Assembly: GCF_022394535.1 (NCBI RefSeq)
Contig: NZ_CP089414.1
Coordinates: 620,001-684,000, forward strand
Direction: 5' to 3'
DNA length: 64,000 nt
Source of the DNA: Dyella terrae
Lineage (GTDB): Bacteria; Pseudomonadota; Gammaproteobacteria; Xanthomonadales; Rhodanobacteraceae
Below are positions 1-64,000 of the stretch, in pieces (position 1 is the first letter of the stretch; each line of letters begins with the position of its first letter). The notes beneath the pieces are model-generated. The model searched no databases, had not been told where the DNA came from, and worked only from the letters and a program-made list of their open reading frames with translations. Position numbers and translations under genes: made by a program.

Positions 1-916
1 TGAAACTGAAGATGAATCCCAGCGGGGAAATGGCGCGTATGGTGCGCAGCCAGCGCAATTCATGGTGCCAAAGGCTGGCGAGCCGCGTTTCGCTGACATC
101 GGTGCCCACGACCAGGTCACTCAGCACCGTATGCAAGCCCAGTTGGCGCGTGCGTTCACCCAGCCAGAAGTCATCCGCCAGGGTGTCCTTCAGCGCGTCG
201 AAGCCACCGATGGCCTCTAAAGCATCGCGGCGCAGGGCAATGGTGGAGCCGAACGCAAAACGGGTAGAGCCGAAAGCGTGTGCCAGCCGTACGGAAGGTG
301 CGAACCAGTCGTCGATGAACAGCTGGCCCAGTCGGGAGCTCAGTGCGGCATGCGATACGCCATGGTAGAGGCACGTCACGATGCCTACGCGCGGATCGTT
401 CAGCGGTGCGGTGACCCGCGAAAGGTAGTCCGGCGTCACGCTGATGTCGCTGTCCGCCAGCACCAGCCAGTCGTGCCGTGCCTGCGCGAGCACGTTCATC
501 AGGTTGCTGACCTTGAGGTTGGCCCCGTGCACCATCGGATCGATCACCAGCGCCATGGGCAACTGGGGAAATTCGCGTTGCAGTCGTTGCACCACGGCGA
601 TAGCCGGATCCTCCGGGTCTCGTACGCCAAAGAGAAGTTCATAGTGCGCGTAGTGTTGCTCGCAGAAGCCGCGCAGGTTCTCGTAAAGCCTTGGCTCGGC
701 GCCATGCAGCGGCTTGAGAACGCTGACCGGTCGGCTTGCCTGATCGTTCACATTCGCTCGCCGATGCTTGCGCACACGTTCGCAGCGGAACCAGGCCCAC
801 AGGCTCAGGCAGGCGTATGCCGTAGCGGACAGGGCCAGTGCGATGCCCAGCCATGACAGCGGTGTTGTAACGGAGGCATGGAACGGCATGAAGTCTGCTC
901 GGACGCGATCCATCAT
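1..916 (-). CDS. hpnI: Hopanoid-associated glycosyltransferase HpnI (3' end outside window)
   Basis: This reverse-strand frame is open from 916 to the window edge, so the C-terminus is missing. An N-terminal membrane helix (around residues 12-35) is followed by a GT2 (GT-A) domain: SVLKPLHGAEP near residue 60, the DxD-type motif VLADSDIS, and ADDFWLG, all typical of the ceramide-glucosyltransferase-like HpnI family. HpnI is known to add N-acetylglucosamine to bacteriohopanetetrol at the inner membrane. Tandem ATG codons at 916 and 913 follow GGAAGGA very closely; ATG 913 or an in-frame ATG at 889 could be the real start. The divergent neighbour starts only 18 bp away. Nearby hpnH, hpnB and idi support the hopanoid role. 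Confidence 0.85.
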   Translation of the reverse strand, partial: MMDRVRADFMPFHASVTTPLSWLGIALALSATAYACLSLWAWFRCERVRKHRRANVNDQASRPVSVLKPLHGAEPRLYENLRGFCEQHYAHYELLFGVRDPEDPAIAVVQRLQREFPQLPMALVIDPMVHGANLKVSNLMNVLAQARHDWLVLADSDISVTPDYLSRVTAPLNDPRVGIVTCLYHGVSHAALSSRLGQLFIDDWFAPSVRLAHAFGSTRFAFGSTIALRRDALEAIGGFDALKDTLADDFWLGERTRQLGLHTVLSDLVVGTDVSETRLASLWHHELRWLRTIRAISPLGFIFSF

Positions 917-934
917 TCCTTCCAAAGTTAATGC

Positions 935-1489
935 ATGCACTTTGTGAAAGCCTATCTTTCCCGATGGCAGTGGGCTGTCCGGTTTCTCCTGGTATGGGGT
1001 CTGTCGTGTGGCGCGGCGTTTGCCCAGGCGCCCTCCGGCGACGGCTCCGCTGCTGCGGCCATCACGGGCGACTGGCTGGTGGATAGTCGTGACGCCATTA
1101 TCCGCATCGAGCCGCAGGGTGATGCCTTTGTCGGCACCATCGTCTGGCAACTGCATGACACCTACGGTCCCGAGGATGGGCCGGAGCTCAATGGCAAGAC
1201 GGTCACGGATCGGCACAATCCCGATCCTGCGTTGCGCTCCCGTCCGTTGACGGGGCTGCGCCTATTGTGGGGCTTGCGTTATGACGCCGACGCGCAAGCC
1301 TGGGTGGATGGCCATGTCTATAACTCGGACAACGGCAAGGAATACCACTGCGAGGTTCATGTGCCGTCACCCGATCGCCTCGTACTGCGTGGCTACATCG
1401 GTATCCCGCTGCTGGGCGGAAGCACGACATGGACTCGTACACACGAGCCCTTTCCTGCACCGGCAAGCAGCGTTCATTCGACGAATTGA
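935..1489 (+). CDS. Secreted DUF2147 family protein
   Basis: The protein has 184 residues. It begins with a basic stretch and a hydrophobic core ending in CGAAFA, a good signal peptide with cleavage near residue 30. The mature part (ITGDWLVDSRDAIIRIEPQGD..., then WGLRYDADAQAWVDGHVYNSDNGKEYHCEV) has the layout of DUF2147: an opening strand in which a product modification is described as VGTIVW, and a central GxVYN(P/S)xxGK motif. Members are small periplasmic beta proteins of unknown biochemical function. ATG at 935 was chosen because the ATG at 931 is in a frame without a signal peptide. No specific role can be assigned. Confidence 0.75.
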   Translation: MHFVKAYLSRWQWAVRFLLVWGLSCGAAFAQAPSGDGSAAAAITGDWLVDSRDAIIRIEPQGDAFVGTIVWQLHDTYGPEDGPELNGKTVTDRHNPDPALRSRPLTGLRLLWGLRYDADAQAWVDGHVYNSDNGKEYHCEVHVPSPDRLVLRGYIGIPLLGGSTTWTRTHEPFPAPASSVHSTN

Positions 1490-1657
1490 CGACGGGCGAC
1501 GCGGCGCAAATGTTTGCGAGGGGCTACTCGGCTTCGCTCATCCTTGCTAGCCTGAGTGGGCATTCGTTTGACGGTCGGAAGCGCGTTACGCCATTTGTGA
1601 CGAAGATGTGATGACCGGGCGTGTATCGCTGTCCACCGGAAGAGAGAGGTTTGAGCC

Positions 1658-2266
1658 TTGGCTAGCCGCGAGTTGGACTACAACGAAAGAGTCTGGTCAA
1701 GGGACGTGGTTTCCTTCCAGGATGAGCCGCTGGTGCTGGTCGATGAACACGACCGCGAAACTGGCTTCCTCGACAAAGCTGCCGCACACCACGGGCAGGG
1801 CATCCTGCATCGTGCGTTCTCGTTATTCGTGTTCAACACGGATGGCGAGTTGTTGCTCCAGCAGCGCGCCGAAGGCAAGCGATTGTGGCCCGGGTATTGG
1901 TCCAATACCTGCTGTAGCCATCCGCGTCGCGGCGAGACTATGGAGACTGCTATCCACCGCCGGCTCGGCGAAGAGCTGGGCATGCAGTGCGAGTTCCAGT
2001 TTCAGTTCAAGTTTCAGTATCAGGCGCAATTCGATGCGGAAGGTGCGGAACATGAACTCTGCTGGGTCTATGCCGGTCGAACGGATGTGGCGCCTGTCGC
2101 CAATATCCATGAGATCGCCGCATTGCGCTATGTGGCGCCGGATGCACTCGATCGCGAGATCGTTGCCCATCCGGAACGCTTCACGCCGTGGTTCAAGATC
2201 GAGTGGGATCGATTGCGGCGAGAGCATGCGCATGTGTTTTCGCCGCCGGCGACGCTGGCGTCCTGA
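1658..2266 (+). CDS. idi: Isopentenyl-diphosphate Delta-isomerase, type I
   Basis: The protein has 202 residues and interconverts IPP and DMAPP, the precursors of squalene and therefore of hopanoids. It carries the type I (Nudix-fold) signatures: FVFNTDGELLLQQRAEGKRLWPGYWSNTCCSHP with the catalytic Cys, the Nudix-like segment GETMETAIHRRLGEELG, and EHELCWVYAG with the catalytic Glu. The start is TTG at 1658, about 8 nt after AGAGAGAGG, an SD-like sequence; no upstream ATG gives the family N-terminus. It lies about 100 bp before hpnH on the same strand, consistent with a shared isoprenoid/hopanoid role. Confidence 0.9.
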   Translation: MASRELDYNERVWSRDVVSFQDEPLVLVDEHDRETGFLDKAAAHHGQGILHRAFSLFVFNTDGELLLQQRAEGKRLWPGYWSNTCCSHPRRGETMETAIHRRLGEELGMQCEFQFQFKFQYQAQFDAEGAEHELCWVYAGRTDVAPVANIHEIAALRYVAPDALDREIVAHPERFTPWFKIEWDRLRREHAHVFSPPATLAS

Positions 2267-2368
2267 GCGCCTATACTTTGGTTCAACGATGTAAACGTCT
2301 GGAATTTTGTGGCTCGCGCCAGTGGCGCGGCTCGTAACGATCCATCGATCATCGATGAGGAGATTCCG

Positions 2369-3508
2369 TTGGGCATTCCTCTTATTCAGCAAACCAAGAT
2401 CGCGCGTTACATCATCAGCAAGAAGCTGAGCGGACAGAAGCGGTATCCGCTGGCGATGATGTTGGAGCCTTTGTTTCAGTGCAATCTGGCCTGTGCAGGT
2501 TGCGGCAAGATTGATCATCCGAAGGATATTCTGCAGAAACGCATGAGCGTGGAAGACGCCCTGCGTGCTGTGGACGAGTGCGATGCACCGGTAGTGTCGA
2601 TTCCCGGTGGCGAGCCACTGATCCACAAGGAGATGCCGCAGATCGTGCAGGGTCTGATCGCGCGCGAGAAGTTCATCTACCTGTGCACCAATGCGCTCCT
2701 GTTGACCAAGCACATCGACGAGTACACGCCGTCGCCGTACTTCACCTGGTCCGTCCATCTGGATGGACTGAAGGAGCGGCACGATCAGTCCGTGTGCATG
2801 GAGGGCGTGTTCGACAAGGCAGTGGCAGCGATCAAGCTGGCGTTGTCCCGCGGGTTCCGCGTCACCATCAACTGCACGCTATTCAATAACGAGAAACCGG
2901 AAGAGATCGCCGAGTTCTTCGACTTCGCCATGTCGCTGGGCATCGAGGGCATCACGGTCTCGCCGGGTTACAGCTACCAGCATGCGCCGCGACAGGATGT
3001 GTTCCTTGGGCGCACGGAAAGCAAGAATCTTTTCCGCGACGTGTTCCGTGTTGGCAAGGAACGCAAGAGCAAGTGGGTGTTCAATCAGTCGTCGATGTTC
3101 CTGGACTTTATCGCGGGCAACCAGAGCTATCAGTGCACGCCGTGGTCCAACCCCACCTACAACATCTTTGGTTGGCAGCGACCGTGCTATCTGCTGGTCG
3201 ATGAGGGCTATGCCAGCTCGTACAAAGAGTTGATGGAAGACACCGCGTGGGACAAGTACGGCGTCGGCATCAACCCCAAGTGTGATAACTGCATGGCGCA
3301 CTGCGGTTTCGAAGGCACGGCAGTGGATGACACCTTTGCGCATCCGTTGAAGGCCGCGCGCGTGGCGACGTTTGGTCCGCGCACAGACGGCGCGATGGCG
3401 CCGGATCTACCGGTGCTGTACGGCGATCGCAACGATGCAACGGCCATCCACATTCCCATCAGTGCCATCCAGCGTCGGAACTCGTCTGGGATAGATGCTG
3501 GCCACTGA
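2369..3508 (+). CDS. hpnH: Hopanoid radical SAM protein HpnH (adenosylhopane synthase)
   Basis: The protein has 379 residues. HpnH adds the 5'-deoxyadenosyl radical to diploptene to give adenosylhopane, the first step to C35 hopanoids. The radical-SAM cluster motif CxxxCxxC is visible as CNLACAGC about 35 residues in, followed by SIPGGEPL (SAM-binding GGE). A Cys-rich C-terminal segment (NPKCDNCMAHCGFEG) is typical of HpnH. The frame is open upstream to GTG 2309, but TTG 2369 is preferred: GAGGAG ends six bases before it, and the product then starts GIPLIQQTKIARYIISKKLSG, like the family N-terminus. Confidence 0.9.
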   Translation: MGIPLIQQTKIARYIISKKLSGQKRYPLAMMLEPLFQCNLACAGCGKIDHPKDILQKRMSVEDALRAVDECDAPVVSIPGGEPLIHKEMPQIVQGLIAREKFIYLCTNALLLTKHIDEYTPSPYFTWSVHLDGLKERHDQSVCMEGVFDKAVAAIKLALSRGFRVTINCTLFNNEKPEEIAEFFDFAMSLGIEGITVSPGYSYQHAPRQDVFLGRTESKNLFRDVFRVGKERKSKWVFNQSSMFLDFIAGNQSYQCTPWSNPTYNIFGWQRPCYLLVDEGYASSYKELMEDTAWDKYGVGINPKCDNCMAHCGFEGTAVDDTFAHPLKAARVATFGPRTDGAMAPDLPVLYGDRNDATAIHIPISAIQRRNSSGIDAGH

Positions 3509-3530
3509 GGGCGCGCCTGTTTTCCTCGCT

Positions 3531-3613
3531 GTCATTCCCGCGAAAGCGGGAATCCAGCGTCTTTGCTCGGGCGAAACCTAAGGGCACTGGATTCCCGCTT
3601 TCGCGGGAATGAC
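3531..3613. repeat. REP-like inverted repeat between hpnH and hpnB
   Basis: Two perfectly complementary 27-nt arms (3531-3557 and 3587-3613) are separated by 29 nt. Each arm is itself a short palindrome, ATTCCCGC-GAAA-GCGGGAAT, followed by CCAG. Repeats of this CATTCCCGCGAAAGCGGGAA type are common extragenic elements in Xanthomonadales. The pair could fold into a long hairpin and may end or stabilise the hpnH transcript. No T-tract follows, so a simple intrinsic terminator is less likely. Confidence 0.85.
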
Positions 3614-3651
3614 GGTGCTTTGAGATGTGGCTCTTGAGTGGACCCTAGTTC

Positions 3652-4758
3652 ATGTGGCTATTCATCTGCGCCATCGTCCCGGCCTTGATGTGGCTGGGAC
3701 TGTTGCTCGTGCCGTGGCGACCTTGGAGCACGCGCGAGCATCTTGAGGCCGCTTCACCGTCGGGCTTAAGGCTCGACGGCATCACGGTGTTGATTCCCGC
3801 ACGCAACGAGGCCGACGTGATCGGTACGACGCTGCGTGGCCTGCAGGCGCAAGGTGAGGGCTTGCAGGTCATCGTGATCGACGACCAATCGACCGATGCC
3901 ACGGCGGCGATGGCGAGTGCCTTCCCGAATGTTCGCGTGGTTTCCGGTGCACCTCTGCCGGATGGCTGGGCGGGCAAACTCTGGGCATTGGAGCAGGGCC
4001 GGCAACACGTGCGTACGCCGCTGACTTTGCTGCTGGATGCGGACATCGAGTTGCGCCCTGGCATGCTGGCGACCCTGCTGTCACACAAGCAGCGTGAGCA
4101 GCGGCAGTTCGTGTCGATCATGGCGGATCTGCGCCGCACCAGTTTCTGGGATCGCCTGCTGCTGCCCGCGTTCGTCTATTACTTCAAGCTGCTTTATCCG
4201 TTCGCCATTTCCAATTCGCGCTCCACGCTGGTGGCAGCGGGGGCGGGCGGCTGCATCCTGGTTGATACGGACATGCTGGAGCGCATCGGCGCCTTTGCCA
4301 GCTTGCGCGATGCACTGATCGACGATTGCACGCTCGCGCGTCAGATAAAACGGGCGGGTGGGCGTACCTGGATCGGGCTGAGTCGTGACGTGGTAAGCCT
4401 GCGGCCGTACGGCAGTTTCGATTCCATCCACCGCATGGTCGCGCGCTCGGCGTTTACCCAATTGGGCTACTCGACCGCGTTACTGCTGGTGGTGACGTTC
4501 CTGTTCCTGCTGGCTTACGGTGTGCCGCTGGCCTTGCTCGGGGCGCTGCATGTCTGGCCGCTGGCCTGGGTGGCCTTGTTGGCGATGATGCTGGGTTATC
4601 TGCCCATGCTCCGGTACTACCGGATGCCTCTGTGGTGGGCATTGCTGCTGCCGCTGGGTGCGGCCCTGTATCTAGGCATGACCTGGAGTTCGGCAATCCG
4701 TTACTGGCGTGGCGTGCGCTCCCAATGGAAGGGGCGGGTCTACGGTACGGGTGTGTGA
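3652..4758 (+). CDS. hpnB: Hopene-associated glycosyltransferase HpnB
   Basis: The protein has 368 residues: an N-terminal membrane helix, a GT2 catalytic domain (ITVLIPARNEADVIGTTLRGL, VIVIDDQSTDAT, LLLDADIEL as DxD) and three or four C-terminal helices. The segment SRSTLVAAGAGGCILVDTDML is characteristic of HpnB. The family is found in hopanoid loci but its exact donor and acceptor are not established. ATG 3652 directly begins the first helix. It follows hpnH on the same strand after a 143-bp gap containing the REP-like repeat. Confidence 0.85.
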   Translation: MWLFICAIVPALMWLGLLLVPWRPWSTREHLEAASPSGLRLDGITVLIPARNEADVIGTTLRGLQAQGEGLQVIVIDDQSTDATAAMASAFPNVRVVSGAPLPDGWAGKLWALEQGRQHVRTPLTLLLDADIELRPGMLATLLSHKQREQRQFVSIMADLRRTSFWDRLLLPAFVYYFKLLYPFAISNSRSTLVAAGAGGCILVDTDMLERIGAFASLRDALIDDCTLARQIKRAGGRTWIGLSRDVVSLRPYGSFDSIHRMVARSAFTQLGYSTALLLVVTFLFLLAYGVPLALLGALHVWPLAWVALLAMMLGYLPMLRYYRMPLWWALLLPLGAALYLGMTWSSAIRYWRGVRSQWKGRVYGTGV

Positions 4759-4834
4759 TTTTCTTTTTAATCAATGATTTATATTTTAGGCGCGACCCGC
4801 TGAATCTCGATCCATGAGAATGCCGTCGTGGTAT

Positions 4835-4859
4835 CTTGATTACCGTCCCGGTAATCAAG
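4835..4859. promoter_or_regulatory. Candidate SOS (LexA-type) operator, perfect 25-bp palindrome
   Basis: The arms CTTGATTACCG and CGGTAATCAAG flank the 3-nt centre TCC with no mismatch. The palindrome ends 7 nt before the ATG of the UmuD/LexA-like gene that opens the imuA-imuB-dnaE2 operon. Damage-inducible cassettes of this type are repressed by LexA proteins with lineage-specific operators. The position over the translation start region and the perfect symmetry make this the best operator candidate, but which repressor binds is inferred. Confidence 0.6.
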
Positions 4860-4866
4860 TCATTCC

Positions 4867-5436
4867 ATGCCTCCTTCAGAACACGGTGGACGCCGCTCCG
4901 GCGCCGGTCGCCCCGCTGGCGAACCGAGCCAGCGCATTCGTGTGCCTGACAGCCAGGTGCCAGGGGTGCTGGCCTACCTGGAGGCTTACCGCAGCCCGGC
5001 CTCGTTGGAGGCGCCGCGCCCCGTTTCACTGGATCCGTCGACGGTCGCGCTGACGGCCTTCCTCAGTCGGGTGCCGGCCGGTGTGCCCACGCTGGCCGAT
5101 GACGACGTCGACGAAGTGGTCGATCTCAACCAGCATCTGGTACTGCCTGGGCATGAGCCGAGCACCTTCATCATTCGCGTGTCGGGCTGGTCGATGATCG
5201 GCGCGGGCATCTTCGATGGCGATGAAGTGCTGGTGGATCGCGCGCTTGCGCCGCGCCAGGGCGACATCGTGGTGGCGGTGGTCAATAACGAGTTGACCAT
5301 CAAGCGCCTGGGCAAGGTGGATGGGCACGTGGCGTTGCTGCCGGAGAACGCGCACTTCAAGCCCATTGTGTTCCGTGAGGGCGAGACGCTCAGCGTGTGG
5401 GGCGTCGTTACGCGTTGCCTGCGAACCTTGCGGTAA
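4867..5436 (+). CDS. UmuD/LexA-like S24 autoprotease at head of imu operon
   Basis: The protein has 189 residues. The C-terminal half is a peptidase S24 domain: cleavage-type pair Ala71-Gly72, catalytic Ser109 in VSGWSM and Lys146 in ELTIKRLGK, with the Ser-Lys spacing of UmuD (37). RecA filaments trigger self-cleavage in this family. The N-terminal 70 residues are not the usual LexA winged helix; they start with a basic Gly/Arg stretch (GGRRSGAGRPAGEP) and IRVPDSQVPGVLAYLEAYR. It could be a LexA2-type repressor of the operon or a UmuD-like polymerase accessory protein; there is no umuC next to it. It begins 7 bp after the palindrome and lies 7 bp before imuA. Confidence 0.75.
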   Translation: MPPSEHGGRRSGAGRPAGEPSQRIRVPDSQVPGVLAYLEAYRSPASLEAPRPVSLDPSTVALTAFLSRVPAGVPTLADDDVDEVVDLNQHLVLPGHEPSTFIIRVSGWSMIGAGIFDGDEVLVDRALAPRQGDIVVAVVNNELTIKRLGKVDGHVALLPENAHFKPIVFREGETLSVWGVVTRCLRTLR

Positions 5437-5443
5437 CCGTGTC

Positions 5444-6073
5444 ATGGGTCAGGTCGTCGCGCTCGATTCGCTCCTCCATAGCCGCCAGGTCTGGCAAGGG
5501 CGTGCCGCTCCAGCGCCGTCCAGCACCCAGCCCACTGGCTGGCCGATGCTTGATGCGGCGTTGCCGAGCGGTGGCTGGCCCGAGCATGCGATGACCGAGA
5601 TCCTGCTGCCTGCCGATGGCGTGGGCGAATTACAGTTGGTGCTTCCCACGCTGGCGCGACTGACGCGCGAGCAACGCACGGTGATGGTGATCGCGCCACC
5701 CTACGTGCCTTACGTGGCGGGATGGGAGGCGCGTGGTGTGGTGATGTCGCGCGTGGATATCGTGCAGGCCGACGAGCGCGACGTGCTGTGGGCTGCGGAG
5801 CAGTGTCTGCGCTCGGCCAGTTGCGCTGCCGTGCTGGCATGGCCCATGAAAGCGGACGATCGTTCGCTGCGCCGCCTGCAGGTAGCCGCCGATACCGGCA
5901 AAGCATTGGCCTTTGTATTTCGTGATCGCCACCATGCGGTGCAGGCTTCGCCGGCCGCCCTGCGCCTGGAATTGGAAAGCACACCCGAGTGGCAGGTGCG
6001 CGTACGCAAATGCCGTGGCGGCAATCCGCCGATGCAGGCGGTATCGCTGGCGTTGGCTTCTGGCTGGTCGTGA
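5444..6073 (+). CDS. imuA: ImuA, RecA-like translesion synthesis accessory protein
   Basis: The protein has 209 residues. ImuA (SulA/RecA-fold) works with ImuB and DnaE2 in damage-induced mutagenesis. The start MGQVVALDSLLHSRQVWQGR, the segment PTGWPMLDAALPSGGWPEHAMTEILL, and TVMVIAPPYVPYVAGWEARGV match the family. The frame is open upstream to 5321, but ATG 5444 follows the previous gene's stop by 7 bp and gives the family N-terminus. It is part of a tight operon, 12 bp before imuB. Confidence 0.88.
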   Translation: MGQVVALDSLLHSRQVWQGRAAPAPSSTQPTGWPMLDAALPSGGWPEHAMTEILLPADGVGELQLVLPTLARLTREQRTVMVIAPPYVPYVAGWEARGVVMSRVDIVQADERDVLWAAEQCLRSASCAAVLAWPMKADDRSLRRLQVAADTGKALAFVFRDRHHAVQASPAALRLELESTPEWQVRVRKCRGGNPPMQAVSLALASGWS

Positions 6074-6085
6074 CGGGACGCTATC

Positions 6086-7498
6086 GTGCTCTGGGCCTGC
6101 ATACTGCTGCCGCAACTGGCGCTGGACGGTGTCCTCCGGCGACGGCCACCCTCGGACGAGCCGCTGGTGTTGGTGAGTGGCCCCGCGCAGGCGCGCATCG
6201 TGCATGCAGCCAATGCATCAGCACGTGCGGCGGGCATGTATCGCGGGCAGAAGCTCGTCGCGGCACAGGCGCTGCTGCAACAGTTCGTGATGATCGAGCA
6301 CGACGCGGAAGACGAGGCACGCTGGCATCGTCTGTTGGCTGCCTGGGCGTACCGTTATAGCGCCGAGGTCGGCCTGTATGCGCATGCCGTGGTGCTGGAG
6401 GTCAGTCGCAGCCTCAATCTATTTGGACCGTGGCCGCGTTTTGAGTCGCTGCTCCGCGATGACCTGAAAGAGCTGGGTTTTCGTCATCGCGTTGCACTCG
6501 CGCCGACGCCGCACGCCGCCTATGTGCTGGCGGGTGTGCACGATGGTCTGGCCGTCACCTCGCCGGAGATGCTTCGGGAGGCACTGTCTCCCGTACCCAT
6601 TGCGCGTGCGCGTTTGCCGGCGGAGGCCACGCAAGGCTTGCCGTCGATGGGTATTCGCACACTGGGGCAGGTGTTCAAGCTGCCGCGTGCCGGGTTGCAG
6701 CGGCGTTTTGGTGAGGCCTTGGTGGCCCAGCTTGATCGCCTGACCGGTGACGAGCCGACACCCATGGAAAGCTACCGTCCGCCCGACGCGTTCGAGCAAC
6801 GCATGGAGTGGACGCACGAGATCGAGCACGTTGAAGCCTTGATGTTTCCATTGCGCCGCCTGACCGGCGACATGGCGGCGTATCTCGCAGGCCGCGATGG
6901 TGGTGTGCAGCGTTTCGAACTCGAGCTGGAACATCGCAGCGGTGCGCCGACACATGTTGCGGTAGGTATGCTCACCGCCGCGCGCGATGCCGCGTTGCTG
7001 TTCGATTGTGCGCGTGGTCGCATCGAGCGACTTGAGCTGCCGCAACCGGTCATGGCCATGCGACTGGTGGCGCGCGAATTGCCGCCGTTCGTGCCGGCGG
7101 GCCGCGACCTGTTCGATACGCGCCCGGTTCATGCGGTGCCATTGGAGCAGTTGCGCGAACGTTTGCGCGCACGGTTGGGCGAGCAGGCCATTCAACACCT
7201 GCGCCGCACGGTGGATCCGCGGCCCGAAAAAGCGCAAAGCACGTCCGCGGCATCCACCTGGGCAACGTCGCCGGAAACCTTGCCGCGTCCCACCTGGTTG
7301 CTGGATACGCCGCGCCCTTTGCGCGGCCCGCCGCCCGAAGTGCTGGCCGGCCCTGAGCGCCTCGAAACCGGCTGGTGGGATGGTGGCGACATACGGCGTG
7401 ATTACTACGTGGTGCGCACAACGCAAGGACAATGCGCCTGGGTGTTTTGCGCACCGGGCGAGCAAGGGAACTGGATGCTTCACGGGTGGTTCGCATGA
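6086..7498 (+). CDS. imuB: ImuB, Y-family polymerase homologue (non-catalytic)
   Basis: The protein has 470 residues. ImuB resembles Y-family polymerases but lacks the catalytic acidic residues; it acts as a hub joining the beta clamp, ImuA and DnaE2. The N-terminus ([20 protein letters not shown]) lacks the metal-binding Asp of active enzymes, and [23 protein letters not shown] occupies the palm position. The little-finger region follows ([24 protein letters not shown]). Start GTG 6086 is the earliest start in the frame after the imuA stop. The stop overlaps the dnaE2 start by 4 nt (ATGA), indicating translational coupling. Confidence 0.88.
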
Positions 7499-10400
7499 AC
7501 GACTACGCCGAGCTGCATTGCCTGTCGAATTTTTCGTTCCAGCGTGGTGCGTCCAGCGCGCGTGAACTGTTCGATCGGGCAAAGGAGTGCGGCTATCGTG
7601 CGCTAGCGATCACTGATGAATGTTCGTTGGCCGGTATCGTGCGCGCTTACGAGGCGTCGCGTGACACGGGGCTGCCTCTGATCGTCGGTGCCGAGTTCCA
7701 GATCGAAGGTGGCACGAAGCTGGTGTTGTTGTGCGAGAACCTGCAAGGCTATACGGCGTTGTGCGCCCTTATCACGCGCGGGCGTCGCGTGGCGGAGAAG
7801 GGTACGTATCGCGTGACGCGCGATGATTTTGCTGATGGCCTGCCGGGTACGCTGGCCTTGTGGTTGCCGCAAGGCGATTTGCGGCAGGAGCGAGGTGCCT
7901 GGCTGAAGACCTTGTTCGATGGGCGCCTGTGGTTGGCCGTCGAACTGCATCACGGGTCGGATGATGCGCGCCGCTTCGAAGAACTGCGCACGCTGGCCGA
8001 GGCGCTGGCATTGCCGATGGTGGCGACGGGCGACGTGCATATGCACGTGCGCCGCCGTCGCGCCCTGCAGGACGTGATGACGGCGATCCGCCATCGCCGC
8101 ACCGTGGCCGAAGCAGGCGACCTGTTATTTCCCAATGGCGAGCGGCATCTGCGTACACGCGAAGCCTTGTCGGCGATCTACTCAGCGGAGCTGATGGCCG
8201 AAAGCGTGCGCATCGCCGAGTGCTGCCATTTCGTGATGACGGATATCAACTATCGCTATCCCGCCGAGTTGGTGCCGGAGGGCGAGACGCCGACCACATG
8301 GCTGCGGCATTTGACGGAGGAAGGCCTGAAGTGGCGCTGGCCGCAGGGTGAGCCGAAGAAGGTGAGGGATCAGGTTGAGTACGAGCTAAAGCTGGTCGAG
8401 AAGCTTGAGTACGAGTCGTACTTCCTCACCGTTCACGAGATCGTGGCGTTTGCGCGCAGCAAGGACATTCTTTGCCAGGGGCGCGGGTCGGCGGCGAACT
8501 CGGCTGTCTGCTATGCGTTGGGCGTGACGGCGGTGGACCCGGCCACGACCACGCTGCTGGTCGAGCGCTTTATCTCTGCAGAGCGCAACGAGCCGCCGGA
8601 TATTGATATCGACTTCGAGCATGAGCGGCGCGAAGAGGTCATCCAGCACATCTACGAAAAGTACGGCCGGGAGCGTGCCGCGCTGGCCGCCACGGTAATC
8701 AGCTATCGCGGCCGCAGCGCCGTGCGCGACGTGGCGCGTGCCCTCGGTTTGCCCTCGGACCAGATCGATCTGTTGTCGCGCACCTTTGCGTGGCAGGACG
8801 GCGACGACCCGATGGATGGCCGCCTGCGCGAGCGCGGTTTCGACCCTGATAGTCCACTGTTACGCCGTGTGCTCGTGCTTACGGCGGAATTGATGGGTTT
8901 TCCGCGCCACCTGTCCCAGCACGTGGGTGGCTTCGTCATCTCCGATCAGCCGCTGTCGAATCTGGTGCCGGTGGAGAACGCCTCCATGCCCGATCGCACC
9001 ATCATCCAATGGGACAAGGATGATCTGGACACCATGCGCCTGCTGAAGGTGGATTGTCTGGCACTGGGCATGCTTACCTGCATCCGCAAGTGTCTGGCCT
9101 TGTTGCAGCATCACCATGGTCGCGTGGAAACGCTGGCGTCGATTCCTCCGGATGATGACGCGACCTATGAGCTGATCCAGCGTGCCGACACCATCGGCGT
9201 GTTCCAGATCGAATCGCGTGCGCAGATGGCCATGCTGCCGCGGCACCGGCCGGAGAATTTCTACGACCTGGTGATCCAGGTGGCCATCGTTCGTCCTGGT
9301 CCGATCCAGGGAGACATGGTGCACCCGTACCTGCGTCGCAAGCGTGGGGAAGAGAAAGTCACCTTTCCCTCTGAAAAGCTCCGTGGCGTTTTTGAGCGCA
9401 CCTTGGGTGTGCCGCTGTTCCAGGAGCAGGTGATGAAGCTGGCTATCGAGGCGGCCGAATACTCGCCCGGCGAAGCGGATCAACTGCGCCGCTCGATGGC
9501 TGCATGGCGACGCAACGGCGACATGGAAATTCATCGCCAGCGGCTGATGGCCGGCATGCTGAAAAATGGATTCACAGAGGAGTTCGCCGCACGTCTGTTC
9601 GAGCAGATCAAGGGCTTTGGCTCGTATGGGTTCCCCGAGAGCCATGCGGCGAGCTTTGCCTTGCTGGTGTATGCCAGCTGCTGGCTCAAATGCCATTACC
9701 GCGCGGCTTTCATGTGCGCCTTGCTCAATGCGCAACCAATGGGGTTCTACGACGCTAGCCAGATCGTGCAGGACACACAGCGTCACGGCATCAAGGTGCG
9801 GCCGGTGGATGTGCGCCATAGCGACTGGGACAACATGCTTGAGGACGACCCTTCGTCGAAGGGTGGTTTTGCGCTTCGGCTGGGCTTCCGACAAGTGCGC
9901 GGATGCCGCCAGGAAGTGATGGCGCAGTTGATGATCGCGCGGGCCCGTCGGCCATTCGACGACGTGGCCGACCTATGCGCCCGCGCCGGGCTCAACCGCC
10001 ATCAGCAGGAGGCGCTGGCCGAGGCGGATGCATTGCGCGGCCTGGCGGGGCACCGTCATCGCGCGCGTTGGGCGATGGCGGGCATCGAGGCGCAATTGCC
10101 GCTGTTCGGCAACACCAGTCCGCAGGAGGACGACGTGGCCTTGCCGCCACCGTCACAGGGTGAAAGCACGCTGGCCGATTACGCGCGCATGGGGCTCAGC
10201 CTGGGGCCGCATCCCCTGCGGCAGATTCGCGCGCGTCTTCGCGCCGCCAAATGCGTGGATTCACGTAGTTTGCAGGGCTGCCTTCACGCCAGTCACGTGC
10301 GCGCTGCGGGCTTGGTCACACAGCGGCAGCGCCCGCAGACCGCCAGTGGTGTGACCTTCATCACCCTGGAAGACGAGTACGGTCCCATCAATGTCGTGGT

Positions 10401-10572
10401 GTGGAGCCACGTGGCTGAGCGGCAGCGGCGTATTTTTCTGGAGTCACGCTTGCTCGGCGTGGACGGTCGCTGGGAGCACGTGGATGGCGTGAGTCACCTT
10501 ATCGCGCATCGCCTGCATGACCTGAGCGAGCTGCTGGGTTCGCTGGACAGTCGTTCGCGTGACTTCCATTGA
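7495..10572 (+). CDS. dnaE2: Error-prone DNA polymerase III alpha subunit DnaE2
   Basis: The protein has 1025 residues. DnaE2 carries out translesion synthesis with ImuA and ImuB. Domain order: PHP domain ([21 protein letters not shown]..., about residues 1-280), the polymerase core with catalytic aspartates in PDIDIDF (D369 and D371), [16 protein letters not shown], the fingers and tandem helix-hairpin-helix region ([19 protein letters not shown]), and a C-terminal OB fold ([26 protein letters not shown]). The start is ATG 7495, overlapping the imuB stop; the longer open frame from 7432 only extends into imuB. Length is normal for DnaE2. Confidence 0.93.
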
Positions 10573-10600
10573 GTGCACGGTTTCAGTGTGTCGCCGGGGA

Positions 10601-10711
10601 GATGCCGAGCTCGCCAAGCAGTGGCCGGTCATCAACGCCAAGATTCCGGCCATGTTCGACGCCGCCGACTGGGACGGCCGCCCGCATAAGCGGGCTTTCC
10701 TGATTCGCTGA
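10601..10711 (+). pseudogene. Decayed C-terminal fragment of ferredoxin FdxA
   Basis: The frame 10601-10711 reads DAELAKQWPVINAKIPAMFD, then AADWDGRPHKRAFLIR and stop. This closely resembles the DUF3470 tail of seven-iron ferredoxins (typically NAELAKxWPxI...DADxWxGxPGK). The N-terminal cluster-binding domain with its Cys motifs is absent; dnaE2 ends just upstream. It therefore appears to be a remnant left by a deletion. It has no start codon of its own. Confidence 0.55.
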
Positions 10712-10721
10712 GCGTGGCTGC

Positions 10722-12644
10722 TCAGGCGCTACGTGCTCGCCAGCGATTGACTGCGAAGCCGAAGGCAAGCATCAGCGCCACGGCCAACTGTGCCAACAAG
10801 GATTGCCACGTGGGGTAGATGCCCAACAGGTCAATGGATGGTGCTGGCGCCACGGTGACGGCTGTCCATCCCGCCTCCTGCAAGGCGGCTACGCCCTTGC
10901 CTGTAAGCACGATGGCGAGCACGGCGATCACCAGCGAACTGACAGAGAAGAACAACCCCAGTGGCAGGCGCTGGCTGGTACGCAGCAGCACCCAGGCGAT
11001 GACGCCGAGCATGACTGCGCCGGCAGCCAGCCCGGCGAGCAGCCACACACCCTGACCCTCGTTCCACAGCGCCGTGTAGAACAGGATGGTTTCAAACACC
11101 TCGCGATAGACCGAGATAAAGGTGAGGCCGAACACGAACCAGGCCGAACGCCGGTTCAAGGCCGTCGCCATCTTTGCTTTCAGGTAGGACTGCCAGCGGC
11201 CGCCGATGCTCTTTTGGTGCATCCACAGGCCCACGCCCAGCAACACGGCGGCGGCGAACAGCGACGATAGGCCCTCGGTCAGTTCGCGGCTGGCGCCGCT
11301 GATCGAAATCGCATAACTGGCCGCCGCCCAGGTGATGGCGCCGGCCAACAAGGCGAGTGTCCAACCCCAATGCACGTAACGTGTCGCGTCATGCCTATCC
11401 GCTTTGCGCAGGAAGGCGAGCAGGGCGACGACGACCAGGAGGGCTTCCAGGCCTTCGCGCACCAGGATGGTGAACGCACCGATGAACGTCGTCATGGGGC
11501 TGGCTGCCGTTTCGGACAGCACGGTCTGCGCCTGCCCGAGCAGGCCGTCGACCTCGTGCGCCTGCTTGGTCACGGCATCATCGTTAGGGGATTGCGACAG
11601 CGTCGTGCGGTACGCACCCATCGCAGTTTCGATGCGTGCACGCAACGAGGCATTGCGCGTATCCAGTTGCGCCTCGACCGGCTCGACGCCGTCCAGATAG
11701 GCCGACAGAGCGAGCTGCCTGGCTTCTTCGCTTTTACCGTTGCGATGCGCTTCCAGGCTGTCCGCCAGTCGAGCACGCGCCAGCGGTATGCCGGCGAGTG
11801 CCTCATGCACGGCCCCGGGGTGGGCACGCAAGTAGCCGATGATGAGGTGCGCCTGTGCAACGCCCAGTGTGTCGGCCAAGCCCGCCGCGCGAGCACGGGC
11901 TAATTCGCTCGGCGAGGCGATAGCGCCTCGGGCGCGTGCATCGTCCCGCCACGCTTGCTCGCCCCGCGTCGCAGTCACGGGATAAGCGAGCGTGCCCACG
12001 TAATAGGCCAGCGACCAGCGGTCGTCGCTGGAAAGCGCTTGGGCGTAGCTCACCATCGGCGTGCCGGCGACGCCCTGGGTAATCACCTCGTACAACGACA
12101 GCGGGCTGCGCTGGTCGGCGCGACTCACCTCGGTGAAATCGATCGGGCGAGGCGAGAGCTGGAGTCCTGCAGGGCCGTCGCCATGCCCGGTGGCGCCGTG
12201 GCAGGCCGCACACTGCGCCTGGTAAAGCGATGCGCCACGTGTCAGATCGGGTGTTTTCGTCGGCGCCGTGGGAATGGGGTAGGCCTGCAGCAGCGTGTCC
12301 GTGAGCGCATGCGCCTGCCGCGCCACATCGGCCTCGGGTGCCTTGGCATCGATCAGCGACACCAGCTGGTCAGCTTGCTGTCGCAGTGCCGGTGTGGCCG
12401 GTGATACCGGCAGGGCCAGTACGCGCTCGCGCGCATGGCGCGCAAACTCTCGCATCTCGGCGTATTCCGAGGCGCTCACGACTTCACCGTGGTTGACTGC
12501 GCCGGCGTAGTCCGCCGCGAGGTAATCGAGCATCTGCCAGGTCTGCGGCACACTCGACGTGGGGTCGTCGATGGCTTGTTGCGCCAACGCAGGTGATGCG
12601 CCGAGTCCGAAGGCAAGGAGCAGGATTGCGAGCTTCCGGGTCAC
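10722..12644 (-). CDS. Cytochrome c / FTR1 family iron permease
   Basis: The protein has about 640 residues. A signal peptide (TRKLAILLLAFGLGASPALAQ) is followed by a periplasmic part with a cytochrome c haem motif CAACH near residue 145 and a long helical segment, then a seven-helix FTR1 permease domain. The two iron-binding REXXE-type motifs are VREGLEA (about residue 395) and YREVFET. FTR1 proteins import iron after oxidation of Fe(II); the fused cytochrome domain presumably passes electrons. ATG 12668 is in frame but lies inside a large palindrome; GTG 12644 starts right at the signal peptide and is preferred. A globin gene lies just upstream on the same strand. Confidence 0.85.
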   Translation of the reverse strand: MTRKLAILLLAFGLGASPALAQQAIDDPTSSVPQTWQMLDYLAADYAGAVNHGEVVSASEYAEMREFARHARERVLALPVSPATPALRQQADQLVSLIDAKAPEADVARQAHALTDTLLQAYPIPTAPTKTPDLTRGASLYQAQCAACHGATGHGDGPAGLQLSPRPIDFTEVSRADQRSPLSLYEVITQGVAGTPMVSYAQALSSDDRWSLAYYVGTLAYPVTATRGEQAWRDDARARGAIASPSELARARAAGLADTLGVAQAHLIIGYLRAHPGAVHEALAGIPLARARLADSLEAHRNGKSEEARQLALSAYLDGVEPVEAQLDTRNASLRARIETAMGAYRTTLSQSPNDDAVTKQAHEVDGLLGQAQTVLSETAASPMTTFIGAFTILVREGLEALLVVVALLAFLRKADRHDATRYVHWGWTLALLAGAITWAAASYAISISGASRELTEGLSSLFAAAVLLGVGLWMHQKSIGGRWQSYLKAKMATALNRRSAWFVFGLTFISVYREVFETILFYTALWNEGQGVWLLAGLAAGAVMLGVIAWVLLRTSQRLPLGLFFSVSSLVIAVLAIVLTGKGVAALQEAGWTAVTVAPAPSIDLLGIYPTWQSLLAQLAVALMLAFGFAVNRWRARSA

Positions 12645-12678
12645 TTTACAAATGCGATCTATTCTCATTTGTAAAGTG
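12642..12678. promoter_or_regulatory. Palindrome with Fur-like core over the FTR1 start
   Basis: Perfect 13-bp arms (CACTTTACAAATG at 12642-12654, complementary at 12666-12678) flank an 11-bp centre. On the coding strand the core reads AATGAGAATAGATCGCATT, whose left half TGAGAAT matches a Fur half-site while the right half is weak. The GTG start codon of the permease is at one edge. An iron-responsive operator is plausible from context; an mRNA hairpin over the start is the alternative. Confidence 0.5.
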
Positions 12679-12686
12679 TACTCTCG

Positions 12687-13106
12687 TTACGATGTGATAT
12701 GCAGTGGTCCCAGGATCCGGGACGGGTGCTCCAGTGCCAGCCGGCCATGGCCGATGCCCTGGCTGATGCTTTGGGCAATACGCTCGGCCGTGCTGATGAA
12801 AAGCTCGGCCGTGGGCGGGTCGAAGACCTCGCGGGCAGTTTCACCCCACAACGCCAGCCAACGGTGAAACAGCGCCTGTGGAAACGCAGGCAGCGCGCGA
12901 TGCACGCCCATTGGATTGCCGTGGTATCGCCCGGTGCGCAAGATGAGGGACGACCAGAAGTCGCGCAGCGTGTGCTTGTGCGCGGTCCAGTCGTGAATAG
13001 CGGTGTTGAACACCGGGCCCAGTTCCTCGTCTGCGCGGACCTTGTCGTAGAAGCGGTCGACCAGCGTCGCGATGCCGACCTCGTTTGCAGCAGGGAAAAG
13101 TGCCAT
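12687..13106 (-). CDS. Group III truncated haemoglobin
   Basis: The protein has 139 residues. The pattern IATLVDRFYDKVRADEELGPVFNTAIHDW, then HKHTLRDFWSSLILRTGRYHGNPMGVHRAL and FHRWLALWGETARE (proximal His in FHRW) fits the TrHb3 family. These small globins bind O2 or NO and are often linked to NO detoxification. ATG 13106 gives the expected N-terminus. The stop lies 42 bp before the FTR1 permease start on the same strand; a possible nnrS remnant lies upstream. Confidence 0.85.
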   Translation of the reverse strand: MALFPAANEVGIATLVDRFYDKVRADEELGPVFNTAIHDWTAHKHTLRDFWSSLILRTGRYHGNPMGVHRALPAFPQALFHRWLALWGETAREVFDPPTAELFISTAERIAQSISQGIGHGRLALEHPSRILGPLHITS

Positions 13107-13133
13107 GAGTGAACGTCGTCTCAGTGAGGCGTG

Positions 13134-13388
13134 CTAGCCCGGTGCGCCATCGCGCCCTGGCGTGAGGTACATCCATAACGATCGCGCCACCCAGGGCGTG
13201 AGTGCAAGCAGCCAGAGCGCTGCCGCGGCGATGTACCACGGCCACGGTGGTGACATGTATTCGCCGGCTATGCGAATCAAGGCGACCAGCTGCAGGGCGG
13301 TGTAGAGCACCAACAGCAGTCCTGGTCGTCGCGCCTTGATCTGCGTCAGATTTGCGCGCAGGTGCTGCCCCGGCTGTCCACGATGACT
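13134..13388 (-). pseudogene. Possible C-terminal remnant of NnrS-type membrane protein
   Basis: An open frame of 85 codons without a proper ATG start encodes two membrane helices (GLLLVLYTALQLVALIRIAG and WPWYIAAAALWLLALTPWVA) and ends SLWMYLTPGRDGAPG. This resembles the last two helices and the PRVDGxPG-like tail of NnrS, a haem- and copper-containing NO-response protein. The frame is closed upstream by TGA at 13389-13391. It could instead be a small membrane protein starting at an internal GTG or ATG. The link to the neighbouring globin (NO) supports the NnrS reading. Confidence 0.35.
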
Positions 13389-13444
13389 TCATGCACGGGT
13401 GCGTCCCCGCTTGCCGGCGCATGCTCTACGCCAGGGAGAGGGTC

Positions 13445-14182
13445 ATGATTCGAAAACTACTGACAGGCGGGCTTTTGGCCTTGGGCATGGTTGTGGTGTC
13501 GGCGCATGCCGAAGAAGCGCCAGCAGCCTTGCGCGATGTGCTGGTCAAAACCACTCAAGCACTGATGGATGCGTTGCCAGTGGGCGACAAGACGCCCTGG
13601 GAGCAATGGGTCACGGACGACGCGGTAATCATCGACGAGTTCGGCCGGGTGGCGAGCAAGGCCGACACCATTGCATCGCTGCGCCATTTTCCCTCTGGCG
13701 TCACCGGCAGCATGGAGATGCGCGATCCGCATGCCTGGCTGCACGGCGACAGTGCCTTGCTTAGTGTCGAGGAGTACGAGCGCGAATCCTATTTTGGCCA
13801 GTCGTTCGTGGTGCGCTACCGGTCGCTGCTCACCTTCGTTAAGCAGGGTGGTCAATGGAAACTGGCTGGCGCCCAGGACGTCACCATTCCCACGCCACCG
13901 TCCAGGCTGGACGTTCCCGGCCTCGTGCTGGATGACTACGTGGGCACCTTTCGCTATGCGCCGGGGCGCGCATGGGTCGTCTCCGTCGATCATGGCGTGC
14001 TTGGTTACGTGACGCGACCCGGCGGCCCCGTGAACACGCTGCAGCCCGTGGCGAAGGATGTCTTCATGGGTACCGACGACGAGCGCAACCTGCTGGTCTT
14101 CCAGCGCGACGAGCACGGCAAGGTCAGCGCGTTGATCGAGCGGCGGAAATTCAATGACCTGAGGCTGGGCAAGGAAGGCTGA
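13445..14182 (+). CDS. Secreted DUF4440/SnoaL-like protein
   Basis: The protein has 245 residues. ATG 13445 follows GGGAGAGGG and begins a signal peptide (MIRKLLTGGLLALGMVVVSAHA). Residues 30-145 look like an NTF2/SnoaL fold (DALPVGDKTPWEQWVTDDAVIIDEFG..., then VVRYRSLLTFVKQGGQWKLAGAQD). A second beta-rich domain follows (LDDYVGTFRYAPGRAWVVSVDHG...), like the tail found in some serine-hydrolase and DUF3471-type proteins. It is probably periplasmic; no substrate can be named. The open frame extends upstream to 13352 but lacks a signal there. Confidence 0.7.
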   Translation: MIRKLLTGGLLALGMVVVSAHAEEAPAALRDVLVKTTQALMDALPVGDKTPWEQWVTDDAVIIDEFGRVASKADTIASLRHFPSGVTGSMEMRDPHAWLHGDSALLSVEEYERESYFGQSFVVRYRSLLTFVKQGGQWKLAGAQDVTIPTPPSRLDVPGLVLDDYVGTFRYAPGRAWVVSVDHGVLGYVTRPGGPVNTLQPVAKDVFMGTDDERNLLVFQRDEHGKVSALIERRKFNDLRLGKEG

Positions 14183-14246
14183 CGCATTGCCGCGCCGTTT
14201 TGTGTCCCATGGATCCATACAGACATATCGACAAGGAAGCACACGC

Positions 14247-14675
14247 ATGGCATCTCCCGCATCTGGAAAGACAGCCCTTGAGGATTGGAAGGTTCCCGTC
14301 AAATTGAAGCTTGCCGCGCTGTGGGCAAGCCTGATGTTCTGCTACATCTACGGCGACTATTTCGGGCTCTTTCAGCCAGGCACATTGCAAAGCATGCTGG
14401 AAGGAAAAATGGGGCCGCTCGGGCCCACGACGCAGGGCGTGCTGCTGGGCACCTCCATCCTGATGGCAGTGCCCAGCGTGATGGTCTTTCTGTCGCTGGT
14501 GATGAGGCCGCTGGCAGGTCGGGTGGTGAACGTGGTGTTGGGCCTGCTCTACGCGATCATCATGGCCGTGTCGATGCCGGGTGCCTGGACGTTCTATCTG
14601 TTTCTCGGCGTCATCGAGATCGTGCTTTCCCTGTTGATCGTCTGGTACGCGTGGCGGTGGCCGCGTTCAGCTTAG
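14247..14675 (+). CDS. DUF6326 family membrane protein
   Basis: The protein has 142 residues and four membrane helices. The opening KLKLAALWASLMFCYIYGDYF followed by LFQPG is typical of the DUF6326 family, which has no assigned function. ATG 14247 follows AAGGAAG at a good distance; earlier starts in the frame lack an SD. It stands alone on the plus strand, 64 bp after the secreted DUF4440 gene. Confidence 0.65.
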   Translation: MASPASGKTALEDWKVPVKLKLAALWASLMFCYIYGDYFGLFQPGTLQSMLEGKMGPLGPTTQGVLLGTSILMAVPSVMVFLSLVMRPLAGRVVNVVLGLLYAIIMAVSMPGAWTFYLFLGVIEIVLSLLIVWYAWRWPRSA

Positions 14676-14984
14676 TAGGGCTATGGCCCCGGCATTGAGG
14701 CGACTCTGCTTGGGGCTAGGGTAGCGACCTGCGCGGATCGGCGGGGCATTGTCGCCGTGTCCGTGCGGGTGCCCGTCAGGGGCTCGCCGGCAAAATCCTG
14801 CGACGGATAGCGTGTCTGGGCCGCATTGGGTCGGTGCTCTGGCGGGGGCGGTGCAGGGCCCATGGCTTAGCGGTTAGCATCATCGGCCAGGCTTTTGCCT
14901 TGGTCCCGGCTATTGTGGGCGCCTGCATGGCGTCCAGTGATCCATCCGGGGCCAGCATCGTTACCACACCGGGAAGGACACTGA
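14676..14984. other. Intergenic region without recognised gene
   Basis: This 309-bp stretch precedes the GT28 glycosyltransferase. Its short frames lack starts or family resemblance, and I see no tRNA, terminator with T-tract, or strong palindrome. GGGAAGGA at the end is the SD of the next gene. Confidence 0.5.
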
Positions 14985-16121
14985 GTGAGCAAGCGAATTC
15001 TACTTTTGAGCGTTTCCGCAGGCGCCGGTCATGTGCGCGCCGCCGAAGCGCTGCGCACCTGCGCGGATGGCTACGAGGATGTGTCGACGTTGCATCTCGA
15101 CGTCATGGACTATGTGCCGGACAGTTTCCGCGCGATCTACGCCGACTCCTACATCAAGCTGGTCAATGCGCATCCGACCCTGTGGGGCATGCTCTATAAG
15201 AGCAGCTCGGACATGAAGCCGACGGCCCTGGTGCAAAAGGTCCGCCGCACGACGGAGCGCCTCAGTACGCGCGCCTTGCTCAAAGCCATCAAGGAATTTG
15301 GCCCGGATGCGATCGTCTGCACGCACTTCCTTCCCGCCGAACTCCTGATGCACGAAATCCGCCGCGATCGCTTACATGTCCCGGTATGGGTGCAAGTGAC
15401 CGATTTCGATCTGCACCGGATGTGGGTGATCCCGCTCATGACCGGCTACTTTGCGGCCAATGACGAAATCGCCTTCCGCATGCGGGCTAATGGCATCCCT
15501 GCCGAGCAGATCCACGTCACCGGCATTCCGATCATGCCTGCCTTTTCGCGACCGCTGGAGCGCGCGGCATGCGCTGCGCAGTTCGGGCTCGATCCGGCAC
15601 GACAGACCCTTCTGCTCATGGGTGGTGGTGCGGGCGTGGGTGGCCTGGATGGCGTCGCGAAAGAGCTTCTGTCTGCCGAGGGCGACTTCCAGTTGATCGT
15701 GCTCGCTGGCCGCAACGCCAAGGCACTGGCCGCGCTCAAGACCTTGGCGGAACAGTACCCGCAACGTCTGTTTCCCCAGGGATTTACGCAGGAAGTGGAG
15801 CGGCTGATGGCCTGCGCCGACGCCGTCATCACCAAGCCCGGCGGTTTGACCACGTCCGAATGCCTCGCCGTGGGCTTGCCGATGATCGTCAATGCGCCCA
15901 TTCCCGGGCAGGAAGAGCACAACGCGGATTACCTGCTGGAGCAGGGCGCCGCGCTGAAGGCGGTCGACGAGCTTGGTCTTGTCTATCGCGTTCGCCATCT
16001 GGTCCGGCACCCGGACAAGCTCGCCGCGATGGGGCGTAGCGCCAAGGCACTGGGTCGCCCGCAGGCCGCTGGCGCTGTGCTGGACGTGGTGTTTGCCGAT
16101 CTCGCCGGGCGCGCGGGTTGA
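14985..16121 (+). CDS. GT28/MGDG-synthase-like glycosyltransferase
   Basis: The protein has 378 residues. The N-terminal LLLSVSAGAGHVRAAEAL, an insertion rich in aromatic residues (YADSYIKLVNAHPTLWGMLY), and the C-terminal donor-binding motif ITKPGGLTTSECLAVGLPMI define the family of monogalactosyldiacylglycerol synthases and diacylglycerol glucosyltransferases. It probably glycosylates a membrane lipid at the inner face of the inner membrane. Start GTG 14985 follows GGGAAGGA. The stop TGA overlaps the next ATG (TGATG), so the two genes are coupled. Confidence 0.8.
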   Translation: MSKRILLLSVSAGAGHVRAAEALRTCADGYEDVSTLHLDVMDYVPDSFRAIYADSYIKLVNAHPTLWGMLYKSSSDMKPTALVQKVRRTTERLSTRALLKAIKEFGPDAIVCTHFLPAELLMHEIRRDRLHVPVWVQVTDFDLHRMWVIPLMTGYFAANDEIAFRMRANGIPAEQIHVTGIPIMPAFSRPLERAACAAQFGLDPARQTLLLMGGGAGVGGLDGVAKELLSAEGDFQLIVLAGRNAKALAALKTLAEQYPQRLFPQGFTQEVERLMACADAVITKPGGLTTSECLAVGLPMIVNAPIPGQEEHNADYLLEQGAALKAVDELGLVYRVRHLVRHPDKLAAMGRSAKALGRPQAAGAVLDVVFADLAGRAG

Positions 16122-16615
16122 TGGCCAAGGGTTTTCAGTCGCGACGGGCGCTCGTGTTTGCTGTTCTGTGGACCTTGCTGCTCTCCTTCTTCTTCGCGAA
16201 GGTGGAGGTGCAGATCGAAGGTGCTGCCGGATGGGCCGCCAATCTTCCGACCTGGCGCATCGAGCATCACTGGATGCTCGATCTTTTCTGGGGCGGGCGC
16301 CCGATGACCGGCTACCACGCATGGGTCTTTCCCTGCATGGCGTTGTTCTTCCATTTTCCGCTGGCGTTCGACGCTCATTGGTCGTGGCGGGCGGAGGCGC
16401 GGGTGATCGGGTGCGTCATGATGTTCTGGGTCAGCGAGGATTTTCTCTGGTTCGCATTGAACCCAGCCTTCGGCCTGGGGCACTTTTCGCCACAGTGGGT
16501 TCCTTGGCATAAGCATTGGTTGGGCCCGGCGCCGACGGATTACTGGGTGTATCTCGCTGTTGCTTTGCTGATGTTCTATCTGTCCAGCCGGCCGAAACGA
16601 AGCCGTTACCTCTGA
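16121..16615 (+). CDS. Hypothetical integral membrane protein
   Basis: The protein has 164 residues and about four helices: ALVFAVLWTLLLSFFFA, WVFPCMALFFHFPLAF, ARVIGCVMMFWVSEDFLWFAL and YWVYLAVALLMFYL. It is rich in Trp, His and Phe, with an HHW and WHKHW motif. I do not recognise the family. The ATG overlaps the stop of the glycosyltransferase, so the products probably act together, for example in glycolipid synthesis or export (inference). Confidence 0.7.
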   Translation: MAKGFQSRRALVFAVLWTLLLSFFFAKVEVQIEGAAGWAANLPTWRIEHHWMLDLFWGGRPMTGYHAWVFPCMALFFHFPLAFDAHWSWRAEARVIGCVMMFWVSEDFLWFALNPAFGLGHFSPQWVPWHKHWLGPAPTDYWVYLAVALLMFYLSSRPKRSRYL

Positions 16616-16649
16616 ATCACTGGCATGTGTCGGTGCGGACGCTATCCGC

Positions 16650-17204
16650 ATGGGTGGCGTTATCTTGCCGACACGCCTATTGCACAAGACCTCTATGACT
16701 GCCGAACGCAATCCACGCTGGGCTTCCGTTGTCGATCGAAGCGGGAACCTTCACCGCATGACCGACTCGCTGTATCGCAGCGAGCAGCCGCTCAAAGGTC
16801 ACATCGATCTGCTGAAATCATTGGGTGTTGCCACGGTCATCAGCTTCCGTGCGTTTCATTCAGACTGGCGGCTGCTGGAAGAGGCGGCCATGCGCCGACA
16901 CAGGATTCCGATGCATACGTGGCGCATCCGTGACCGCGAAGTGGAGGAAGCCTTGCGCCACATTCGTACGGCGGAAACCTATGGCGCCGTGTTGATCCAC
17001 TGCCAGCATGGTGCGGACCGCACTGGCCTGGTCTCGGCGATGTACCGCATGATCTATCAGGGCTGGAGCAAAGAAGAAGCCCTGGACGAGCTGCTGCATG
17101 GCGGCTATGGCTTCCATTCCATCTGGAAGAACATCCCTCATTACATTGAGAGGCTGGATCTCGCTGCCTTCCGCGAGCGGCTGGCTGCCTCGCCTGCATC
17201 TTGA
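16650..17204 (+). CDS. Dual-specificity/tyrosine phosphatase family protein
   Basis: The protein has up to 184 residues. The active-site loop Cx5R is seen in IHCQHGADRTGLVSAMYRM, preceded by a DxxR-like segment (HTWRIRDREVEEALRHI) and YRSEQPLKGHIDLLKSLGVATVISFR, typical of Siw14/DSP-like bacterial phosphatases. It should remove phosphate from phosphotyrosine or a related phosphoester. ATG 16695 is an alternative start and removes a short N-terminal extension. It follows the membrane protein by 34 bp. Confidence 0.75.
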   Translation: MGGVILPTRLLHKTSMTAERNPRWASVVDRSGNLHRMTDSLYRSEQPLKGHIDLLKSLGVATVISFRAFHSDWRLLEEAAMRRHRIPMHTWRIRDREVEEALRHIRTAETYGAVLIHCQHGADRTGLVSAMYRMIYQGWSKEEALDELLHGGYGFHSIWKNIPHYIERLDLAAFRERLAASPAS

Positions 17205-17258
17205 GGCACACTCGTCGGCTCGCGTTGCCTGCGGTGACGCGCGTTTAATGACACTATC

Positions 17259-17867
17259 GTGAGCATGGACGAGTTCCTTATGCCCAGGACGCTCGGCAAA
17301 GGGCGTACCTACGTCTACATGCTTCCCTGGCGCGAGCAGGATCTGCTGAAGGTTGGCTTCTCGCGGCAGCCGCTGGTTCGCCTGCGCACCTTGCATCGGC
17401 GGTTTTTCGATGTGTTCGATCTCGATCGCGGGTGCTTGCTGGAAACCGAGCGGTTAGCGCAGGCACGCCGGATCGAGCGCGACCTTATTCTGCGGCATGC
17501 CGAGCATCGTTCGCCGCCACCGCTGGCCGTGCCGGATGCGGCGGCCGGCTACAGTGAATGGTTTCGTGGCGTGGAGGCGGACGTGACGGCGGAGCTGCGC
17601 GCGATCGCCGATCGCGAGGGGTTCGTGCTGCATTCTCTGCGCGACTGGGTGCGGCAAGGGTTCGAGAGTCAGGGGGACGGTCTTTACGAGTGGTCTTTGC
17701 GGCTGCTCGAGGCCATCGAATACGAGGTCTTCAACGTGCCGGCGGTGCTTCAGCGAGGCGACGCAGCGCACTCCTTACGCTACGTGATGGATGCCTGCGA
17801 GGCGGTTGGCTTGCCGCTTGCTCGTTTTTTCCCGGATAGCGCCTTGGCGTGGCGTGCGCTGAACTGA
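17259..17867 (+). CDS. GIY-YIG-like (MUG113/T5orf172 type) protein
   Basis: The protein has 202 residues. The N-terminal part TYVYMLPWREQDLLKVGFSR, followed by PLVRLRTLHRR, resembles the compact GIY-YIG fold of the MUG113/T5orf172 group (Y-x-Y, a K(V/I)G strand and the catalytic Arg). A helical C-terminal domain follows without recognised motifs. Nuclease activity is an inference and the canonical catalytic Glu is not clear. Start GTG 17259 or ATG 17265 are both possible. It is a single gene between two unrelated units. Confidence 0.5.
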   Translation: MSMDEFLMPRTLGKGRTYVYMLPWREQDLLKVGFSRQPLVRLRTLHRRFFDVFDLDRGCLLETERLAQARRIERDLILRHAEHRSPPPLAVPDAAAGYSEWFRGVEADVTAELRAIADREGFVLHSLRDWVRQGFESQGDGLYEWSLRLLEAIEYEVFNVPAVLQRGDAAHSLRYVMDACEAVGLPLARFFPDSALAWRALN

Positions 17868-17882
17868 AATAGGCGTGCCATC

Positions 17883-18206
17883 TCACCAGTGAAGTCGCGC
17901 CCGCGCCCGGCTCGCCCGTTCACCCAGGTGGATGCCCGCCCAGGCCACGCCGAAGGTAAGTGGCAGCGCGGCGAAGCGCAGCACCGGCGGAAACAATCCG
18001 CTGGCAAGCAGTATCAGGCAGGCAAGCACCAGTAACAGGTCCGCGCCGAGTCGGCGACGCCTGCAGTCCGCCACCTTTCGCGTATAGATCGCCACAGCCT
18101 CATCGAAGGCTGGCCGTTCGGCGAGTGATGGGATGCTCCGTTCCCGCGTAGCCCATGGTCGCATGCGCTTTTCCCTCGCCAGCGCCGGCGTGGCGCTTGC
18201 AGGCAT
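17883..18206 (-). CDS. Small hypothetical membrane protein
   Basis: The protein has 107 residues from ATG 18206. A basic N-terminal part (FDEAVAIYTRKVADCRRRRLG) precedes two membrane helices (ADLLLVLACLILLASGLF and FAALPLTFGVAWAGIHLG). Upstream, the same frame continues as FIRFLDLAITVALATMPASATPALA, which looks like a signal peptide but has no ATG, GTG or TTG start, only CTG 18233 or ATA 18248. The true start may thus be unusual or the gene damaged. No family is recognised. Confidence 0.5.
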   Translation of the reverse strand: MPASATPALAREKRMRPWATRERSIPSLAERPAFDEAVAIYTRKVADCRRRRLGADLLLVLACLILLASGLFPPVLRFAALPLTFGVAWAGIHLGERASRARARLHW

Positions 18207-18293
18207 GGTAGCGAGGGCGACGGTGATGGCCAGATCAAGGAATCGTATGAACCGAGTTTAATGCGGGCGATACGTGATCACGCGCACGCCGTC

Positions 18294-18878
18294 TCACGCT
18301 GGCTTGCGCATACGGAACGCGATGCTGATGCGCGGGCCGATCGGGTGGCTCTGCTTGGGGATGCCGTGGTCGTAGTGCAGTTGCGTATTCCAGTCCATCA
18401 GCAGCAGGCTGCCGGCTGCCAGGTCGAGATCGAGGCGTCGGGACGCAGCGCGCTTCTTGCTTCGGATATGCATCCGCCGCGTGGCGCCTAGTGAAAGCAG
18501 GGCGATCGATTGGCCCTCCTGCAGATCGTCCAGTCGATCGTTATGCATCGCCACGCTGTCGTGTTCGTTGCGATACAGATTCAGGCCGATGCTGTTGAAT
18601 GACTCGCCGGTCAGGTTGCGGACGCGATCCAGTGCGGTGCCCAGTGGCCATGGTAGGTCGGGCGTGTCATCAAAAAAGTGGGCGGTCAGGCGCGGCACAT
18701 CCAGCTCCCGCTCATACATCATGCGGCGCTGCTGTCGCCAGAAGGGGCTGTCGAGCAGACGCTCGTGCCATTGGGCGGCCTCCGGCGCGTCGATGACGTC
18801 TTCTTCGTACGTGATCCGGCCGCTGGCGTCATCCAGCAGTACGAGCGGGCATTGGGCGAACAGGGAGAATTGGGACAC
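18294..18878 (-). CDS. AlkB-like 2-oxoglutarate/Fe(II) dioxygenase
   Basis: The protein has 194 residues. The iron ligands appear as HNDRLDD (HxD) and HYDHGIPK, and the 2-oxoglutarate-binding Arg is in RISIAFRMR. NSIGLNLYRNEHDSVAMHND matches the AlkB fold core. Members of the family repair alkylated bases by oxidative demethylation, though some act on proteins or RNA. GTG 18878 is the start. It is 69 bp from the neighbouring HAD gene on the same strand. Confidence 0.8.
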   Translation of the reverse strand: MSQFSLFAQCPLVLLDDASGRITYEEDVIDAPEAAQWHERLLDSPFWRQQRRMMYERELDVPRLTAHFFDDTPDLPWPLGTALDRVRNLTGESFNSIGLNLYRNEHDSVAMHNDRLDDLQEGQSIALLSLGATRRMHIRSKKRAASRRLDLDLAAGSLLLMDWNTQLHYDHGIPKQSHPIGPRISIAFRMRKPA

Positions 18879-18947
18879 GGAGTAGACGGCGCAAGGTGAA
18901 TCAACGGCTCCTGATTATGGGGGCGGTCCGGATCAAATCGAGAGACG

Positions 18948-19628
18948 CTAGGGTGAAATTTGCGCCGTTGCTGCATCGAGCAGTTGGGGTAACTGCGAGA
19001 ATTGCGTAGCCGTAAAGGGCGCATGAACATCAGGCGGCAACCGCCCATATCCCCAGCTAGCGAAGATGGCCGGAATACCGTGGGCGGAAGCAGCGGCGAG
19101 GTCAACGAGATTGTCGCCAATCATGACGGCAGGAAGACCGGTGAGCCCGGCGCGTTGCAGTGTGCCGTGAATATGTCCGGCGTCAGGCTTCTGTCGCTCC
19201 ACCGTATCGCCGCCGCAGACCACGTCGAAGCGATCGAGCACGTTCAGATTGTCGAGGAGGGCAAGCGCGGCGGCTTCAATCTTGTTGGTGCATACCGCCA
19301 GACGCCAGCCGCTTCGCGCCAGGTGATCCAGCGTGACGCGGACGTTCGGATACAACGCCGCGCCGCCCGGTGGATGGTTCAGATAGTCCTGCAGGAAATC
19401 GTCGATGTCTTGCGTGGACGGTGACGCCCCGCGCAAGGCGTAAGCACGGCGGCCGAATGCCGCCAGGCCATCACCAAGCAGCGGAATGGCCTCGTCGCGC
19501 TGCAATGGCGTGATGCCGTTGGTCTGAAGGCTCCGGTTGACGGCGTTCGTGATGCCATCCACGGAGTCCACGAGGGTGCCGTCGAGATCGAAGATGGCGA
19601 CGCGTTCAGTGTGGGTGTGGGGCTTCAT
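18948..19628 (-). CDS. HAD-family phosphatase (phosphoglycolate phosphatase-like)
   Basis: The protein has 226 residues. HAD motifs are visible: FDLDGTLVDS (motif I, nucleophile and acid/base Asp), VCTNK (motif II), a Lys in ERQKPDAGHI (motif III) and IGDNLVDLAAA (motif IV). The helical cap follows motif I. Gph-type enzymes hydrolyse 2-phosphoglycolate; other small substrates are possible. ATG 19628 is preferred over TTG 19637 in the same frame. Confidence 0.78.
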   Translation of the reverse strand: MKPHTHTERVAIFDLDGTLVDSVDGITNAVNRSLQTNGITPLQRDEAIPLLGDGLAAFGRRAYALRGASPSTQDIDDFLQDYLNHPPGGAALYPNVRVTLDHLARSGWRLAVCTNKIEAAALALLDNLNVLDRFDVVCGGDTVERQKPDAGHIHGTLQRAGLTGLPAVMIGDNLVDLAAASAHGIPAIFASWGYGRLPPDVHAPFTATQFSQLPQLLDAATAQISP

Positions 19629-19654
19629 GTCGTGCAAAGTCCTTATGGATCGTT

Positions 19655-20152
19655 TCAGCCGTTTGCCAGCGCAGCAATGCCAGCCTTGGCGATCTCTTCG
19701 TCATGCTGCGGCGTATCGGCCGAGATGCCGATGGCGCCAACGATACGGCCGTTCACCTCGATAGGCAGGCCGCCACGCATGAGTACATAACCTCGTGCGG
19801 ACAGCACGGCAGGTCGTTGGCCATTGGCGGCATCTTCCAGTGCGCCGCTCGGTCGACGGAACAAGGCGGCCGTTCGCGCCTTGCCTGGGGCCAGGTCAAC
19901 GCCGGCAAGCACGGCAGCGTCGTCCATCCGCACCAGCATGATCGGCAATCCGCTGGCGTCGACGATGGAAATCACACAGGGCCAGCCTTGCGCCTTGGCT
20001 TTGGCCTGCGCGCCGTCGGCGATGCGTTTGGCCGCATCCAGTGTGAGCACAGGTTGCAAGGGCAGGTTGCTGGCAACGCTTACCGCGGGCAGTAGGGCGG
20101 CTGCGGTACTCAACAAGGTGGCGGCGGCCATGGAGCAGAAGCGGACATTCAT
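19655..20152 (-). CDS. Secreted GlcG/HbpS family haem-binding-like protein
   Basis: The protein has 165 residues with a signal peptide (ATLLSTAAALLPAVSVASN). The body LTLDAAKRIADGAQAKAKAQGWPCVISIVDASG, followed by LARMDD-like LVRMDDA and GGLPIEVNGRIVGAIGISA, is the HbpS/GlcG fold. HbpS binds haem and senses oxidative stress in Streptomyces; many other members are uncharacterised. It is divergent from a LysR gene across a 110-bp gap that holds a 7-bp-arm palindrome, suggesting LysR control. Confidence 0.78.
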   Translation of the reverse strand: MNVRFCSMAAATLLSTAAALLPAVSVASNLPLQPVLTLDAAKRIADGAQAKAKAQGWPCVISIVDASGLPIMLVRMDDAAVLAGVDLAPGKARTAALFRRPSGALEDAANGQRPAVLSARGYVLMRGGLPIEVNGRIVGAIGISADTPQHDEEIAKAGIAALANG

Positions 20153-20230
20153 GGGTCGGTCTCGGTCGGCTTGGTCGTGCTATTCAAGCGCTTCGACGAT
20201 TTCATTTCATTGCGGCGTTCCGGGCATACA

Positions 20231-20247
20231 ATTAGGTACCACCTAAT
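20231..20247. promoter_or_regulatory. Candidate LysR operator
   Basis: ATTAGGT-ACC-ACCTAAT is a perfect palindrome in the divergent promoter region between the HbpS-like gene and the lysR gene, 16 bp before the lysR ATG. LysR proteins commonly bind such T-N11-A type palindromes and control the divergent gene as well as their own. Confidence 0.5.
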
Positions 20248-20262
20248 AATGAGGCACTGGGC

Positions 20263-21165
20263 ATGGAGCTTCGGCACCTGCGGTACTTCATCGCTGTCGC
20301 GGAAGAGCTTCATTTTGCGCGGGCGGCGGAGCGCCTGGGGATCTCGGCGCCTACCTTGACCGTGCAGATCCAGGAGCTGGAGCACACGCTGCGGGCCCGG
20401 CTGTTCACGCGGTCCAAGCGATCGGTGGCATTGACGCCGGCTGGCGAAGCGTTTCTTGGTGAAGCCCGGTTAGCGCTGGCGCAGTTCGAGCGGGCGCAAA
20501 GTGTCGGACAGCGCGCGGGGCGTGGCGAGATAGGACGGATCGAGATCGGCTACGTGGGTTCGGCTGCCTACTCCGGTGCGCTACAGACGCAGATTCAGCG
20601 TTTTCGTGCCGCCCGGCCTGATGTCGAGATCGTGGCGACGGAACAACCTATGGACGAATTGCCCGGCATGCTGGAGCAGGGTAGGGTCGATATCGGTTTC
20701 GTTCGCATACCGATGCAGTTGCCGAGTGCGCTCATGGCGCATGCGCTTGTGCACGATGTGTTCTGCGCGGTGTTACCGTCCAGGCATGCGCTGTTGAAGG
20801 TGGCAGGCCCGCTTCACGCCAAGGCGCTGGCGGGCGAAACCTTCATCGTTCCCGAGCAACCCTTGGGTACGTATGAGATAGGGCGTCGCGGCCGCTTCAC
20901 GCCTCGCATCGGTGCCGTGCCTGGCAGTTTGATCGCCGTGCTCACCCAGGTGTCGGTCGGCGCGGGCGTGGCGATTGTTCCCAGTGTGCTCAAGGATGTC
21001 ATCGACATGCCGGGCGTGCGCTTCAAGCCGCTTGCCGGAAAGCCGGTTATCTCCGGTGTGGCGGGTATTTTTCGTCGGCAGGAGCGTTCGGCGGCCGTCA
21101 GCGCATTTATTCAGAAGATGCGCGCTACCGCGGCATTGTCAGTGATCTATCCGCAGCGTCTCTGA
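20263..21165 (+). CDS. LysR family transcriptional regulator
   Basis: The protein has 300 residues. The N-terminal winged helix-turn-helix (MELRHLRYFIAVAEELHFARAAERLGISAPTLTVQIQELE) is followed by an effector-binding domain (GRIEIGYVGSAAYSGALQTQIQRF...). It is divergent from the HbpS-like gene and likely regulates it. ATG 20263 gives the standard LysR N-terminus. The effector is not predictable from sequence. Confidence 0.9.
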   Translation: MELRHLRYFIAVAEELHFARAAERLGISAPTLTVQIQELEHTLRARLFTRSKRSVALTPAGEAFLGEARLALAQFERAQSVGQRAGRGEIGRIEIGYVGSAAYSGALQTQIQRFRAARPDVEIVATEQPMDELPGMLEQGRVDIGFVRIPMQLPSALMAHALVHDVFCAVLPSRHALLKVAGPLHAKALAGETFIVPEQPLGTYEIGRRGRFTPRIGAVPGSLIAVLTQVSVGAGVAIVPSVLKDVIDMPGVRFKPLAGKPVISGVAGIFRRQERSAAVSAFIQKMRATAALSVIYPQRL

Positions 21166-21202
21166 CGCTGCGTCCCTTGTTCGATCGGCGTGGGCCGTTG
21201 TG

Positions 21203-21910
21203 TCAGAGGGTTTGCGCGGGCGTGGCGGGCAGATGCAGCGCCGCGCGCAGTTCCGCACGCGCCGTCTGGTAGTCCGTTTGCCAATCGGGTTGATGCAAAA
21301 GCTCTGCACCGATCACGGTTCCCGCCAGCCGGCCGGCTTCCACGTCACTCGGGAAATGCGCACCCATCACCACGCGGTGCTGCGCGTACAAGTTGGCGCG
21401 GGCGAAAATCTCCGCGCGCTTCTCCGGCACCATGTTGGCCAGCAAAATCGCCGTGGTATAGCCGAACGTGGCGTGTCCACTCGGATAGCTCCAGTCGTCC
21501 GGCTTCTCCTTGGATAGCGGATGCACCTGGTCAGATGTTACCGAGGGGCGGGGCCGTCGCCAGTACAGCTTGGCATCTGTCACCTCGGCTTTGTCCAACT
21601 TGGCGACACGCTCAAAGAACGCGGTGGTCTTCGGCAAGGAGGCCGGTGGCATCGTCGAATCGAGTGCGTCCGCAAAGCGAAATACGGAACGATCCGTGTC
21701 CGCCTTGGCCGCCGACTGTTCGTCGGCGGATCGGGATTGCTGCACGGCAAGCACTGCTTGTAGATCCTGGTGCGCCTCCGTCGAGCTTGCGGCCGGCGGG
21801 GGCGGTAACACGGTCGACAGTGCGATGAGTGCGTGATCCGAATCACCACCGTCAGCCATCACGGACTGGCTGACCAAAAGCGCCAGCAATAAGAGTGCAG
21901 GTCGTTTCAT
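21203..21910 (-). CDS. Class A acid phosphatase (PAP2 superfamily)
   Basis: The protein has 235 residues with a signal peptide (RPALLLLALLVSQSVMA). The PAP2 motifs are in order: KLYWRRPRP (Kx6RP), SYPSGHATFG and QHRVVMGAHFPSDVEAG (SRx5Hx3D type, with QHR in place of SR). It is a periplasmic non-specific acid phosphatase releasing phosphate from organic phosphomonoesters. Its ATG overlaps the stop of the TonB receptor (1 nt), so they form an operon for phosphorus scavenging. Confidence 0.88.
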   Translation of the reverse strand: MKRPALLLLALLVSQSVMADGGDSDHALIALSTVLPPPPAASSTEAHQDLQAVLAVQQSRSADEQSAAKADTDRSVFRFADALDSTMPPASLPKTTAFFERVAKLDKAEVTDAKLYWRRPRPSVTSDQVHPLSKEKPDDWSYPSGHATFGYTTAILLANMVPEKRAEIFARANLYAQHRVVMGAHFPSDVEAGRLAGTVIGAELLHQPDWQTDYQTARAELRAALHLPATPAQTL

Positions 21911-24120
21911 CAGAACAGGTCGGCCGAGATCGTGAAGTTGAAGTTGCGCGCAGGGATGGTCCAGTACAGCGGCGTGCCGTCCGCACCCGTGGTGCCGGCC
22001 AGGGCGTTGATGTGGGTGTTGTTGAACAGGTTGTTGAGCTGCACGCCGATCTTGAAGTCCTTCACGTTGGCCATGTGCGGGTCAAACTTGTAGCTGGCGG
22101 CAAAGTTGGTGATGGCATAGCCGCCAATCGGCGTGTCGTCTTCCGCGTTGGCTGTGTAGTAGGTCTTGCCGACGAACTTATCGACCAGCGATGCGTAGAT
22201 GGCGCCGTCGCTGTAGGTAAAGCCCATCGCGGCGGTCTTGTGGGGCGTGTTCGCGTTCCACTGGTTGTCCGAGGTCTGGATCGCGCGGTTGAGCGAGCCG
22301 TTGGCGTAGATGCTGAAGCCGGCGCCAAGCATGTACGTGCCTTCCAACTCCAGGCCTTTGTAATGCACGCCGCCGCCGTTGTAGAACTCGGTGATGCCGC
22401 CGACCTTGTGACTCTGCACGAAATTGTTGAAGTCGATCTTGTACACGTCACCCGACAGCGTCAGGCGGTCAGTGGTCCAGGTGGTACCAAGTTGGATGTT
22501 GGTGGTTTTTTCCGGCGCCACTGCGCTATCGGAAACCGCCGGGTTGGGCACGTACAGTAAATTCAGGTTGGGTGCCAGATAGCCCTTGGCCCACTGCGCA
22601 TAAGCCGTCCAGTTGGAGGTGAACGCATAGTGGAAGGAGGTCGACGGCAGGGTGGCTTCCCACTTCTTGGAGTACGTGAGCGGTGTCCCCGTCTTCTGGT
22701 TCACCGAGGCGTCCAGATCGCGCTCGAAGTTGTTGTACTTCACGCCGCCAATGACATACGCGTTGTCAGTGATGTTCCACTGGTATTCGAGAAACGGCTG
22801 GATCGTGATCAGCGTGTCATTCATGCGGCGGTCTGCCGCTGCATCCTGCAGCGTGGGCGCGCCGGGGTTGACCACGGGATTGAGCTGGTTGAGCGTGTCG
22901 TCGAACTCATACAGCCAGCGGATGTCGTCCTGGTGGTCGTACCACACACCGGCGCGCAACTCGCCTGGGCCGAGTTCCTTGCCTACGCGGAAAATGTCGC
23001 CCCACGAGCGGTTCGTGTTACGCATGTGCTGGCCGGGAACATTGTCGGCACCATAGAACGTGCCGTTCGGCGTCTCGCCGTTCGGATCTTCGCCGTTGAA
23101 GCCGAAGTGGTTGTAACCGTAGGTGTAAGCCTTGTTGTCGATCGTCCAGCCGTCGAACTCCGAATGCAGGCCGATATAGCCGAAATTGGTGTTGATCTCG
23201 TCCTTGTTGTAGGCGTAATAGGACTGGCTGGTCGGATCGTCATTCAGGGCGTAGTTGACACCGTGCTGCGCGATCTGCGCCTTGGTGGCGCCGGGCGGGA
23301 TGTACTGGTTCAGGTAGTTCGCCATGCCGACGAAGGTCAGCGTGGTGTTGTCGCTCAGCGGCTGAACCACTTTGGCGAAAACAGTCTGGCGACGCTGGCC
23401 GGAATAGGTGAGATAGCCGTCCGATGAGCTGTTCTGCAGATTGATCACCGCGCTGGTGCCGCTGTTGGTGAAGGCGCCCGTGTTGATGGTCGCGCCTTCC
23501 ACAGCCGTGTCCCAGCTTCCGTAACTGATGTACGGGTTGATGCCGAACTGCTTCTGCGGGTTGAGCGAATCCACCGAGATAGTGCCACCGAACGTGGCAT
23601 TGCCAAGCGTGCCGGCCGTGCCCGGGCCGCGATCCACTGTGACGGAGTTGGTCTGCTGATTCGTGAAGTACGACGTGGAGTGGTGCGTGAAGTCGTTGGA
23701 GTCCATCCACGGAATGCCATCGAACGTCACGTTGTACTGGCCGTCCTGGAAGCCGCGGATGGAGACGACTGCCGCTTCCATCAGGCCGGAGCCGTTCGGC
23801 GTCACGGTGTAGACGCTCGGCGCGATGGACGCGATGTCGGTGTAGTCGCCGGTGGGCGGAACGTTTTCCTGGATGTAAGTGCGGCCGATGATCGATTGCG
23901 GTTGCGTGGCCACCATGGAGCCTTGCGACAGGGCGACATTGGTCACGGTGTCGGTGCCCGTCACTTGCACGGCATCCAGGCTCTTGGCCTGCTGCGGCGT
24001 AGCACTGGTGTCGGTGGCGGCGTTGTCACCAGCCCATGCGGGTGAGGCAATCGCGGCGGCCAGGCAGAGTGCGAGCGTGGTGCGGGAGCGCCCGAGTAGC
24101 GCCAAAGTGTGCCGTGTCAT
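21910..24120 (-). CDS. TonB-dependent receptor (phosphate-scavenging operon)
   Basis: The protein has 736 residues. Signal peptide to about residue 28 (CLAAAIASPAWAG); plug domain with GRTYIQENVPPTGDYTDIASIAPSVYT and DRGPGTAGTLGNATFGGTIS; a 22-strand beta barrel ending in NFTISADLF with the terminal Phe for outer-membrane insertion. It should import a substrate too large for porins; the coupled acid phosphatase suggests an organophosphate or phytate-like compound (inference). ATG 24120 is preferred over 24198, because it gives the signal peptide. Confidence 0.85.
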   Translation of the reverse strand: MTRHTLALLGRSRTTLALCLAAAIASPAWAGDNAATDTSATPQQAKSLDAVQVTGTDTVTNVALSQGSMVATQPQSIIGRTYIQENVPPTGDYTDIASIAPSVYTVTPNGSGLMEAAVVSIRGFQDGQYNVTFDGIPWMDSNDFTHHSTSYFTNQQTNSVTVDRGPGTAGTLGNATFGGTISVDSLNPQKQFGINPYISYGSWDTAVEGATINTGAFTNSGTSAVINLQNSSSDGYLTYSGQRRQTVFAKVVQPLSDNTTLTFVGMANYLNQYIPPGATKAQIAQHGVNYALNDDPTSQSYYAYNKDEINTNFGYIGLHSEFDGWTIDNKAYTYGYNHFGFNGEDPNGETPNGTFYGADNVPGQHMRNTNRSWGDIFRVGKELGPGELRAGVWYDHQDDIRWLYEFDDTLNQLNPVVNPGAPTLQDAAADRRMNDTLITIQPFLEYQWNITDNAYVIGGVKYNNFERDLDASVNQKTGTPLTYSKKWEATLPSTSFHYAFTSNWTAYAQWAKGYLAPNLNLLYVPNPAVSDSAVAPEKTTNIQLGTTWTTDRLTLSGDVYKIDFNNFVQSHKVGGITEFYNGGGVHYKGLELEGTYMLGAGFSIYANGSLNRAIQTSDNQWNANTPHKTAAMGFTYSDGAIYASLVDKFVGKTYYTANAEDDTPIGGYAITNFAASYKFDPHMANVKDFKIGVQLNNLFNNTHINALAGTTGADGTPLYWTIPARNFNFTISADLF

Positions 24121-24241
24121 GGAGTGCCCGTTGGATGGATTAGAGGGTGTCTTAACGGGGCGACACCGTAGTCCGGGCATATGACAACTTAGCAACAAAA
24201 TGATTATTCGATAATATGGTTAATAATCGTATTTATTTTCG

Positions 24242-24333
24242 CTAAGACGATTATAAGTTTTGTTAAATGGATTTTCTAAGAGAATTATAAGAGTTGTTAA
24301 TTGTATTTCTAAGCTGGTTATAAGGTTGACTGT
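24242..24333. repeat. Three tandem 33-34-bp repeats upstream of the TonB receptor
   Basis: The AT-rich gap contains three copies of CTAAG-n4-TTATAAG-n2/3-TTG starting at 24242, 24276 and 24309 (spacing 34 and 33 bp). On the receptor's coding strand each copy reads CTTATAA-n4-CTTAG, a 7-4-7 arrangement such as OmpR/PhoB-type regulators use, repeated at three times 11 bp. A PhoB array is plausible given the phosphatase operon, but bases do not match the E. coli pho box well. Confidence 0.55.
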
Positions 24334-24348
24334 GCAAGCGGTGCTGCA

Positions 24349-25240
24349 TCAGGCGCGATAGCGCAACGCGTCGATGACAACGCTCATGGCGCGCGACATC
24401 TCCCGGCGGTTCGCATAAAAGATATGCAGCCCGGGGAACGTGGAGCACCACGGCTCCAGTACCCGCACAAGTTGCCCGGCATTGGCGTGCTCCGCGACCA
24501 TGTCGTCGGGTAGAAAGGCGAGTCCGACGCCGTCGATGGCGGCACGGAGCATTTGGTAAGAACCATTACAGGTGAGTTGACCATCGATCCGGACCTGCAG
24601 TTCGCGTTTTCCCTTTTTCAGTTCCCACGCGTAAACCCCGCCATGCGTTGGAAGTCTTAGACCAATGCAGTTGTGCGCCGTCAGGTCGGCGGGCGAACGG
24701 GGAGCCTCTCTGTTCGTCAGGTAGGACGGCGAGCCGACGATGGCCATTTTCATGTCGGGTGCGATGCGCACGGCAATCATGTCCTTGGCGACTTGGTCGC
24801 CAAGGCGCACACCGATGTCGAATCGTTGTTCCACGATGTCGACCAGACCGTAGTCGATGACGATCTCCACCTTCAGGTCCGGGTACTGGGTAAGTACCTT
24901 CGCCAGTCTTGGCCAAAGCGCCTTGTTGGTGGCGTAGTCTGTGGCCGTGATGCGGATGGTGCCTGCCGGTTTGTCGCGCAGCTCGGTCAATGCGGCGAGC
25001 TCATGCTCGATGTCCTGAAAGCGTGGCCCAATGGTTTGAAGCAGTCGCTCGCCGGCTTCCGTGGGTGCGACGCTGCGCGTAGTGCGGGTCAGCAGGCGCA
25101 CGCCCAATCGGCTCTCCAGTCCTTTCAGTGTGTGGCTTAGTGCCGACGGAGAAACCCCTCAGTTGTGCTGCAGCGCGCGTAAAGCTGCGTTCTCGGGCAA
25201 CGGCAAGAAAGGCGAGCAGATCGCTGATGTTCTGGCGCAT
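24349..25240 (-). pseudogene. LysR family regulator broken by a single-base frameshift
   Basis: The N-terminal HTH (MRQNISDLLAFLAVARERSFTRAAAQL, from ATG 25240) is in one frame and the rest (GVRLLTRTTRSVAPTEAGERLL... to the stop at 24349) in another. Removing one base in the coding-strand run CTGAGGGGTTTCT (around 25155-25161) restores the expected LysR sequence Q-L-GVSPSALSHTLKGLESRLG. The effector domain resembles regulators of the YafC/DsdC-like group. It is divergent from the CMD-family gene. A sequencing error is possible, otherwise the gene is inactive. Confidence 0.8.
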
Positions 25241-25428
25241 GGCAAGGCCTGCATGGCTGAAGTCGGAGGGGCGCGGCGCGAAAGCGTGATGCATCTTGCT
25301 GCATTGATGAACTTAGCTCAAAAGCCCATGCGGTCCTTCCCGTCTCAGTTCTGCGGGTTTTCGTGGCCTACATTGATGCGGGAGAGGGCGGGCCATCCCC
25401 GTGCCCGCTACGCCACGAGGTCATCGAC

Positions 25429-25746
25429 ATGAACGAAACAAATAAGGCCGGACGCGCTCGGAATGCCATAGGCGACGTCGCGCCGCAGTTAGCGGCACTT
25501 ACGGACGATGTGCTGTTCGGTCAGGTGTGGGAAGACGCCGCGTTGTCAAAGCGCGACCGTAGCTTGATCACCTGCGCCGCCTTGGTGGCGACAGGCAAGG
25601 TCGAGCAACTGAGCTTTCACATGCCGTTCGCCCTGGAGAACGGTGTAAGCAAGGAGGAACTCGCGGCGATGGTGACGCATCTGGCGTTCTATGCCGGTTG
25701 GCCCAGTGCGATGTCGGCCATTGCGAAGCTTCGCGAGCTGCCGTGA
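25429..25746 (+). CDS. Carboxymuconolactone decarboxylase family protein
   Basis: The protein has 105 residues. The CMD/AhpD-like fold is recognisable in LTDDVLFGQVWEDAALSKRDRSLITCAALVATGK and AMVTHLAFYAGWPSAMSAIAKL. The usual AhpD CxxC is absent, with a single Cys (TCAAL), so peroxidase activity is unlikely. It is small and cytoplasmic. It is divergent from the frameshifted LysR gene, its probable regulator. ATG 25429 was chosen because the earlier start 25363 overlaps the promoter region. Confidence 0.75.
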   Translation: MNETNKAGRARNAIGDVAPQLAALTDDVLFGQVWEDAALSKRDRSLITCAALVATGKVEQLSFHMPFALENGVSKEELAAMVTHLAFYAGWPSAMSAIAKLRELP

Positions 25747-25968
25747 TCGATATCACGTCGATGGGCCTGACGCACGACGACGAGGGCTGCGCCAGTGCAG
25801 CCTGCGGATTCCGGTCGGGCTGAACATCAATTTCGGTGAGCGCCGACGGCCCTACTGCTGGTGATCAGGGATGCCGACGAGCGCTTACGGCTACATTCTG
25901 GGAGTGTCCGCTTCGATCCTCGGCGGACATGGATGGCGATGGGGCATTGGCGAGATCAGTTGGCGACC

Positions 25969-26460
25969 ATGATCACAGAACCCGGAAATGCGATTGTCGC
26001 CCTGGCGCTCTTGGTGGCGTCTTGGCCCTGTTCCTCCGTGGCAGCTTCAAGCATGCCCAAATCGGTAACTGTTTGTGATTTGGCCCATCTCGGGGCCGAT
26101 AGTGAAGGACTCGCGTTCCGAGTTCGGGGGATGTACGCCACTGATTTCCGTCATGGGGCTTGGCTTTACGATCTGAAGAACGATGCGTGTTCTATTCTGT
26201 TTGGTGTTGAGCAAGGCGACGTGGATGGTTCGGTAAAGCGTTTTGATCAGACCGTTGTTGATGCGGTAATGCATCTTGGACCAGGTGCACGCCAGTTCGT
26301 AGATGCCGAGGTGGTCTTTCACTGGGTGGTCGCGGATCCGAATCAGCCCCGCCCGGGCAGTCGCTCTCCGACTGGTGCCCTGGAACTCCGACGCGTATTT
26401 CAATCGGCGACGGCATCGCGGTCTGGTGATCCCGTCTCGAACCTTGATAAGCAGGACTGA
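25969..26460 (+). CDS. Secreted hypothetical protein with two Cys
   Basis: The protein has 163 residues from ATG 25969 (earlier in-frame starts at 25939, 25933 and 25861). A hydrophobic stretch AIVALALLVASWPCSSVAAS looks like a signal peptide, perhaps of a lipoprotein or exported protein. The mature part has VTVCDLAHL, then GLAFRVRGMYATDFRHGAWLYD and NDACSILF, a pattern seen in small secreted hypothetical proteins of Xanthomonadales. Function unknown. GC content is lower than in neighbours. Confidence 0.5.
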   Translation: MITEPGNAIVALALLVASWPCSSVAASSMPKSVTVCDLAHLGADSEGLAFRVRGMYATDFRHGAWLYDLKNDACSILFGVEQGDVDGSVKRFDQTVVDAVMHLGPGARQFVDAEVVFHWVVADPNQPRPGSRSPTGALELRRVFQSATASRSGDPVSNLDKQD

Positions 26461-26590
26461 AACGACGGGCCGGGACGGAAGGACCGCTTTCGACCCATGG
26501 CGGACTCCAATAGTTGATTCGGCTATAGGTCAAAACGCTGCCCGTGATCTAGGGCGAGTATCAAGGATGCAAGGAACCCAGCGGCGCAAG

Positions 26591-27328
26591 ATGACGACAC
26601 TTATCCTGACACCCCGATACACCGACGATACACAAGCGCTCTGGAGAGCTGCGTCGCAGCTGGGATGGACCGTTGAGAGGTTGGGCGGTTGGCGCGTGCC
26701 AGACCACTTTCGGTCACGGGACGACATTGCACTCTATGTGGAGGCGTTATTTGCACAGACGATTGCGGAGCAACTGGGACTGGAGCTCCTGAGTCCACCA
26801 GAGGATTGGTTGGTGCGGCTGCCCTATGCATACAAGCATCGGAACATACGCCTCACCACGCTTAGTGAAGCTCGAGGGTTGGAAACCGCGGCGTTCGTTA
26901 AACCACCGAATGACAAGAGCTTCCCGGCGAGCGTGTATGAGAGGGGATCCTTGCCCACCGAATACGACGACCATATGTCGGTACTTGTTTCGGATGTCGT
27001 GGCGTGGGAATCCGAGTTTCGGTGCTTTGTCCTCGACCGTTCGCTGGTCACCTATTCGATCTATGCGAGGAATGGGGAGCTTCAGCGTGACACACAATTT
27101 CAAAGTGAAATGGCTGAAGACCGAGAGCTGGAGGATTTTGTGGCTGGGTTGCTGGCCGACCCCCTGGTTGACCTACCTGAGGCAACGGTGATCGATGTTG
27201 GCTATATCCAAGGTAAAGGCTGGGCTTGCGTTGAGCAGAACGCCGCGTGGGGTGCCGGCATTTATGGCTGCGATCCAGCCAAGGTGCTTGAAGTTGTTCG
27301 GCGGGCAACCGTGAAAACTACACAATAG
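26591..27328 (+). CDS. ATP-grasp domain protein (R2K/DUF4343 type)
   Basis: The protein has 245 residues. TLILTPRYTDDTQALWRAA at the start, AAFVKPPNDKSFPASVY, SDVVAWESEFRCFVLDR and VIDVGYIQGKGWACVEQNAAWGAG match the R2K-clade ATP-grasp family, whose members join a carboxylate to an amine in unknown peptides or cofactors. The K and E/N metal and ATP ligands of the C-terminal half (VEQNAAWG) appear present. Start ATG 26591; the frame is open upstream to 26303 without support. A striking inverted repeat begins 19 bp after the stop, so acquisition as a mobile unit is possible. Confidence 0.7.
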   Translation: MTTLILTPRYTDDTQALWRAASQLGWTVERLGGWRVPDHFRSRDDIALYVEALFAQTIAEQLGLELLSPPEDWLVRLPYAYKHRNIRLTTLSEARGLETAAFVKPPNDKSFPASVYERGSLPTEYDDHMSVLVSDVVAWESEFRCFVLDRSLVTYSIYARNGELQRDTQFQSEMAEDRELEDFVAGLLADPLVDLPEATVIDVGYIQGKGWACVEQNAAWGAGIYGCDPAKVLEVVRRATVKTTQ

Positions 27329-27346
27329 TTCAAGCGATACATCTAA

Positions 27347-27453
27347 CGTCCGCTTTCGACGGCGGCCTCAACCGATCGATGCAACACTCCTGCTGCTTGC
27401 GCAGTCGCTAGTGTGTTGCATCGATCGGTTGAGGCCGCCACCCGAAGCGGACG
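27347..27453. repeat. Large inverted repeat, possible MITE or attC-like element
   Basis: Perfect 27-bp arms (27361-27387 and 27413-27439) around a 25-bp centre extend outward into a near-perfect stem, CGTCCGCTTTCG at 27347 against CGAAGCGGACG ending at 27453. The inner arm TGTTGCATCGATCGGTTGA resembles IS30-family terminal repeats. The preceding ATCTAAC (27341-27347) fits the 5' core of an integron attC site, but the 3' core GTTRRRY is missing. It begins 12 bp after the ATP-grasp stop codon if the 5' core is counted. Confidence 0.6.
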
Positions 27454-27498
27454 AACACCTCCGTCGTCAATGGCAGCGCACCTGCAGAAACAGCCTGT

Positions 27499-28050
27499 TC
27501 AAGAGGCCTCGCGATCGCGCAGCGAAGGAATCTGGCTTTTCCTGAAAGTCAGCCATAGCGCAGACAGCAGGAAATACAGGCAGCCGAACGCTGCGTAGGG
27601 TGCAAGTTGTGCAATACCCGGCGCATTGCCGAAGGATTGCTTGACGAAGATGATGCCGGCCAGAGCCGATTGCGCGCCGCTGATGATCATGAAAACTTGC
27701 CCGCCCAGCTTTCGGCGGCCAATACCCACAGCAAGCTGAAACAGCCCCGCAAGGAGTGCCCATACGCCAAATACCAGCACCGCTCCAGCATTGCCGCGTA
27801 ACGCGAAGGCCGTGGCCATGCATACCGCCGTGATGATGCTAGTGAGCGCGTTGAACTTTTGCCCCGGGTTCGCCGGCAGCCCTCCGCTTCGTCGTGCATC
27901 AATCACGTTGGCGGCCGCATCCCAAGCGGGGTAGAGCACCAACAGCGCGCCCACGACGGCCACGGGTGCAGATCCCAAGAGCACGGCGAGGACAGCCCAT
28001 GCGAAAGCGACGCCTGCACGAAGGAAATAGAAGTTGCGAAGTGAGTTCAT
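27499..28050 (-). CDS. HdeD/DUF308-like membrane protein under TetR control
   Basis: The protein has 183 residues with six predicted helices (for example FYFLRAGVAFAWAVLAVLLGSAPVAVVGALLVLYPAWDAAANVI). The alternation of short helices resembles DUF308/HdeD-like proteins, of unknown function in most bacteria. ATG 28050 or 28062 are both possible; the longer frame from 28167 runs over the promoter. It is divergent from a tetR gene, with palindromic operator candidates at both promoters. Confidence 0.65.
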   Translation of the reverse strand: MNSLRNFYFLRAGVAFAWAVLAVLLGSAPVAVVGALLVLYPAWDAAANVIDARRSGGLPANPGQKFNALTSIITAVCMATAFALRGNAGAVLVFGVWALLAGLFQLAVGIGRRKLGGQVFMIISGAQSALAGIIFVKQSFGNAPGIAQLAPYAAFGCLYFLLSALWLTFRKSQIPSLRDREAS

Positions 28051-28080
28051 GAGCGGGTCCATGTGGCGGTGAGATATCCG

Positions 28081-28095
28081 ACTAGTAGGTAGGTA
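28081..28095. promoter_or_regulatory. TetR operator candidate, membrane-protein side
   Basis: ACTAGTAGGTAGGTA lies 20-30 bp before the start of the membrane protein gene. It shares the core ACTAG and GTAG with the second palindrome before tetR, read in reverse. It is proposed as the operator repressing the divergent target. Confidence 0.4.
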
Positions 28096-28169
28096 CTTCG
28101 TCGACTGGACCGCCACGGTTACTCCTAGCGCCGACATTTTTTTGATGGCCTGGAAAATCAATGACATAT

Positions 28170-28183
28170 CTACCTAGTGGTAG
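28170..28183. promoter_or_regulatory. TetR operator candidate at tetR promoter
   Basis: CTACC-TAGT-GGTAG is a short perfect palindrome ending 9 bp before the tetR ATG. Such a placement is usual for autorepression by TetR proteins. The same bases recur in the opposite orientation at 28081-28095. Confidence 0.5.
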
Positions 28184-28192
28184 GATGACCGC

Positions 28193-28789
28193 ATGGCGAC
28201 GAAACAGAAGCTCATCGACTCTGCCCGGCGACTCATCCAGATGCGTGGCTACAACGGATTCAGCTACGCCGACGTCGCTGAAGAAGTGCGGGTACGCAAG
28301 GCCAGCATTCACCACCACTTTCCAGCCAAGTCCGATCTGGCGCTCGCTGTGGTCGAGCAATCGCGAGCGCTGATCCTTGAGCAGACAGCCGCTTTGGCCG
28401 CGGGCAACTTTGATCCCGAGGCGCAGCTGCGGATGTACACCGGCTATCGGGAGAAGTGCATCACCGATGCCTCGGCGCCCTTTTGTGTTGCCGGCATGCT
28501 CGCCAGTGAATTGCCGACGTTGCCTGACGATCTTGGCAAGTCGGTACGCGCGCACTTCGTGGATTTATCCAACTGGCTTGAGATCGTTCTTACGCGCGGC
28601 GCGCAGATGGGCCGGTACCACCTGCAGGGTTCGGCCCGACAGGAGGCGGAATCGTTCATGGCTATGGTTTATGGCGCCATGCTGACGGCACGCGCTTATG
28701 GTGATCCCAAAGTCTTTGCCGCCATCGTTGCAAACGGTTTGAAGAGGTTGGCCTCGTCGGCTGCGCCTAAGGCCGCTAGAACGAGGTGA
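28193..28789 (+). CDS. TetR/AcrR family transcriptional regulator
   Basis: The protein has 198 residues. The N-terminal HTH (KQKLIDSARRLIQMRGYNGFSYADVAEEVRVRKASIHHHFPAKSDLALAVVEQ) is unmistakable, with the YxHFxxK-type helix end. The C-terminal ligand domain contains CITDASAPFCVAGMLASELPTLP. It probably represses the divergent membrane protein gene and itself. ATG 28193. Confidence 0.9.
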   Translation: MATKQKLIDSARRLIQMRGYNGFSYADVAEEVRVRKASIHHHFPAKSDLALAVVEQSRALILEQTAALAAGNFDPEAQLRMYTGYREKCITDASAPFCVAGMLASELPTLPDDLGKSVRAHFVDLSNWLEIVLTRGAQMGRYHLQGSARQEAESFMAMVYGAMLTARAYGDPKVFAAIVANGLKRLASSAAPKAARTR

Positions 28790-29077
28790 CTCAAGGTTGG
28801 GCCAACATGTCCAGTTCGTCGCGGGAATTTGGGCACTTCGATCTTTTTGGTTCTAATGCAATGGGTTAGTTTCCAAACGATCAATCAGCCCGCCCATTGC
28901 TGACATATCGCCAGGGTGTTGCGTTGACCCATTGAGCACGCAACCCTGAGCGGACCTTGGGACGGTGCGGTTCGATAAGGCAGGCGGTCGGGCTTCGAAC
29001 CGTACTCAGCACGCAGGGGCTGGTAGGGCTCGGCTAGCTGGTCGGTATGCGCGCCTACTGGCCGCGCAGTATGGGGG

Positions 29078-29491
29078 TCAGTCCCTGACGATCGGGCCTG
29101 AGAGGTACTGCTCATCGGTGACCGGTTCCATCCAATTCACATTGGTGCCGTCGAGCATTTCGGTGATCGCTACATGAGTCATGGCGGTGGTGTCGGTGGC
29201 GCCATGCCAGTGGCGACGCTGACATGGACACCAGATGACGTCGCCGGCGCGAATCTCCGTACGCGGGCCGCCTTCGCACTGCGTCCAGCCCACGCCGTAG
29301 GTCACGATCAGTGTTTGTCCCAGTGGATGGGAATGCCACGCGGTGCGTGCGCCTGGTTCGAACGTGACGATCGCGCCACCGCTTCGCGCGGGCTCGTAGG
29401 CCTGGAAGAAGCTGTCGATCCGGACGGAGCCGGTAAAAAAGTCGGCTGAGCCTTTGACAGACGGTCGCGAACCATTTCGGGTGATCTTCAT
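29078..29491 (-). CDS. Cupin-2 family protein
   Basis: The protein has 137 residues. The two cupin motifs are visible: [23 protein letters not shown] (motif 1) and [27 protein letters not shown] (motif 2), with His ligands in HSH and HWHG. It is similar to the mandelonitrile-lyase-like/YhhW-type small cupins; the reaction is unknown. ATG 29491 follows GGAG; the earlier start 29542 lacks one. It stands alone; the 288 bp upstream of it on the other side (28790-29077) hold no recognised gene. Confidence 0.78.
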
Positions 29492-29656
29492 GCGGAGACT
29501 CCATTTGATATCGACGCGCGCGTCGCTGCGCTTGCCGCGCAACGCATCACGTGTTCTTGGTCAAATGGTATGCCCGGAATCATGGCGTGATAATCCACGT
29601 CCGCCTGCATTCACTTGTGAACAACGCTCAGCAATCACTCGCTTGCCAGTGGCGCA

Positions 29657-30346
29657 TCAAGGTGGTTTCTGGGCGGGTGCGTAGGCGATCCATCCCTTGA
29701 ACGTGAAGCCCGCATAGAACAATTCGATGGATGTGAAGCCAGCCTGTCGCATCAGAGCCACATCGTGCTCCGGGGAGATCAACGGAAGCTTGGCATCGAT
29801 AGCAATGATGGCTGCTTTCGCATTCGACTCCGCGATGCCGGATGACATCGCGAACGCTGCGTATCGGGCCAGCCAGCGGGCCTTGTCGGGTGCTTCCTGC
29901 GGAAAACTGTGGTGTGCCACCACCAAGGGAGCCCCTGGCTTCAGGCGGCGTCGTAGTGCCGTGAGTGTGTGCAGTCGTTCCTCGGGCGTGAGGAAGTGCA
30001 GGGTCAGCAGGCAGGTGGCACCGTCGAAGCGTTCATCGGGAGCGTCGCCGACATAACCTTGCAGCAGCTCCACGCGTGAAGCGAGCGGCCCCAGTGTGTT
30101 TTCCGCCAGCTTGAGCATCTCCGCTGACGGATCGATGCCTAGCAGTCGCCACTGGGGATGTGCTTCGGCAAACACCTTTAGTTCAAGGCCGCCACCCGCG
30201 CCGAGGACGAGTACGCGACCATCCGTCGGGACACTCTCGGCCAGAAGGAGTGATGCCATGTGCTGAAGGGCGTGAAAGCCGGGGACTTGCCTGACAGGTC
30301 CCTCGGCGTATCGGGCAACGGCGTCGGGGTCGGAAAACGAGGACAC
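29657..30346 (-). CDS. Class I SAM-dependent methyltransferase (CmoA-like)
   Basis: The protein has 229 residues. Motif I is VLVLGAGGGLELKVFAEAHP, followed by LGIDPSAEMLKLAENTLG and FDGATCLLTLHFLTPEERLHTL. The N-terminal ARYAEGPVRQVPGFHALQHMASLLL resembles CmoA-type tRNA methyltransferase relatives. The actual substrate is unknown. GTG 30346 has a GGGAGC SD. It ends a group of three minus-strand genes (rrf2, FAD oxidoreductase, methyltransferase). Confidence 0.78.
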   Translation of the reverse strand: MSSFSDPDAVARYAEGPVRQVPGFHALQHMASLLLAESVPTDGRVLVLGAGGGLELKVFAEAHPQWRLLGIDPSAEMLKLAENTLGPLASRVELLQGYVGDAPDERFDGATCLLTLHFLTPEERLHTLTALRRRLKPGAPLVVAHHSFPQEAPDKARWLARYAAFAMSSGIAESNAKAAIIAIDAKLPLISPEHDVALMRQAGFTSIELFYAGFTFKGWIAYAPAQKPP

Positions 30347-30399
30347 GATGTGCTCCCGATGAAGTGAGCTAGTCAGGTTGATGGACCGTCGCTGCCGCT

Positions 30400-31287
30400 T
30401 CAGCCTTCCGGCCAGACAAGCGAGCGATGGATCTGCGCTCCCGCCCAGGCACCGTCGCCTACAGCAAGAGATACCGAGTGCGGCGCTCGAGCCACATCAC
30501 CGCAGGCGAAGGCGCCTAGGATGCTGGTTTCCTTGGTTTCGGCCGTCCAGAGCTGTTTGCCCATGGGGGTATCCATCAGTTCGCAACCCAGGTTGCTGGC
30601 GACGGGGCTGGATGGTGTGCAGCGCGAGGCGGTGAACAGTCCGGCGAAAGGCAGTCGTCGTCCGTCGGCAAGCAGCACGTCGGCGTCGCCATCGAGCCTG
30701 TCGATGAGTGCTTCCTCGATGACTACGCCGCGCTGGATCAGGTCGCGTCGCGCATCTGCGTCGAGGGAAACACAGTCGTTGGTCAGAAAGGTGACTTGCC
30801 CCCATTCCGGAAGCAGCTGCGCCTGATGTACCGACATCGGCCCGGTAGCGATGACGCCGATACGGCCTTGATCGAGTTCGTAGCCGTGGCAATAAGGGCA
30901 ATGGAACACCGCCTTTCCCCAGCGTTCGGCCAGTCCGTCAATGGCGGGGAGTTCATCGGACACGCCTGTCGCAAACAGCAGGCGTCGGCCAAAGTGGGCC
31001 TCTCCATCATCTAGCATCACGCTGAAATCGTCCTTGCTGCCGGATGCTGATGTGACCACCCCATCAATCCAGCGCAGTGATGGATAAGCCTGCAACTGGC
31101 GACGCGCCTCGGTCGCGATATCAGCGGGGCTCGCGCCGTCCTGTCCAAGGAAGCCGTGCGAATGACTGGCAAAACGGTTGCGTCGCTGGCCGGCATCAAT
31201 CACCAGTACCGTCTTGCGGGCACGTACCAACTGCAGTGCCGCAGCCATGCCGGCATAACTGCCTCCAACCACGATGACATCGTGCAT
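30400..31287 (-). CDS. Thioredoxin-reductase-like FAD/NAD(P) oxidoreductase
   Basis: The protein has 295 residues. An FAD-binding Rossmann motif (VIVVGGSYAGMAAALQL) opens the protein; the redox-active pair is CPYCHG; a C-terminal FAD contact (LGAFACGDVARAPHSVSLAVGDGAWAG) closes it. These proteins reduce thioredoxin-like or small-molecule disulfides. It begins 3 bp after the rrf2 stop, so the pair is an operon, probably with the regulator responding to redox stress. Confidence 0.85.
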   Translation of the reverse strand: MHDVIVVGGSYAGMAAALQLVRARKTVLVIDAGQRRNRFASHSHGFLGQDGASPADIATEARRQLQAYPSLRWIDGVVTSASGSKDDFSVMLDDGEAHFGRRLLFATGVSDELPAIDGLAERWGKAVFHCPYCHGYELDQGRIGVIATGPMSVHQAQLLPEWGQVTFLTNDCVSLDADARRDLIQRGVVIEEALIDRLDGDADVLLADGRRLPFAGLFTASRCTPSSPVASNLGCELMDTPMGKQLWTAETKETSILGAFACGDVARAPHSVSLAVGDGAWAGAQIHRSLVWPEG

Positions 31288-31290
31288 GTT

Positions 31291-31737
31291 CTAAACCTTT
31301 CGTGTGCGCCGTTGTTGTGCGTGCCGCCGCGCAAAGTCGGTGGCAAGGTCGGCAAGAGTGACGTGGGCGAAGCGCTCTAGCAGGACGGCTTCCGCTTCAG
31401 AAATGGCGTCTGCCAGCGCGGCGTTCACGGCCTGCTCGACCAGGCATTCGGGTCTTTCGTTTCGATTGCCGATAGCGAAGATCGCCGGTTCGCCGAGTGC
31501 TTCGTGCAGATGAAGCAGCGTGACGCGGGAGAGGTCGGCGGCAATGCGCCACCCGCCGGCATGCCCTCGATCTGACGTGACGAGTCCCGCGTCGCGCAGC
31601 AGTCCCATGGTTCGCCGAACAACGACCGGGTTGGTGCTGAGGCAATCGGCCAGGGCACCGGACGTCATGGGCTGATCCTGCTCCGCCATGTGCAGAAGGG
31701 CGTGCAAGACAGAGGAAAGGCGGCTGTCGGATTTCAC
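31291..31737 (-). CDS. Rrf2 family regulator without Fe-S cysteines
   Basis: The protein has 148 residues. KSDSRLSSVLHALLHMAEQDQPMTSGALADCLSTNPVVVRRTMGLLRDAGLV is the Rrf2 winged HTH. Only single Cys are present (ADCLS, PECLVE), not the three-Cys cluster of IscR/NsrR, as in the YwnA/CymR-like branch. It should repress itself and the coupled oxidoreductase. The GTG start at 31737 lies inside a 17-bp-arm palindrome, a likely operator. Confidence 0.82.
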   Translation of the reverse strand: MKSDSRLSSVLHALLHMAEQDQPMTSGALADCLSTNPVVVRRTMGLLRDAGLVTSDRGHAGGWRIAADLSRVTLLHLHEALGEPAIFAIGNRNERPECLVEQAVNAALADAISEAEAVLLERFAHVTLADLATDFARRHAQQRRTRKV

Positions 31738-31766
31738 GTAACAACGATAGTTACATGAAATCCGAC
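31726..31766. promoter_or_regulatory. Long palindrome over the rrf2 start, probable operator
   Basis: Arms GTCGGATTTCACGTAAC (31726-31742) and GTTACATGAAATCCGAC (31750-31766) match at 16 of 17 positions with a 7-nt centre. The left arm contains the rrf2 GTG start and its first four codons, mirrored on the other side with an ATG. The inner GTAAC-n7-GTTAC is typical for Rrf2-type operators in length. Strong autoregulation is inferred. Confidence 0.6.
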
Positions 31767-31791
31767 GGGCATCAAGCGCATGGCGAGAGTT

Positions 31792-32244
31792 CTAGCGCCG
31801 GACCATGACGGCTCCGGCGATGAGCATGGCGGCGCCGAGCCATCGGATTGGATGGGCGATATGTTGCGGCACGCCAAAGAGGCCGAAGTGATCAATGGCG
31901 ATGCCCGCCGTCATCTGTCCCACCACGATAAGGGCCAGCACGGTGGCTGCCCCGAGTCGTGGAATCATCAGAATCGCCGTGCCCACGAAGATCGCGCCGA
32001 AGACGCCACCCATCCAGGACAGGGGTGTTGTCCGGGCCAACAGCATGTCGCCAAGGCGAGGACCCTTGGTTGCCAGGGCGAGCATCAGCATGACCATTGT
32101 GCCGATCAGGTAGCTGGTAAAGCCCGCCCACCATGGAGATCCGATCGCGGCGCGCAGATTGGCATTGAGTACTTGCTGCACGGCCATGCTGATGCCCGCG
32201 CCGATCACGAGCAGGTAAAGGCAGGCATTGAGTGCGATGGTCAT
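31792..32244 (-). CDS. DMT superfamily transporter, DUF606 (YdcZ) type
   Basis: The protein has 150 residues and five helices. The features ISMAVQQVLNANLRAAIGSPWWAGFTSYLIGT and MGGVFGAIFVGTAILMIPRLGAATVLALIVVGQMTAGIAIDHFGLFG are those of DUF606/YdcZ small EamA-type exporters. Substrate unknown. It follows an araC gene on the same strand by 80 bp, so AraC may regulate it. Confidence 0.8.
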   Translation of the reverse strand: MTIALNACLYLLVIGAGISMAVQQVLNANLRAAIGSPWWAGFTSYLIGTMVMLMLALATKGPRLGDMLLARTTPLSWMGGVFGAIFVGTAILMIPRLGAATVLALIVVGQMTAGIAIDHFGLFGVPQHIAHPIRWLGAAMLIAGAVMVRR

Positions 32245-32324
32245 GAAGGTTCCGGCACGAGAGGGGCTGTGTGCAGAAGCGTAGGCTTCACTGGCCGCAC
32301 TGTCTGGAACGAATGTGACCTGCG

Positions 32325-33041
32325 CTATCGGGCTCGGTAGCGCCCAGGTGTCACGCCAAAGGCGCGGCGGAAACAGCGCCCCAGGTGACTTTGGTCTGCA
32401 AACCCGGACATGACCGCGGTGTCGACGAGTGGCGTTCCCGCGCGAAGGAGCTTTCGTGCGTCGTTAAGTCTGGAAGTCATCGCAAAGGTTTTGGGTGGCA
32501 TGCCATGAGCGCGTCGGAATGCCCGTGAGTAGCCCTCGCGACTCATGCCGATGTTCGTGGCGGCGAGGTGAACTGGGGTCATAAAGTCACTGGGCAATGA
32601 CGGCGTGCTTTCGACAGAGGATGCGCGATGCTCGGGGAATGCATGAAAAAGTATTGCCGGCGAAAAGTTCTCCTCGTTGCGCCAGTCACCCTTCAGGCGA
32701 GTAAGTAATGCAGCCACGTCTAGAGTGCGGGCAAGGGTGTAGATGTTCAGGCAGGTTACGCCGTGTGGTTGTGGCAAGGATCGATGGGGCAGGCCGGATG
32801 GAATGCATATGCCTTCGCCGGCCTTTACGATGACCACTTTGCCGCCAATGATGAAACGCCTGCGACCGGTGAGCACGAAAGTGATCTGGTCTTCATCGTG
32901 AAAATGATCGGGAAGTGCCACCTCGGTGCCGTGCACCAGCGCAAGCTCCACGATGTCCTCGATGCCCGGGCTCCAGTACGTCCACGCGCCGCTGGGGTTT
33001 GCGACGGAAACGATGCGGTCGATGGCGAGTGCGGAGTTCAA
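32325..33041 (-). CDS. AraC family transcriptional regulator
   Basis: The protein has 238 residues. An N-terminal cupin-like sensor (DHFHDEDQITFVLTGRRRFIIGGKVVIVKAGEGICIPSGLPHR) is followed by the two HTH motifs of the AraC DNA-binding domain (GMSREGYSRAFRRAHGMPPKTFAMTSRLNDARKLLRAG, then DTAVMSGFADQSHLGRCFRRAFGVTPGRYR). TTG 33041 is the likely start with GGGAA before it. It probably controls the downstream DMT transporter. Confidence 0.85.
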   Translation of the reverse strand: MNSALAIDRIVSVANPSGAWTYWSPGIEDIVELALVHGTEVALPDHFHDEDQITFVLTGRRRFIIGGKVVIVKAGEGICIPSGLPHRSLPQPHGVTCLNIYTLARTLDVAALLTRLKGDWRNEENFSPAILFHAFPEHRASSVESTPSLPSDFMTPVHLAATNIGMSREGYSRAFRRAHGMPPKTFAMTSRLNDARKLLRAGTPLVDTAVMSGFADQSHLGRCFRRAFGVTPGRYRAR

Positions 33042-33314
33042 TAGGGTTCCCGGGAAGACGCTTGCCTAGCCGGATGGGGAGGTGGTGGCGCGGGGCGCTT
33101 CGCATCCATTCTAGATCCACGTGCCACCGGTTTTTGCTGTCGTCTCCCGGATAGCTTGCGTTATCACGTCTGTTTCTCCATGGGGCGTGTCGGGACTGGG
33201 CAAGTGACGGCTTTAGAGGTAATGCTGTGATCCGGGATGGGCGCTTTCGATGCGGGCGGCCACGGTCGATGGATGAGAGCCTGATCTTTGTGTCACGCCA
33301 CCAGGAGCGACGCC

Positions 33315-34109
33315 ATGCTGATCATCAAGGGAAGTCTGGGGTTAGAGTCGGACGGGCGAAACTTTGGCGGACACGATCGCATCGCCCTGTTGGCCAAGAT
33401 AGGTGAGCTGGGTTCGATCGCTGCGGCAGCGAGAGAGGTTGGCTTGAGCTACAAAGGGGCCTGGGATGCTGTGGATGCCATGAACAATCTGGCAGACGAG
33501 CCCCTCGTTCTGCGCGCTGTGGGCGGGCGTAGCGGCGGCGGTGCTGGCCTGACGGATCGCGCGCGCCGACTGATTGGCGTCTTTGGCCACATGGAGGCGT
33601 TGCATCAACGATTCATGGAGCAACTGAGTGCTTTCGCTGATGATCCCCTTTCCGACATCGACCTTGTGAGGCGATTCCTGATGAAGACGAGTGCGCGAAA
33701 TCAACTGGCTGGCGTGGTGGCGTCGGTAGAGGCTGGTGCGGTCAACGACGTGATACAGCTCGATATTCAGGGCGGGCAGCGGTTGGTGGCCGCCGTGACG
33801 AGCGAGAGCACCAAGAGCCTGGGTCTGGCGCCCGGAAAAAAAGCGTTTGCCTTGATCAAGGCATCCTCGGTCATTGTTGCGATCCCTGACGGCTCCGTGC
33901 GGCTTTCGGCACGCAACCAGTTGGCCGGCGCTGTCTCTTACATTCGGCGTGGCGAGGTCAATGCAGAAGTGGGGATCGAGCTCAAGGGCGGCACCGTACT
34001 GGTAGCCATCATTACGCTTGCCAGCGTGGATGCGCTTGGGTTGCGCGAGGGCCTGGATGCAATGGCCATCGTCAAGGCATCGAGCATTATTCTGGGGACG
34101 CTGGAATGA
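33315..34109 (+). CDS. modE: ModE-type molybdate-responsive regulator
   Basis: The protein has 264 residues: an N-terminal LysR-like winged HTH (IALLAKIGELGSIAAAAREVGLSYKGAWDAVDAMNN), then tandem MOP/TOBE domains each marked by SARNQLAG (ARNQLAGVVASVEAGAVND and ARNQLAGAVSYIRRGEVNA). ModE binds molybdate and represses molybdate uptake genes. The start ATG 33315 has AGGAG 8 bp upstream; the longer frame from 33288 lacks an SD. No modABC transporter is visible in the window. Confidence 0.9.
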   Translation: MLIIKGSLGLESDGRNFGGHDRIALLAKIGELGSIAAAAREVGLSYKGAWDAVDAMNNLADEPLVLRAVGGRSGGGAGLTDRARRLIGVFGHMEALHQRFMEQLSAFADDPLSDIDLVRRFLMKTSARNQLAGVVASVEAGAVNDVIQLDIQGGQRLVAAVTSESTKSLGLAPGKKAFALIKASSVIVAIPDGSVRLSARNQLAGAVSYIRRGEVNAEVGIELKGGTVLVAIITLASVDALGLREGLDAMAIVKASSIILGTLE

Positions 34110-34168
34110 CCCTCGCGGCGTGCGGAGCGCTACGCGTTCCCGCACGCCGTTGGTCCTGCATCGCTAGC

Positions 34169-35494
34169 TCAGAACTTGTAAGAGATCATCAGCCGGTTGT
34201 AGGTGAATGATTCATTGCCCGGATTGAGGTTGGCGATGCCACCCACCGAGCGTTCCCAGCGGTCGCGCAACTGAAAGCCTTTGAGCGCGCCGTCGAAGTT
34301 GTAGATGATGTCCAGGTACAGGTCGTGGCTGTCGCCACGCTCAAGTGCCGTGTACTTCGCGTAGGCAGCCACCAGTTGCAGCTTCTTGTCGAAGAAGTTG
34401 TACAGCGCGCGACCCTTCCAGGCATGTCCCGGGCCGATTTCCACCAGGCCGCGAATCATCGAGGTGGTGAATAACGGGTCGGTGCCGTAGTTCACCGTGT
34501 ACGGTGAAATCAATGCACCGTCGCCAACGGCGCCCGATTCGCCATCCAGCTTGTTGTAGGCAAAATCGATGCGTCCGTCGTAGATCGACGTACCGATATC
34601 GGCGCCCCAGGCTTGCGCCTTGACGCGATCGCCCGCCACGCCCACCAGCTTGGTCTTCGTCTCGACCAGAATGTTGTCGCTGCCACTACCGTTCTGGGTG
34701 AGTGCCTGTACGGCGATGAACGGATTGAAAGGCGTTTCGGTAGTGAACGTGTAGCTGCCGTTGATGTAACCCATGTGCGCGAAGCGCAGAAAGTCGTAGT
34801 ACCACGCTTCGGCCTTCAGGCCGCCGTTGACGTAGTTGGTGCCTGCCGCCCACGTGCCCGGCGTCTTGGGTGAGTTGATGGGCAAGGAGCCGTTGTTGCC
34901 GTACATGGAATCACTGTCGAACTTGGACGGGTAATACAGGTTGTCCGCATACATGCCGTTGGATGTGCGGCTCTTCCAGCTGTACTCGCGAATGGCGTAG
35001 ATGTTCCAGTCCGTTACCGGCGTGAAGCCCATCAATAGCGCGTTGTAGGACGAAGGGATGACGCGCGAGTCGTTGTTGCCCATCCATGGCGTGTCCAAAT
35101 ACTGGTAGCCACCGCGGAAGAGAAACCAGTCGCGCTTGTACTGCACAAACGCCTGGCTCCATGCGCCCAGCGAACTGTTGGGGCCCATCAACGAGGTGTC
35201 TACTTTCGCCGGGTTGTCGCTCTTGGTGCCAAGCATATTGGCCGTGACGAACGATCCGCCGAAACTCAGGCCGCCGAGCACCGTGCCGGTTTGTGCATTG
35301 ATCAGGGCGGCAAGGGATAGTGCATGCGCATCGGGCGTGGTGCGGGCGTCGTACATGCGGTTGAAATCGTATAACCGCAATTGGCCGTCCACATGGCCGT
35401 TGGTAAAGAGGTCGTTGAAGCTATCGTCTGCGTGGGCTGATGAGCATGCCGCGATAACGCAGGCGGAGAGCATCCACAAGCGGGAGTTGCGCAT
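34169..35494 (-). CDS. OprD-family outer-membrane porin
   Basis: The protein has 441 residues with a signal peptide (LWMLSACVIAACSSAHA). The beginning SFNDLFTNGHVDGQLRLYDFNRMYDARTTPDAHALSLAALINAQTG, with GGYQYLDTPWMGNNDSRVIPSSYNALL, is typical for OprD/OccK porins, with an 18-strand barrel ending in MISYKF. These channels admit small organic acids or amino acids. ATG 35494 is preferred (SD AAGGGG) over GTG 35500. It is convergent to modE; upstream about 290 bp hold no recognised gene. Confidence 0.82.
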   Translation of the reverse strand: MRNSRLWMLSACVIAACSSAHADDSFNDLFTNGHVDGQLRLYDFNRMYDARTTPDAHALSLAALINAQTGTVLGGLSFGGSFVTANMLGTKSDNPAKVDTSLMGPNSSLGAWSQAFVQYKRDWFLFRGGYQYLDTPWMGNNDSRVIPSSYNALLMGFTPVTDWNIYAIREYSWKSRTSNGMYADNLYYPSKFDSDSMYGNNGSLPINSPKTPGTWAAGTNYVNGGLKAEAWYYDFLRFAHMGYINGSYTFTTETPFNPFIAVQALTQNGSGSDNILVETKTKLVGVAGDRVKAQAWGADIGTSIYDGRIDFAYNKLDGESGAVGDGALISPYTVNYGTDPLFTTSMIRGLVEIGPGHAWKGRALYNFFDKKLQLVAAYAKYTALERGDSHDLYLDIIYNFDGALKGFQLRDRWERSVGGIANLNPGNESFTYNRLMISYKF

Positions 35495-35788
35495 AAACAC
35501 CCCTTTTCATTTCTCTGAGCCGCGGTGATGGGAGCGCCTGCCGAAACAGCGCAGGCGCGCGTGACGACCGTACAAACGCAGGATCCTATCGATATCACCT
35601 TCACTATATAGCGGCTGGAAGCTTTGGTGAAACCGCCCTGGAACAAGGCAACGGGGCTTCATGCCGCATCTTTTTGCGATGCGGACGAATTGAGGGGAGG
35701 GGCTGCCTTTCTGTCGTCCGGGCGGGGTTTCCGCCCGCATAGTGAGATGCGCCCGATCGTCTTGGCGGCAACGAGCGATCAGCCCCTT

Positions 35789-36895
35789 TCAGCCGGCCCG
35801 TTCCATGGCTGGCCTGCGGCGACGCGCTCGCCAGAACAGAAACCCTGTGACGAGCATGAAGGTGGGTAGCGCGGCACCAATGGCGAGCAGCGCACGCCAT
35901 ATGCCGCCGCCGACAGCGGCGGAATGGATGGGAAAGAGCGCGTTGGCCAGGCGTGCCCCGGGGCCTAGTCGGGTGGCATCTTCACCACCCAGCACCTGGG
36001 CGGTGTAAGGGTTGAGAAAAAGTGTGCTCCTGCCGCTCGGGTTCCATTCCCCTGGGCGCCGCACACGCATGACGAGCGCAGCGCCGGGGCGCACCGGCAA
36101 GCTGATGCGCGTGATGATGGCGTCCGCGGCCGCCGCGTGTGCGGCCTCTAGCAAGTCGGGCCAGCGGACGTCGCCGCCATCGCTGGTTACCTTGGGCGGC
36201 CGAGCCGGCTGCGGTTCGCCAAAGGCCTGGATGAGCCCGGTGCGCACCGCGCCGCGATACGCCATGGTGGTGCCGGTGCCGATGGTTACGAGCAATAGGG
36301 GAAACGCGAGCACGCCGACCATGCGATGCCAGCTTGCCCAGCGCAGGATGGGCGGATGCGCGTGCGGCTTCAGGTGGGTAACGGCCCGGCGTCGGCCTGG
36401 CCAGTAAAGCCACAGGCCGGAAGCAAGCATGAAGAGTCCGGCGCATGCCACGATGCCGAGTACGGTTTCGCCCGTGTCACCCGAGAGCAGATGGGTGTGC
36501 CAATCCAGCAGAACCAGCAGCACGTCGCGGTTCGCGGCACGCACCAGCAAAGGGTGTCCGTCGACGGGATCGAAATAGTGGCGGTCGCCGTTCTTTGCGA
36601 CACCCTCAAACGCGGTCAATCCATCACCGGGCAGGGCGATGCCGCGCAGTTGCTTGCCTTCACTGGTGGCGAGTATCTGTTCGAGCGCTGGCCCAAGCCC
36701 CGTCTGCTCGGGAACGGTGCGACCGATGAGCTCGGGATGCGTCATGGCAAGCAGTGGCCGCTCGAACAGCAACACGCCACCGGCCAGCATCACCAGGGAC
36801 AAGAGCACACCGAGACTAAGCCCAAGCCACAAATGCAGCGTCTTCAGCGCGTGGCGGAAACGCCGCCGTTGGTGTGCTTGCGGCGTGCCGCTCAT
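35789..36895 (-). CDS. PepSY-associated membrane protein, iron uptake
   Basis: The protein has 368 residues: an N-terminal helix (LHLWLGLSLGVLLSLVMLAGGVLLF), a periplasmic PepSY domain, three further helices, and conserved TYPE His/Arg segments (LLVLLDWHTHLLSGDTGETVLGIVACAGLFMLASGLWLYWPGRRR, WHRMVGVLAFPLLLVTIGTGTTMAYRG). Such proteins occur with siderophore receptors and help reduce or release Fe(III). Its ATG follows the TonB receptor stop by 10 bp; the two form a Fur-controlled operon. Confidence 0.82.
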   Translation of the reverse strand: MSGTPQAHQRRRFRHALKTLHLWLGLSLGVLLSLVMLAGGVLLFERPLLAMTHPELIGRTVPEQTGLGPALEQILATSEGKQLRGIALPGDGLTAFEGVAKNGDRHYFDPVDGHPLLVRAANRDVLLVLLDWHTHLLSGDTGETVLGIVACAGLFMLASGLWLYWPGRRRAVTHLKPHAHPPILRWASWHRMVGVLAFPLLLVTIGTGTTMAYRGAVRTGLIQAFGEPQPARPPKVTSDGGDVRWPDLLEAAHAAAADAIITRISLPVRPGAALVMRVRRPGEWNPSGRSTLFLNPYTAQVLGGEDATRLGPGARLANALFPIHSAAVGGGIWRALLAIGAALPTFMLVTGFLFWRARRRRPAMERAG

Positions 36896-36905
36896 GAAGC
36901 CTTCC

Positions 36906-39179
36906 TCAGAAATCGAATGATGCCTGCACGTAATACGTGCGCGGCTGCCCCACGTAAAGCCCGTCGTTGTTGTCGGTGGACCGCGTGAAGTAACGGCGGT
37001 CGAAAAGATTCTTCACGCCCAGGCCCAGTTTGAGGTTCGAGAGTGACGGCCCGAAGGCATATTCACCGCGCACGTTCCAGGTGGTCCAGCCGGGGATGTT
37101 GCCGAGGTCACCGTCTGGCGTGCCTATCGTCTGGTAGATCGTGGGGTGCGCGGGATCGAAGCTCGGCGAGCCTGGGGAATGCTGGCGCGACTGCGAGAAC
37201 GCATCGAGATTGAACGTCCATGCGGTGCGCTGGTAGCGCAGGCCAAGGTTGGCCGTGCGGCGCGAATAGAACGGCAGGTCACGTCCCGCGAACGAACCGT
37301 ATTTGTACATGGCATGCGTATAGGTGGCCGTGCCCCACAGGGTTAGGCCCTGTAGGCGGGGGTCATACGCACCTAGATCCACATGCCCGCCGGACTCGAT
37401 GCCTTTGTGCGTGGTGGCGCCGAGACTGGTCCAGCCATCCACCGAGTCCGGCACGCCGGGCAGCTTGCCCACGTACTGGAGTTCGTGGTCGAAATTGATG
37501 CGGAACAGCGTGAGTTCTCCGCCCCAGGCTCCGTTGTCGTAACGCGTGCCTATCTCGTACGTGCGTGCCTTCTCGGGCTCCAGGCCCTGAGCGAACTGGT
37601 TGCTCGAATCCTTCTGGCTGATCTGGAAATACTGCAAGGCACCGAATGACGTTTCGGCGTTGGCATACAGCTTCCACGCGTCCGTCAGGTGGTAGATCAC
37701 GTTGAGCGAGGGCAGGGGCTGCGAGTAGTGCTCGCGGCGGAAGGTCGGGCCTTTCACGATAACGGTGCTACTGGGATGCGCCTGCCACCAGCTATTGATG
37801 CGCTCATAGCGAAGGCCTGGCGTGATGGTCCAGTTGCCGACATTGATGGTGTCGTCCACGTAGAGCGCGTTGGCTTCGTTGGAGCCGGTGTTGTTGCCCG
37901 TGAGTACGTAGGGCGCCTCATAGATGCCACTGTCGAATGGCGTGTAGCTCAGTCGCGAGACGAACTTGTTGTTGCGCAGCGTGCGCTCGTTCATCCATTC
38001 GGTGAGATAGCGATAGCCCACGCTGATCTCGTGCGTCCACTGCCCCCAGTCGAACAACTGGGAGTAGCGCGGCTCGATGGCGAAGGTGTGGTAATTGCGC
38101 GGGTAGGCGTTGAGCTGGTGCGTGTACAGGCCCGTGGCCGCGTTCTGCGTGATGGTTTCGATATGGCTGCCGCGGAAGCTTTGGGTGTAATACGTCTGCA
38201 CCTCGAAACTGCGCCGGTCATCGGTGTGGCTGTAGCGCAGTACGGCATCCTGGCGGCGACCGTGGAAGTCATCGAACGGACGGCGCGACTGGAACGGGTC
38301 GGCGTTGTAGTCGGCCTGAGTGAGGCCGCCGGGCATGCCTGCCTGGCCGTCGTAGTAATGCAGGCTGCCGCTGATCTCATCGGTGGAACTGAGAGCGTAC
38401 TTTGCCTTCAGCATGAGATCGTCGATGCTTTCGTTGTCTTCCTTCTCGCGATAGCCCGGACCGAGGGAGCCGTTGTAGAGCAAGGCGAGGCCAAGGCCCG
38501 ATGCTGTGGTGCCGCCAAGGAACAGGTTGCTCTGTGTGCGGATGCCGCCGTACTCGCCGCCCTGCAACTGCACGCCCGCATCGCCGCCGAAGTTCTGCGG
38601 GATGTCGCGCGTAACGAAGTTGATGATGCCGCCGACATTCTGCGGCCCATAACGCACGGAGCCGCCCCCGCGCACCACATCGATGGCCTGCAGGTTGCCC
38701 AGCGCCACCGGCGCCATCGAGACCTGAGGCTGCCCGTAGGGCGCCACGGCAATGGGTACGCCATCCAGCAGCAGCGTCGAGCGCGGTGAGAGGCGTGAGG
38801 TCAATCCGCGCACGCCCACACTAAGCGACACATCGCTGCCGCCGGTGCCGTTGCTCTCCTGTACTTGCACGCCCGGCACTTTGCGCAATGCGTCGCGCAG
38901 GTTCACGGCGCCGGCTTCGCGCATGTCTTCGCGACGAATGACGGTGCGTGCGCCGGGATGGTTGGCCACCACGTTCTGGTTCGCTTCGCTCAGCCAGTCG
39001 CCCACCACGGTGACGCCCTCCAGGTTGGCGGGCTTCTTGGCATCGGTGGAGGCGGGTAGCGGGGCAGGTTCTTGCTGGGCACTGGCAACACCGGTGTAGG
39101 CGGTGCCGGCAAGCGCCAGCAGGACGGCGCGTCGAAGGGAGGGCATGGCGAGGAGGCAACTTCTTACGAAAAGTCGCAC
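36906..39179 (-). CDS. TonB-dependent siderophore receptor
   Basis: The protein has 757 residues. Signal peptide (PSLRRAVLLALAGTAYTGVASA), a TonB-box-like stretch LEGVTVVGD, a plug (EDMREAGAVNLRDALRKVPGVQVQESNGTGGSDVSLSVGVRGL, DVVRGGGSVRYGPQNVGGIINFVT) and a barrel ending in YVQASFDF. It resembles FecA/PiuA-type Fe(III)-chelate receptors. GTG 39179 is the upstream start; ATG 39146 would start at the signal peptide. A Fur box lies just upstream. Confidence 0.87.
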   Translation of the reverse strand: MRLFVRSCLLAMPSLRRAVLLALAGTAYTGVASAQQEPAPLPASTDAKKPANLEGVTVVGDWLSEANQNVVANHPGARTVIRREDMREAGAVNLRDALRKVPGVQVQESNGTGGSDVSLSVGVRGLTSRLSPRSTLLLDGVPIAVAPYGQPQVSMAPVALGNLQAIDVVRGGGSVRYGPQNVGGIINFVTRDIPQNFGGDAGVQLQGGEYGGIRTQSNLFLGGTTASGLGLALLYNGSLGPGYREKEDNESIDDLMLKAKYALSSTDEISGSLHYYDGQAGMPGGLTQADYNADPFQSRRPFDDFHGRRQDAVLRYSHTDDRRSFEVQTYYTQSFRGSHIETITQNAATGLYTHQLNAYPRNYHTFAIEPRYSQLFDWGQWTHEISVGYRYLTEWMNERTLRNNKFVSRLSYTPFDSGIYEAPYVLTGNNTGSNEANALYVDDTINVGNWTITPGLRYERINSWWQAHPSSTVIVKGPTFRREHYSQPLPSLNVIYHLTDAWKLYANAETSFGALQYFQISQKDSSNQFAQGLEPEKARTYEIGTRYDNGAWGGELTLFRINFDHELQYVGKLPGVPDSVDGWTSLGATTHKGIESGGHVDLGAYDPRLQGLTLWGTATYTHAMYKYGSFAGRDLPFYSRRTANLGLRYQRTAWTFNLDAFSQSRQHSPGSPSFDPAHPTIYQTIGTPDGDLGNIPGWTTWNVRGEYAFGPSLSNLKLGLGVKNLFDRRYFTRSTDNNDGLYVGQPRTYYVQASFDF

Positions 39180-39188
39180 ATCCTAGTT

Positions 39189-39207
39189 GCGAATGATTAT
39201 CATATCA
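39189..39207. promoter_or_regulatory. Fur box upstream of TonB receptor; rest of 39180-39489 without gene
   Basis: GCGAATGATTATCATATCA matches the 19-bp Fur consensus at 12 positions and contains ATGATTATCAT. It lies just before the start of the receptor gene, so iron repression is likely. The 310-bp stretch 39180-39489 between this receptor and the divergent MASE1 gene holds no other recognised feature. Confidence 0.75.
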
Positions 39208-39489
39208 AGCATTGGGCCGGCTGCCGTGCGGACGGCGGCGCTGCTTCACAATGTGCATAACCAAAGACTGATATCTGTCTGCTGTCAGTGGCGTGCTGAT
39301 ATGTCCCTTCGCGCGTCACTTATGTGGTGAACATGACACTCATGACGTGGTACTGGAGCACATCTTGCGTACTCGCCGCTTTATGTCTTCCTGAAGGCGG
39401 GGGTGTTTCACTGCCGCTTCACAGCCGAACCGCTGTCATCAATACTTTGCGCGTGCGTACAGGGTCGAATTGGACTTTGGAGGGGAGCA

Positions 39490-41078
39490 ATGCACGTAGG
39501 ACCGAGGGCGGGGGCCCTTTTGCGACAAGCCGGAGTGGCTGCGATCTACCTGGTCGCGCTCATGTTGTTTCGTCAGATTTCCATCCCACACTGGATATTG
39601 CTGACTGGATTTCACCTGGCGGTTCTGATGCTCGTACCGTACCGGTACTGGCCAGCGCTGTTTGTGGGTGACTTCGTTCGTCTGGCCTACATCAGCCTTA
39701 CATGCCTGGATCAATACGGCCCACTCTGGGCGGTAGCGAACAGCATTCCTTCGATCGCGTACGAGGCGCCGATCGTGTGGTGGTTCCGCGAGCGCTGGCA
39801 TTTGTTCCCGGCGAAGGGCGCAGTGAACATGGTGGCCTTCGTTGCGTGCGCGCTTGTCATCGCGGCCATCGCCACCGTGGAAACCATTGGTCAGGTGCAA
39901 CTCGCGCCGCTGCCGCCGGGCTACGACATACAGTACGGTGAAGTGATTGCCCGGTTGATGCTGGGCAACTTCATGGGCGTGCTGACCATCACGCCTTTTG
40001 CGTTGGTGATTTACCAGAGTTTCGTCGCCGCGAATCATCGTGTATCCAGCTGGATTCACCAGGTCCTGGACAGTCGGCTCTTTCTGGAAAGCGTCTTCAT
40101 GGTGGTGCCGACGCTGGGGTTTCTGGCGTGGATCGGTGAACACGACGATCACACGCGCATCGTGGCGCAGATGGCCATGTTCCTGCCGGTCATCGTCATG
40201 GCGTTCCGTCATGGCTGGCAGGGCGGTGCGATCGCCGGCACGATAGCCAGCATCGGCACGGTGCTGCTGATGCCGGCCACCAACGATCACGCCACACTGC
40301 AGGCCGAGACACTGGTTGCCATGGCCATATCCACCATGTTGCTAGTGGGGGCGCGCCGTCCCATCTCGACCGACGTGCGGAAGAAGAGCGGTTCGACACG
40401 CGCATGGCGATGGCGTTGGCCCAGCGCAACGTGGCCCTGGGTGAGGCGCAGTTGCGCGTCACCGCTCAGGCACTGGATCAACTGCGCGACTCCATTGGTG
40501 GCGTATTCGGGATGATGCTGGGGCGCTTGCGGCATTTGCAGCCTGTAGCGGACGACGCAGGCTTTCGCCGGCAGGCTCAGATTGCGCAGGAGCAGATCTA
40601 TCTGCTGACTGATTGCCTCAGTCCTTCCCAGCTCCGGGAGCGCGGCCTCCCGGCGGCGCTGGTTCACGGCAGCCTGGCGCAGACCCTCCAGGAGGCCGGT
40701 GTCAAATACTGGTGCGACCTGCGTGGTCCAGTGAGCCTCTTTCCGCAGTCAATGACTTTGGCCGTCTATCGCATGACATGCGAAGCCATCGCCGACGCGC
40801 TGCTTACGCGGGATGCGTCCGATGTGTTGGTGAAGATCCGCTGCGGTACTCGGCACGGCGGATGGATCGTTCTAATGATCGAGACAAAGCGCCACCCGGT
40901 GAGAATGCAGCACGTCGACTGGGCGCTGGCGCATCGGCTTCGGGCTAGTGCGACGGGCTTGGGGCGCAAGGCTATCGAAGATCGTGCCGCCACGTTCGGC
41001 GGCCAGGTGCGGGAACGAGCCTTGCGCCATGGCCGTCGATTGATCGCATCACTGCACGAACCGCACCCCCGCGACTGA
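39490..41078 (+). pseudogene. MASE1-type membrane sensor gene split by a frameshift
   Basis: The first half (ATG 39490, SD GGAGGGGAG) encodes a MASE1-like domain of eight helices (LRQAGVAAIYLVALMLFRQISIPHW...LLMPATNDHATLQAETLVAMAISTMLLVGA). After a run of five G at 40347-40351 the frame goes wrong. One extra G restores a continuous product (HLDRRAEEERFDTRMAMALAQRNVALGEAQLRVTAQALDQL) that runs in the other frame to 41078. The C-terminal half is a dimerisation and histidine-kinase-like region with a degenerate ATPase domain (MTCEAIADALLTRDASDVLVKIRC). Either a sequencing error or a mutated slippery run. Confidence 0.75.
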
Positions 41079-41103
41079 TCGCGGGGGTATGGGAATTGCC
41101 GGA

Positions 41104-41364
41104 TTACTGAATGCCCTTGATGTTGCACTCGATCGGGTCGCAGGTGCCCTGCGGCGTCAGTGCATTCACGCGCATCGTGCCGCCACCCAGTGACTGGATG
41201 CCTTTGATATTGCACTCGATCGGATCGCAGGTGCCCTGCGGTGTGGCCGCATTCAAGCGTACCGCGCTGCTGCTCTGAGCCTGGATGCCTTTGATATTGC
41301 AGTCGATCGGATCGCAGGTGCCCTGCGCCGTCGCTGCATTCAAGCGCAGCGTTCCATCGCTCAG
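41104..41364. repeat. Three 87-bp tandem repeats inside the Cys-repeat gene
   Basis: The motif TTGCACTCGATCGGRTCGCA recurs at 41123, 41210 and 41297 (third copy TTGCAGTCG), an exact 87-bp period in frame. Differences are few and partly synonymous, suggesting recent duplication or gene conversion. Confidence 0.8.
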
Positions 41365-41736
41365 GGGTGTGACCGTCACGGCCGTTTGCCCATCGTTGTA
41401 AACGTTGGCCGGGTTTGCCGTAGCGGTGGCCGTGGTGGGAACTGCAGCCGGCTGGTTGGGCGTGGTCACCTGTTGCGCAAAGCGACCGATCGGCAGCGTG
41501 ATGAACTGACCACCCCCGGTACCAACACTGCCCAGCACATTGCCGTTCGTGTCGTTGACCTGGATGTAGTTGATGCCACCCAGTGCAAAGACGTACACGT
41601 GGAAATGCGGGTTGGTGCTGACGTCGGAGGCATTTGGCCACGCCTGGCCTAGGCCAGTGGCCGGTGTGGCTGCCATGGCGGCGCCGGTGAGGGTGGCGAG
41701 CGACACCGCGAGAACTGCACGTGACAACAAACGCAT
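41104..41736 (-). CDS. Secreted protein with three 29-residue Cys repeats
   Basis: The protein has 210 residues. ATG 41736 follows AAGGGG and begins a signal peptide (LLSRAVLAVSLATLTGAAMA). A central beta-like part (HFHVYVFALGGINYIQVNDTNGNVLG) is followed by a Pro/Thr/Ala linker and three near-identical repeats, each containing R(L/V)NA-x-TxQGTCDPI(E/D)CNIKGIQ; each repeat has the pair C-x4-C. The last repeat ends the protein. The repeats are exact at DNA level with an 87-bp period. I do not recognise the family; a surface or exported binding protein is possible. Confidence 0.65.
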   Translation of the reverse strand: MRLLSRAVLAVSLATLTGAAMAATPATGLGQAWPNASDVSTNPHFHVYVFALGGINYIQVNDTNGNVLGSVGTGGGQFITLPIGRFAQQVTTPNQPAAVPTTATATANPANVYNDGQTAVTVTPLSDGTLRLNAATAQGTCDPIDCNIKGIQAQSSSAVRLNAATPQGTCDPIECNIKGIQSLGGGTMRVNALTPQGTCDPIECNIKGIQ

Positions 41737-42036
41737 AAAGGACCCCTTATGGGCTGATGGAAACGCAATCCATGTTTCGAGGCAGAAATCTATCACCCAA
41801 CGATGAAGGGCAGGCCAACAATTTTTTCGAATGAGTCATTCGTCCTGGTGATGACTCCGTTGGGACTGAGACCTCCTCCCGGCTCCTGTTGCCTCCCTAA
41901 TACCGTTTCTGTTGGCAGGGATACTCGATCCAAATGTCTCATTGGCGTCCAAATGAACCGCGTCTGCTTCGCTCAGAATGATGGCGAATGGCCAGAAGAA
42001 GTATGCCTTCCGGTGAGTGCGCCTCCCCCAAAGACA

Positions 42037-42062
42037 ACAAAGGCCGCGTAAGCGGCCTTTGT
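42037..42062 (-). terminator. Rho-independent terminator after the sulfotransferase gene
   Basis: ACAAAGGCCGC-GTAA-GCGGCCTTTGT forms a perfect 11-bp stem. On the minus strand it lies 23 bp after the sulfotransferase stop and is followed by a T-rich stretch (TGTCTTT). The rest of the 348-bp gap 41737-42084 shows no gene. Confidence 0.75.
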
Positions 42063-42084
42063 TCTTCGTATCAATGGTAAGCCT

Positions 42085-42930
42085 TTACACGATGGGCACT
42101 TGATTGACGTTGTTCTTGGGGTCCAGCCAGAACGCTTCGTTCGCGAAGCGACCAAAGATGTCGCGCGGCAGGGTGGGTTGGCGCTCCATCGCTTCCACCT
42201 TGGGTCGAACGGAATGCAACCCGGGCATGCCGACGCGGGCATCGAACTCATCCGCGTTGTACTCAATCTGGTCGAAGTCGTGTTCGAACCAGGGTTCGCC
42301 GAGGAATTGGTAGACCGCACGCATCGCCGTGCCCGGGTCACTTACCAGACTTTCGTAGGTCAGCATCAACAAGTGCTCTTGCGCATATCGACCGTAGAAT
42401 GCTTCCTTGGTGGCTTGGTAGGCGAAGCCCACCATGCCCCGGGGATCAGTCAAGGCCTCGATACGCGAGTACACCGTGGTGTTGGTGTCGAAGCGAAATA
42501 CCTTGCTGACACTGACCGGCTGCTTTTGTACCAATCGCTCCATGCTGTCCAGCACCCACGCTAGCTGGCGCACGCACGCGATGACCTTCACTCCAGGGAA
42601 CAGCGTGTTGAGCAACTGCATCCGGCTGCACCACAGCCGGCTGGTGTCGAACACCACGCCGGCATCCGCTTGAATCGAGTAGAAGTTCTCGACCAGCCCG
42701 CGCAGCACGGCGATGCGCTGCTCGTCGGAGACATCGAACGAGAAATCGTTCTTGCTACTGGCTTCCGCGATCACCACGCCCATGATGTCGGCGAGCGGAC
42801 TGGTCATGCCTGCGCGGAAGCGCGGATTCTGATTGAGAATGGCGGCCAGTAGCGTGGTGCCGGCGCGCGGCAGCCCGGAAATGAAATGGAACTTCCGTGG
42901 CGGGTGGCTGGCGTCTGGCGTAGCAGGCAT
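42085..42930 (-). CDS. Sulfotransferase family protein
   Basis: The protein has 281 residues. The 5'-PSB motif is HFISGLPRAGTTLLAAIL near residue 17, the 3'-PB part is seen in VIACVRQLAWVLDSMERL, and EHDFDQIEYNADEFDARVGMPGLHSV follows. It should transfer sulfate from PAPS to a carbohydrate or lipid; such genes sit beside TonB receptors of glycan loci in Xanthomonadales. It starts 19 bp after the lacI-type stop, so probably co-transcribed with it. Confidence 0.8.
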   Translation of the reverse strand: MPATPDASHPPRKFHFISGLPRAGTTLLAAILNQNPRFRAGMTSPLADIMGVVIAEASSKNDFSFDVSDEQRIAVLRGLVENFYSIQADAGVVFDTSRLWCSRMQLLNTLFPGVKVIACVRQLAWVLDSMERLVQKQPVSVSKVFRFDTNTTVYSRIEALTDPRGMVGFAYQATKEAFYGRYAQEHLLMLTYESLVSDPGTAMRAVYQFLGEPWFEHDFDQIEYNADEFDARVGMPGLHSVRPKVEAMERQPTLPRDIFGRFANEAFWLDPKNNVNQVPIV

Positions 42931-42949
42931 ACGGACAATCTCCTAGTGA

Positions 42950-43987
42950 TCAGTGGCGGGGCTGCAAGATCGCCCTCGATTCAGGGGCTGGTGCTGTTGA
43001 CGCGCGCATGCGCATCTCGTAGCCGACTTCGACCATGCGGGCTTCTCCCTTGCCCGATACGCGAAGTAGCAGCTCCTCGGTAGCGCGTTTGCCCATCTCG
43101 CGCACAGGCTGATGAACGGTAGTCAGTGGCGGCCACACCTGCGTCGCGATGGTGGTGTCGTCGAAGCCGCAAATAGATATCTCGCCAGGAACGGAAACCC
43201 CAGCCTCTGCAGCGGCCCAGATTGCGCCAACGGCCATATCGTCATCAGCCGCAAAAATGGCAGTGGGTCGGCGTTTCAGCGCGAGCAGGTGGCGGGTGGC
43301 GGCCACGCCGGACTCGAAAGAAAACTGGCCCTGGACCATGTACGCAGGGTCTTCCTTCAATCCCGCGCGCTTCATGCCGTCGCGATAACCGGCGAGGCGC
43401 CAGATGCCTGCGCCGTGCTTGGGGTCGCCAAGGATGTGCGCAATGCGACGATGCCCCAGTGACGCAAGGTGTGCCACCATTTCCGCAGCGGCTTCGCGTT
43501 CGTGCAGCATCACGCCGATGCAGTCCTTGGGTTGGCGCGGGGCGATCGACGCAAACGGAAGCTCACTCTCGCGCAGGTACTTGAGCAGCTTCGCGTGATC
43601 GGTGATGGGCGGCGTAAGAATCAGTCCATCCGGTTGGTGTCGGGAAAGAATGCCCTCGACGCGCTCCACGAAATCCGGTGCGGTGGACACTAGGGGCTGC
43701 ACCATCATGCTGTACTGCCTGGCTTCGCATGCTTCCAGTACGCCGGCCTGGACTTCCATGATGTAGCTCGGCGACAAGTTGTCGTAGAGCAGGCCGATGG
43801 AGAAGGAGCGGTTTGTCGCCAGACTCCGCGCTGATGTGAGTGGCCGATAGTGCAGCTCTGCTACGGCGGCCAGCACACGTTCCCGCACCGAGTCGCGCAC
43901 GTTTGGCTCGTTGTTGAGTACGCGCGATACGGTCTTCTTCGAGGTGTCCGAAGCACGGGCGACGTCATTGATGGTCACGCGTGACAT
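42950..43987 (-). CDS. LacI family transcriptional regulator of glycan locus
   Basis: The protein has 345 residues. The HTH RVTINDVARASDTSKKTVSRVLNNEPNVRDSVRERVLAAVAELHYRP is a textbook LacI head, followed by a periplasmic-binding-type sensor domain (IGLLYDNLSPSYIMEVQAGVLEACEARQYSMMVQPL...). It lies at the end of a run GH2-permease-receptor and likely controls it. ATG 43987 gives the standard N-terminus. The palindrome at 55107 is a candidate operator. Confidence 0.88.
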   Translation of the reverse strand: MSRVTINDVARASDTSKKTVSRVLNNEPNVRDSVRERVLAAVAELHYRPLTSARSLATNRSFSIGLLYDNLSPSYIMEVQAGVLEACEARQYSMMVQPLVSTAPDFVERVEGILSRHQPDGLILTPPITDHAKLLKYLRESELPFASIAPRQPKDCIGVMLHEREAAAEMVAHLASLGHRRIAHILGDPKHGAGIWRLAGYRDGMKRAGLKEDPAYMVQGQFSFESGVAATRHLLALKRRPTAIFAADDDMAVGAIWAAAEAGVSVPGEISICGFDDTTIATQVWPPLTTVHQPVREMGKRATEELLLRVSGKGEARMVEVGYEMRMRASTAPAPESRAILQPRH

Positions 43988-44003
43988 GGAGGCCTCTGTG
44001 TCT

Positions 44004-46715
44004 TCAATGAACTGTTCCTCGTGTAGCGCCAGTCGCAACACGTTGGGTGGAAACGTTCCAGCCCGTCACTTCGACGACAGGATCGGCGGTTCCCTGTGCA
44101 GTGTATTGCGCAGTCAGGACGATCGATTCACCCGGCCAAAGCGTGATGTCATTGTCAGTCCAGCGTATGGGCAGTGCAAGGTCGCCGTTCGCGCCGCGTC
44201 TGATCGATACGTGCTGGAAGAGCGCCACAGCCTTGGATGATTCGGGCACGGATAGGGTGACTGTGGTCACGTTGTCATTGCCCTCGCGTCGCGTCGTGGC
44301 GTGGACTTCACTGGTCGCGGCCGGCAGTGATGCCAGTGCCGTCAAGTCTGCGTATTGCGTCAGCGGGGTGAGATACCAGTTCGACTTCGCCCAGTCGAGC
44401 ACGTCTGTCCGGGTGGATAGCCAATAGACGTTGCGGCTGATTGGCTTGCCGTCGGAAGCAGTGAGGTCGAGCTCGATAAAGTACGTGGGTGACAGCTTGG
44501 CGATGGTCGGCAGCGTTGCCAGTGGCTGCGCGTGGTTCCCCGCGAGGTCGATGCCTTGCAGATGCTTCTCGTAGAGCACGCTGCCGTCCAGATTGCGCAC
44601 GCGGACGCCCGCCTGCAGGCCATGGACATCGTCAAGCGCATGGTTCACCAGCACGATGTCCTTCGAGTCATACGAGTATTGAATGTGTACCAGCTCGTTG
44701 GCTTTTTTCGCACCGAAATAGGCGCCGGCAGGGTTCATAAAGTAGTCGTACAGATGCCAGTGCAGCGAGGGCCAGGCGTTGTTGAGCATCCAGTAGATCA
44801 CGCCCGTGGCCGGCTTCGCGGCATTCATGCGTGCGTTGAACGCCTCGAACTGTGCGCGAACGTTGTCGTAGTTGTCGAGCTGCGCCTTGGCGACGTAGTC
44901 GGCCAGACTGGTAGGTGTGCCGTAACGATGCGCGAGCGCGTTGTCGAACGGCGTAAGTACGGCGAATTCCGACCAGTCCGCGGATGCGTGGTATTGCCTT
45001 GCATCGGGGTATTTCCACAGCGCTTCCTGCTCCTGTGGCGACAGCATGCGCTGCACGTCCTCCAGTCGCGGGATGTCCGCGCCCGCGCTGACTTCGGAAT
45101 CGAAGCCAAACGCACCGCCGAGCTTATCCGCGTACCAATAAGCAGGCGGAATCCAGTCGTACGGCCCGGCCATTTTCATGCCGGAAGGGCCGGTTTCAGC
45201 GGTACCCTGATCGGCCGCCGCCGAGATGATGGGGAGCGACCAATCCTCCGCGTGCAGCGTATCGACGTACATCTTGGCGATGGGCGGCGGAGGTGCATTG
45301 TCGCTGCCGATGTAAAAGCCGATCACGGAGGGATGGTTGCGAAGCAGGCGCGCTTCGCTGGCCATGGAGTTTTCAGCGACTTTCAGGTCGGCGGCAGTCC
45401 ATGGCGAACCGCCGGTCTTTGCGGCTGACTCCCACTTGTCGCAGCACTCCCAGCCTGCCAGCACGAGAATGCCGTTCTGGTCGGCAAGGTCATAGAACCG
45501 CTGGTTTTCCAGCTTGCCCTCGCTGCGAATGGTGTTGAGGCCGAGGTTGAGCACGTAGTTGAACTCGGCGTCCATGCGAGCAGGGTCGTCGCGCAGAAAC
45601 ATGTCTGGCGCCCAGCCGCCACCGCGGATCAACAGCGGTTTCCCGTTGATAAAGAACTGCCGATAGCCCTGCTTGGTCAGGCTTGAGCTGACACTGCGTA
45701 TACCGAACGTCGCCGTTGCCCGGTCGGAGGTGGTGCCCTCGACGGCGGCGGTCATCTCCAGTGAGTACAGCGGATGGTCGCCCATGCCCACTGGCCACCA
45801 GATCTTTGGATGGTCCAGTGCAAGTCCTGGCGTGGTGGCGGGGGAGAATGAAACGACTTGCGTCTGCCCAGATGCGAGATGGACGGTTTGCTGCAAAGCG
45901 ACGCCGGCCACGGTGCCGGCGATCGTCGCGTCATGTGCCACGGTGTCGAGATTCTTTGCGGTGACTTTCACCGTCAGCGTGGCGTGCGAGAGATCCGGCA
46001 GCGATAGCGCCGAAAGAACCTCTGGGTAGCTCAAGGCGACGGGGCCTGTTTGCACGATATCCACGCCGCGCCATGGCCCCATGTTGTTGTCCGGTGGCGT
46101 CGGGTTCCAGTCCACCCAGCCAATCGACAGGCTCTTTCTCGGATCGGCGGGATGTATCTGCATGGCGAGGACATTCGCGCCCGCGTGAACCCAGCGCGTT
46201 ACGTCAAACTCGTAGACAGGATAGGCGCCAGCGACGTCGGCGTGATCAGCGACCTGATGGCCGTTAAGCCAGACGTCGGCACTCGCGATCAGGCCATTGG
46301 CGCGCAGCAGTGTGTGCCGTCCTGCGGGATTCTTCGTCAGCGTGATGTCGGTGCGGTACCACCATGGCGTCACGAAGAGGTTGCCGCTGGCGTCCGGCAC
46401 CTGCACGGCACGCAGGTTGTCGCTATAGAACACGTCGTTCTTGAATGCGTGATTTTCCAGCAGGCCCGCCATGACGGTCGCCCGGCCGCTGACGGGATAC
46501 CATTCTTTGGTGGCAAAACCAGTCGCAGAGATATCGGCGCCACCTTCCTGCGCCTTGGCGCTGTCCTGGATTTGCCAATGATCGATGGCGGTGACGATGC
46601 CCGCGTCGACCGGCACTTTGGTGGCGGCGTAGGGCGTCTGGGCGTGTGCGTCCGGCGCGAAAAAAACCGCCATCGCGACCATCATGCAGAGTGTGTGTTT
46701 GGCTGGCGTTTGCAT
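44004..46715 (-). CDS. GH2 exo-beta-D-glucosaminidase-like glycosidase
   Basis: The protein has 903 residues with a signal peptide (TLCMMVAMAVFFAPDAHA). A sugar-binding N-terminal domain, immunoglobulin-like domains and a (beta/alpha)8 barrel are followed by accessory domains. RSEGKLENQRFYDLADQNGILVLAGWECCDKWESAAKTG closely matches exo-glucosaminidases of the CsxA type; GSDNAP (Asp near residue 470) and FDSEVSAGA (Glu near residue 540) fit the acid/base and nucleophile there. It would remove glucosamine from the non-reducing end of chitosan oligosaccharides. A beta-mannosidase-like role is the alternative. It lies 4 bp after the permease stop. Confidence 0.82.
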   Translation of the reverse strand: MQTPAKHTLCMMVAMAVFFAPDAHAQTPYAATKVPVDAGIVTAIDHWQIQDSAKAQEGGADISATGFATKEWYPVSGRATVMAGLLENHAFKNDVFYSDNLRAVQVPDASGNLFVTPWWYRTDITLTKNPAGRHTLLRANGLIASADVWLNGHQVADHADVAGAYPVYEFDVTRWVHAGANVLAMQIHPADPRKSLSIGWVDWNPTPPDNNMGPWRGVDIVQTGPVALSYPEVLSALSLPDLSHATLTVKVTAKNLDTVAHDATIAGTVAGVALQQTVHLASGQTQVVSFSPATTPGLALDHPKIWWPVGMGDHPLYSLEMTAAVEGTTSDRATATFGIRSVSSSLTKQGYRQFFINGKPLLIRGGGWAPDMFLRDDPARMDAEFNYVLNLGLNTIRSEGKLENQRFYDLADQNGILVLAGWECCDKWESAAKTGGSPWTAADLKVAENSMASEARLLRNHPSVIGFYIGSDNAPPPPIAKMYVDTLHAEDWSLPIISAAADQGTAETGPSGMKMAGPYDWIPPAYWYADKLGGAFGFDSEVSAGADIPRLEDVQRMLSPQEQEALWKYPDARQYHASADWSEFAVLTPFDNALAHRYGTPTSLADYVAKAQLDNYDNVRAQFEAFNARMNAAKPATGVIYWMLNNAWPSLHWHLYDYFMNPAGAYFGAKKANELVHIQYSYDSKDIVLVNHALDDVHGLQAGVRVRNLDGSVLYEKHLQGIDLAGNHAQPLATLPTIAKLSPTYFIELDLTASDGKPISRNVYWLSTRTDVLDWAKSNWYLTPLTQYADLTALASLPAATSEVHATTRREGNDNVTTVTLSVPESSKAVALFQHVSIRRGANGDLALPIRWTDNDITLWPGESIVLTAQYTAQGTADPVVEVTGWNVSTQRVATGATRGTVH

Positions 46716-46719
46716 GGCG

Positions 46720-48147
46720 TCAGTGCTTCCCGAGATAGGTTTCGCGTACTTCCACCGGCGCGAATGGCCAGGACTGGTTGAGACGGGCCCAGATGGCAAA
46801 TACCACCAGGCCAGCGGCGATCCATAGGCCAGACAGCACCAGCGACAGCGTGGAGGCCGACACGTACACGTAGACCCATCCCACCAGTGCGATGATGCAG
46901 GGCACGGGATAGAGCCATTGCTTGTACGGCCGCTCAAGATTCGGCTGGCGCTTGCGCAACACGACCAGTGCGGCGATCTGCGCGATGGACTGCACGATGA
47001 TGGTCGCGGCTAACAGCATGTTGATGACTTCGGTGAGGTCAAAGAACGTGCCGATGGCCGTCACGACGCCCATCGTGAGCAATGCCACGTGAGGGAAGCC
47101 GTGCTTAGCGTGCAGGTGCCCAAACACGGAAAGAAACACCTTGTCCTGCGCAGCCTGGAACGGCACGCGTGACCCACCCAGCAGGCCGGTGAATACCGAG
47201 GCGAACGCAGTCACGATGATGAGGACGGTCATGACGGCGGCAGCCAGATGCCCCCAACTGCGCTCCACCACCAGCGATGCGACGGACTTGGATTGGGCGA
47301 TTTCCTGCCACGGCGCCACGCCAAGTACGCTGATGTTGAGCAGCAGGTAGACGACCATCATCGCGATCACGGAGATGATGATGGTGCCGGGCATGGTTCG
47401 TCCCGGGTTGCGCAGTTCGTCGCCGATGTAGGCCGTGGTGTTGTAACCGAGATAGTCGTAGATGCCGATGATCAGTCCGGCGCCCAGGCCCATGAAGAAC
47501 TTGCCGCCAAACGTGTCTGCCGGATAGGCAAAGGCATAATCCGCATGGAAGTGCGAGAAGCCCGCAGCCGACACGCCGATGACGGAAACCAGCATGATGA
47601 CCCACAACCCGATCGTGATCGCACGCACCGATTCGATGCGGCGATAGAGCATCCAGGTAACGACAGCGGTTGCCGCCAGGCTGATCGCGTGCACCGACCA
47701 CCAGCCCAGGTTGGGGAAGAAGAACTCCAGATACTCCACCATGCCGATGATGCCCGTAGACATCAGCAGGGGAATCGCCAGCAGCATCGTCCAGATGAAC
47801 AGGAAGGGCATCAACTTGCCGGTGCGGTACTGGAACGCTTCGCGCAGGTAGACGTAGGTTCCGCCGGAGCCCGGCATGGCCGCTCCCAGTTCAGCCCAGA
47901 CCAGGCCGTCGGCCATGGCGAGGATGGCGCCGGCAATCCAGCCGATGACCGCCTGCGGTCCACCCATGGCCGCGACCATGATCGGGATGGTGATGAACGG
48001 CCCGATGCCGCACATCTGCGTCATGTTGATGGCAGTTCCCGAGAACAAGCCGATAGAGCGGTGGAAGCTGTTGTCGCGAACGGGCTGGGGCGCGCTGGAA
48101 TCCTGCATGCTGGCCTTGTCGTGATGGGGTTCGAACGGAGTGTCCAT
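46720..48147 (-). CDS. APC family permease in glycan locus
   Basis: The protein has 475 residues and 12 helices. GIGPFITIPIMVAAMGGPQAVIGWIAGAILAMADGLVWAELGAAMPGSGGTYVYLREAF is the APC superfamily signature near the N-terminus. The family normally carries amino acids or amines. Its position between a TonB receptor and a glucosaminidase suggests it may import glucosamine or a related amino sugar (inference). ATG 48147. Confidence 0.82.
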   Translation of the reverse strand: MDTPFEPHHDKASMQDSSAPQPVRDNSFHRSIGLFSGTAINMTQMCGIGPFITIPIMVAAMGGPQAVIGWIAGAILAMADGLVWAELGAAMPGSGGTYVYLREAFQYRTGKLMPFLFIWTMLLAIPLLMSTGIIGMVEYLEFFFPNLGWWSVHAISLAATAVVTWMLYRRIESVRAITIGLWVIMLVSVIGVSAAGFSHFHADYAFAYPADTFGGKFFMGLGAGLIIGIYDYLGYNTTAYIGDELRNPGRTMPGTIIISVIAMMVVYLLLNISVLGVAPWQEIAQSKSVASLVVERSWGHLAAAVMTVLIIVTAFASVFTGLLGGSRVPFQAAQDKVFLSVFGHLHAKHGFPHVALLTMGVVTAIGTFFDLTEVINMLLAATIIVQSIAQIAALVVLRKRQPNLERPYKQWLYPVPCIIALVGWVYVYVSASTLSLVLSGLWIAAGLVVFAIWARLNQSWPFAPVEVRETYLGKH

Positions 48148-48200
48148 GGGGTTGCCCGTGAAAACGATCGTGTTGCTTTCGATTCAACCCGTGTCGCGCG

Positions 48201-48232
48201 ATCCCCACACCCGCAAACGCGGGTGTGGGGAT
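48201..48232 (-). terminator. Perfect hairpin between receptor and permease genes
   Basis: ATCCCCACACCCGC-AAAC-GCGGGTGTGGGGAT forms a 14-bp stem, 38 bp after the receptor stop and before the permease on the same strand. No T-tract follows, so it may be a processing or partial termination site that lowers downstream expression. Confidence 0.6.
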
Positions 48233-48269
48233 GCCGCCAGGCCTAGGTCCGTGCGAGAGGTTGCTCCGT

Positions 48270-51200
48270 TTACCACTGCCCGCGCACACCGAACATAAAC
48301 ATGCGCTCGGAGAACGTCGAGTGCGCAGGCTGGTCCGGCCACACCAAGTAATACTTTTGGTATTCATTGGTGAGGTTGGTGCCGTCGAGGAACACTTCGG
48401 CGTATTTGCTGAACTTGTACGAGATCGATGCGTCGAGGTACTTCTGTGGCGCTTCGTACATCTCCATGCCCGTGATGCCACCCACACTGTCCATCACCGC
48501 GCGCCGCGAACGATAGTTGTACGCAACGCGAGCCTGGAAGTGATCGTCCTGATACCACAGGATGAAGTTGCCGGATTTGGTGGAGTTGTCCTGGAACGGG
48601 ATCTTGTGGCCGGCCAGATCCGTCTCGCCCGAGTTGCTGGGTGCGTAGGTGCCGTTTATCTCCATGCCCGTCTTGGACAGGAAGCTCGGAAGGAAGGTAA
48701 AGCCCTGGCGATAATCGAACTCGGCGCCATGGATGCTGTTGCCGGTGCCCTGCACGGGCTGGGTGATCACGATGCAATGATCACGAACGACGCCGTCCTC
48801 ATCCGGCAGCGTACAGTTGGTCACGCTGCCGTTCTTGATAAAGCTGTCCACGTCGATGCGGAACAACGCAAGGCTGAGCATGCTGGTGGGGTTGATGTAG
48901 TACTCTAGCGATGCGCCATAGTTGGTGGAGCGCCACGGATTGAGGTTCGGGTTACCCGTCGAGGTGCCATTGGCAACACGGAAGATCGGCCCCTGCGGCG
49001 TTTCTGCCAGCGAGTAGTTCAGCTGCAAACCACCGGCCCAGGTGCTGAGATCCAGCGGCATCATGTTCTTGGAATACGCCAGTCGGAACTTCAGGCTCTC
49101 GGTCAGATCCAGGGAGAAGTTGGCCGACGGCAGCACGTCCTGATAGCTGCGCTTGGTCTGGGCGGTGCCCGCGTCGACCGGTTCGTCGCCGTAAGAGCCC
49201 GGAGCGCCACTCAGGTGCTGAGTGACATCGAGATTGGTGTGGATCATGCGCACGCCGATATTGCCGGCATACGGCATGTCCCAGAGGGTGCCGTCGAAAT
49301 CACCTTGCAAGTAGCCCGACAACTCCTTCAGCTGCACGGCCCAGGTCGTTCCTGGCTCCGCCACCTGGACCGTGTCGGGGTAGAGCGATTTCCAGAACGA
49401 GATGGGATTGACCATCGCGTTAGGGTTGACCGCCCAGAAGTTGATGCCCGAGCCGAGCAGGTTGGTGTATTGCTTGAAGTTGCCTGATAGCGGGGCGGCT
49501 GCATTGGGCATCTGCACGGCGGACAGCGGGCCGGCGCGGTAGTAGCCCGTGGCGTTGCCTGCCGTGCAGGAGCCGCTATCCATGACCACGTCGGCACCGA
49601 CATAACGCACCAGGCATCCGTTTGGATCGGTGGCACCCATGCCACCATAGACCGGCGTTTCCAGGGTCCAGCCGTCGTTGCTCGCGCTGCGGATGCTGTT
49701 GCGCAGGCCGAACTCCAGCTTGAAGCCATCCTGGAAATCGAACTTGCCATCAAAGCGCAGCGCGTTGAGTGCCACCTTCCGGTCGTAGTCGCCGGAAGAC
49801 TCCAGCGTTTTCATCGTCCAGCCGTTGGGGTTGGCGAAATCGGAAGCCAGCGAGGCGGGCATGCTCACCGTGAGGTAGCGACCGCCGAAGTTGGCGACGA
49901 TCGGCACCGTGTTCTGCGGAATGCCGTTAGCGTTGAACACGCGATTGCCGCCCAATTGCGCGGGATAGACCATGGTGCCCGGCGGCACCGAGTTCGGATC
50001 GACGCCGTCCATCAGCACGTTCGGCCACAACGCACCATCGGAATCGGACACGTTGACGTCGGTTTCCTGGTTCGACTGAGATGCGGTGTCGTGGATGCCG
50101 CGAACGCTTCCCGTGAACGGGCCGCCGTCGTCGTAGTCCAGTTGCAGGTTGAGATTCTTGGCGACGGAACTCTTCTGGATGATCTGCGAGTACGACTCCA
50201 CATCGCCAGGCCACTTCTCGTACACCTGTGTGGTGTAGAACTGCGAGCCTTCCCAGCCCGGCTGCGGCGTGCCGTAGGCACCAAGGGCAGGGCTTCCCGT
50301 ATTGCGTGACTGCAACGGCACGTAGGTCGCGCCCTGCCAGTTGGTGGAGTTGAACTGGATGCCGTAGTTGCGGTCGTACTCGCGCTGCTGCGAATAGAAG
50401 TAGTCGCTGGTCACGCTGAAGCCGCTGCCCAGGTCCATCTGGAATGAGGCATTGCCTGACTTGCGCTTGCGCTGCGTGATGATGTCATTGAGGCCGATGT
50501 CCTGGCTGCCCATGAAGACGCCATTGGACTTGCCGTCGCCATTGACGTCTACGCTACCGTCCGCGTTCTGGACGATCTTCGACGGAATGGGCGCGCCATT
50601 CCATGGCGTCAGGAAGCCGTTGTAGCCGCCCGCGCTGGCGGCGTTCTCGCCGTTAAGCACGACACCGTACTGGTCGAGGCCTTCGGTGGAATTAAAGCGC
50701 CGGGTGTTGGAGAAATCTCCCGAGATCAACAGGCCCCAGTGGCCGCTGTCGTTGTACGAAATGAGCCCGTTAGCCTCCGGCCCCAAATGGTTGGTGGTGG
50801 TGCCACGCTCGCCATTGGCGGAGTAACTGTAGGTAAATCCGCTGGGGAGATCCCAGGGGCGGTAGGTATGCAGGTCGATGGCGCCACTGATGCCGCCGTC
50901 GGTCTCGTTGGCGGTGGATGATTTCACCACGTCCACGCCATGGAATAGCGTGGAGGGAAGCATGGTGAAGTCGGGCTGCTGCGAATCGATTTGATCCGCC
51001 GTGATGAACACTTCGCCGTTCAACATGGTGCCGACCTGCGGCAGGCCACGCACATCCACCGAAGTACCTACGCCTGCGTCGCGATTGATCTGTACGCCGG
51101 TCACGCGCTGCAGGGAGTCGGTGATGGTGGTATCAGGCAATGCGCCGATATTCTCGGCCGTAATGCTGTCCTGAATGTTTGCGGCATCGCGTTTAAGGTC

Positions 51201-51473
51201 GATGGCGCGCATCTGCGACGCACGAACGCCGGAGACATTCACGGCCCCAAGCGTGGCTGCGTTCTTTTGTGCGTCACTGCCGTCAGCCTTGGTGTCGGCT
51301 TTCTTGGCGTCAGGCGCCGGCGGTGTAGCAGTTTGGGCCGGGCTGGCTTGCGCCGCCTGGCCGTCTGTCTGGACATCAAGAAATGTCGATGCTGATGCCG
51401 TCGTCGACACGGCGGCGAACAGCGACATGGTGACGGCAAATGACAATGGATGCTTGCGAAGTACGGTGGACAT
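48270..51473 (-). CDS. Large TonB-dependent receptor (TIGR01782-type)
   Basis: The protein has 1067 residues. Signal peptide (LSFAVTMSLFAAVSTTASAST), an Ala/Pro-rich region, a plug (LKRDAANIQDSITAENIGALPDTTITDSLQRVTGVQINRDAG, then TSVDVRGLPQVGTMLNG) and a long barrel ending in FMFGVRGQW. It belongs to the large receptor class common in Xanthomonadales sugar-utilisation loci. It probably takes up chitosan- or glycan-derived oligosaccharides for the enzymes next to it. ATG 51473 is preferred over 51599. Confidence 0.87.
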   Translation of the reverse strand: MSTVLRKHPLSFAVTMSLFAAVSTTASASTFLDVQTDGQAAQASPAQTATPPAPDAKKADTKADGSDAQKNAATLGAVNVSGVRASQMRAIDLKRDAANIQDSITAENIGALPDTTITDSLQRVTGVQINRDAGVGTSVDVRGLPQVGTMLNGEVFITADQIDSQQPDFTMLPSTLFHGVDVVKSSTANETDGGISGAIDLHTYRPWDLPSGFTYSYSANGERGTTTNHLGPEANGLISYNDSGHWGLLISGDFSNTRRFNSTEGLDQYGVVLNGENAASAGGYNGFLTPWNGAPIPSKIVQNADGSVDVNGDGKSNGVFMGSQDIGLNDIITQRKRKSGNASFQMDLGSGFSVTSDYFYSQQREYDRNYGIQFNSTNWQGATYVPLQSRNTGSPALGAYGTPQPGWEGSQFYTTQVYEKWPGDVESYSQIIQKSSVAKNLNLQLDYDDGGPFTGSVRGIHDTASQSNQETDVNVSDSDGALWPNVLMDGVDPNSVPPGTMVYPAQLGGNRVFNANGIPQNTVPIVANFGGRYLTVSMPASLASDFANPNGWTMKTLESSGDYDRKVALNALRFDGKFDFQDGFKLEFGLRNSIRSASNDGWTLETPVYGGMGATDPNGCLVRYVGADVVMDSGSCTAGNATGYYRAGPLSAVQMPNAAAPLSGNFKQYTNLLGSGINFWAVNPNAMVNPISFWKSLYPDTVQVAEPGTTWAVQLKELSGYLQGDFDGTLWDMPYAGNIGVRMIHTNLDVTQHLSGAPGSYGDEPVDAGTAQTKRSYQDVLPSANFSLDLTESLKFRLAYSKNMMPLDLSTWAGGLQLNYSLAETPQGPIFRVANGTSTGNPNLNPWRSTNYGASLEYYINPTSMLSLALFRIDVDSFIKNGSVTNCTLPDEDGVVRDHCIVITQPVQGTGNSIHGAEFDYRQGFTFLPSFLSKTGMEINGTYAPSNSGETDLAGHKIPFQDNSTKSGNFILWYQDDHFQARVAYNYRSRRAVMDSVGGITGMEMYEAPQKYLDASISYKFSKYAEVFLDGTNLTNEYQKYYLVWPDQPAHSTFSERMFMFGVRGQW

Positions 51474-51666
51474 GGGCTTTACCCTCGTTGGTGTTGCCTG
51501 TCGAACCTCAGGTGCTCCGTGGAATTCGGAAAAACGCGTACCGCGCGGCGGTGCCTGCGATACGCACGCCGTTGTGATGCAACTGCTCGTTGTCCCCAAC
51601 TTTGGCCTTGCGAGCCAAAGAGACTTACGTGGTGCTACTGCGCGGACCCCAGACTCCGCGTATCAC

Positions 51667-54003
51667 TTACTTCGAAAACATCACTCGCCCTAACGCCCAC
51701 TGGCCATCGCGTGGATCGCCGGTAGCGAAGACGCATAGGGTGTGAACGCCGGCCCCCGCCGGCGTGCCAACCTTTGCGTCAAGACGTACTTGCCCCTTCG
51801 CCTGCGCGACGCCATCCAATGGCAAGCTCGCAAGCAGCGGGCCCGTGCAGGAATCAGCATGAATCTCGAGTTCGCCGGCTGCGCTGATCTTGCGGCGCAC
51901 CACGGCATCCTTGGCTTCATCGCCGAAGCGCCATGCGATGCGCTCGGCAGTGATCACGACCTGTTTGACGCCACCTAGCGACGCTTGCGGCCAAAGCCAG
52001 CACGCGTTGCCGATGTCGACGGAGTAGACGGGCCTGCTTCCCTGCGTTGGCGTGCTGCCCTCCAGACGCGAGGCGGGCTGCTTGGAACAGGTGGCAAGCT
52101 CGCTGCTGTCGCGACTCAGTAGGGTGGTTTCATCCAGCACTTGGCTGCGCGGCGCGGCAAGTTCGAAGCCATCCTCCGCAAACGTTGCGGCACGCAAGGT
52201 GGTGTTGCCCGGCAGTGTGAGCGGCTGAGCATAGGCTGTGGATTGCGCGGTTGGCTCGGAGCCATCCGTCGTGTATCGAATCGTGCCGAATTCCGCCTGG
52301 TTGGAAAGCTCGACCCGTAACGCGCCATGGCTGGCTGCGGCTACCTGGAAGGTGGGTGCGAAGGCATTGTCGGCGTAGTGGATGCCTAGCGCGCGGTAGC
52401 GCGCCAGTTCTGCCGGCAGGCGTTGGAGGAAGTCGTGCCAGTCGCGTGTGCCCGCAGGTGACCAACCAAGCTCGGACAGGGCCGCGACGCGCGGAAATAT
52501 TGCATGCTGGTCGTGCGCAAAGGTGGGCATCTGCTCGGCCCATAGGCCGGCCTGTACCCCGATGATGTGCTGGGCTTCTGCGGCGCTCGCACCGTTTGGG
52601 ATAACGACGGTGTCATAGGCCTGCCGCAATGTCGCTGCGGGTGGCGGCCCCGGCCAATCATCCGGGAGGTCGGACTGATAGTGGTCGAAGTACAGCGATT
52701 CCTGCGGTGTCATCACCACGTCGTGGCCTTGCTTGATCGCAGCGAGCGCCACTTGCTCATTGTGGTCGCCGTGCCAGGACATCACCACTTGCGAGGCCGG
52801 CAGCGTCGCACCGGCAACCAGTTCATCGTCCCAGCCCACCGGGGTGCGTCCGTGTTCGATGAGATGCGCAGCGACCTGATTCATGAACCAGCCCTGCAGC
52901 TCATCCATGTTCTTCAAGCCCAGCGTGTGCATCTGTGCACGCACTTCAGGCGATGCATTCCATTGCTGCTTGTCGGCCTCATCGCCACCAATGGAGATGT
53001 ATCGAGAAGGGAACAGCCGCATCACGTCGTCAAGCACGTCATCGACGAACTGCAAGGTTTTCTCGTTGGGCTTGAGTAGCCACGGGCTGACGCCCCAGTC
53101 GGTCCACACCTCGGGACGCTTGCCGGTGACGCCCAGCCACGGGTAGGCGGCGATAGCTGCCTGCGAATGCCCGGGCAGATCGATTTCTGGCACTACGTCC
53201 ACATAGCGCTCGGCGGCATAACGCACGATGTCACGTGCTTCGGCTTGGGTATAGAAGCCGCAATAGGGCAGGTCGGCAGAACCGGTCAGTTCGCTGTCGA
53301 GACCCACCGCCTTGCGGCACGCGCCGATTTTCGTGAGTTCCGGATACTTGGGGATTTCGAGGCGCCAGCCTTGATCCTCGGTGACGTGCCAGAGCAGCAC
53401 ATTCAGCTTGTTGAGCGACATCCAGTCGATCAGCTTCTTGATGTCGGCCACGCTCTGGTAGTGCCGGCCGGAATCGAGCAGAAGTGCGCGCCACGCAAAG
53501 CGCGGGTAATCATCGATGACGCCATGAGCAACCTCGACGGGCGCGCCATGCGTCCATCCGGCCGGTGTCAGCAATTGCCACAGGGTGACGCTTCCGTAAA
53601 ACGCGCCGCGTGGCGTGCGTGCCGTGACCAGGATGCCGTCGTCATTGATGGTTAGGCGGTAGCCGGTATCGCCCGTGACCTCGGCGCTCGCATTGACGTC
53701 GAACGTGATCGCCGGATGCGCATCACTCGTGGATGCCATGCGCAGATGCAATCCCTGGGTGTCGGCCACACGTTGCACGAATTGCTCGGCGATGGCCTGC
53801 ACTTGCTGGCGATCCGCGCCGCGCACGGCGATCAAGGCGCCATCCGTGATCTTGGTCGCGCCCGATACGGCCGGAGTGGCCTTCGCGGGCTGCGGGAGTA
53901 ACGACCATACGGGAGTGGCTGGCGTGGCGACGACCGCTCCCGTCGTGACCAGCCACGCGACGGCCATTCGACAGAAGAACCTGAATGTCGCGCTGCGGCT
54001 CAT
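51667..54003 (-). CDS. GH20 beta-N-acetylhexosaminidase
   Basis: The protein has 778 residues with an N-terminal signal segment (RMAVAWLVTTGAVVATPATP), a GH20b domain, and the catalytic barrel with YISIGGDEADKQQW (Asp-Glu pair near residue 335), HVTEDQGWRLEIPKYPELTKIGA and EIDLPGHSQAAIAAYPWLG. A C-terminal beta-rich region (FDTGTIRYTTDGSEP type, FIGTIRYTTDGSEPTAQST) resembles chitobiase C-terminal/HYR-like folds. It releases GlcNAc from chitobiose or N-glycans. Its ATG overlaps the glucokinase stop by 4 nt, so the two are coupled. Confidence 0.88.
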   Translation of the reverse strand: MSRSATFRFFCRMAVAWLVTTGAVVATPATPVWSLLPQPAKATPAVSGATKITDGALIAVRGADRQQVQAIAEQFVQRVADTQGLHLRMASTSDAHPAITFDVNASAEVTGDTGYRLTINDDGILVTARTPRGAFYGSVTLWQLLTPAGWTHGAPVEVAHGVIDDYPRFAWRALLLDSGRHYQSVADIKKLIDWMSLNKLNVLLWHVTEDQGWRLEIPKYPELTKIGACRKAVGLDSELTGSADLPYCGFYTQAEARDIVRYAAERYVDVVPEIDLPGHSQAAIAAYPWLGVTGKRPEVWTDWGVSPWLLKPNEKTLQFVDDVLDDVMRLFPSRYISIGGDEADKQQWNASPEVRAQMHTLGLKNMDELQGWFMNQVAAHLIEHGRTPVGWDDELVAGATLPASQVVMSWHGDHNEQVALAAIKQGHDVVMTPQESLYFDHYQSDLPDDWPGPPPAATLRQAYDTVVIPNGASAAEAQHIIGVQAGLWAEQMPTFAHDQHAIFPRVAALSELGWSPAGTRDWHDFLQRLPAELARYRALGIHYADNAFAPTFQVAAASHGALRVELSNQAEFGTIRYTTDGSEPTAQSTAYAQPLTLPGNTTLRAATFAEDGFELAAPRSQVLDETTLLSRDSSELATCSKQPASRLEGSTPTQGSRPVYSVDIGNACWLWPQASLGGVKQVVITAERIAWRFGDEAKDAVVRRKISAAGELEIHADSCTGPLLASLPLDGVAQAKGQVRLDAKVGTPAGAGVHTLCVFATGDPRDGQWALGRVMFSK

Positions 54004-55079
54004 GCGCCGGCCCCGCCTGCCGCGATGGGCATCGGCGCGCCCACGCCGGGCACGCTATGCCTGAGATACCACTTGGCTGCGCCGTGTACGCCGCGGAGGC
54101 CGTGTTCGGTTACCCGTACTGGTATCTGGGAGAGCAATGCGCGCGCACTGCGCCCATGCAGGAATCGCTCCTCGAAGGCGCTTCGCTCGAGCAGCTCGAA
54201 AATGGATGACAGGAAGCCGCCGGCCAGAAAGACGCCGCCGGTAGCCATGAAGGTCATCGCGAGGTTGCCGGCAAAACTTCCCAATGAGGCGCAGAAGATC
54301 TCCACGGCTTCCACTGCTTGGGCATCGTCGCCTTTCATGGCTGCCTTGGTGACGGCTTCGGGCGCTGCCAGCTTCGGCGCGTCTCCATGCATGGCGCACA
54401 GTGCCACGTAGACCGCCAGCAGGCCCGGACCCGACACGACGTGCTCGAACGGTACATAGCCGCCATCCGGCGCCAGGTGGGCAAGAATCTGCCGTTCGCG
54501 AAGCGAGTTTGGTGCGAAATCCATCTGGCCAGCTTCGGTTCCCAGCACGAAGCCGCCGCCTGCGGCGGGGATGTGTACCGCTGCACCGAGGCCAGTGCCT
54601 GGCCCAATCACCAGGGTCGGGCCGCCGGTAGGTGTGGCGGGCCCGCACAAGTGGCGCCCGCCGTCGGCAGAAGCGTCATCGAGTGCATACGCCAACGCCT
54701 CGAAATCGTTGAGTACGGCAACTTCTTCCAGCCCCAGCACGTGACGCAGTTGCGGCAGGTGAATAGGCCAGGGAAGGTTGTCGTTCACCACCTCGTTGCC
54801 CATGATCTGGCCGGCGCAAGCGAGTACGCAGTGCTTCACCGGGATCTTCACGTCGGCGTCGATAAAGGCCTGCAGCAGTTCCGACAGCATCGGAAACTCC
54901 GCGCAAACGAATACGCGATAGGCGAGCGTCTGTACTCCGCCGGCGCCATCGTGCGAGGCGCGCATCAGCGCAACACGCCCATGCGTGCCGCCAATATCGG
55001 CCGCCAGAAACGGCGCCGCCGGAATCCCCGTCAGTCGGTTTGAATGATCTGTTGCCACGTCCAGCGCGCCCTCTCGCAT
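54000..55079 (-). CDS. glk: Glucokinase (ROK-independent Glk type)
   Basis: The protein has 359 residues. FLAADIGGTHGRVALMRA is the phosphate-binding motif, LNDFEALAYALDD and GPGTGLGAAVHIPAAGGGFVLGTEAGQMDFAP the sugar-binding core, and FLAGGFLSSIFELLERSAFEERF the C-terminal ATP contact, as in bacterial Glk. It phosphorylates glucose entering from the locus and may accept glucosamine weakly. It is coupled to the GH20 gene downstream. Confidence 0.86.
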   Translation of the reverse strand: MREGALDVATDHSNRLTGIPAAPFLAADIGGTHGRVALMRASHDGAGGVQTLAYRVFVCAEFPMLSELLQAFIDADVKIPVKHCVLACAGQIMGNEVVNDNLPWPIHLPQLRHVLGLEEVAVLNDFEALAYALDDASADGGRHLCGPATPTGGPTLVIGPGTGLGAAVHIPAAGGGFVLGTEAGQMDFAPNSLRERQILAHLAPDGGYVPFEHVVSGPGLLAVYVALCAMHGDAPKLAAPEAVTKAAMKGDDAQAVEAVEIFCASLGSFAGNLAMTFMATGGVFLAGGFLSSIFELLERSAFEERFLHGRSARALLSQIPVRVTEHGLRGVHGAAKWYLRHSVPGVGAPMPIAAGGAGA

Positions 55080-55106
55080 TGGATCTGTTATCAGCCTGTA
55101 ACGACA

Positions 55107-55122
55107 TTGACACCGGTGTCAA
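55107..55122. promoter_or_regulatory. LacI-type operator upstream of glk-GH20
   Basis: TTGACACCGGTGTCAA is a perfect 16-bp palindrome with the CG centre usual for LacI-family sites, 28 bp upstream of the glk ATG. The LacI protein at 42950-43987 is the nearest candidate regulator. A second copy was not noticed before the receptor or permease genes. The rest of the 276-bp gap before the GH76 stop has only the hairpin noted separately. Confidence 0.6.
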
Positions 55123-55313
55123 GCCGTGGCGCAGCATGGGTGAAAAAATGCCGGCGGGGCGGGGCCATGCTGCGGCCCAGTGATGCTCAGGGTCAGTTGC
55201 GGCTGGCCATCAATGTCCCGGATCACGCCAGCCACCCGGCCAGCCTTGTGCGAAAAGTTGGCCTGGTGTGCGCTGGGGTGGGCGAGCGCAATGGGCTTTT
55301 GATGATGGTGAGT

Positions 55314-55345
55314 GCCACCGCTCTCGCGTGAACGAGAACGGTGGC
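55314..55345 (-). terminator. Hairpin after the GH76 gene
   Basis: GCCACCG and TCTCG pair with CGAGA and CGGTGGC around a CGTGAA loop, with one mismatch. It lies 11 bp past the GH76 stop on the minus strand and probably terminates that transcript; the T-tract is weak. Confidence 0.5.
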
Positions 55346-55355
55346 GTCGACACGG

Positions 55356-57269
55356 CTACTCCACGATATTCGCCGTGACGTGATACACGCGACCACCCCA
55401 GCCATCATTGGGGAAGGCATCGGACACCTTGAGGTAAATCGGCTTGGCGCCATCGGTGGCGACGCCAAGGTATGGTGTCAGATCGATGCCGCGAGCGGCC
55501 TTGTTCGAGCCGTCGGTGATCGGCTGCATCTCTTGCAGCACGGTTGTCCAGTGCACGTTGTCGGTGCTGACTTGCACCATGAATTCGTTGTCGATGGTGA
55601 GGATGACTTGCGCCGAGGTGGTATCGGCCGGGAAGGGAAATCGATACGTGAAGTGGGCCGTGCCGTCGGCGAAGCGGTTCTGCACGCCGTTGCTCTGCGA
55701 GCCGTCGGGGTCGAACAGCCACGGGGTCTCGTTGACCGTGCCAGTGTCGAAGTCGATCTTGTGCGCGATCAGCACATCGGCCTGGGTAGTGAAGTGCAGT
55801 CCGATCGCGGCGAGGTTTGCGGTGATCAGGTGATGCCCGTCAGTTGCGGAACTCGGCACGGTCACTTTCAGTGAAAGCGTGTCGCTTGCTGGGGCGGCGT
55901 TACCGTGCGGCTGCAGGCGTATCAGACTGGCTCGCGGGGAGATATTCCACCCGGCAGGTGGGTCGATGGAGGCGAGCGCTTGCAGCGGGAAAAATCCGGT
56001 CGCCGAGGCACGGAGATCGATCGCAATAGCAGTGGCACCTGACGCGGACGGCATGACCACCGGCTGTGCCGGAGACATCGTCGCGGCCAACGACGCCAGT
56101 GGCGTCAATGCCGGTACATCGCCGACCAGGGCGCTGAGCGCGCTGGCCTGAGTGCGCCAATCGAATACATTGGGGTGGTCGTCGCTGGTGGCGCCGGACC
56201 AGCGCGTACCAAGCCGGCCGGCGGCATCGCGATCGTTGTTCCAGATGCCTTCTGCCTGTGCGTCGAGAAATGCCGCGTACTGGCGATCGCGGGTGGTGTC
56301 GACAAGGTCAGTCCAGTAGCGCATGAAAATGCCCTTGAACTGTTTGCCGTTGTCATCACAGGTCTGGTCCGCAGCATCACAGCTCTCGGTGAGGATGCCA
56401 TCGGTCACCAATGCGTTCGGAGCGATCGCTGCATCAGCCAGGCGTCGCACGCTTGCCAGAATCTGCGGATCTCTGGTGGCACGCCATAGTTCCAGGCCGG
56501 CACCTATCGCCATGCCTTGGTTGTAGGTCCACACAGTCTGGCCATTGTTGGTGCAGGAATCAGTGAGGCCGTCGTTGACCAGGCCGTTGGCATTGATCAT
56601 GCCGCTGCCCTGAAACCACGCCCAGGCAGTGCGGGATCGGGTCAGCCACACGTGGTCACCCGGAATCCGGTTGTGCAATTCGGCAGTGAGTCGTATCCAC
56701 AAACCGTTGGTGACGGCGTTCTTGTACGTGCGCTCCGCATTCCACCACACGCCACCACCGCAGGTGCTTGTGTCCCAGTAGCCGTCGACGTAATTGGCGA
56801 TGGTGACGGCCATATCCAGGTATTTCGGGTTCCTCGTCAGGTCATAGGCTTGCACCCATGCAAGGCCCCACCACTCGGAATCATCGATGGCTCGGCTGGT
56901 GAAGTTGCCCAGCAGGGGATCTCCTGACAGTACGCCGGCAGGAAATACGCCTTTGTCTTTTTCGAAGGTGTTGTCGAGCTGGCCGAGATAACGGCGATCA
57001 CCGGTACGCTGCATGTAGTCGCCGATGGTTTGCAGTGCTACCGCCGAATTCCACCAGCTCGACGGAAACCAGGCCTTGTTCGGGTCGTAGGAGCTCATCA
57101 ATACGTCCGCCGCCACTCGCGCGCGGGCGACGGCTGTCGACCCGTCGGCTTGTGGATTGGCCGGATAGATTTGTTCGGCAGCGATCGAAGGGAGGGTGGC
57201 GCTTGTGATGATCAGGCTGACTACAACCAGCCATGTCCGAACTCGTATGCGTATGGCTTCGAGCTTCAT
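55356..57269 (-). CDS. GH76 alpha-mannanase with two C-terminal accessory domains
   Basis: The protein has 637 residues. Signal peptide (LVVVSLIITSATLPSIAAEQ), then an (alpha/alpha)6 catalytic domain with the GH76 Asp-Asp pair in AIDDSEWWGLAWV (near residue 130) and WFPSSWWNSAVALQTIGDYMQR. Residues from about 400 form a NEW3-like immunoglobulin domain, followed by a beta-sandwich (NRFADGTAHFTYRFPFPADTTSAQVILTIDNEFMVQVS). GH76 enzymes cut alpha-1,6-mannan, as in fungal walls. ATG 57269 gives the signal peptide; its AGGAG is inside a short palindrome. It lies beside glucokinase and GH20, so the locus may handle fungal glycans. Confidence 0.85.
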   Translation of the reverse strand: MKLEAIRIRVRTWLVVVSLIITSATLPSIAAEQIYPANPQADGSTAVARARVAADVLMSSYDPNKAWFPSSWWNSAVALQTIGDYMQRTGDRRYLGQLDNTFEKDKGVFPAGVLSGDPLLGNFTSRAIDDSEWWGLAWVQAYDLTRNPKYLDMAVTIANYVDGYWDTSTCGGGVWWNAERTYKNAVTNGLWIRLTAELHNRIPGDHVWLTRSRTAWAWFQGSGMINANGLVNDGLTDSCTNNGQTVWTYNQGMAIGAGLELWRATRDPQILASVRRLADAAIAPNALVTDGILTESCDAADQTCDDNGKQFKGIFMRYWTDLVDTTRDRQYAAFLDAQAEGIWNNDRDAAGRLGTRWSGATSDDHPNVFDWRTQASALSALVGDVPALTPLASLAATMSPAQPVVMPSASGATAIAIDLRASATGFFPLQALASIDPPAGWNISPRASLIRLQPHGNAAPASDTLSLKVTVPSSATDGHHLITANLAAIGLHFTTQADVLIAHKIDFDTGTVNETPWLFDPDGSQSNGVQNRFADGTAHFTYRFPFPADTTSAQVILTIDNEFMVQVSTDNVHWTTVLQEMQPITDGSNKAARGIDLTPYLGVATDGAKPIYLKVSDAFPNDGWGGRVYHVTANIVE

Positions 57270-57272
57270 GAT

Positions 57273-57286
57273 CAGGAGTGCTCCTG
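57273..57286. promoter_or_regulatory. Short palindrome holding the GH76 ribosome binding site
   Basis: CAGGAG-TG-CTCCTG is a perfect palindrome 4 bp upstream of the GH76 ATG. On the mRNA the AGGAG lies in one arm, so pairing could hide it. The role in translational control is only inferred. Confidence 0.35.
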
Positions 57287-57382
57287 TCGGATACCCACGA
57301 AGGGACGAGGGGCGGACCCTCGACTGAGCGCGACCGGTCCGTGGGCGGTGATCCGGCGCGGAAGCGTGCATCTTTGCGGATG

Positions 57383-57475
57383 TTTAGACGTCTAAATTTG
57401 TGCGGACGAATCGATATGGAGTCCCCTCCATATTTTGTCCGGAGCACTACTATTCCCCGTATTAGATCGATCTAA
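57383..57475. promoter_or_regulatory. Two palindromes with shared TCTAAATTTG before GH76
   Basis: TTTAGACGTCTAAA (57383-57396) and TTAGATCGATCTAA (57462-57475) are perfect palindromes. Both end in TCTAAATTTG, 80 bp apart. Between them is ATATGGAG-TCCC-CTCCATAT (57414-57433). These sites lie 110-210 bp upstream of the GH76 start and could bind a dimeric regulator with looping. The repressor is not known. Confidence 0.5.
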
Positions 57476-57493
57476 ATTTGAAATCTAAAAAAA

Positions 57494-57511
57494 GGCCATA
57501 AAGCGATGGCC
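57494..57511 (-). terminator. Orphan intrinsic terminator on the minus strand
   Basis: GGCCAT-AAAGCG-ATGGCC forms a 6-bp stem. On the minus strand it is followed by seven T (plus-strand A run at 57487-57493). No protein gene ends here: upstream on the minus strand (57512-57850) there is no credible coding frame. A small RNA transcript is therefore possible. The stretch 57270-57910 otherwise holds the GH76 palindromes and the peptide gene's upstream hairpin. Confidence 0.55.
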
Positions 57512-57910
57512 TCGATAACCAGACAATCGGAAAGCAGTGCTGACGGCGAACTTTAACCTGCTCTTGCACCACAATGCTTGTTGCATTGCAGAAGGCCGAG
57601 GTCCACGCCATGCCTCTTTTGATTCGGGCGATGCATCGCCGCTACGTTTCACCTGAGAAAAGCACGAGTGAGATACAGCGATAGGATGAAGTCGCAACGC
57701 AAGGCCGCCATTCGACTAGGTCTACTTTTGTGCGCATGCCGCAGAGCACCGTCGATGCTTTCACATTGGTGATGGTTATGCGAAGAGTCAGGCGTGCAGG
57801 CGTTGCGTCGGCTACTTAACTTCTTTGGGGCATTGGTGAGTTGGCCGTCCATCGTGCTAGCTTCGCCAGTGCCGCCGGGTGGCGGCTAACCAACTCAATG
57901 GAGTGACGTT

Positions 57911-58072
57911 ATGAATACGCTAGAAACCAAGATCGAGGATGTGGTCAGCGAGGGCAATCTTTTTGCCATTCAAATCGACGGTCCGATGCAGAAGGATGCT
58001 GTGACCGGCGTTTTGGAACTGAAGCCAATGGGCTTCCCGCAGGATGCCCGCTGGTATTACAGCGGAGGTTAA
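57911..58072 (+). CDS. Small peptide gene, RiPP-precursor-like
   Basis: The product has 53 residues, beginning MNTLETKIEDVVSEGNLF and ending QDARWYYSGG. GGAG lies 7 bp before ATG 57911. An acidic, helical-looking N-terminal part is followed by a C-terminal part rich in Pro, Gly and aromatic residues, as in leader and core of ribosomal peptides. It is followed by a hairpin and then an asparagine-synthetase-like gene, the A-C order of proteobacterial lasso operons. The lasso rule (Thr at -2, Gly at core position 1, Asp/Glu at 7-9) is not met, so another RiPP class, or a divergent lasso, is possible. A hairpin GCCGCC-GGGT-GGCGGC lies at 57871-57886. Confidence 0.5.
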   Translation: MNTLETKIEDVVSEGNLFAIQIDGPMQKDAVTGVLELKPMGFPQDARWYYSGG

Positions 58073-58113
58073 GAGGGCGCTTGGTTCACTGAGTTTTTGT
58101 TCTAGCGATGTAG

Positions 58114-58141
58114 CGCCGTCCCTCTCTGGGGGCGGCGTTTT
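58114..58141 (+). terminator. Attenuator-like hairpin between peptide and cyclase-like genes
   Basis: CGCCGTCCC-TCTCTG-GGGGCGGCG pairs over 9 bp (one G-U) and is followed by TTTT. It lies 41 bp after the peptide stop and 18 bp before the next gene's ATG. Hairpins at this place in lasso-peptide operons keep precursor message higher than enzyme message. Confidence 0.6.
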
Positions 58142-58158
58142 GTCTTCAGGGAGTTTCT

Positions 58159-59781
58159 ATGCTCAAGGCTGAGATCGCGCTGCATGACTTGTCATGCCAT
58201 CCGAGTTGGAATAATGGCGTGCTGGCGATAGGAGATAGCTGGGTAAAGCCTCACCTGCATGCTGCGTTGGAAACGCTGTTTGTATGTACGGAGGGGCAGT
58301 GGTTACTGGTGGTTCGCGAACGTCACGCCACTGCATCTACGTCTGAGATGGACATCACCGGCCCCGTCAGTGCGGAGCGGTTCGATGAAATCTACCGCGC
58401 ATGCCTCGTGTGGCCTCTCGATTACGTGATGGTCGAGGTGGCACAGGCAGGGCATCGGATGAGGGTCCGGTCAGGTGCCTACGGTGTCGCTCCTGTCTAT
58501 TGCCGCACGACAACGAACGCGCTGGCGATCTCCTGGGACCTGGCCGATTTTCTTGCGCCCCCTCTTTCGATGAATATCGACATTGCGAGCCACTTTCTCG
58601 CGCTCGGCTCGATCTACTCCGCGCAGCACATCTGCTCCGGTATCACGATGCTTACCGAGCGAGCGTCGGTTTTTGTGGAGCCTGGCAAGGCGCGCTATCA
58701 ATACCCTGCTGCGGTCGATATGGCCGTGGCGTCGCCAGCGCAACTGGATGCGGATGAGGCGGAGGAGGCCTTCGGGAAGCTCCTGCACGGCATCGTGATG
58801 GCGCGCCCCGCAGTGGCCAATGAGATCGCCGTCGAACTCAGCGGCGGTATGGACTCGGCGACGGTTGCCAGCGCATTGACGAAAGCCTATGGCGCGGTTG
58901 CCAGTCGCGGAATCCTGCTGAGTGGTGATGAGCGCACGATCCAGGTGGAGCGGCGCGAGAAGATCGCTCAGCGGCTCGGTCTGCGTGATCAAACCGTGGA
59001 TATCGATGCTCATCTGCCGACGCTCGATCTCCAGCCGGGCGAGCGAATGGTGTATCCGCACGCCGAGTTGTACATCGAGGCGTTCGATAATCTTTCGGGG
59101 AGCGCAAAAGCGCAGGGGCGCGAACTGCTCTTTACTGGTGTGGGTGGCGACGAGCTTTTCCCCGCCTATCAGGACGAGGCCGTACAAAAGACGGGCACCG
59201 ATGGCTCGCTGGTGGGAGATGCGAGAGAGTACGCGGGCAAGCTGCTGACGCCACGCGCGCGGTCCGCCATTCAATCGTCACGCATGTTCGATGCACCCAC
59301 CGGGCCCGTGCCGGTCTCTTCGTTGCTTGCGGGCGCTTGCCAGGCGCCTCATATGCTTCGGCATGGTCTATGGCCGGTTAATCCCCTAAGTGATCCCCGG
59401 CTGGTGGCCTTTTGCCATCGGCTTCCGCGTGCAAGCCGACATGGCCGCGCCACGATGCGGGGGTATCTAGGTACGCGCCTTGGTGACGACGTTTTCCCTT
59501 TGCACTATGTCAAGGAGACGTTCGCGCGCGTGCTTCCCGAGCTGATCTCGCGGCACGCAAAAACATTGGCGTCCCAATTGCGCGAGTGCGCGCTGGCGGA
59601 CCTCGGCCTTGTTGATCACCGCGCCGCACTGGCGTTGCTGAATCAGGTGGCGACTACGCGTAGTGATGCGCCGGCGGCGCCACTGATCGCCTTCCTTTGG
59701 CTGGAGAGATTCGCCCGGCAGCTGAGCAGAGGTTCGGAAATCAATGCGGTGGGGAGCGGGCGGGTATTCAAATCTGCATGA
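58159..59781 (+). CDS. Asparagine-synthetase-like ATP-dependent enzyme (lasso-cyclase-like)
   Basis: The protein has 540 residues. The N-terminal half resembles an inactive class II glutaminase domain: the product begins MLKAEIALHDLSC, with no Cys at position 2, so ammonia is not made. The C-terminal half has the ATP-pyrophosphatase loop in VELSGGMDSATVASAL (residues 228-233) and GVGGDELFPAYQDE. Lasso cyclases and other RiPP amidoligases have this layout, activating a side-chain carboxylate by adenylation. SD AGGGAG is 5 bp upstream. There is no B protein next to it; the following DNA holds a decayed response regulator. Confidence 0.65.
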   Translation: MLKAEIALHDLSCHPSWNNGVLAIGDSWVKPHLHAALETLFVCTEGQWLLVVRERHATASTSEMDITGPVSAERFDEIYRACLVWPLDYVMVEVAQAGHRMRVRSGAYGVAPVYCRTTTNALAISWDLADFLAPPLSMNIDIASHFLALGSIYSAQHICSGITMLTERASVFVEPGKARYQYPAAVDMAVASPAQLDADEAEEAFGKLLHGIVMARPAVANEIAVELSGGMDSATVASALTKAYGAVASRGILLSGDERTIQVERREKIAQRLGLRDQTVDIDAHLPTLDLQPGERMVYPHAELYIEAFDNLSGSAKAQGRELLFTGVGGDELFPAYQDEAVQKTGTDGSLVGDAREYAGKLLTPRARSAIQSSRMFDAPTGPVPVSSLLAGACQAPHMLRHGLWPVNPLSDPRLVAFCHRLPRASRHGRATMRGYLGTRLGDDVFPLHYVKETFARVLPELISRHAKTLASQLRECALADLGLVDHRAALALLNQVATTRSDAPAAPLIAFLWLERFARQLSRGSEINAVGSGRVFKSA

Positions 59782-59812
59782 TGGGTATCGGCATCTATGC
59801 AGAAATGGCGCG

Positions 59813-59919
59813 CTAGATCGCGAGCTTGTAACCGACGCCGTAGACGGACTCGATGAGTTCTTCGCCGCCCGCTACTTGCTCGAGCTTGCGTTGGAGAACT
59901 CTGGCGTTGGTCGCGCTTA
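59813..59919 (-). pseudogene. C-terminal remnant of an OmpR-type response regulator
   Basis: The last 35 codons read NARVLQRKLEQVAGGEELIE then SVYGVGYKLAI and stop. This is the end of a winged-helix effector domain (pattern RRLRxKLE...IETVxGVGYxL). The receiver domain and most of the effector domain are gone; the frame runs into the dgoD stop region. It marks a deletion next to the peptide locus. Confidence 0.55.
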
Positions 59920-61065
59920 CCACTCGGCCACGCTCCCGTCGGCGTGGCGCCACACTGGGTTGTGCCAGCGGTGGCCTACTTTGGCGCGCTCGGTGACGTA
60001 GTCTTCGTTCACTGCAATGCCAAGGCCGGGGCCGGTGGGGATATCCACGTAGCCATCGTTGTAGGCGAATACGCTGCGATCGGTCACGTAGTCCAGTAAG
60101 TCGTTGCCAGTGTTGTAGTGAATCCCCAGGCTCTGCTCCTGGATGAAAGCGTTGTGGCAAACACCATCAAGCTGCAGGTTGGCTGCCAAGGCGATAGGGC
60201 CAAGCGGGCAGTGCAGGGCGAGCGCTACGTCGTAGGCTTCGGCCATCGCGGCGATCTTGCGCGTTTCGGTGATGCCACCCGCGTGTGAAGGATCGGGCTG
60301 AATGATGTCGACACCACCTATCTGCAGCACACGCTTGAAGTCGTAGCGTGTGTACAGGCGTTCGCCCAGCGCAATGGGCGCGGGTGAGATGGAAGCCAGC
60401 TCCGGCAGTGCTTCCAGGTGATCGGAGAGCACGGGCTCCTCGATGAACATCAGTTTGAACGGGGCCAGTTCACGCATCAGTACCTTGGCCATCGGCTTGT
60501 GTACGCGGCCATGGAAGTCCACGCCGAGGCCGATGTTGGGGCCCACTGCATCGCGCACAGCCTGCACGTTCTCCAGTACGCGTGTGACCTTGTCGTAGCT
60601 GTCGACGTAATGCAGCTCCTCAGGGCCATTCATTTTTACTGCGGTGAAACCACGCTCTACGGCGGCCTTCGCGGCAGCGGCGGTATCGGCCGGTCGGTCG
60701 CCGCCGATCCACGAGTACACACGGATGCGTTGGCGCACCAAGCCGCCGAGCAATGCGTGCACGGGTTGACCAAGATCCTTGCCCTTGATGTCCCACAGCG
60801 CCTGGTCGATGCCGGCGATGGCGCTCATGAGCACGGGGCCGCCGCGATAGAAGCCGCCGCGGTACATCACGTTCCACAGATCCTCGATGTGGCGTGGATC
60901 CTTGCCTATCAGGTAGTCCGACAGTTCGTCCACGGCGGCGGCGACGGTGTGTGCGCGGCCTTCCAGTACCGGTTCGCCCCAGCCGCTGATGCCCTCGTCC
61001 GTGTCGATGCGAAGGAAGCACCAGCGCGGCGGGACCAGGAAGGTGGTCAGGCGGGTAATCTTCAT
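59917..61065 (-). CDS. dgoD: D-galactonate dehydratase
   Basis: The protein has 382 residues of the enolase superfamily. Metal ligands and catalytic residues are visible: GVDFHGRVH (Asp and His), MFIEEPVL (Glu), GERLYTR (Glu) and QPDPSHAGG (His), with [16 protein letters not shown]. It converts D-galactonate to 2-dehydro-3-deoxygalactonate. It closes the dgoR-K-A-D operon, 15 bp after dgoA. Confidence 0.93.
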
Positions 61066-61080
61066 GATCGTGGAATTTCC

Positions 61081-61704
61081 TTAGGTATGGCTGGGCCAGG
61101 CGCGAGCGAAGGTCTGCGCGGCAGCGCTGACCGTGGCCGCATCCTGGCCGGGCTTGTAGAGGGCGGAACCCAGGCCGAAACCCGTGGCGCCGGCATCGAG
61201 ATAGACCTGCATGCCGGCGGGCGTGATGCCACCTACGGGCAACAGAGGTGTGCTGTTCGGAAGTACTGCGCGCCACGCGCGCAGTACTGCAGGAGTGACG
61301 AGTTCGGCGGGGAAGGCCTTAAGCCCGTCAGCGCCGGCGTGCAGTGCGGCGAAGGCTTCAGTGGGCGTTGATACCCCGGGTACACAGAACAGACCTGCGC
61401 GTTTGGCAGCGGCGATCACCGCCGTGTCGGCGTGCGGCATGACGATCACTCGGCCGCCTGCGGCGGCAACTTCCTCCACCGCTGCGGGCGTGAGCACGGT
61501 GCCCGCGCCGATCAGGCAGCGCTCGCCGAGTGCGGCATGTAACCGGCGGATGCTCTCCAGCGGCTGCGGCGAATTAAGGGGTACTTCGATAATGCGCAGG
61601 CCTGCATCGGCAATGGCGGTGCCGATGGCGACCGCTTCGTCGGGACGAAGGCCGCGCAATATGGCTACCAATGGCAGCGGATCCAGCCAGTCGCGGAACT
61701 GCAT
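61081..61704 (-). CDS. dgoA: 2-dehydro-3-deoxy-6-phosphogalactonate aldolase
   Basis: The protein has 207 residues, a (beta/alpha)8 barrel. IIEVPLNSPQPLESIRRL contains the catalytic Glu and ADGLKAFPAELV the Schiff-base Lys; AGAGTVLTPAAVEEVAAAGG and LLPVGGITPAGMQVYLDAGATGFGLGSALYKPG are family signatures. It splits KDPGal into pyruvate and glyceraldehyde 3-phosphate. ATG 61704 overlaps the dgoK stop by one base. Confidence 0.92.
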   Translation of the reverse strand: MQFRDWLDPLPLVAILRGLRPDEAVAIGTAIADAGLRIIEVPLNSPQPLESIRRLHAALGERCLIGAGTVLTPAAVEEVAAAGGRVIVMPHADTAVIAAAKRAGLFCVPGVSTPTEAFAALHAGADGLKAFPAELVTPAVLRAWRAVLPNSTPLLPVGGITPAGMQVYLDAGATGFGLGSALYKPGQDAATVSAAAQTFARAWPSHT

Positions 61705-62645
61705 CAGTGAGAAATTCCTGCAAGAGATGTATCGGGTTCGAGCAGTCTTGCGGCGATAGCCAGGCGCCACAGGCCGCGTGCGGCGGCGTCGTCCGCCGCG
61801 TCGATAGGGTGGATGCCGAACAGGGCGGCGGCGCGGTGGTAAAGCGTGCGCTGTGCCGTGTCGCCGACCAGCAGTGGTGGTGCGTCCGCGTGCAGCCAAC
61901 CTTGCGTGGAGGCAATGCGCCATTCCTCGCCGATCATCAGGCCGGACAGGTACGACGGCACCGAGGTTGGCGAGAGTTGTCCATCCAGTACCAGTGTGCG
62001 CGCGGAGAAGAGGCGCAACAGTGCGCCGGCTTCGCCGCTGTCGCGGGCGGCACGCACACCGGCGTCGAAGGCTTCGGTATCGATGTCGCTGTTCTCGCCG
62101 TCGGACACGACTGCGCTGAGGATGGAGTGGTGGCGCAATAGAGCGAATAGTTCGCCCGTCATCAGCGTCGTGATGTGGGTGATGCGGCCGTCGTGCGTCG
62201 TTACCCACTTGCTGTGCGTGCCAGGTAGCACCAGTGTGCGTTCGCCGGTGGCATCGCTGGGTAGTGCGCCGAATACCTGGGTCTCCTCTCCGCGCATCAC
62301 GTCAGGGCCAGTGACATCGCGCACGCCGGGCACGATGTGTAGTGAGCGGCCGTCGCCAGCGTCTACCGAACGGATGCCGGCTGCCAGCGCGCCGAGGTCG
62401 GCGGGTGCGTTGATGTAAGGCACCTCGAGCCAGCCCTGACGGCTGCCAACCATGCCGGCACTCAGTAGTGGCAGGCCGGTTGGCCAGCCGGCGAGTACGT
62501 CAGCCAGCGCGCCTGCAAAGCCGCCATGGGGAAGTTGGCGGACACCCCAGGTGCGATGGCGGCGTTCGCTGACCTCGCCATGGGCGTCGAACAGGAAGGC
62601 GCGCAGGCTGGAGGTGCCCCAGTCCAGGCCGATCAGTCGCATCAT
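61704..62645 (-). CDS. dgoK: 2-dehydro-3-deoxygalactonokinase
   Basis: The protein has 313 residues. The sugar-kinase start MMRLIGLDWGTSSLRAFLFDA, the segment LLSAGMVGSRQGWLEVPYI and LVLPGTHSKWV are typical of DgoK. It phosphorylates 2-dehydro-3-deoxygalactonate for DgoA. ATG 62645 or 62642 (tandem). The operon order is K-A-D. Confidence 0.92.
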   Translation of the reverse strand: MMRLIGLDWGTSSLRAFLFDAHGEVSERRHRTWGVRQLPHGGFAGALADVLAGWPTGLPLLSAGMVGSRQGWLEVPYINAPADLGALAAGIRSVDAGDGRSLHIVPGVRDVTGPDVMRGEETQVFGALPSDATGERTLVLPGTHSKWVTTHDGRITHITTLMTGELFALLRHHSILSAVVSDGENSDIDTEAFDAGVRAARDSGEAGALLRLFSARTLVLDGQLSPTSVPSYLSGLMIGEEWRIASTQGWLHADAPPLLVGDTAQRTLYHRAAALFGIHPIDAADDAAARGLWRLAIAARLLEPDTSLAGISH

Positions 62646-62649
62646 CGAT

Positions 62650-63408
62650 TCAGCTCTCTGCCGAGCGGCCCTTCTGCATGTTGGCGCGCGACTCCTCCAC
62701 CACGCCAAGCATGGCGAGGCGGGCCGCCTCTGGGTCGCTGCGACGAATCGCTTCGAGCACCTTGCGGTGGGCGGGCAGTGCGGACTTGAAGTTCTTGGCG
62801 GTACGCGCGGACAGCACAAAGAATGTGCCAAGTGCGTTCTCGATCACCGTGAACAGCGAAATCATCAGCTCGTTGTTGGTGGCATTGAGTACGGCCTCAT
62901 GGAAAGCAAGATCGGCGACCGCCCAGGCCTCCAGGTCGACGGCGGCTTCCATGGCCGCGTAGGCCTCGTCGATCTGCTGCAATTGTTCGTAGGTGCGCTG
63001 TTTTGCGGCAGCAACGGCGGCACCCGGTTCGATCACCTCGCGCATCTCTGCCAGCTTGCGCACGAAGTCTTCGGTGGGCATCAGTTCGCAGCGCCATGCC
63101 AGCACGTCGGCGTCGAGCTGCTGCCAGGAGCGTGCGTCGCGCACGCGGGTGCCAACCTTGGTGCGCGATTCAACCAGCCCCTTCGCGGAGAGCACTTTCA
63201 TCCCCTCGCGCAGCGCTGTGCGACTCACCTCAAGCTGCTCGGCGAGCAGTTCCTCGCGAGGGAGTAGTTCGCCGGGCTTGAGGCTGCCACCAATGATGCG
63301 TTGACCGAGTTCGTGAACCACATGGCCGTGCAGGCTGCGAGTGGGCGTGGTTGCAGCCCGTGCTCGGCGTGCACGTACGGAGGAGGGTGGGCTGGAGTGT
63401 TTGGTCAT
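62650..63408 (-). CDS. dgoR: FadR/GntR family regulator of D-galactonate genes
   Basis: The protein has 252 residues. The winged HTH (LGQRIIGGSLKPGELLPREELLAEQLEVSRTALREGMKVLSAKGLVESRTKVGTRV) and FCD-type helical ligand domain (ADLAFHEAVLNATNNELMISLF) are clear. DgoR of E. coli represses the dgo operon and is relieved by D-galactonate. ATG 63408 has AGAGGTG upstream; GTG 63417 is an alternative. It is 4 bp before dgoK and divergent from the gene at 63861. Confidence 0.88.
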   Translation of the reverse strand: MTKHSSPPSSVRARRARAATTPTRSLHGHVVHELGQRIIGGSLKPGELLPREELLAEQLEVSRTALREGMKVLSAKGLVESRTKVGTRVRDARSWQQLDADVLAWRCELMPTEDFVRKLAEMREVIEPGAAVAAAKQRTYEQLQQIDEAYAAMEAAVDLEAWAVADLAFHEAVLNATNNELMISLFTVIENALGTFFVLSARTAKNFKSALPAHRKVLEAIRRSDPEAARLAMLGVVEESRANMQKGRSAES

Positions 63409-63860
63409 GGGGTGCACCTCTGCATGGCAGTCGGCCTAATTGTCACACAAGAAACTATTTAGCAAAGGCGCTATGTCGCGTTCTTTGCACTACTTTAATA
63501 CTACTAATGGTCTTTGTGGCAAGGGCGAATAAATTTTTTTGCGACTTGTGATGCGTCGCCACATGGCATTGATGATGACAATTTTCGCTTTATATCCGGA
63601 GGATATGTCTTATTTCTTCGCCGTGCTGGCATCGGTGCTGTTGCGCCGCACCTAAAAAGTCGCTCTAGGTGGCGGCAAGTTCGTGTTGTTATTAATCATA
63701 CCATATGCTCATATGCCGATCCACGCGGACCGGCCTTCTTGTCGGTTGGCGTCGCACAGAGGGTTCGCTTCGGTGAACTCGAGCGACCTCGGCGGTCGCT
63801 GCCATCACCTGGTGGCACGGCTACCAAACAAGAACAGCGTCTTTGGGAGAGGAAGACATC
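63409..63860. other. Divergent promoter region, no gene recognised
   Basis: This 452-bp AT-richer stretch separates dgoR from the divergent exported protein gene. I see AT-rich promoter-like tracts (for example GGGCGAATAAATTTTTTT near 63525) and a pair of CATATG repeats near 63700, but no clear palindrome that could be named the DgoR operator. GGGAGAGGAAG at the end is the SD of the next gene. Confidence 0.5.
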
Positions 63861-64000
63861 ATGCAGACGAAGAAGCTCACGGTGGGCATCCGCAATGCGT
63901 TGTTGTGCGCGTTCGGCGCCGCATGCGGGTTGGGGGTGAACGATCTTTACGCGCAGGTCGCGACGTCCGCTGCGGCGCCTGCGCCTGCGCCAGCGACATC
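63861..64000 (+). CDS. Start of an exported protein, probably a TonB-dependent receptor (partial)
   Basis: The gene runs off the window; only 46 codons are seen. The product begins MQTKKLTVGIRNALLCAFGA and has a signal peptide ending near LYAQ, then an Ala/Pro-rich stretch. Large TonB receptors of Xanthomonadales often begin this way. The SD GGGAGAGGAAG and the divergent dgo operon suggest a receptor for galactose-derived saccharides, but the domains are out of view. Confidence 0.5.
   Translation, partial: MQTKKLTVGIRNALLCAFGAACGLGVNDLYAQVATSAAAPAPAPAT

Follow-up and report, generated by a model that had tools for sequence, protein, structure and literature searches.

The window, by which we mean the whole stretch of 64,000 nucleotides of DNA from the soil bacterium Dyella terrae that was analysed, carries a gene pair for a 53-residue peptide and an enzyme of the asparagine synthetase superfamily. 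We propose that the pair is a minimal RiPP cassette, and that the enzyme probably adenylates an invariant Asp of the peptide and joins it to the side chain of an invariant Lys to give a putative stapled product. As in RiPPs generally, a short gene-encoded precursor is linked to a putative modifying enzyme. The earlier note had described a two-gene cassette in which the peptide gene has a Shine-Dalgarno sequence of its own, and had taken it for a RiPP-like pair of a reduced or new class. The gene arrangement is as described (Table 1), and co-occurrence, purifying selection and family-wide conservation bear out the classification, with the modification as putative.

Table 1. Features of the peptide-enzyme cassette, with positions counted in the window.
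Feature	Position	Strand	Basis
Shine-Dalgarno GGAG of the peptide gene	57900..57903	+	7 nt before ATG, read in sequence
Putative precursor peptide gene, 53 aa	57911..58072	+	ORF read; family present at 40/40 enzyme copies
Leader motif N-x-F-x-I-x4-P, residues 16-25	57956..57985	+	Peptide alignment
Core KPMGFPQDARWYYSGG with Lys38 (58022-58024) and Asp45 (58043-58045)	58022..58069	+	K-x(5,6)-D conservation
Terminator-like hairpin between the genes	58112..58139	+	12 pairs
Asparagine-synthetase-family (PF00733) enzyme, 540 aa, proposed isopeptide synthetase	58159..59781	+	Pfam match, hhalign
SGGMDS nucleotide-binding loop, residues 228-233	58840..58857	+	S, G, G, D, S invariant in 18/18
GVGGDE motif, residues 327-332	59137..59154	+	G327, G329, G330, D331 invariant in 18/18
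KETF, residues 452-455	59512..59523	+	Invariant in 18/18; aligns with lasso-cyclase K-x-T-F

The two genes travel together. Each of the 40 enzyme copies fetched from Lysobacterales genomes has the peptide beside it, upstream within 500 bp at 37 loci and downstream at 3; homologues in the form of ordinary asparagine synthetases without a peptide, the case that the earlier note had set against its own reading, were not what we found. Among 233 genomes of the bacterial family, the same 31 match both peptide (E <= 0.001) and enzyme (E <= 1e-20), and the other 202 match neither. Moreover, peptide and enzyme distances are correlated across 39 loci (Mantel r 0.84, 0 of 2000 permutations).

The peptides range from the 31 aa of Rhizobium sp. 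NLR16a, the shortest, to about 60 aa and are very divergent, with little in common beyond a K-x(5,6)-D core, which is present in all 42 peptides of the Lysobacterales loci, two of which (L091 and L110) have two peptide genes each. The spacing is five residues in 33 of the 42 peptides and six in 9, and the residues in between differ widely from genus to genus. In an alignment of the 41 unique peptides, Asp is conserved in all and Lys in 40, the last one having been shifted by the aligner. The motif is also present in four of four remote extra peptide copies, none of which was used in the model. In any one peptide such a motif is cheap: shuffling single peptides gives it in 11-56% of cases. Neither site is ever occupied by Arg or Glu in the 42 aligned peptides, which favours side-chain chemistry over a role in charge or in a trypsin-like cut, and we propose Lys38 and Asp45 as the linked pair in the window's peptide. 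A second motif, N-x-F-x-I-x4-P, lies in the leader (N in 39, F in 40 and P in 41 of the 41 unique peptides) and is likely to be the recognition site of the enzyme. The start codons of the 42 peptides were picked according to how well AGGAGG was matched (3-5 of 6 letters), and the resulting list of Shine-Dalgarno sequences is therefore no independent test.

The peptide is under purifying selection, as the earlier note had required of a genuine small gene: in three species of the window's genus, pN/pS is 0.175 for the whole peptide, and the core shows 13 synonymous and no nonsynonymous differences summed over the three species pairs. The expectation of a conserved leader and a variable core was not borne out. 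In the three peptides of the window's genus pN/pS is 0.33 for the leader, 0.15 for the spacer and 0 for the core, and in the 13 peptides of genus g11 the values are 0.37, 0.56 and 0.21, so that constraint is strongest on the core in two of three groups; in the third, six peptides from five loci (L109-L112 of f2, plus L081, of the window's own family), the parts are alike (0.11, 0.09 and 0.13). A core that is nearly constant within genera might mean one fixed target or job, and our guess would be that the product serves as a signal or chelator rather than as a diversifying bacteriocin.

The enzyme matches PF00733 over residues 218-338 (24.7 bits, cut-off 21). The residues of the nucleotide-binding loop and of the GVGGDE motif that are listed as invariant in Table 1 do not vary in any of 12 more diverse members either. 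In KETF, which we take to be the equivalent of the catalytic Lys region of the synthetases, E453 is invariant in these 12 members, and K452 is replaced by R or P in five of them (L182, L192, L184, L194 and L189). An inactive glutaminase domain had been predicted, and indeed residue 2 is Leu, Ile or Phe, with Cys in none of 40 enzymes, while the AsnB-like protein of the same genome starts with MC. Lacking the glutaminase Cys, the enzyme probably uses an amine of the peptide as nucleophile. A standard asparagine synthetase was rejected as identity of the enzyme on three counts: the missing Cys2 in 40 of 40, a score of 32.5 of 267 bits with TIGR01536, the asparagine synthase model, and a peptide that is always present. 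The window's enzyme is not recognised as a lasso cyclase either (NF033561, 31.8 of 300 bits; NF033535, 14.1 of 525 bits), and the NCBIfam scores do not separate lasso cyclases from AsnB, with 18 of 18 members matching both TIGR01536 and NF033561. Compared by hhalign, the profile of the enzyme lies closer to lasso cyclases (E 5e-9 over 352 columns with a two-row profile, 1e-7 over 299 with one row) than to AsnB (2e-5 over 127 columns, one row). An AlphaFold model for the window and two related loci was poor (mean pLDDT 40.6) and gives leader binding no structural support.

Peptide stop and enzyme start are separated by 86 bp, and the hairpin that had been noticed between the genes is indeed there. 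It probably lowers the expression of the enzyme relative to that of the peptide. Under our own simple rule, 17 of 37 spacers contain a terminator-like hairpin, where mononucleotide shuffles would lead one to expect 1.6; none is present in L067 and L068, the other two cassette-bearing species of the genus, and the whole spacer of the window folds no better than its shuffles (z -1.37).

Beyond the pair itself, little is shared between the loci. In flanks with a median of about 7.7 kb on each side, no cluster of ORFs of at least 90 aa other than the enzyme and the peptide frame is common to more than 7 of the 40 loci; seven clusters were found in 4-7 loci, one of them the peptide frame, and their positions are mostly scattered. 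The three species of the genus have no neighbour in common (15, 18 and 16 ORFs compared), and no exporter or protease is conserved beside the pair in the Lysobacterales loci. The neighbouring gene at 59917-61065 is present in three copies in this genome. A defence system was considered and rejected (no PADLOC match), and no relative was found on viral contigs.

Homologous enzymes, 27-49% identical, are encoded on rhizobial and Streptomyces plasmids, and these, too, lie beside K-x5-D peptides. A fixed rule finds the motif in 11 of 13 distant loci, a count made on loci read beforehand and not prospectively, as compared to 79 of 1496 random positions (5%); other Lys-Asp spacings under the same rule occur in 0-4 of the 13. 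The two loci missed are L180, where the motif is further from the ORF end, and L186, where the peptide tail has changed. Of 14 small genes annotated upstream of the distant enzymes, two lack the motif, and at these two loci another ORF nearer to the enzyme was taken as the peptide. Further plasmid searches yielded no record outside the first 53. In seven plasmid regions of the Rhizobium leguminosarum group, the pair comes immediately after an acyl-homoserine-lactone synthase gene, and two of these regions have nifH (nifHDK) following it. Some of the rhizobial and Streptomyces relatives have an ABC transporter, APH kinase or GNAT gene nearby.

How might such a cassette work? In the proposed scheme, the enzyme would bind the leader and use ATP to adenylate the invariant Asp at its beta-carboxylate; the invariant Lys, which lies 6 or 7 residues upstream, would then attack the activated Asp with its epsilon-amine. 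The outcome would be a Lys-Asp isopeptide-stapled macrocycle with a loss of 18 Da, and AMP and PPi would be released. A leaky terminator would keep the peptide in excess over the enzyme, and in the case of the window leader removal and export would be left to unlinked host functions.

The main rival to the Lys-Asp staple is a lasso or lasso-like peptide whose residue 1 is the Lys: a protease not linked to the cassette would cut before Lys38, and the enzyme would join the new N-terminal amine to the Asp at position 7 or 8. We regard this as unlikely. The class II proteobacterial lasso systems (A, B, C) also have a short precursor followed by an asparagine synthetase family cyclase without active glutaminase, and it is the C-terminal half of our enzyme that aligns to these cyclases. 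An acid lies 6 or 7 residues beyond the putative first residue, i.e. at position 7 or 8 counted from Lys in 42 of 42 peptides, which would also suit a lasso ring of 7 or 8 residues. The part of the peptide from Lys onwards, 13 residues long in L187, falls in the range of lasso core lengths that the available portion of PMC13352647 states (13-33 aa). Matches to the leader peptidase family PF13471 were found in 29 of the 35 cassette genomes, in 23 of them above the cut-off. These matches are mostly weak, nearly all of the weak ones being in frames of about 500-660 aa and one in a 163-aa frame with stops; strong matches of B-protein size (240-254 aa) occur in only 3 of 35 genomes, none at the cassette. 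No B protein (PF13471 / B1-B2) was found as a conserved neighbour in the flanks of about 7.7 kb, in agreement with what had been said of the window, whereas two true lasso clusters from this bacterial family (L141 and L142) have the B gene adjoining. The cyclase of L142 itself remains under the cut-offs (NF033561 118, NF033535 48). For membership among lasso peptides, Thr, or rarely Ile or Val, is expected at leader position -2; counted from Lys, this position is A in 22, E in 14, Y in 3, and P, T and L in one peptide each (n=42). Residue 1 would be Lys in all 42, as against residues such as Gly, Cys, Ser, Ala and now Asn that are named as experimentally found in the part of PMC12670498 at hand, and a strictly fixed Lys would have no role in such a scheme. 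The earlier statement that the Thr(-2)/Gly(1)/acid(7-9) pattern is absent has to be amended as regards the acid, given the invariant Asp at position 7 or 8 from Lys. The A-C gene order of lasso operons is not supported as a sign that the cassette belongs to them, and a canonical lasso cluster, for want of a linked B protein and of Thr(-2), was rejected as the class of the cassette and kept as a rival mechanism.

The remaining alternatives concern what else the enzyme might do. A different linkage at the same Asp, be it an aspartimide, an ester or an amide to a small external amine, with the Lys serving for recognition only, would agree with Asp as the sole strictly invariant acid, and the APH and GNAT genes beside some relatives raise the possibility of additional tailoring; however, the Lys is as strictly conserved as the Asp and lies at a near-fixed distance, outside the Lysobacterales too, and we consider this alternative improbable. 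Quite improbable as well is amidation, i.e. a reaction that turns Asp into Asn, or the C-terminus into an amide or nitrile, like those described for TsrC, ScdTA and PesC. Enzymes like asparagine synthetase do this in other RiPPs, according to the accessible part of PMC13060819, which also describes these three as PF00733 enzymes that act on ribosomal peptides and put glutamine or ammonia nitrogen on the C-terminus. Ammonia would be needed, and the cassette enzymes lack the Cys; the C-termini are variable, and it is an internal Lys/Asp pair that is conserved, the Lys of which amidation leaves unexplained. PesC can use free ammonia, however, which leaves amidation some probability. Finally, that the small protein is no RiPP precursor but a regulator or subunit of a metabolic amidotransferase is hardly credible: the core that is conserved rather than variable in the three species of the genus and the lack of a conserved exporter or protease would suit it, but the divergence of peptides that share little but their core, the remote extra copies and the loci with two peptide genes suit substrates better.

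Returning to the Lys-Asp staple, a related chemistry is that of the graspetides, in which one ATP-dependent enzyme forms amides between Lys and acidic side chains of a leader-bearing peptide. Graspetide leader motifs differ from N-x-F-x-I-x4-P. These omega-ester or omega-amide peptides (as far as the available text of PMC13097080 describes them) resemble the cassette in the proposed Lys-acid side-chain amide and the single ATP-dependent enzyme; in contrast, the cassette enzyme belongs to the asparagine synthetase superfamily and not to the ATP-grasp enzymes, and no ATP-grasp ligase was found as a conserved neighbour. Among solved structures, the best profile match is NAD synthetase (E 0.001). 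Beta-lactam synthetase is a class II amidotransferase fold that has been turned to intramolecular amide formation. It ranks second (PDB 1JGT, E 0.0024), with a match that spans 165 of 522 positions, but its substrate is a small molecule.

We give an even chance to the broader view that these cassettes form a new RiPP class, spread over Gammaproteobacteria, Alphaproteobacteria and Actinomycetota, with asparagine synthetase superfamily isopeptide synthetases, very short precursors, a Lys-Asp (K-x5/6-D) staple and no linked leader peptidase, and perhaps including a quorum-controlled symbiosis peptide in Rhizobium. Among the matches listed from the open-licence literature, no description was found of the Lys-Asp cassette family, nor of the Rhizobium pair beside the acyl-homoserine-lactone synthase gene. 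A Lys-Asp stapled peptide would be a type of ribosomal natural product not described before. If the staple is true, one enzyme of about 520 aa would be enough to close precursors of no more than 31 aa into a ring via a Lys-Asp amide, with no linked peptidase. Peptides could then be stapled by simple means, and side-chain macrolactams would have a separate route of their own next to that of the ATP-grasp enzymes. Part of the uncharacterised PF00733 enzymes in the neighbourhood of RiPP elements, of which the accessible part of PMC13060819 counts roughly 300, may then also gain an identity that can be tested. Finally, it would place a putative modified peptide beside the acyl-homoserine-lactone synthase gene of Rhizobium symbionts, in two strains together with nif genes.

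The pairing of the small peptide gene with the asparagine-synthetase-like enzyme (PF00733), which the earlier note had proposed for the window, is real. With a profile built from 18 enzymes (A1; E <= 1e-20), the enzyme was found in 31 of 233 genomes of the bacterial family of Dyella terrae and in 29 of 398 genomes drawn from the order; four of the 29 came from another family (f2), and their genus was taken as Xanthomonas because X. sacchari groups with those members in the tree. Flanks were taken for 40 enzyme copies (L087 is cut by the contig end, and the 132-aa fragment G046:C46 was left out), and a peptide model made from the peptides at 15 of these loci identified a peptide at all 40: there are 42 peptides, two loci carrying two each, located upstream within 500 bp at 37 loci and just downstream at three. 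A search with the peptide alone (E <= 0.001) returned the same 31 family genomes and none of the 202 others. This search also yielded four previously unused peptides encoded away from the enzyme gene, at about 2 kb (G038), 14 kb (G196) and 20 kb (G206) or on another contig (G078).

The D. terrae genome comprises 5.36 Mb in one contig, of which the window covers 620001-684000. The PF00733 match of its enzyme is weak (24.7 bits), and an NCBIfam scan gave no family close to its cut-off. The peptide matched nothing in Pfam and NCBIfam; among 15 scanned members of its family there was no NCBIfam match and only two unrelated weak Pfam matches, in single members. At several other loci, a stretch rich in C and G and then AATGGAG or GATGGAG precede the peptide ATG. 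The two nearest relatives do not share the hairpin between the two genes. Like the enzyme of the window, those of L097 and L101 are long. When ORFs of at least 90 aa were clustered, no cluster other than those of the enzyme and the peptide frame occurred at more than seven of the 40 loci, and around the cassettes of the genus's three species not one neighbouring ORF of this size is shared; thus, the pair occupies different places even within the genus.

Features of the cassette in the window and at related loci (L###, fetched regions)
Feature	Locus	Position	Strand	Remark
Peptide ORF	window	57911-58072	+	GGAG 7 nt 5' of ATG
Enzyme ORF	window	58159-59781	+	starts 86 bp past the peptide stop
GC-rich palindrome GCCGCCGGGTGGCGGC	window	57871-57886		immediately 5' of the peptide Shine-Dalgarno
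Enzyme C-terminal extension	window	59725-59781		about 12-20 residues beyond the other 17 A1 enzymes
Neighbour, at a guess an enolase-type gene	window	59917-61065		three close copies in the genome, 84-100% identical
Peptide gene away from enzyme gene	L174	4018-4185		
Peptide gene away from enzyme gene	L175	4350-4502		
Peptide gene away from enzyme gene	L176	4141-4299		
Peptide gene away from enzyme gene	L177	3862-3954		
Tox-REase-9 domain protein	L189, Streptomyces	8384-8740		downstream of the enzyme, past a methyltransferase gene
Enzyme start	L190, B. japonicum plasmid p1S06B	5754-5921		seemingly in a different frame from the annotated gene
Partial enzyme	L198, R. leguminosarum bv. trifolii TA1	5001-7194		only the first third matches, then ISL3 transposase gene; peptide gene kept

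The peptides share a small set of strict positions: in 41 unique aligned sequences, Pro and Asp occur in 41, Phe and Lys in 40, and Asn in 39. The sole exception for Lys (L078) is an alignment shift, as this peptide carries K-x6-D. Lys and Asp are separated by five residues in 33 and by six in 9 of the 42 peptides, the residues between them are variable (e. g. KPMGFPQD, KIDDVGD, KASEPGD, KNIGVDD), and in the aligned set Arg never replaces Lys, nor Glu Asp. The four remote peptides share the motif (KYQGSTD, KVAESTD at two loci, and KLTAGLYD). Between three species of the window's genus, pN/pS of the whole peptide is 0.175, and the core from Lys38 to the end has 13 synonymous and no nonsynonymous differences (three species pairs summed). 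The core is again the most constrained part in another genus, g11, with pN/pS of 0.21 over 13 peptides as against 0.37 (leader) and 0.56 (spacer), whereas six peptides from five loci (L109-L112 of f2, and L081) show no clear difference (leader 0.11, spacer 0.09, core 0.13). We therefore conclude that the ORF is coding and that the core is not diversifying within genera, although between genera it differs widely.

An invariant amine and an invariant acid stand at a near-fixed distance, next to an enzyme that belongs to an adenylating superfamily and has no supply of ammonia; the simplest reading of the Lys and the Asp is that they form opposite ends of one amide, in which case the enzyme would join the Lys amine to the Asp acid. 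Among the points against this reading are that the structure model was unusable and that the hairpin is not shared by the nearest relatives. Twelve diverse enzymes, including those of the window and X. sacchari, have S228, G229, G230, D232, S233, Q262, R265, R266, D277, G327, G329, G330, D331, G403, W405, P409, E453 and a few other residues in common, and K452 of the KETF motif is Arg or Pro in five of them. Judged by hhalign, the enzyme family is nearer to the lasso cyclases found in the same bacterial family (352 columns and 5e-9 against two rows; 299 columns and 1e-7 against a single row) than to the AsnB-like protein of the genome (127 columns and 2e-5 against a single row). NCBIfam does not separate them, as asparagine synthase and albusnodin/ikarugamycin-type cyclase models score alike. 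If Lys were residue 1 of a lasso, the size of the ring would fit; this reading, the main rival and the less likely one, leaves the strict Lys unexplained and requires an unlinked protease without clear sequence preference. True lasso cyclases of the same family (G047, G068) adjoin B proteins and lasso-like precursors and thus serve as a positive control: where these genomes carry a genuine lasso cluster, it can be recognised, whereas the cassette, as already noted from the window, lacks a B gene. Of 35 cassette genomes, 29 have a match to the B-protein family PF13471 at some place (23 above cut-off), but just three have one that is strong and of B-protein size, in no case at the cassette. Amidation by the enzyme is unlikely given that the enzyme lacks the Cys. 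None of the plasmid members checked has Cys at residue 2 (L179, L184 and L190 are possibly short N-terminally), and the L193 enzyme has one at residue 3.

Relatives also exist on plasmids outside the order. Draws from the class (369 genomes) and the phylum (398) gave only the window's own genome at E <= 1e-20; they missed these rhizobial members and therefore do not bound the range. When 72,556 plasmid records were searched by tblastn, relatives turned up in 53 (Rhizobium 33, Bradyrhizobium 13, Streptomyces 3, Mesorhizobium 2, Xanthomonas 1, Aminobacter 1), 39 of them conjugative according to MOB-suite, and searches with the distant enzymes L187 and L184 (E <= 1e-10) added none. In the tree, 55 family members split from two lasso cyclases and AsnB with support 96/89 and long-branch warnings. 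We read 21 of the 53 regions; in all but L186 of the 20 other than X. sacchari, a small ORF with K-x5-D immediately precedes the enzyme or what remains of it, as in Mesorhizobium (KRRLPGDSATLTY), Bradyrhizobium (KGPFPSDSANEGYL), Rhizobium NLR16a (KFLVRGDSARYRY, from a 31-aa precursor), the R. leguminosarum group (KGGKPGDMDKLDV) and Streptomyces (KPAGTEDQGYRDEN). Since some of these ORFs are unannotated and were picked with the motif in mind, a fixed rule was applied (any ORF with its end <=450 bp upstream, K-xn-D in its 30 C-terminal residues) at 13 of the 20 loci; omitted were L183, L188, L191 and L195-L198, which nearly duplicate the R. leguminosarum-group type or are incomplete. With n=5, 11 of these 13 loci, which form about five groups and are not independent, gave a hit, as compared to 0-4 for any other n from 0 to 12 and to 79 of 1496 random positions. 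In L190 the N-terminus appears to lie in another frame (this copy may be broken), and the enzyme start was therefore set 150 bp ahead of the annotation; the annotated start gives the same answer. Annotated upstream small genes carry K-x5-D in 12 of 14 cases, eight of the 12 having nearly the same sequence. When 20 representative peptides were shuffled, K-x5-D arose in 6-36% of cases and either spacing, K-x(5,6)-D, in 11-56%; a single peptide therefore means little, and the weight lies in the recurrence. Partial enzyme matches as in L198 occur in five R. ruizarguesonis records.

In nine Rhizobium regions read, a gene for an acyl-homoserine-lactone (AHL) synthase lies ahead of the pair. It is directly upstream in L182, L183, L188, L195, L196, L197 and L198 (where it is annotated as GNAT); transposase genes separate it from the pair in L191, and in L192 it is divergent, with three intervening genes. 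The last 18 peptide residues are identical (8/8) across L182, L183, L188, L191 and L195-L198, rhiA is annotated nearby in six of these, and nifHDK follows the pair in L182 and L188. The name R. leguminosarum group is our own label for records of R. leguminosarum, R. johnstonii, R. ruizarguesonis, R. lentis, R. indigoferae, R. hidalgonense and Rhizobium sp. ABC transporter genes are found near the enzyme in L184, L187 and L194; L181, L185, L186 and L193 also have such genes annotated. Finally, in the rhizobial versions L179, L180, L187, L190 and L193 an APH-type phosphotransferase gene comes right after the enzyme, followed in L180, L187 and L193 by a GNAT acetyltransferase gene; it is possible that these neighbours provide further tailoring of the peptide, or self-resistance.
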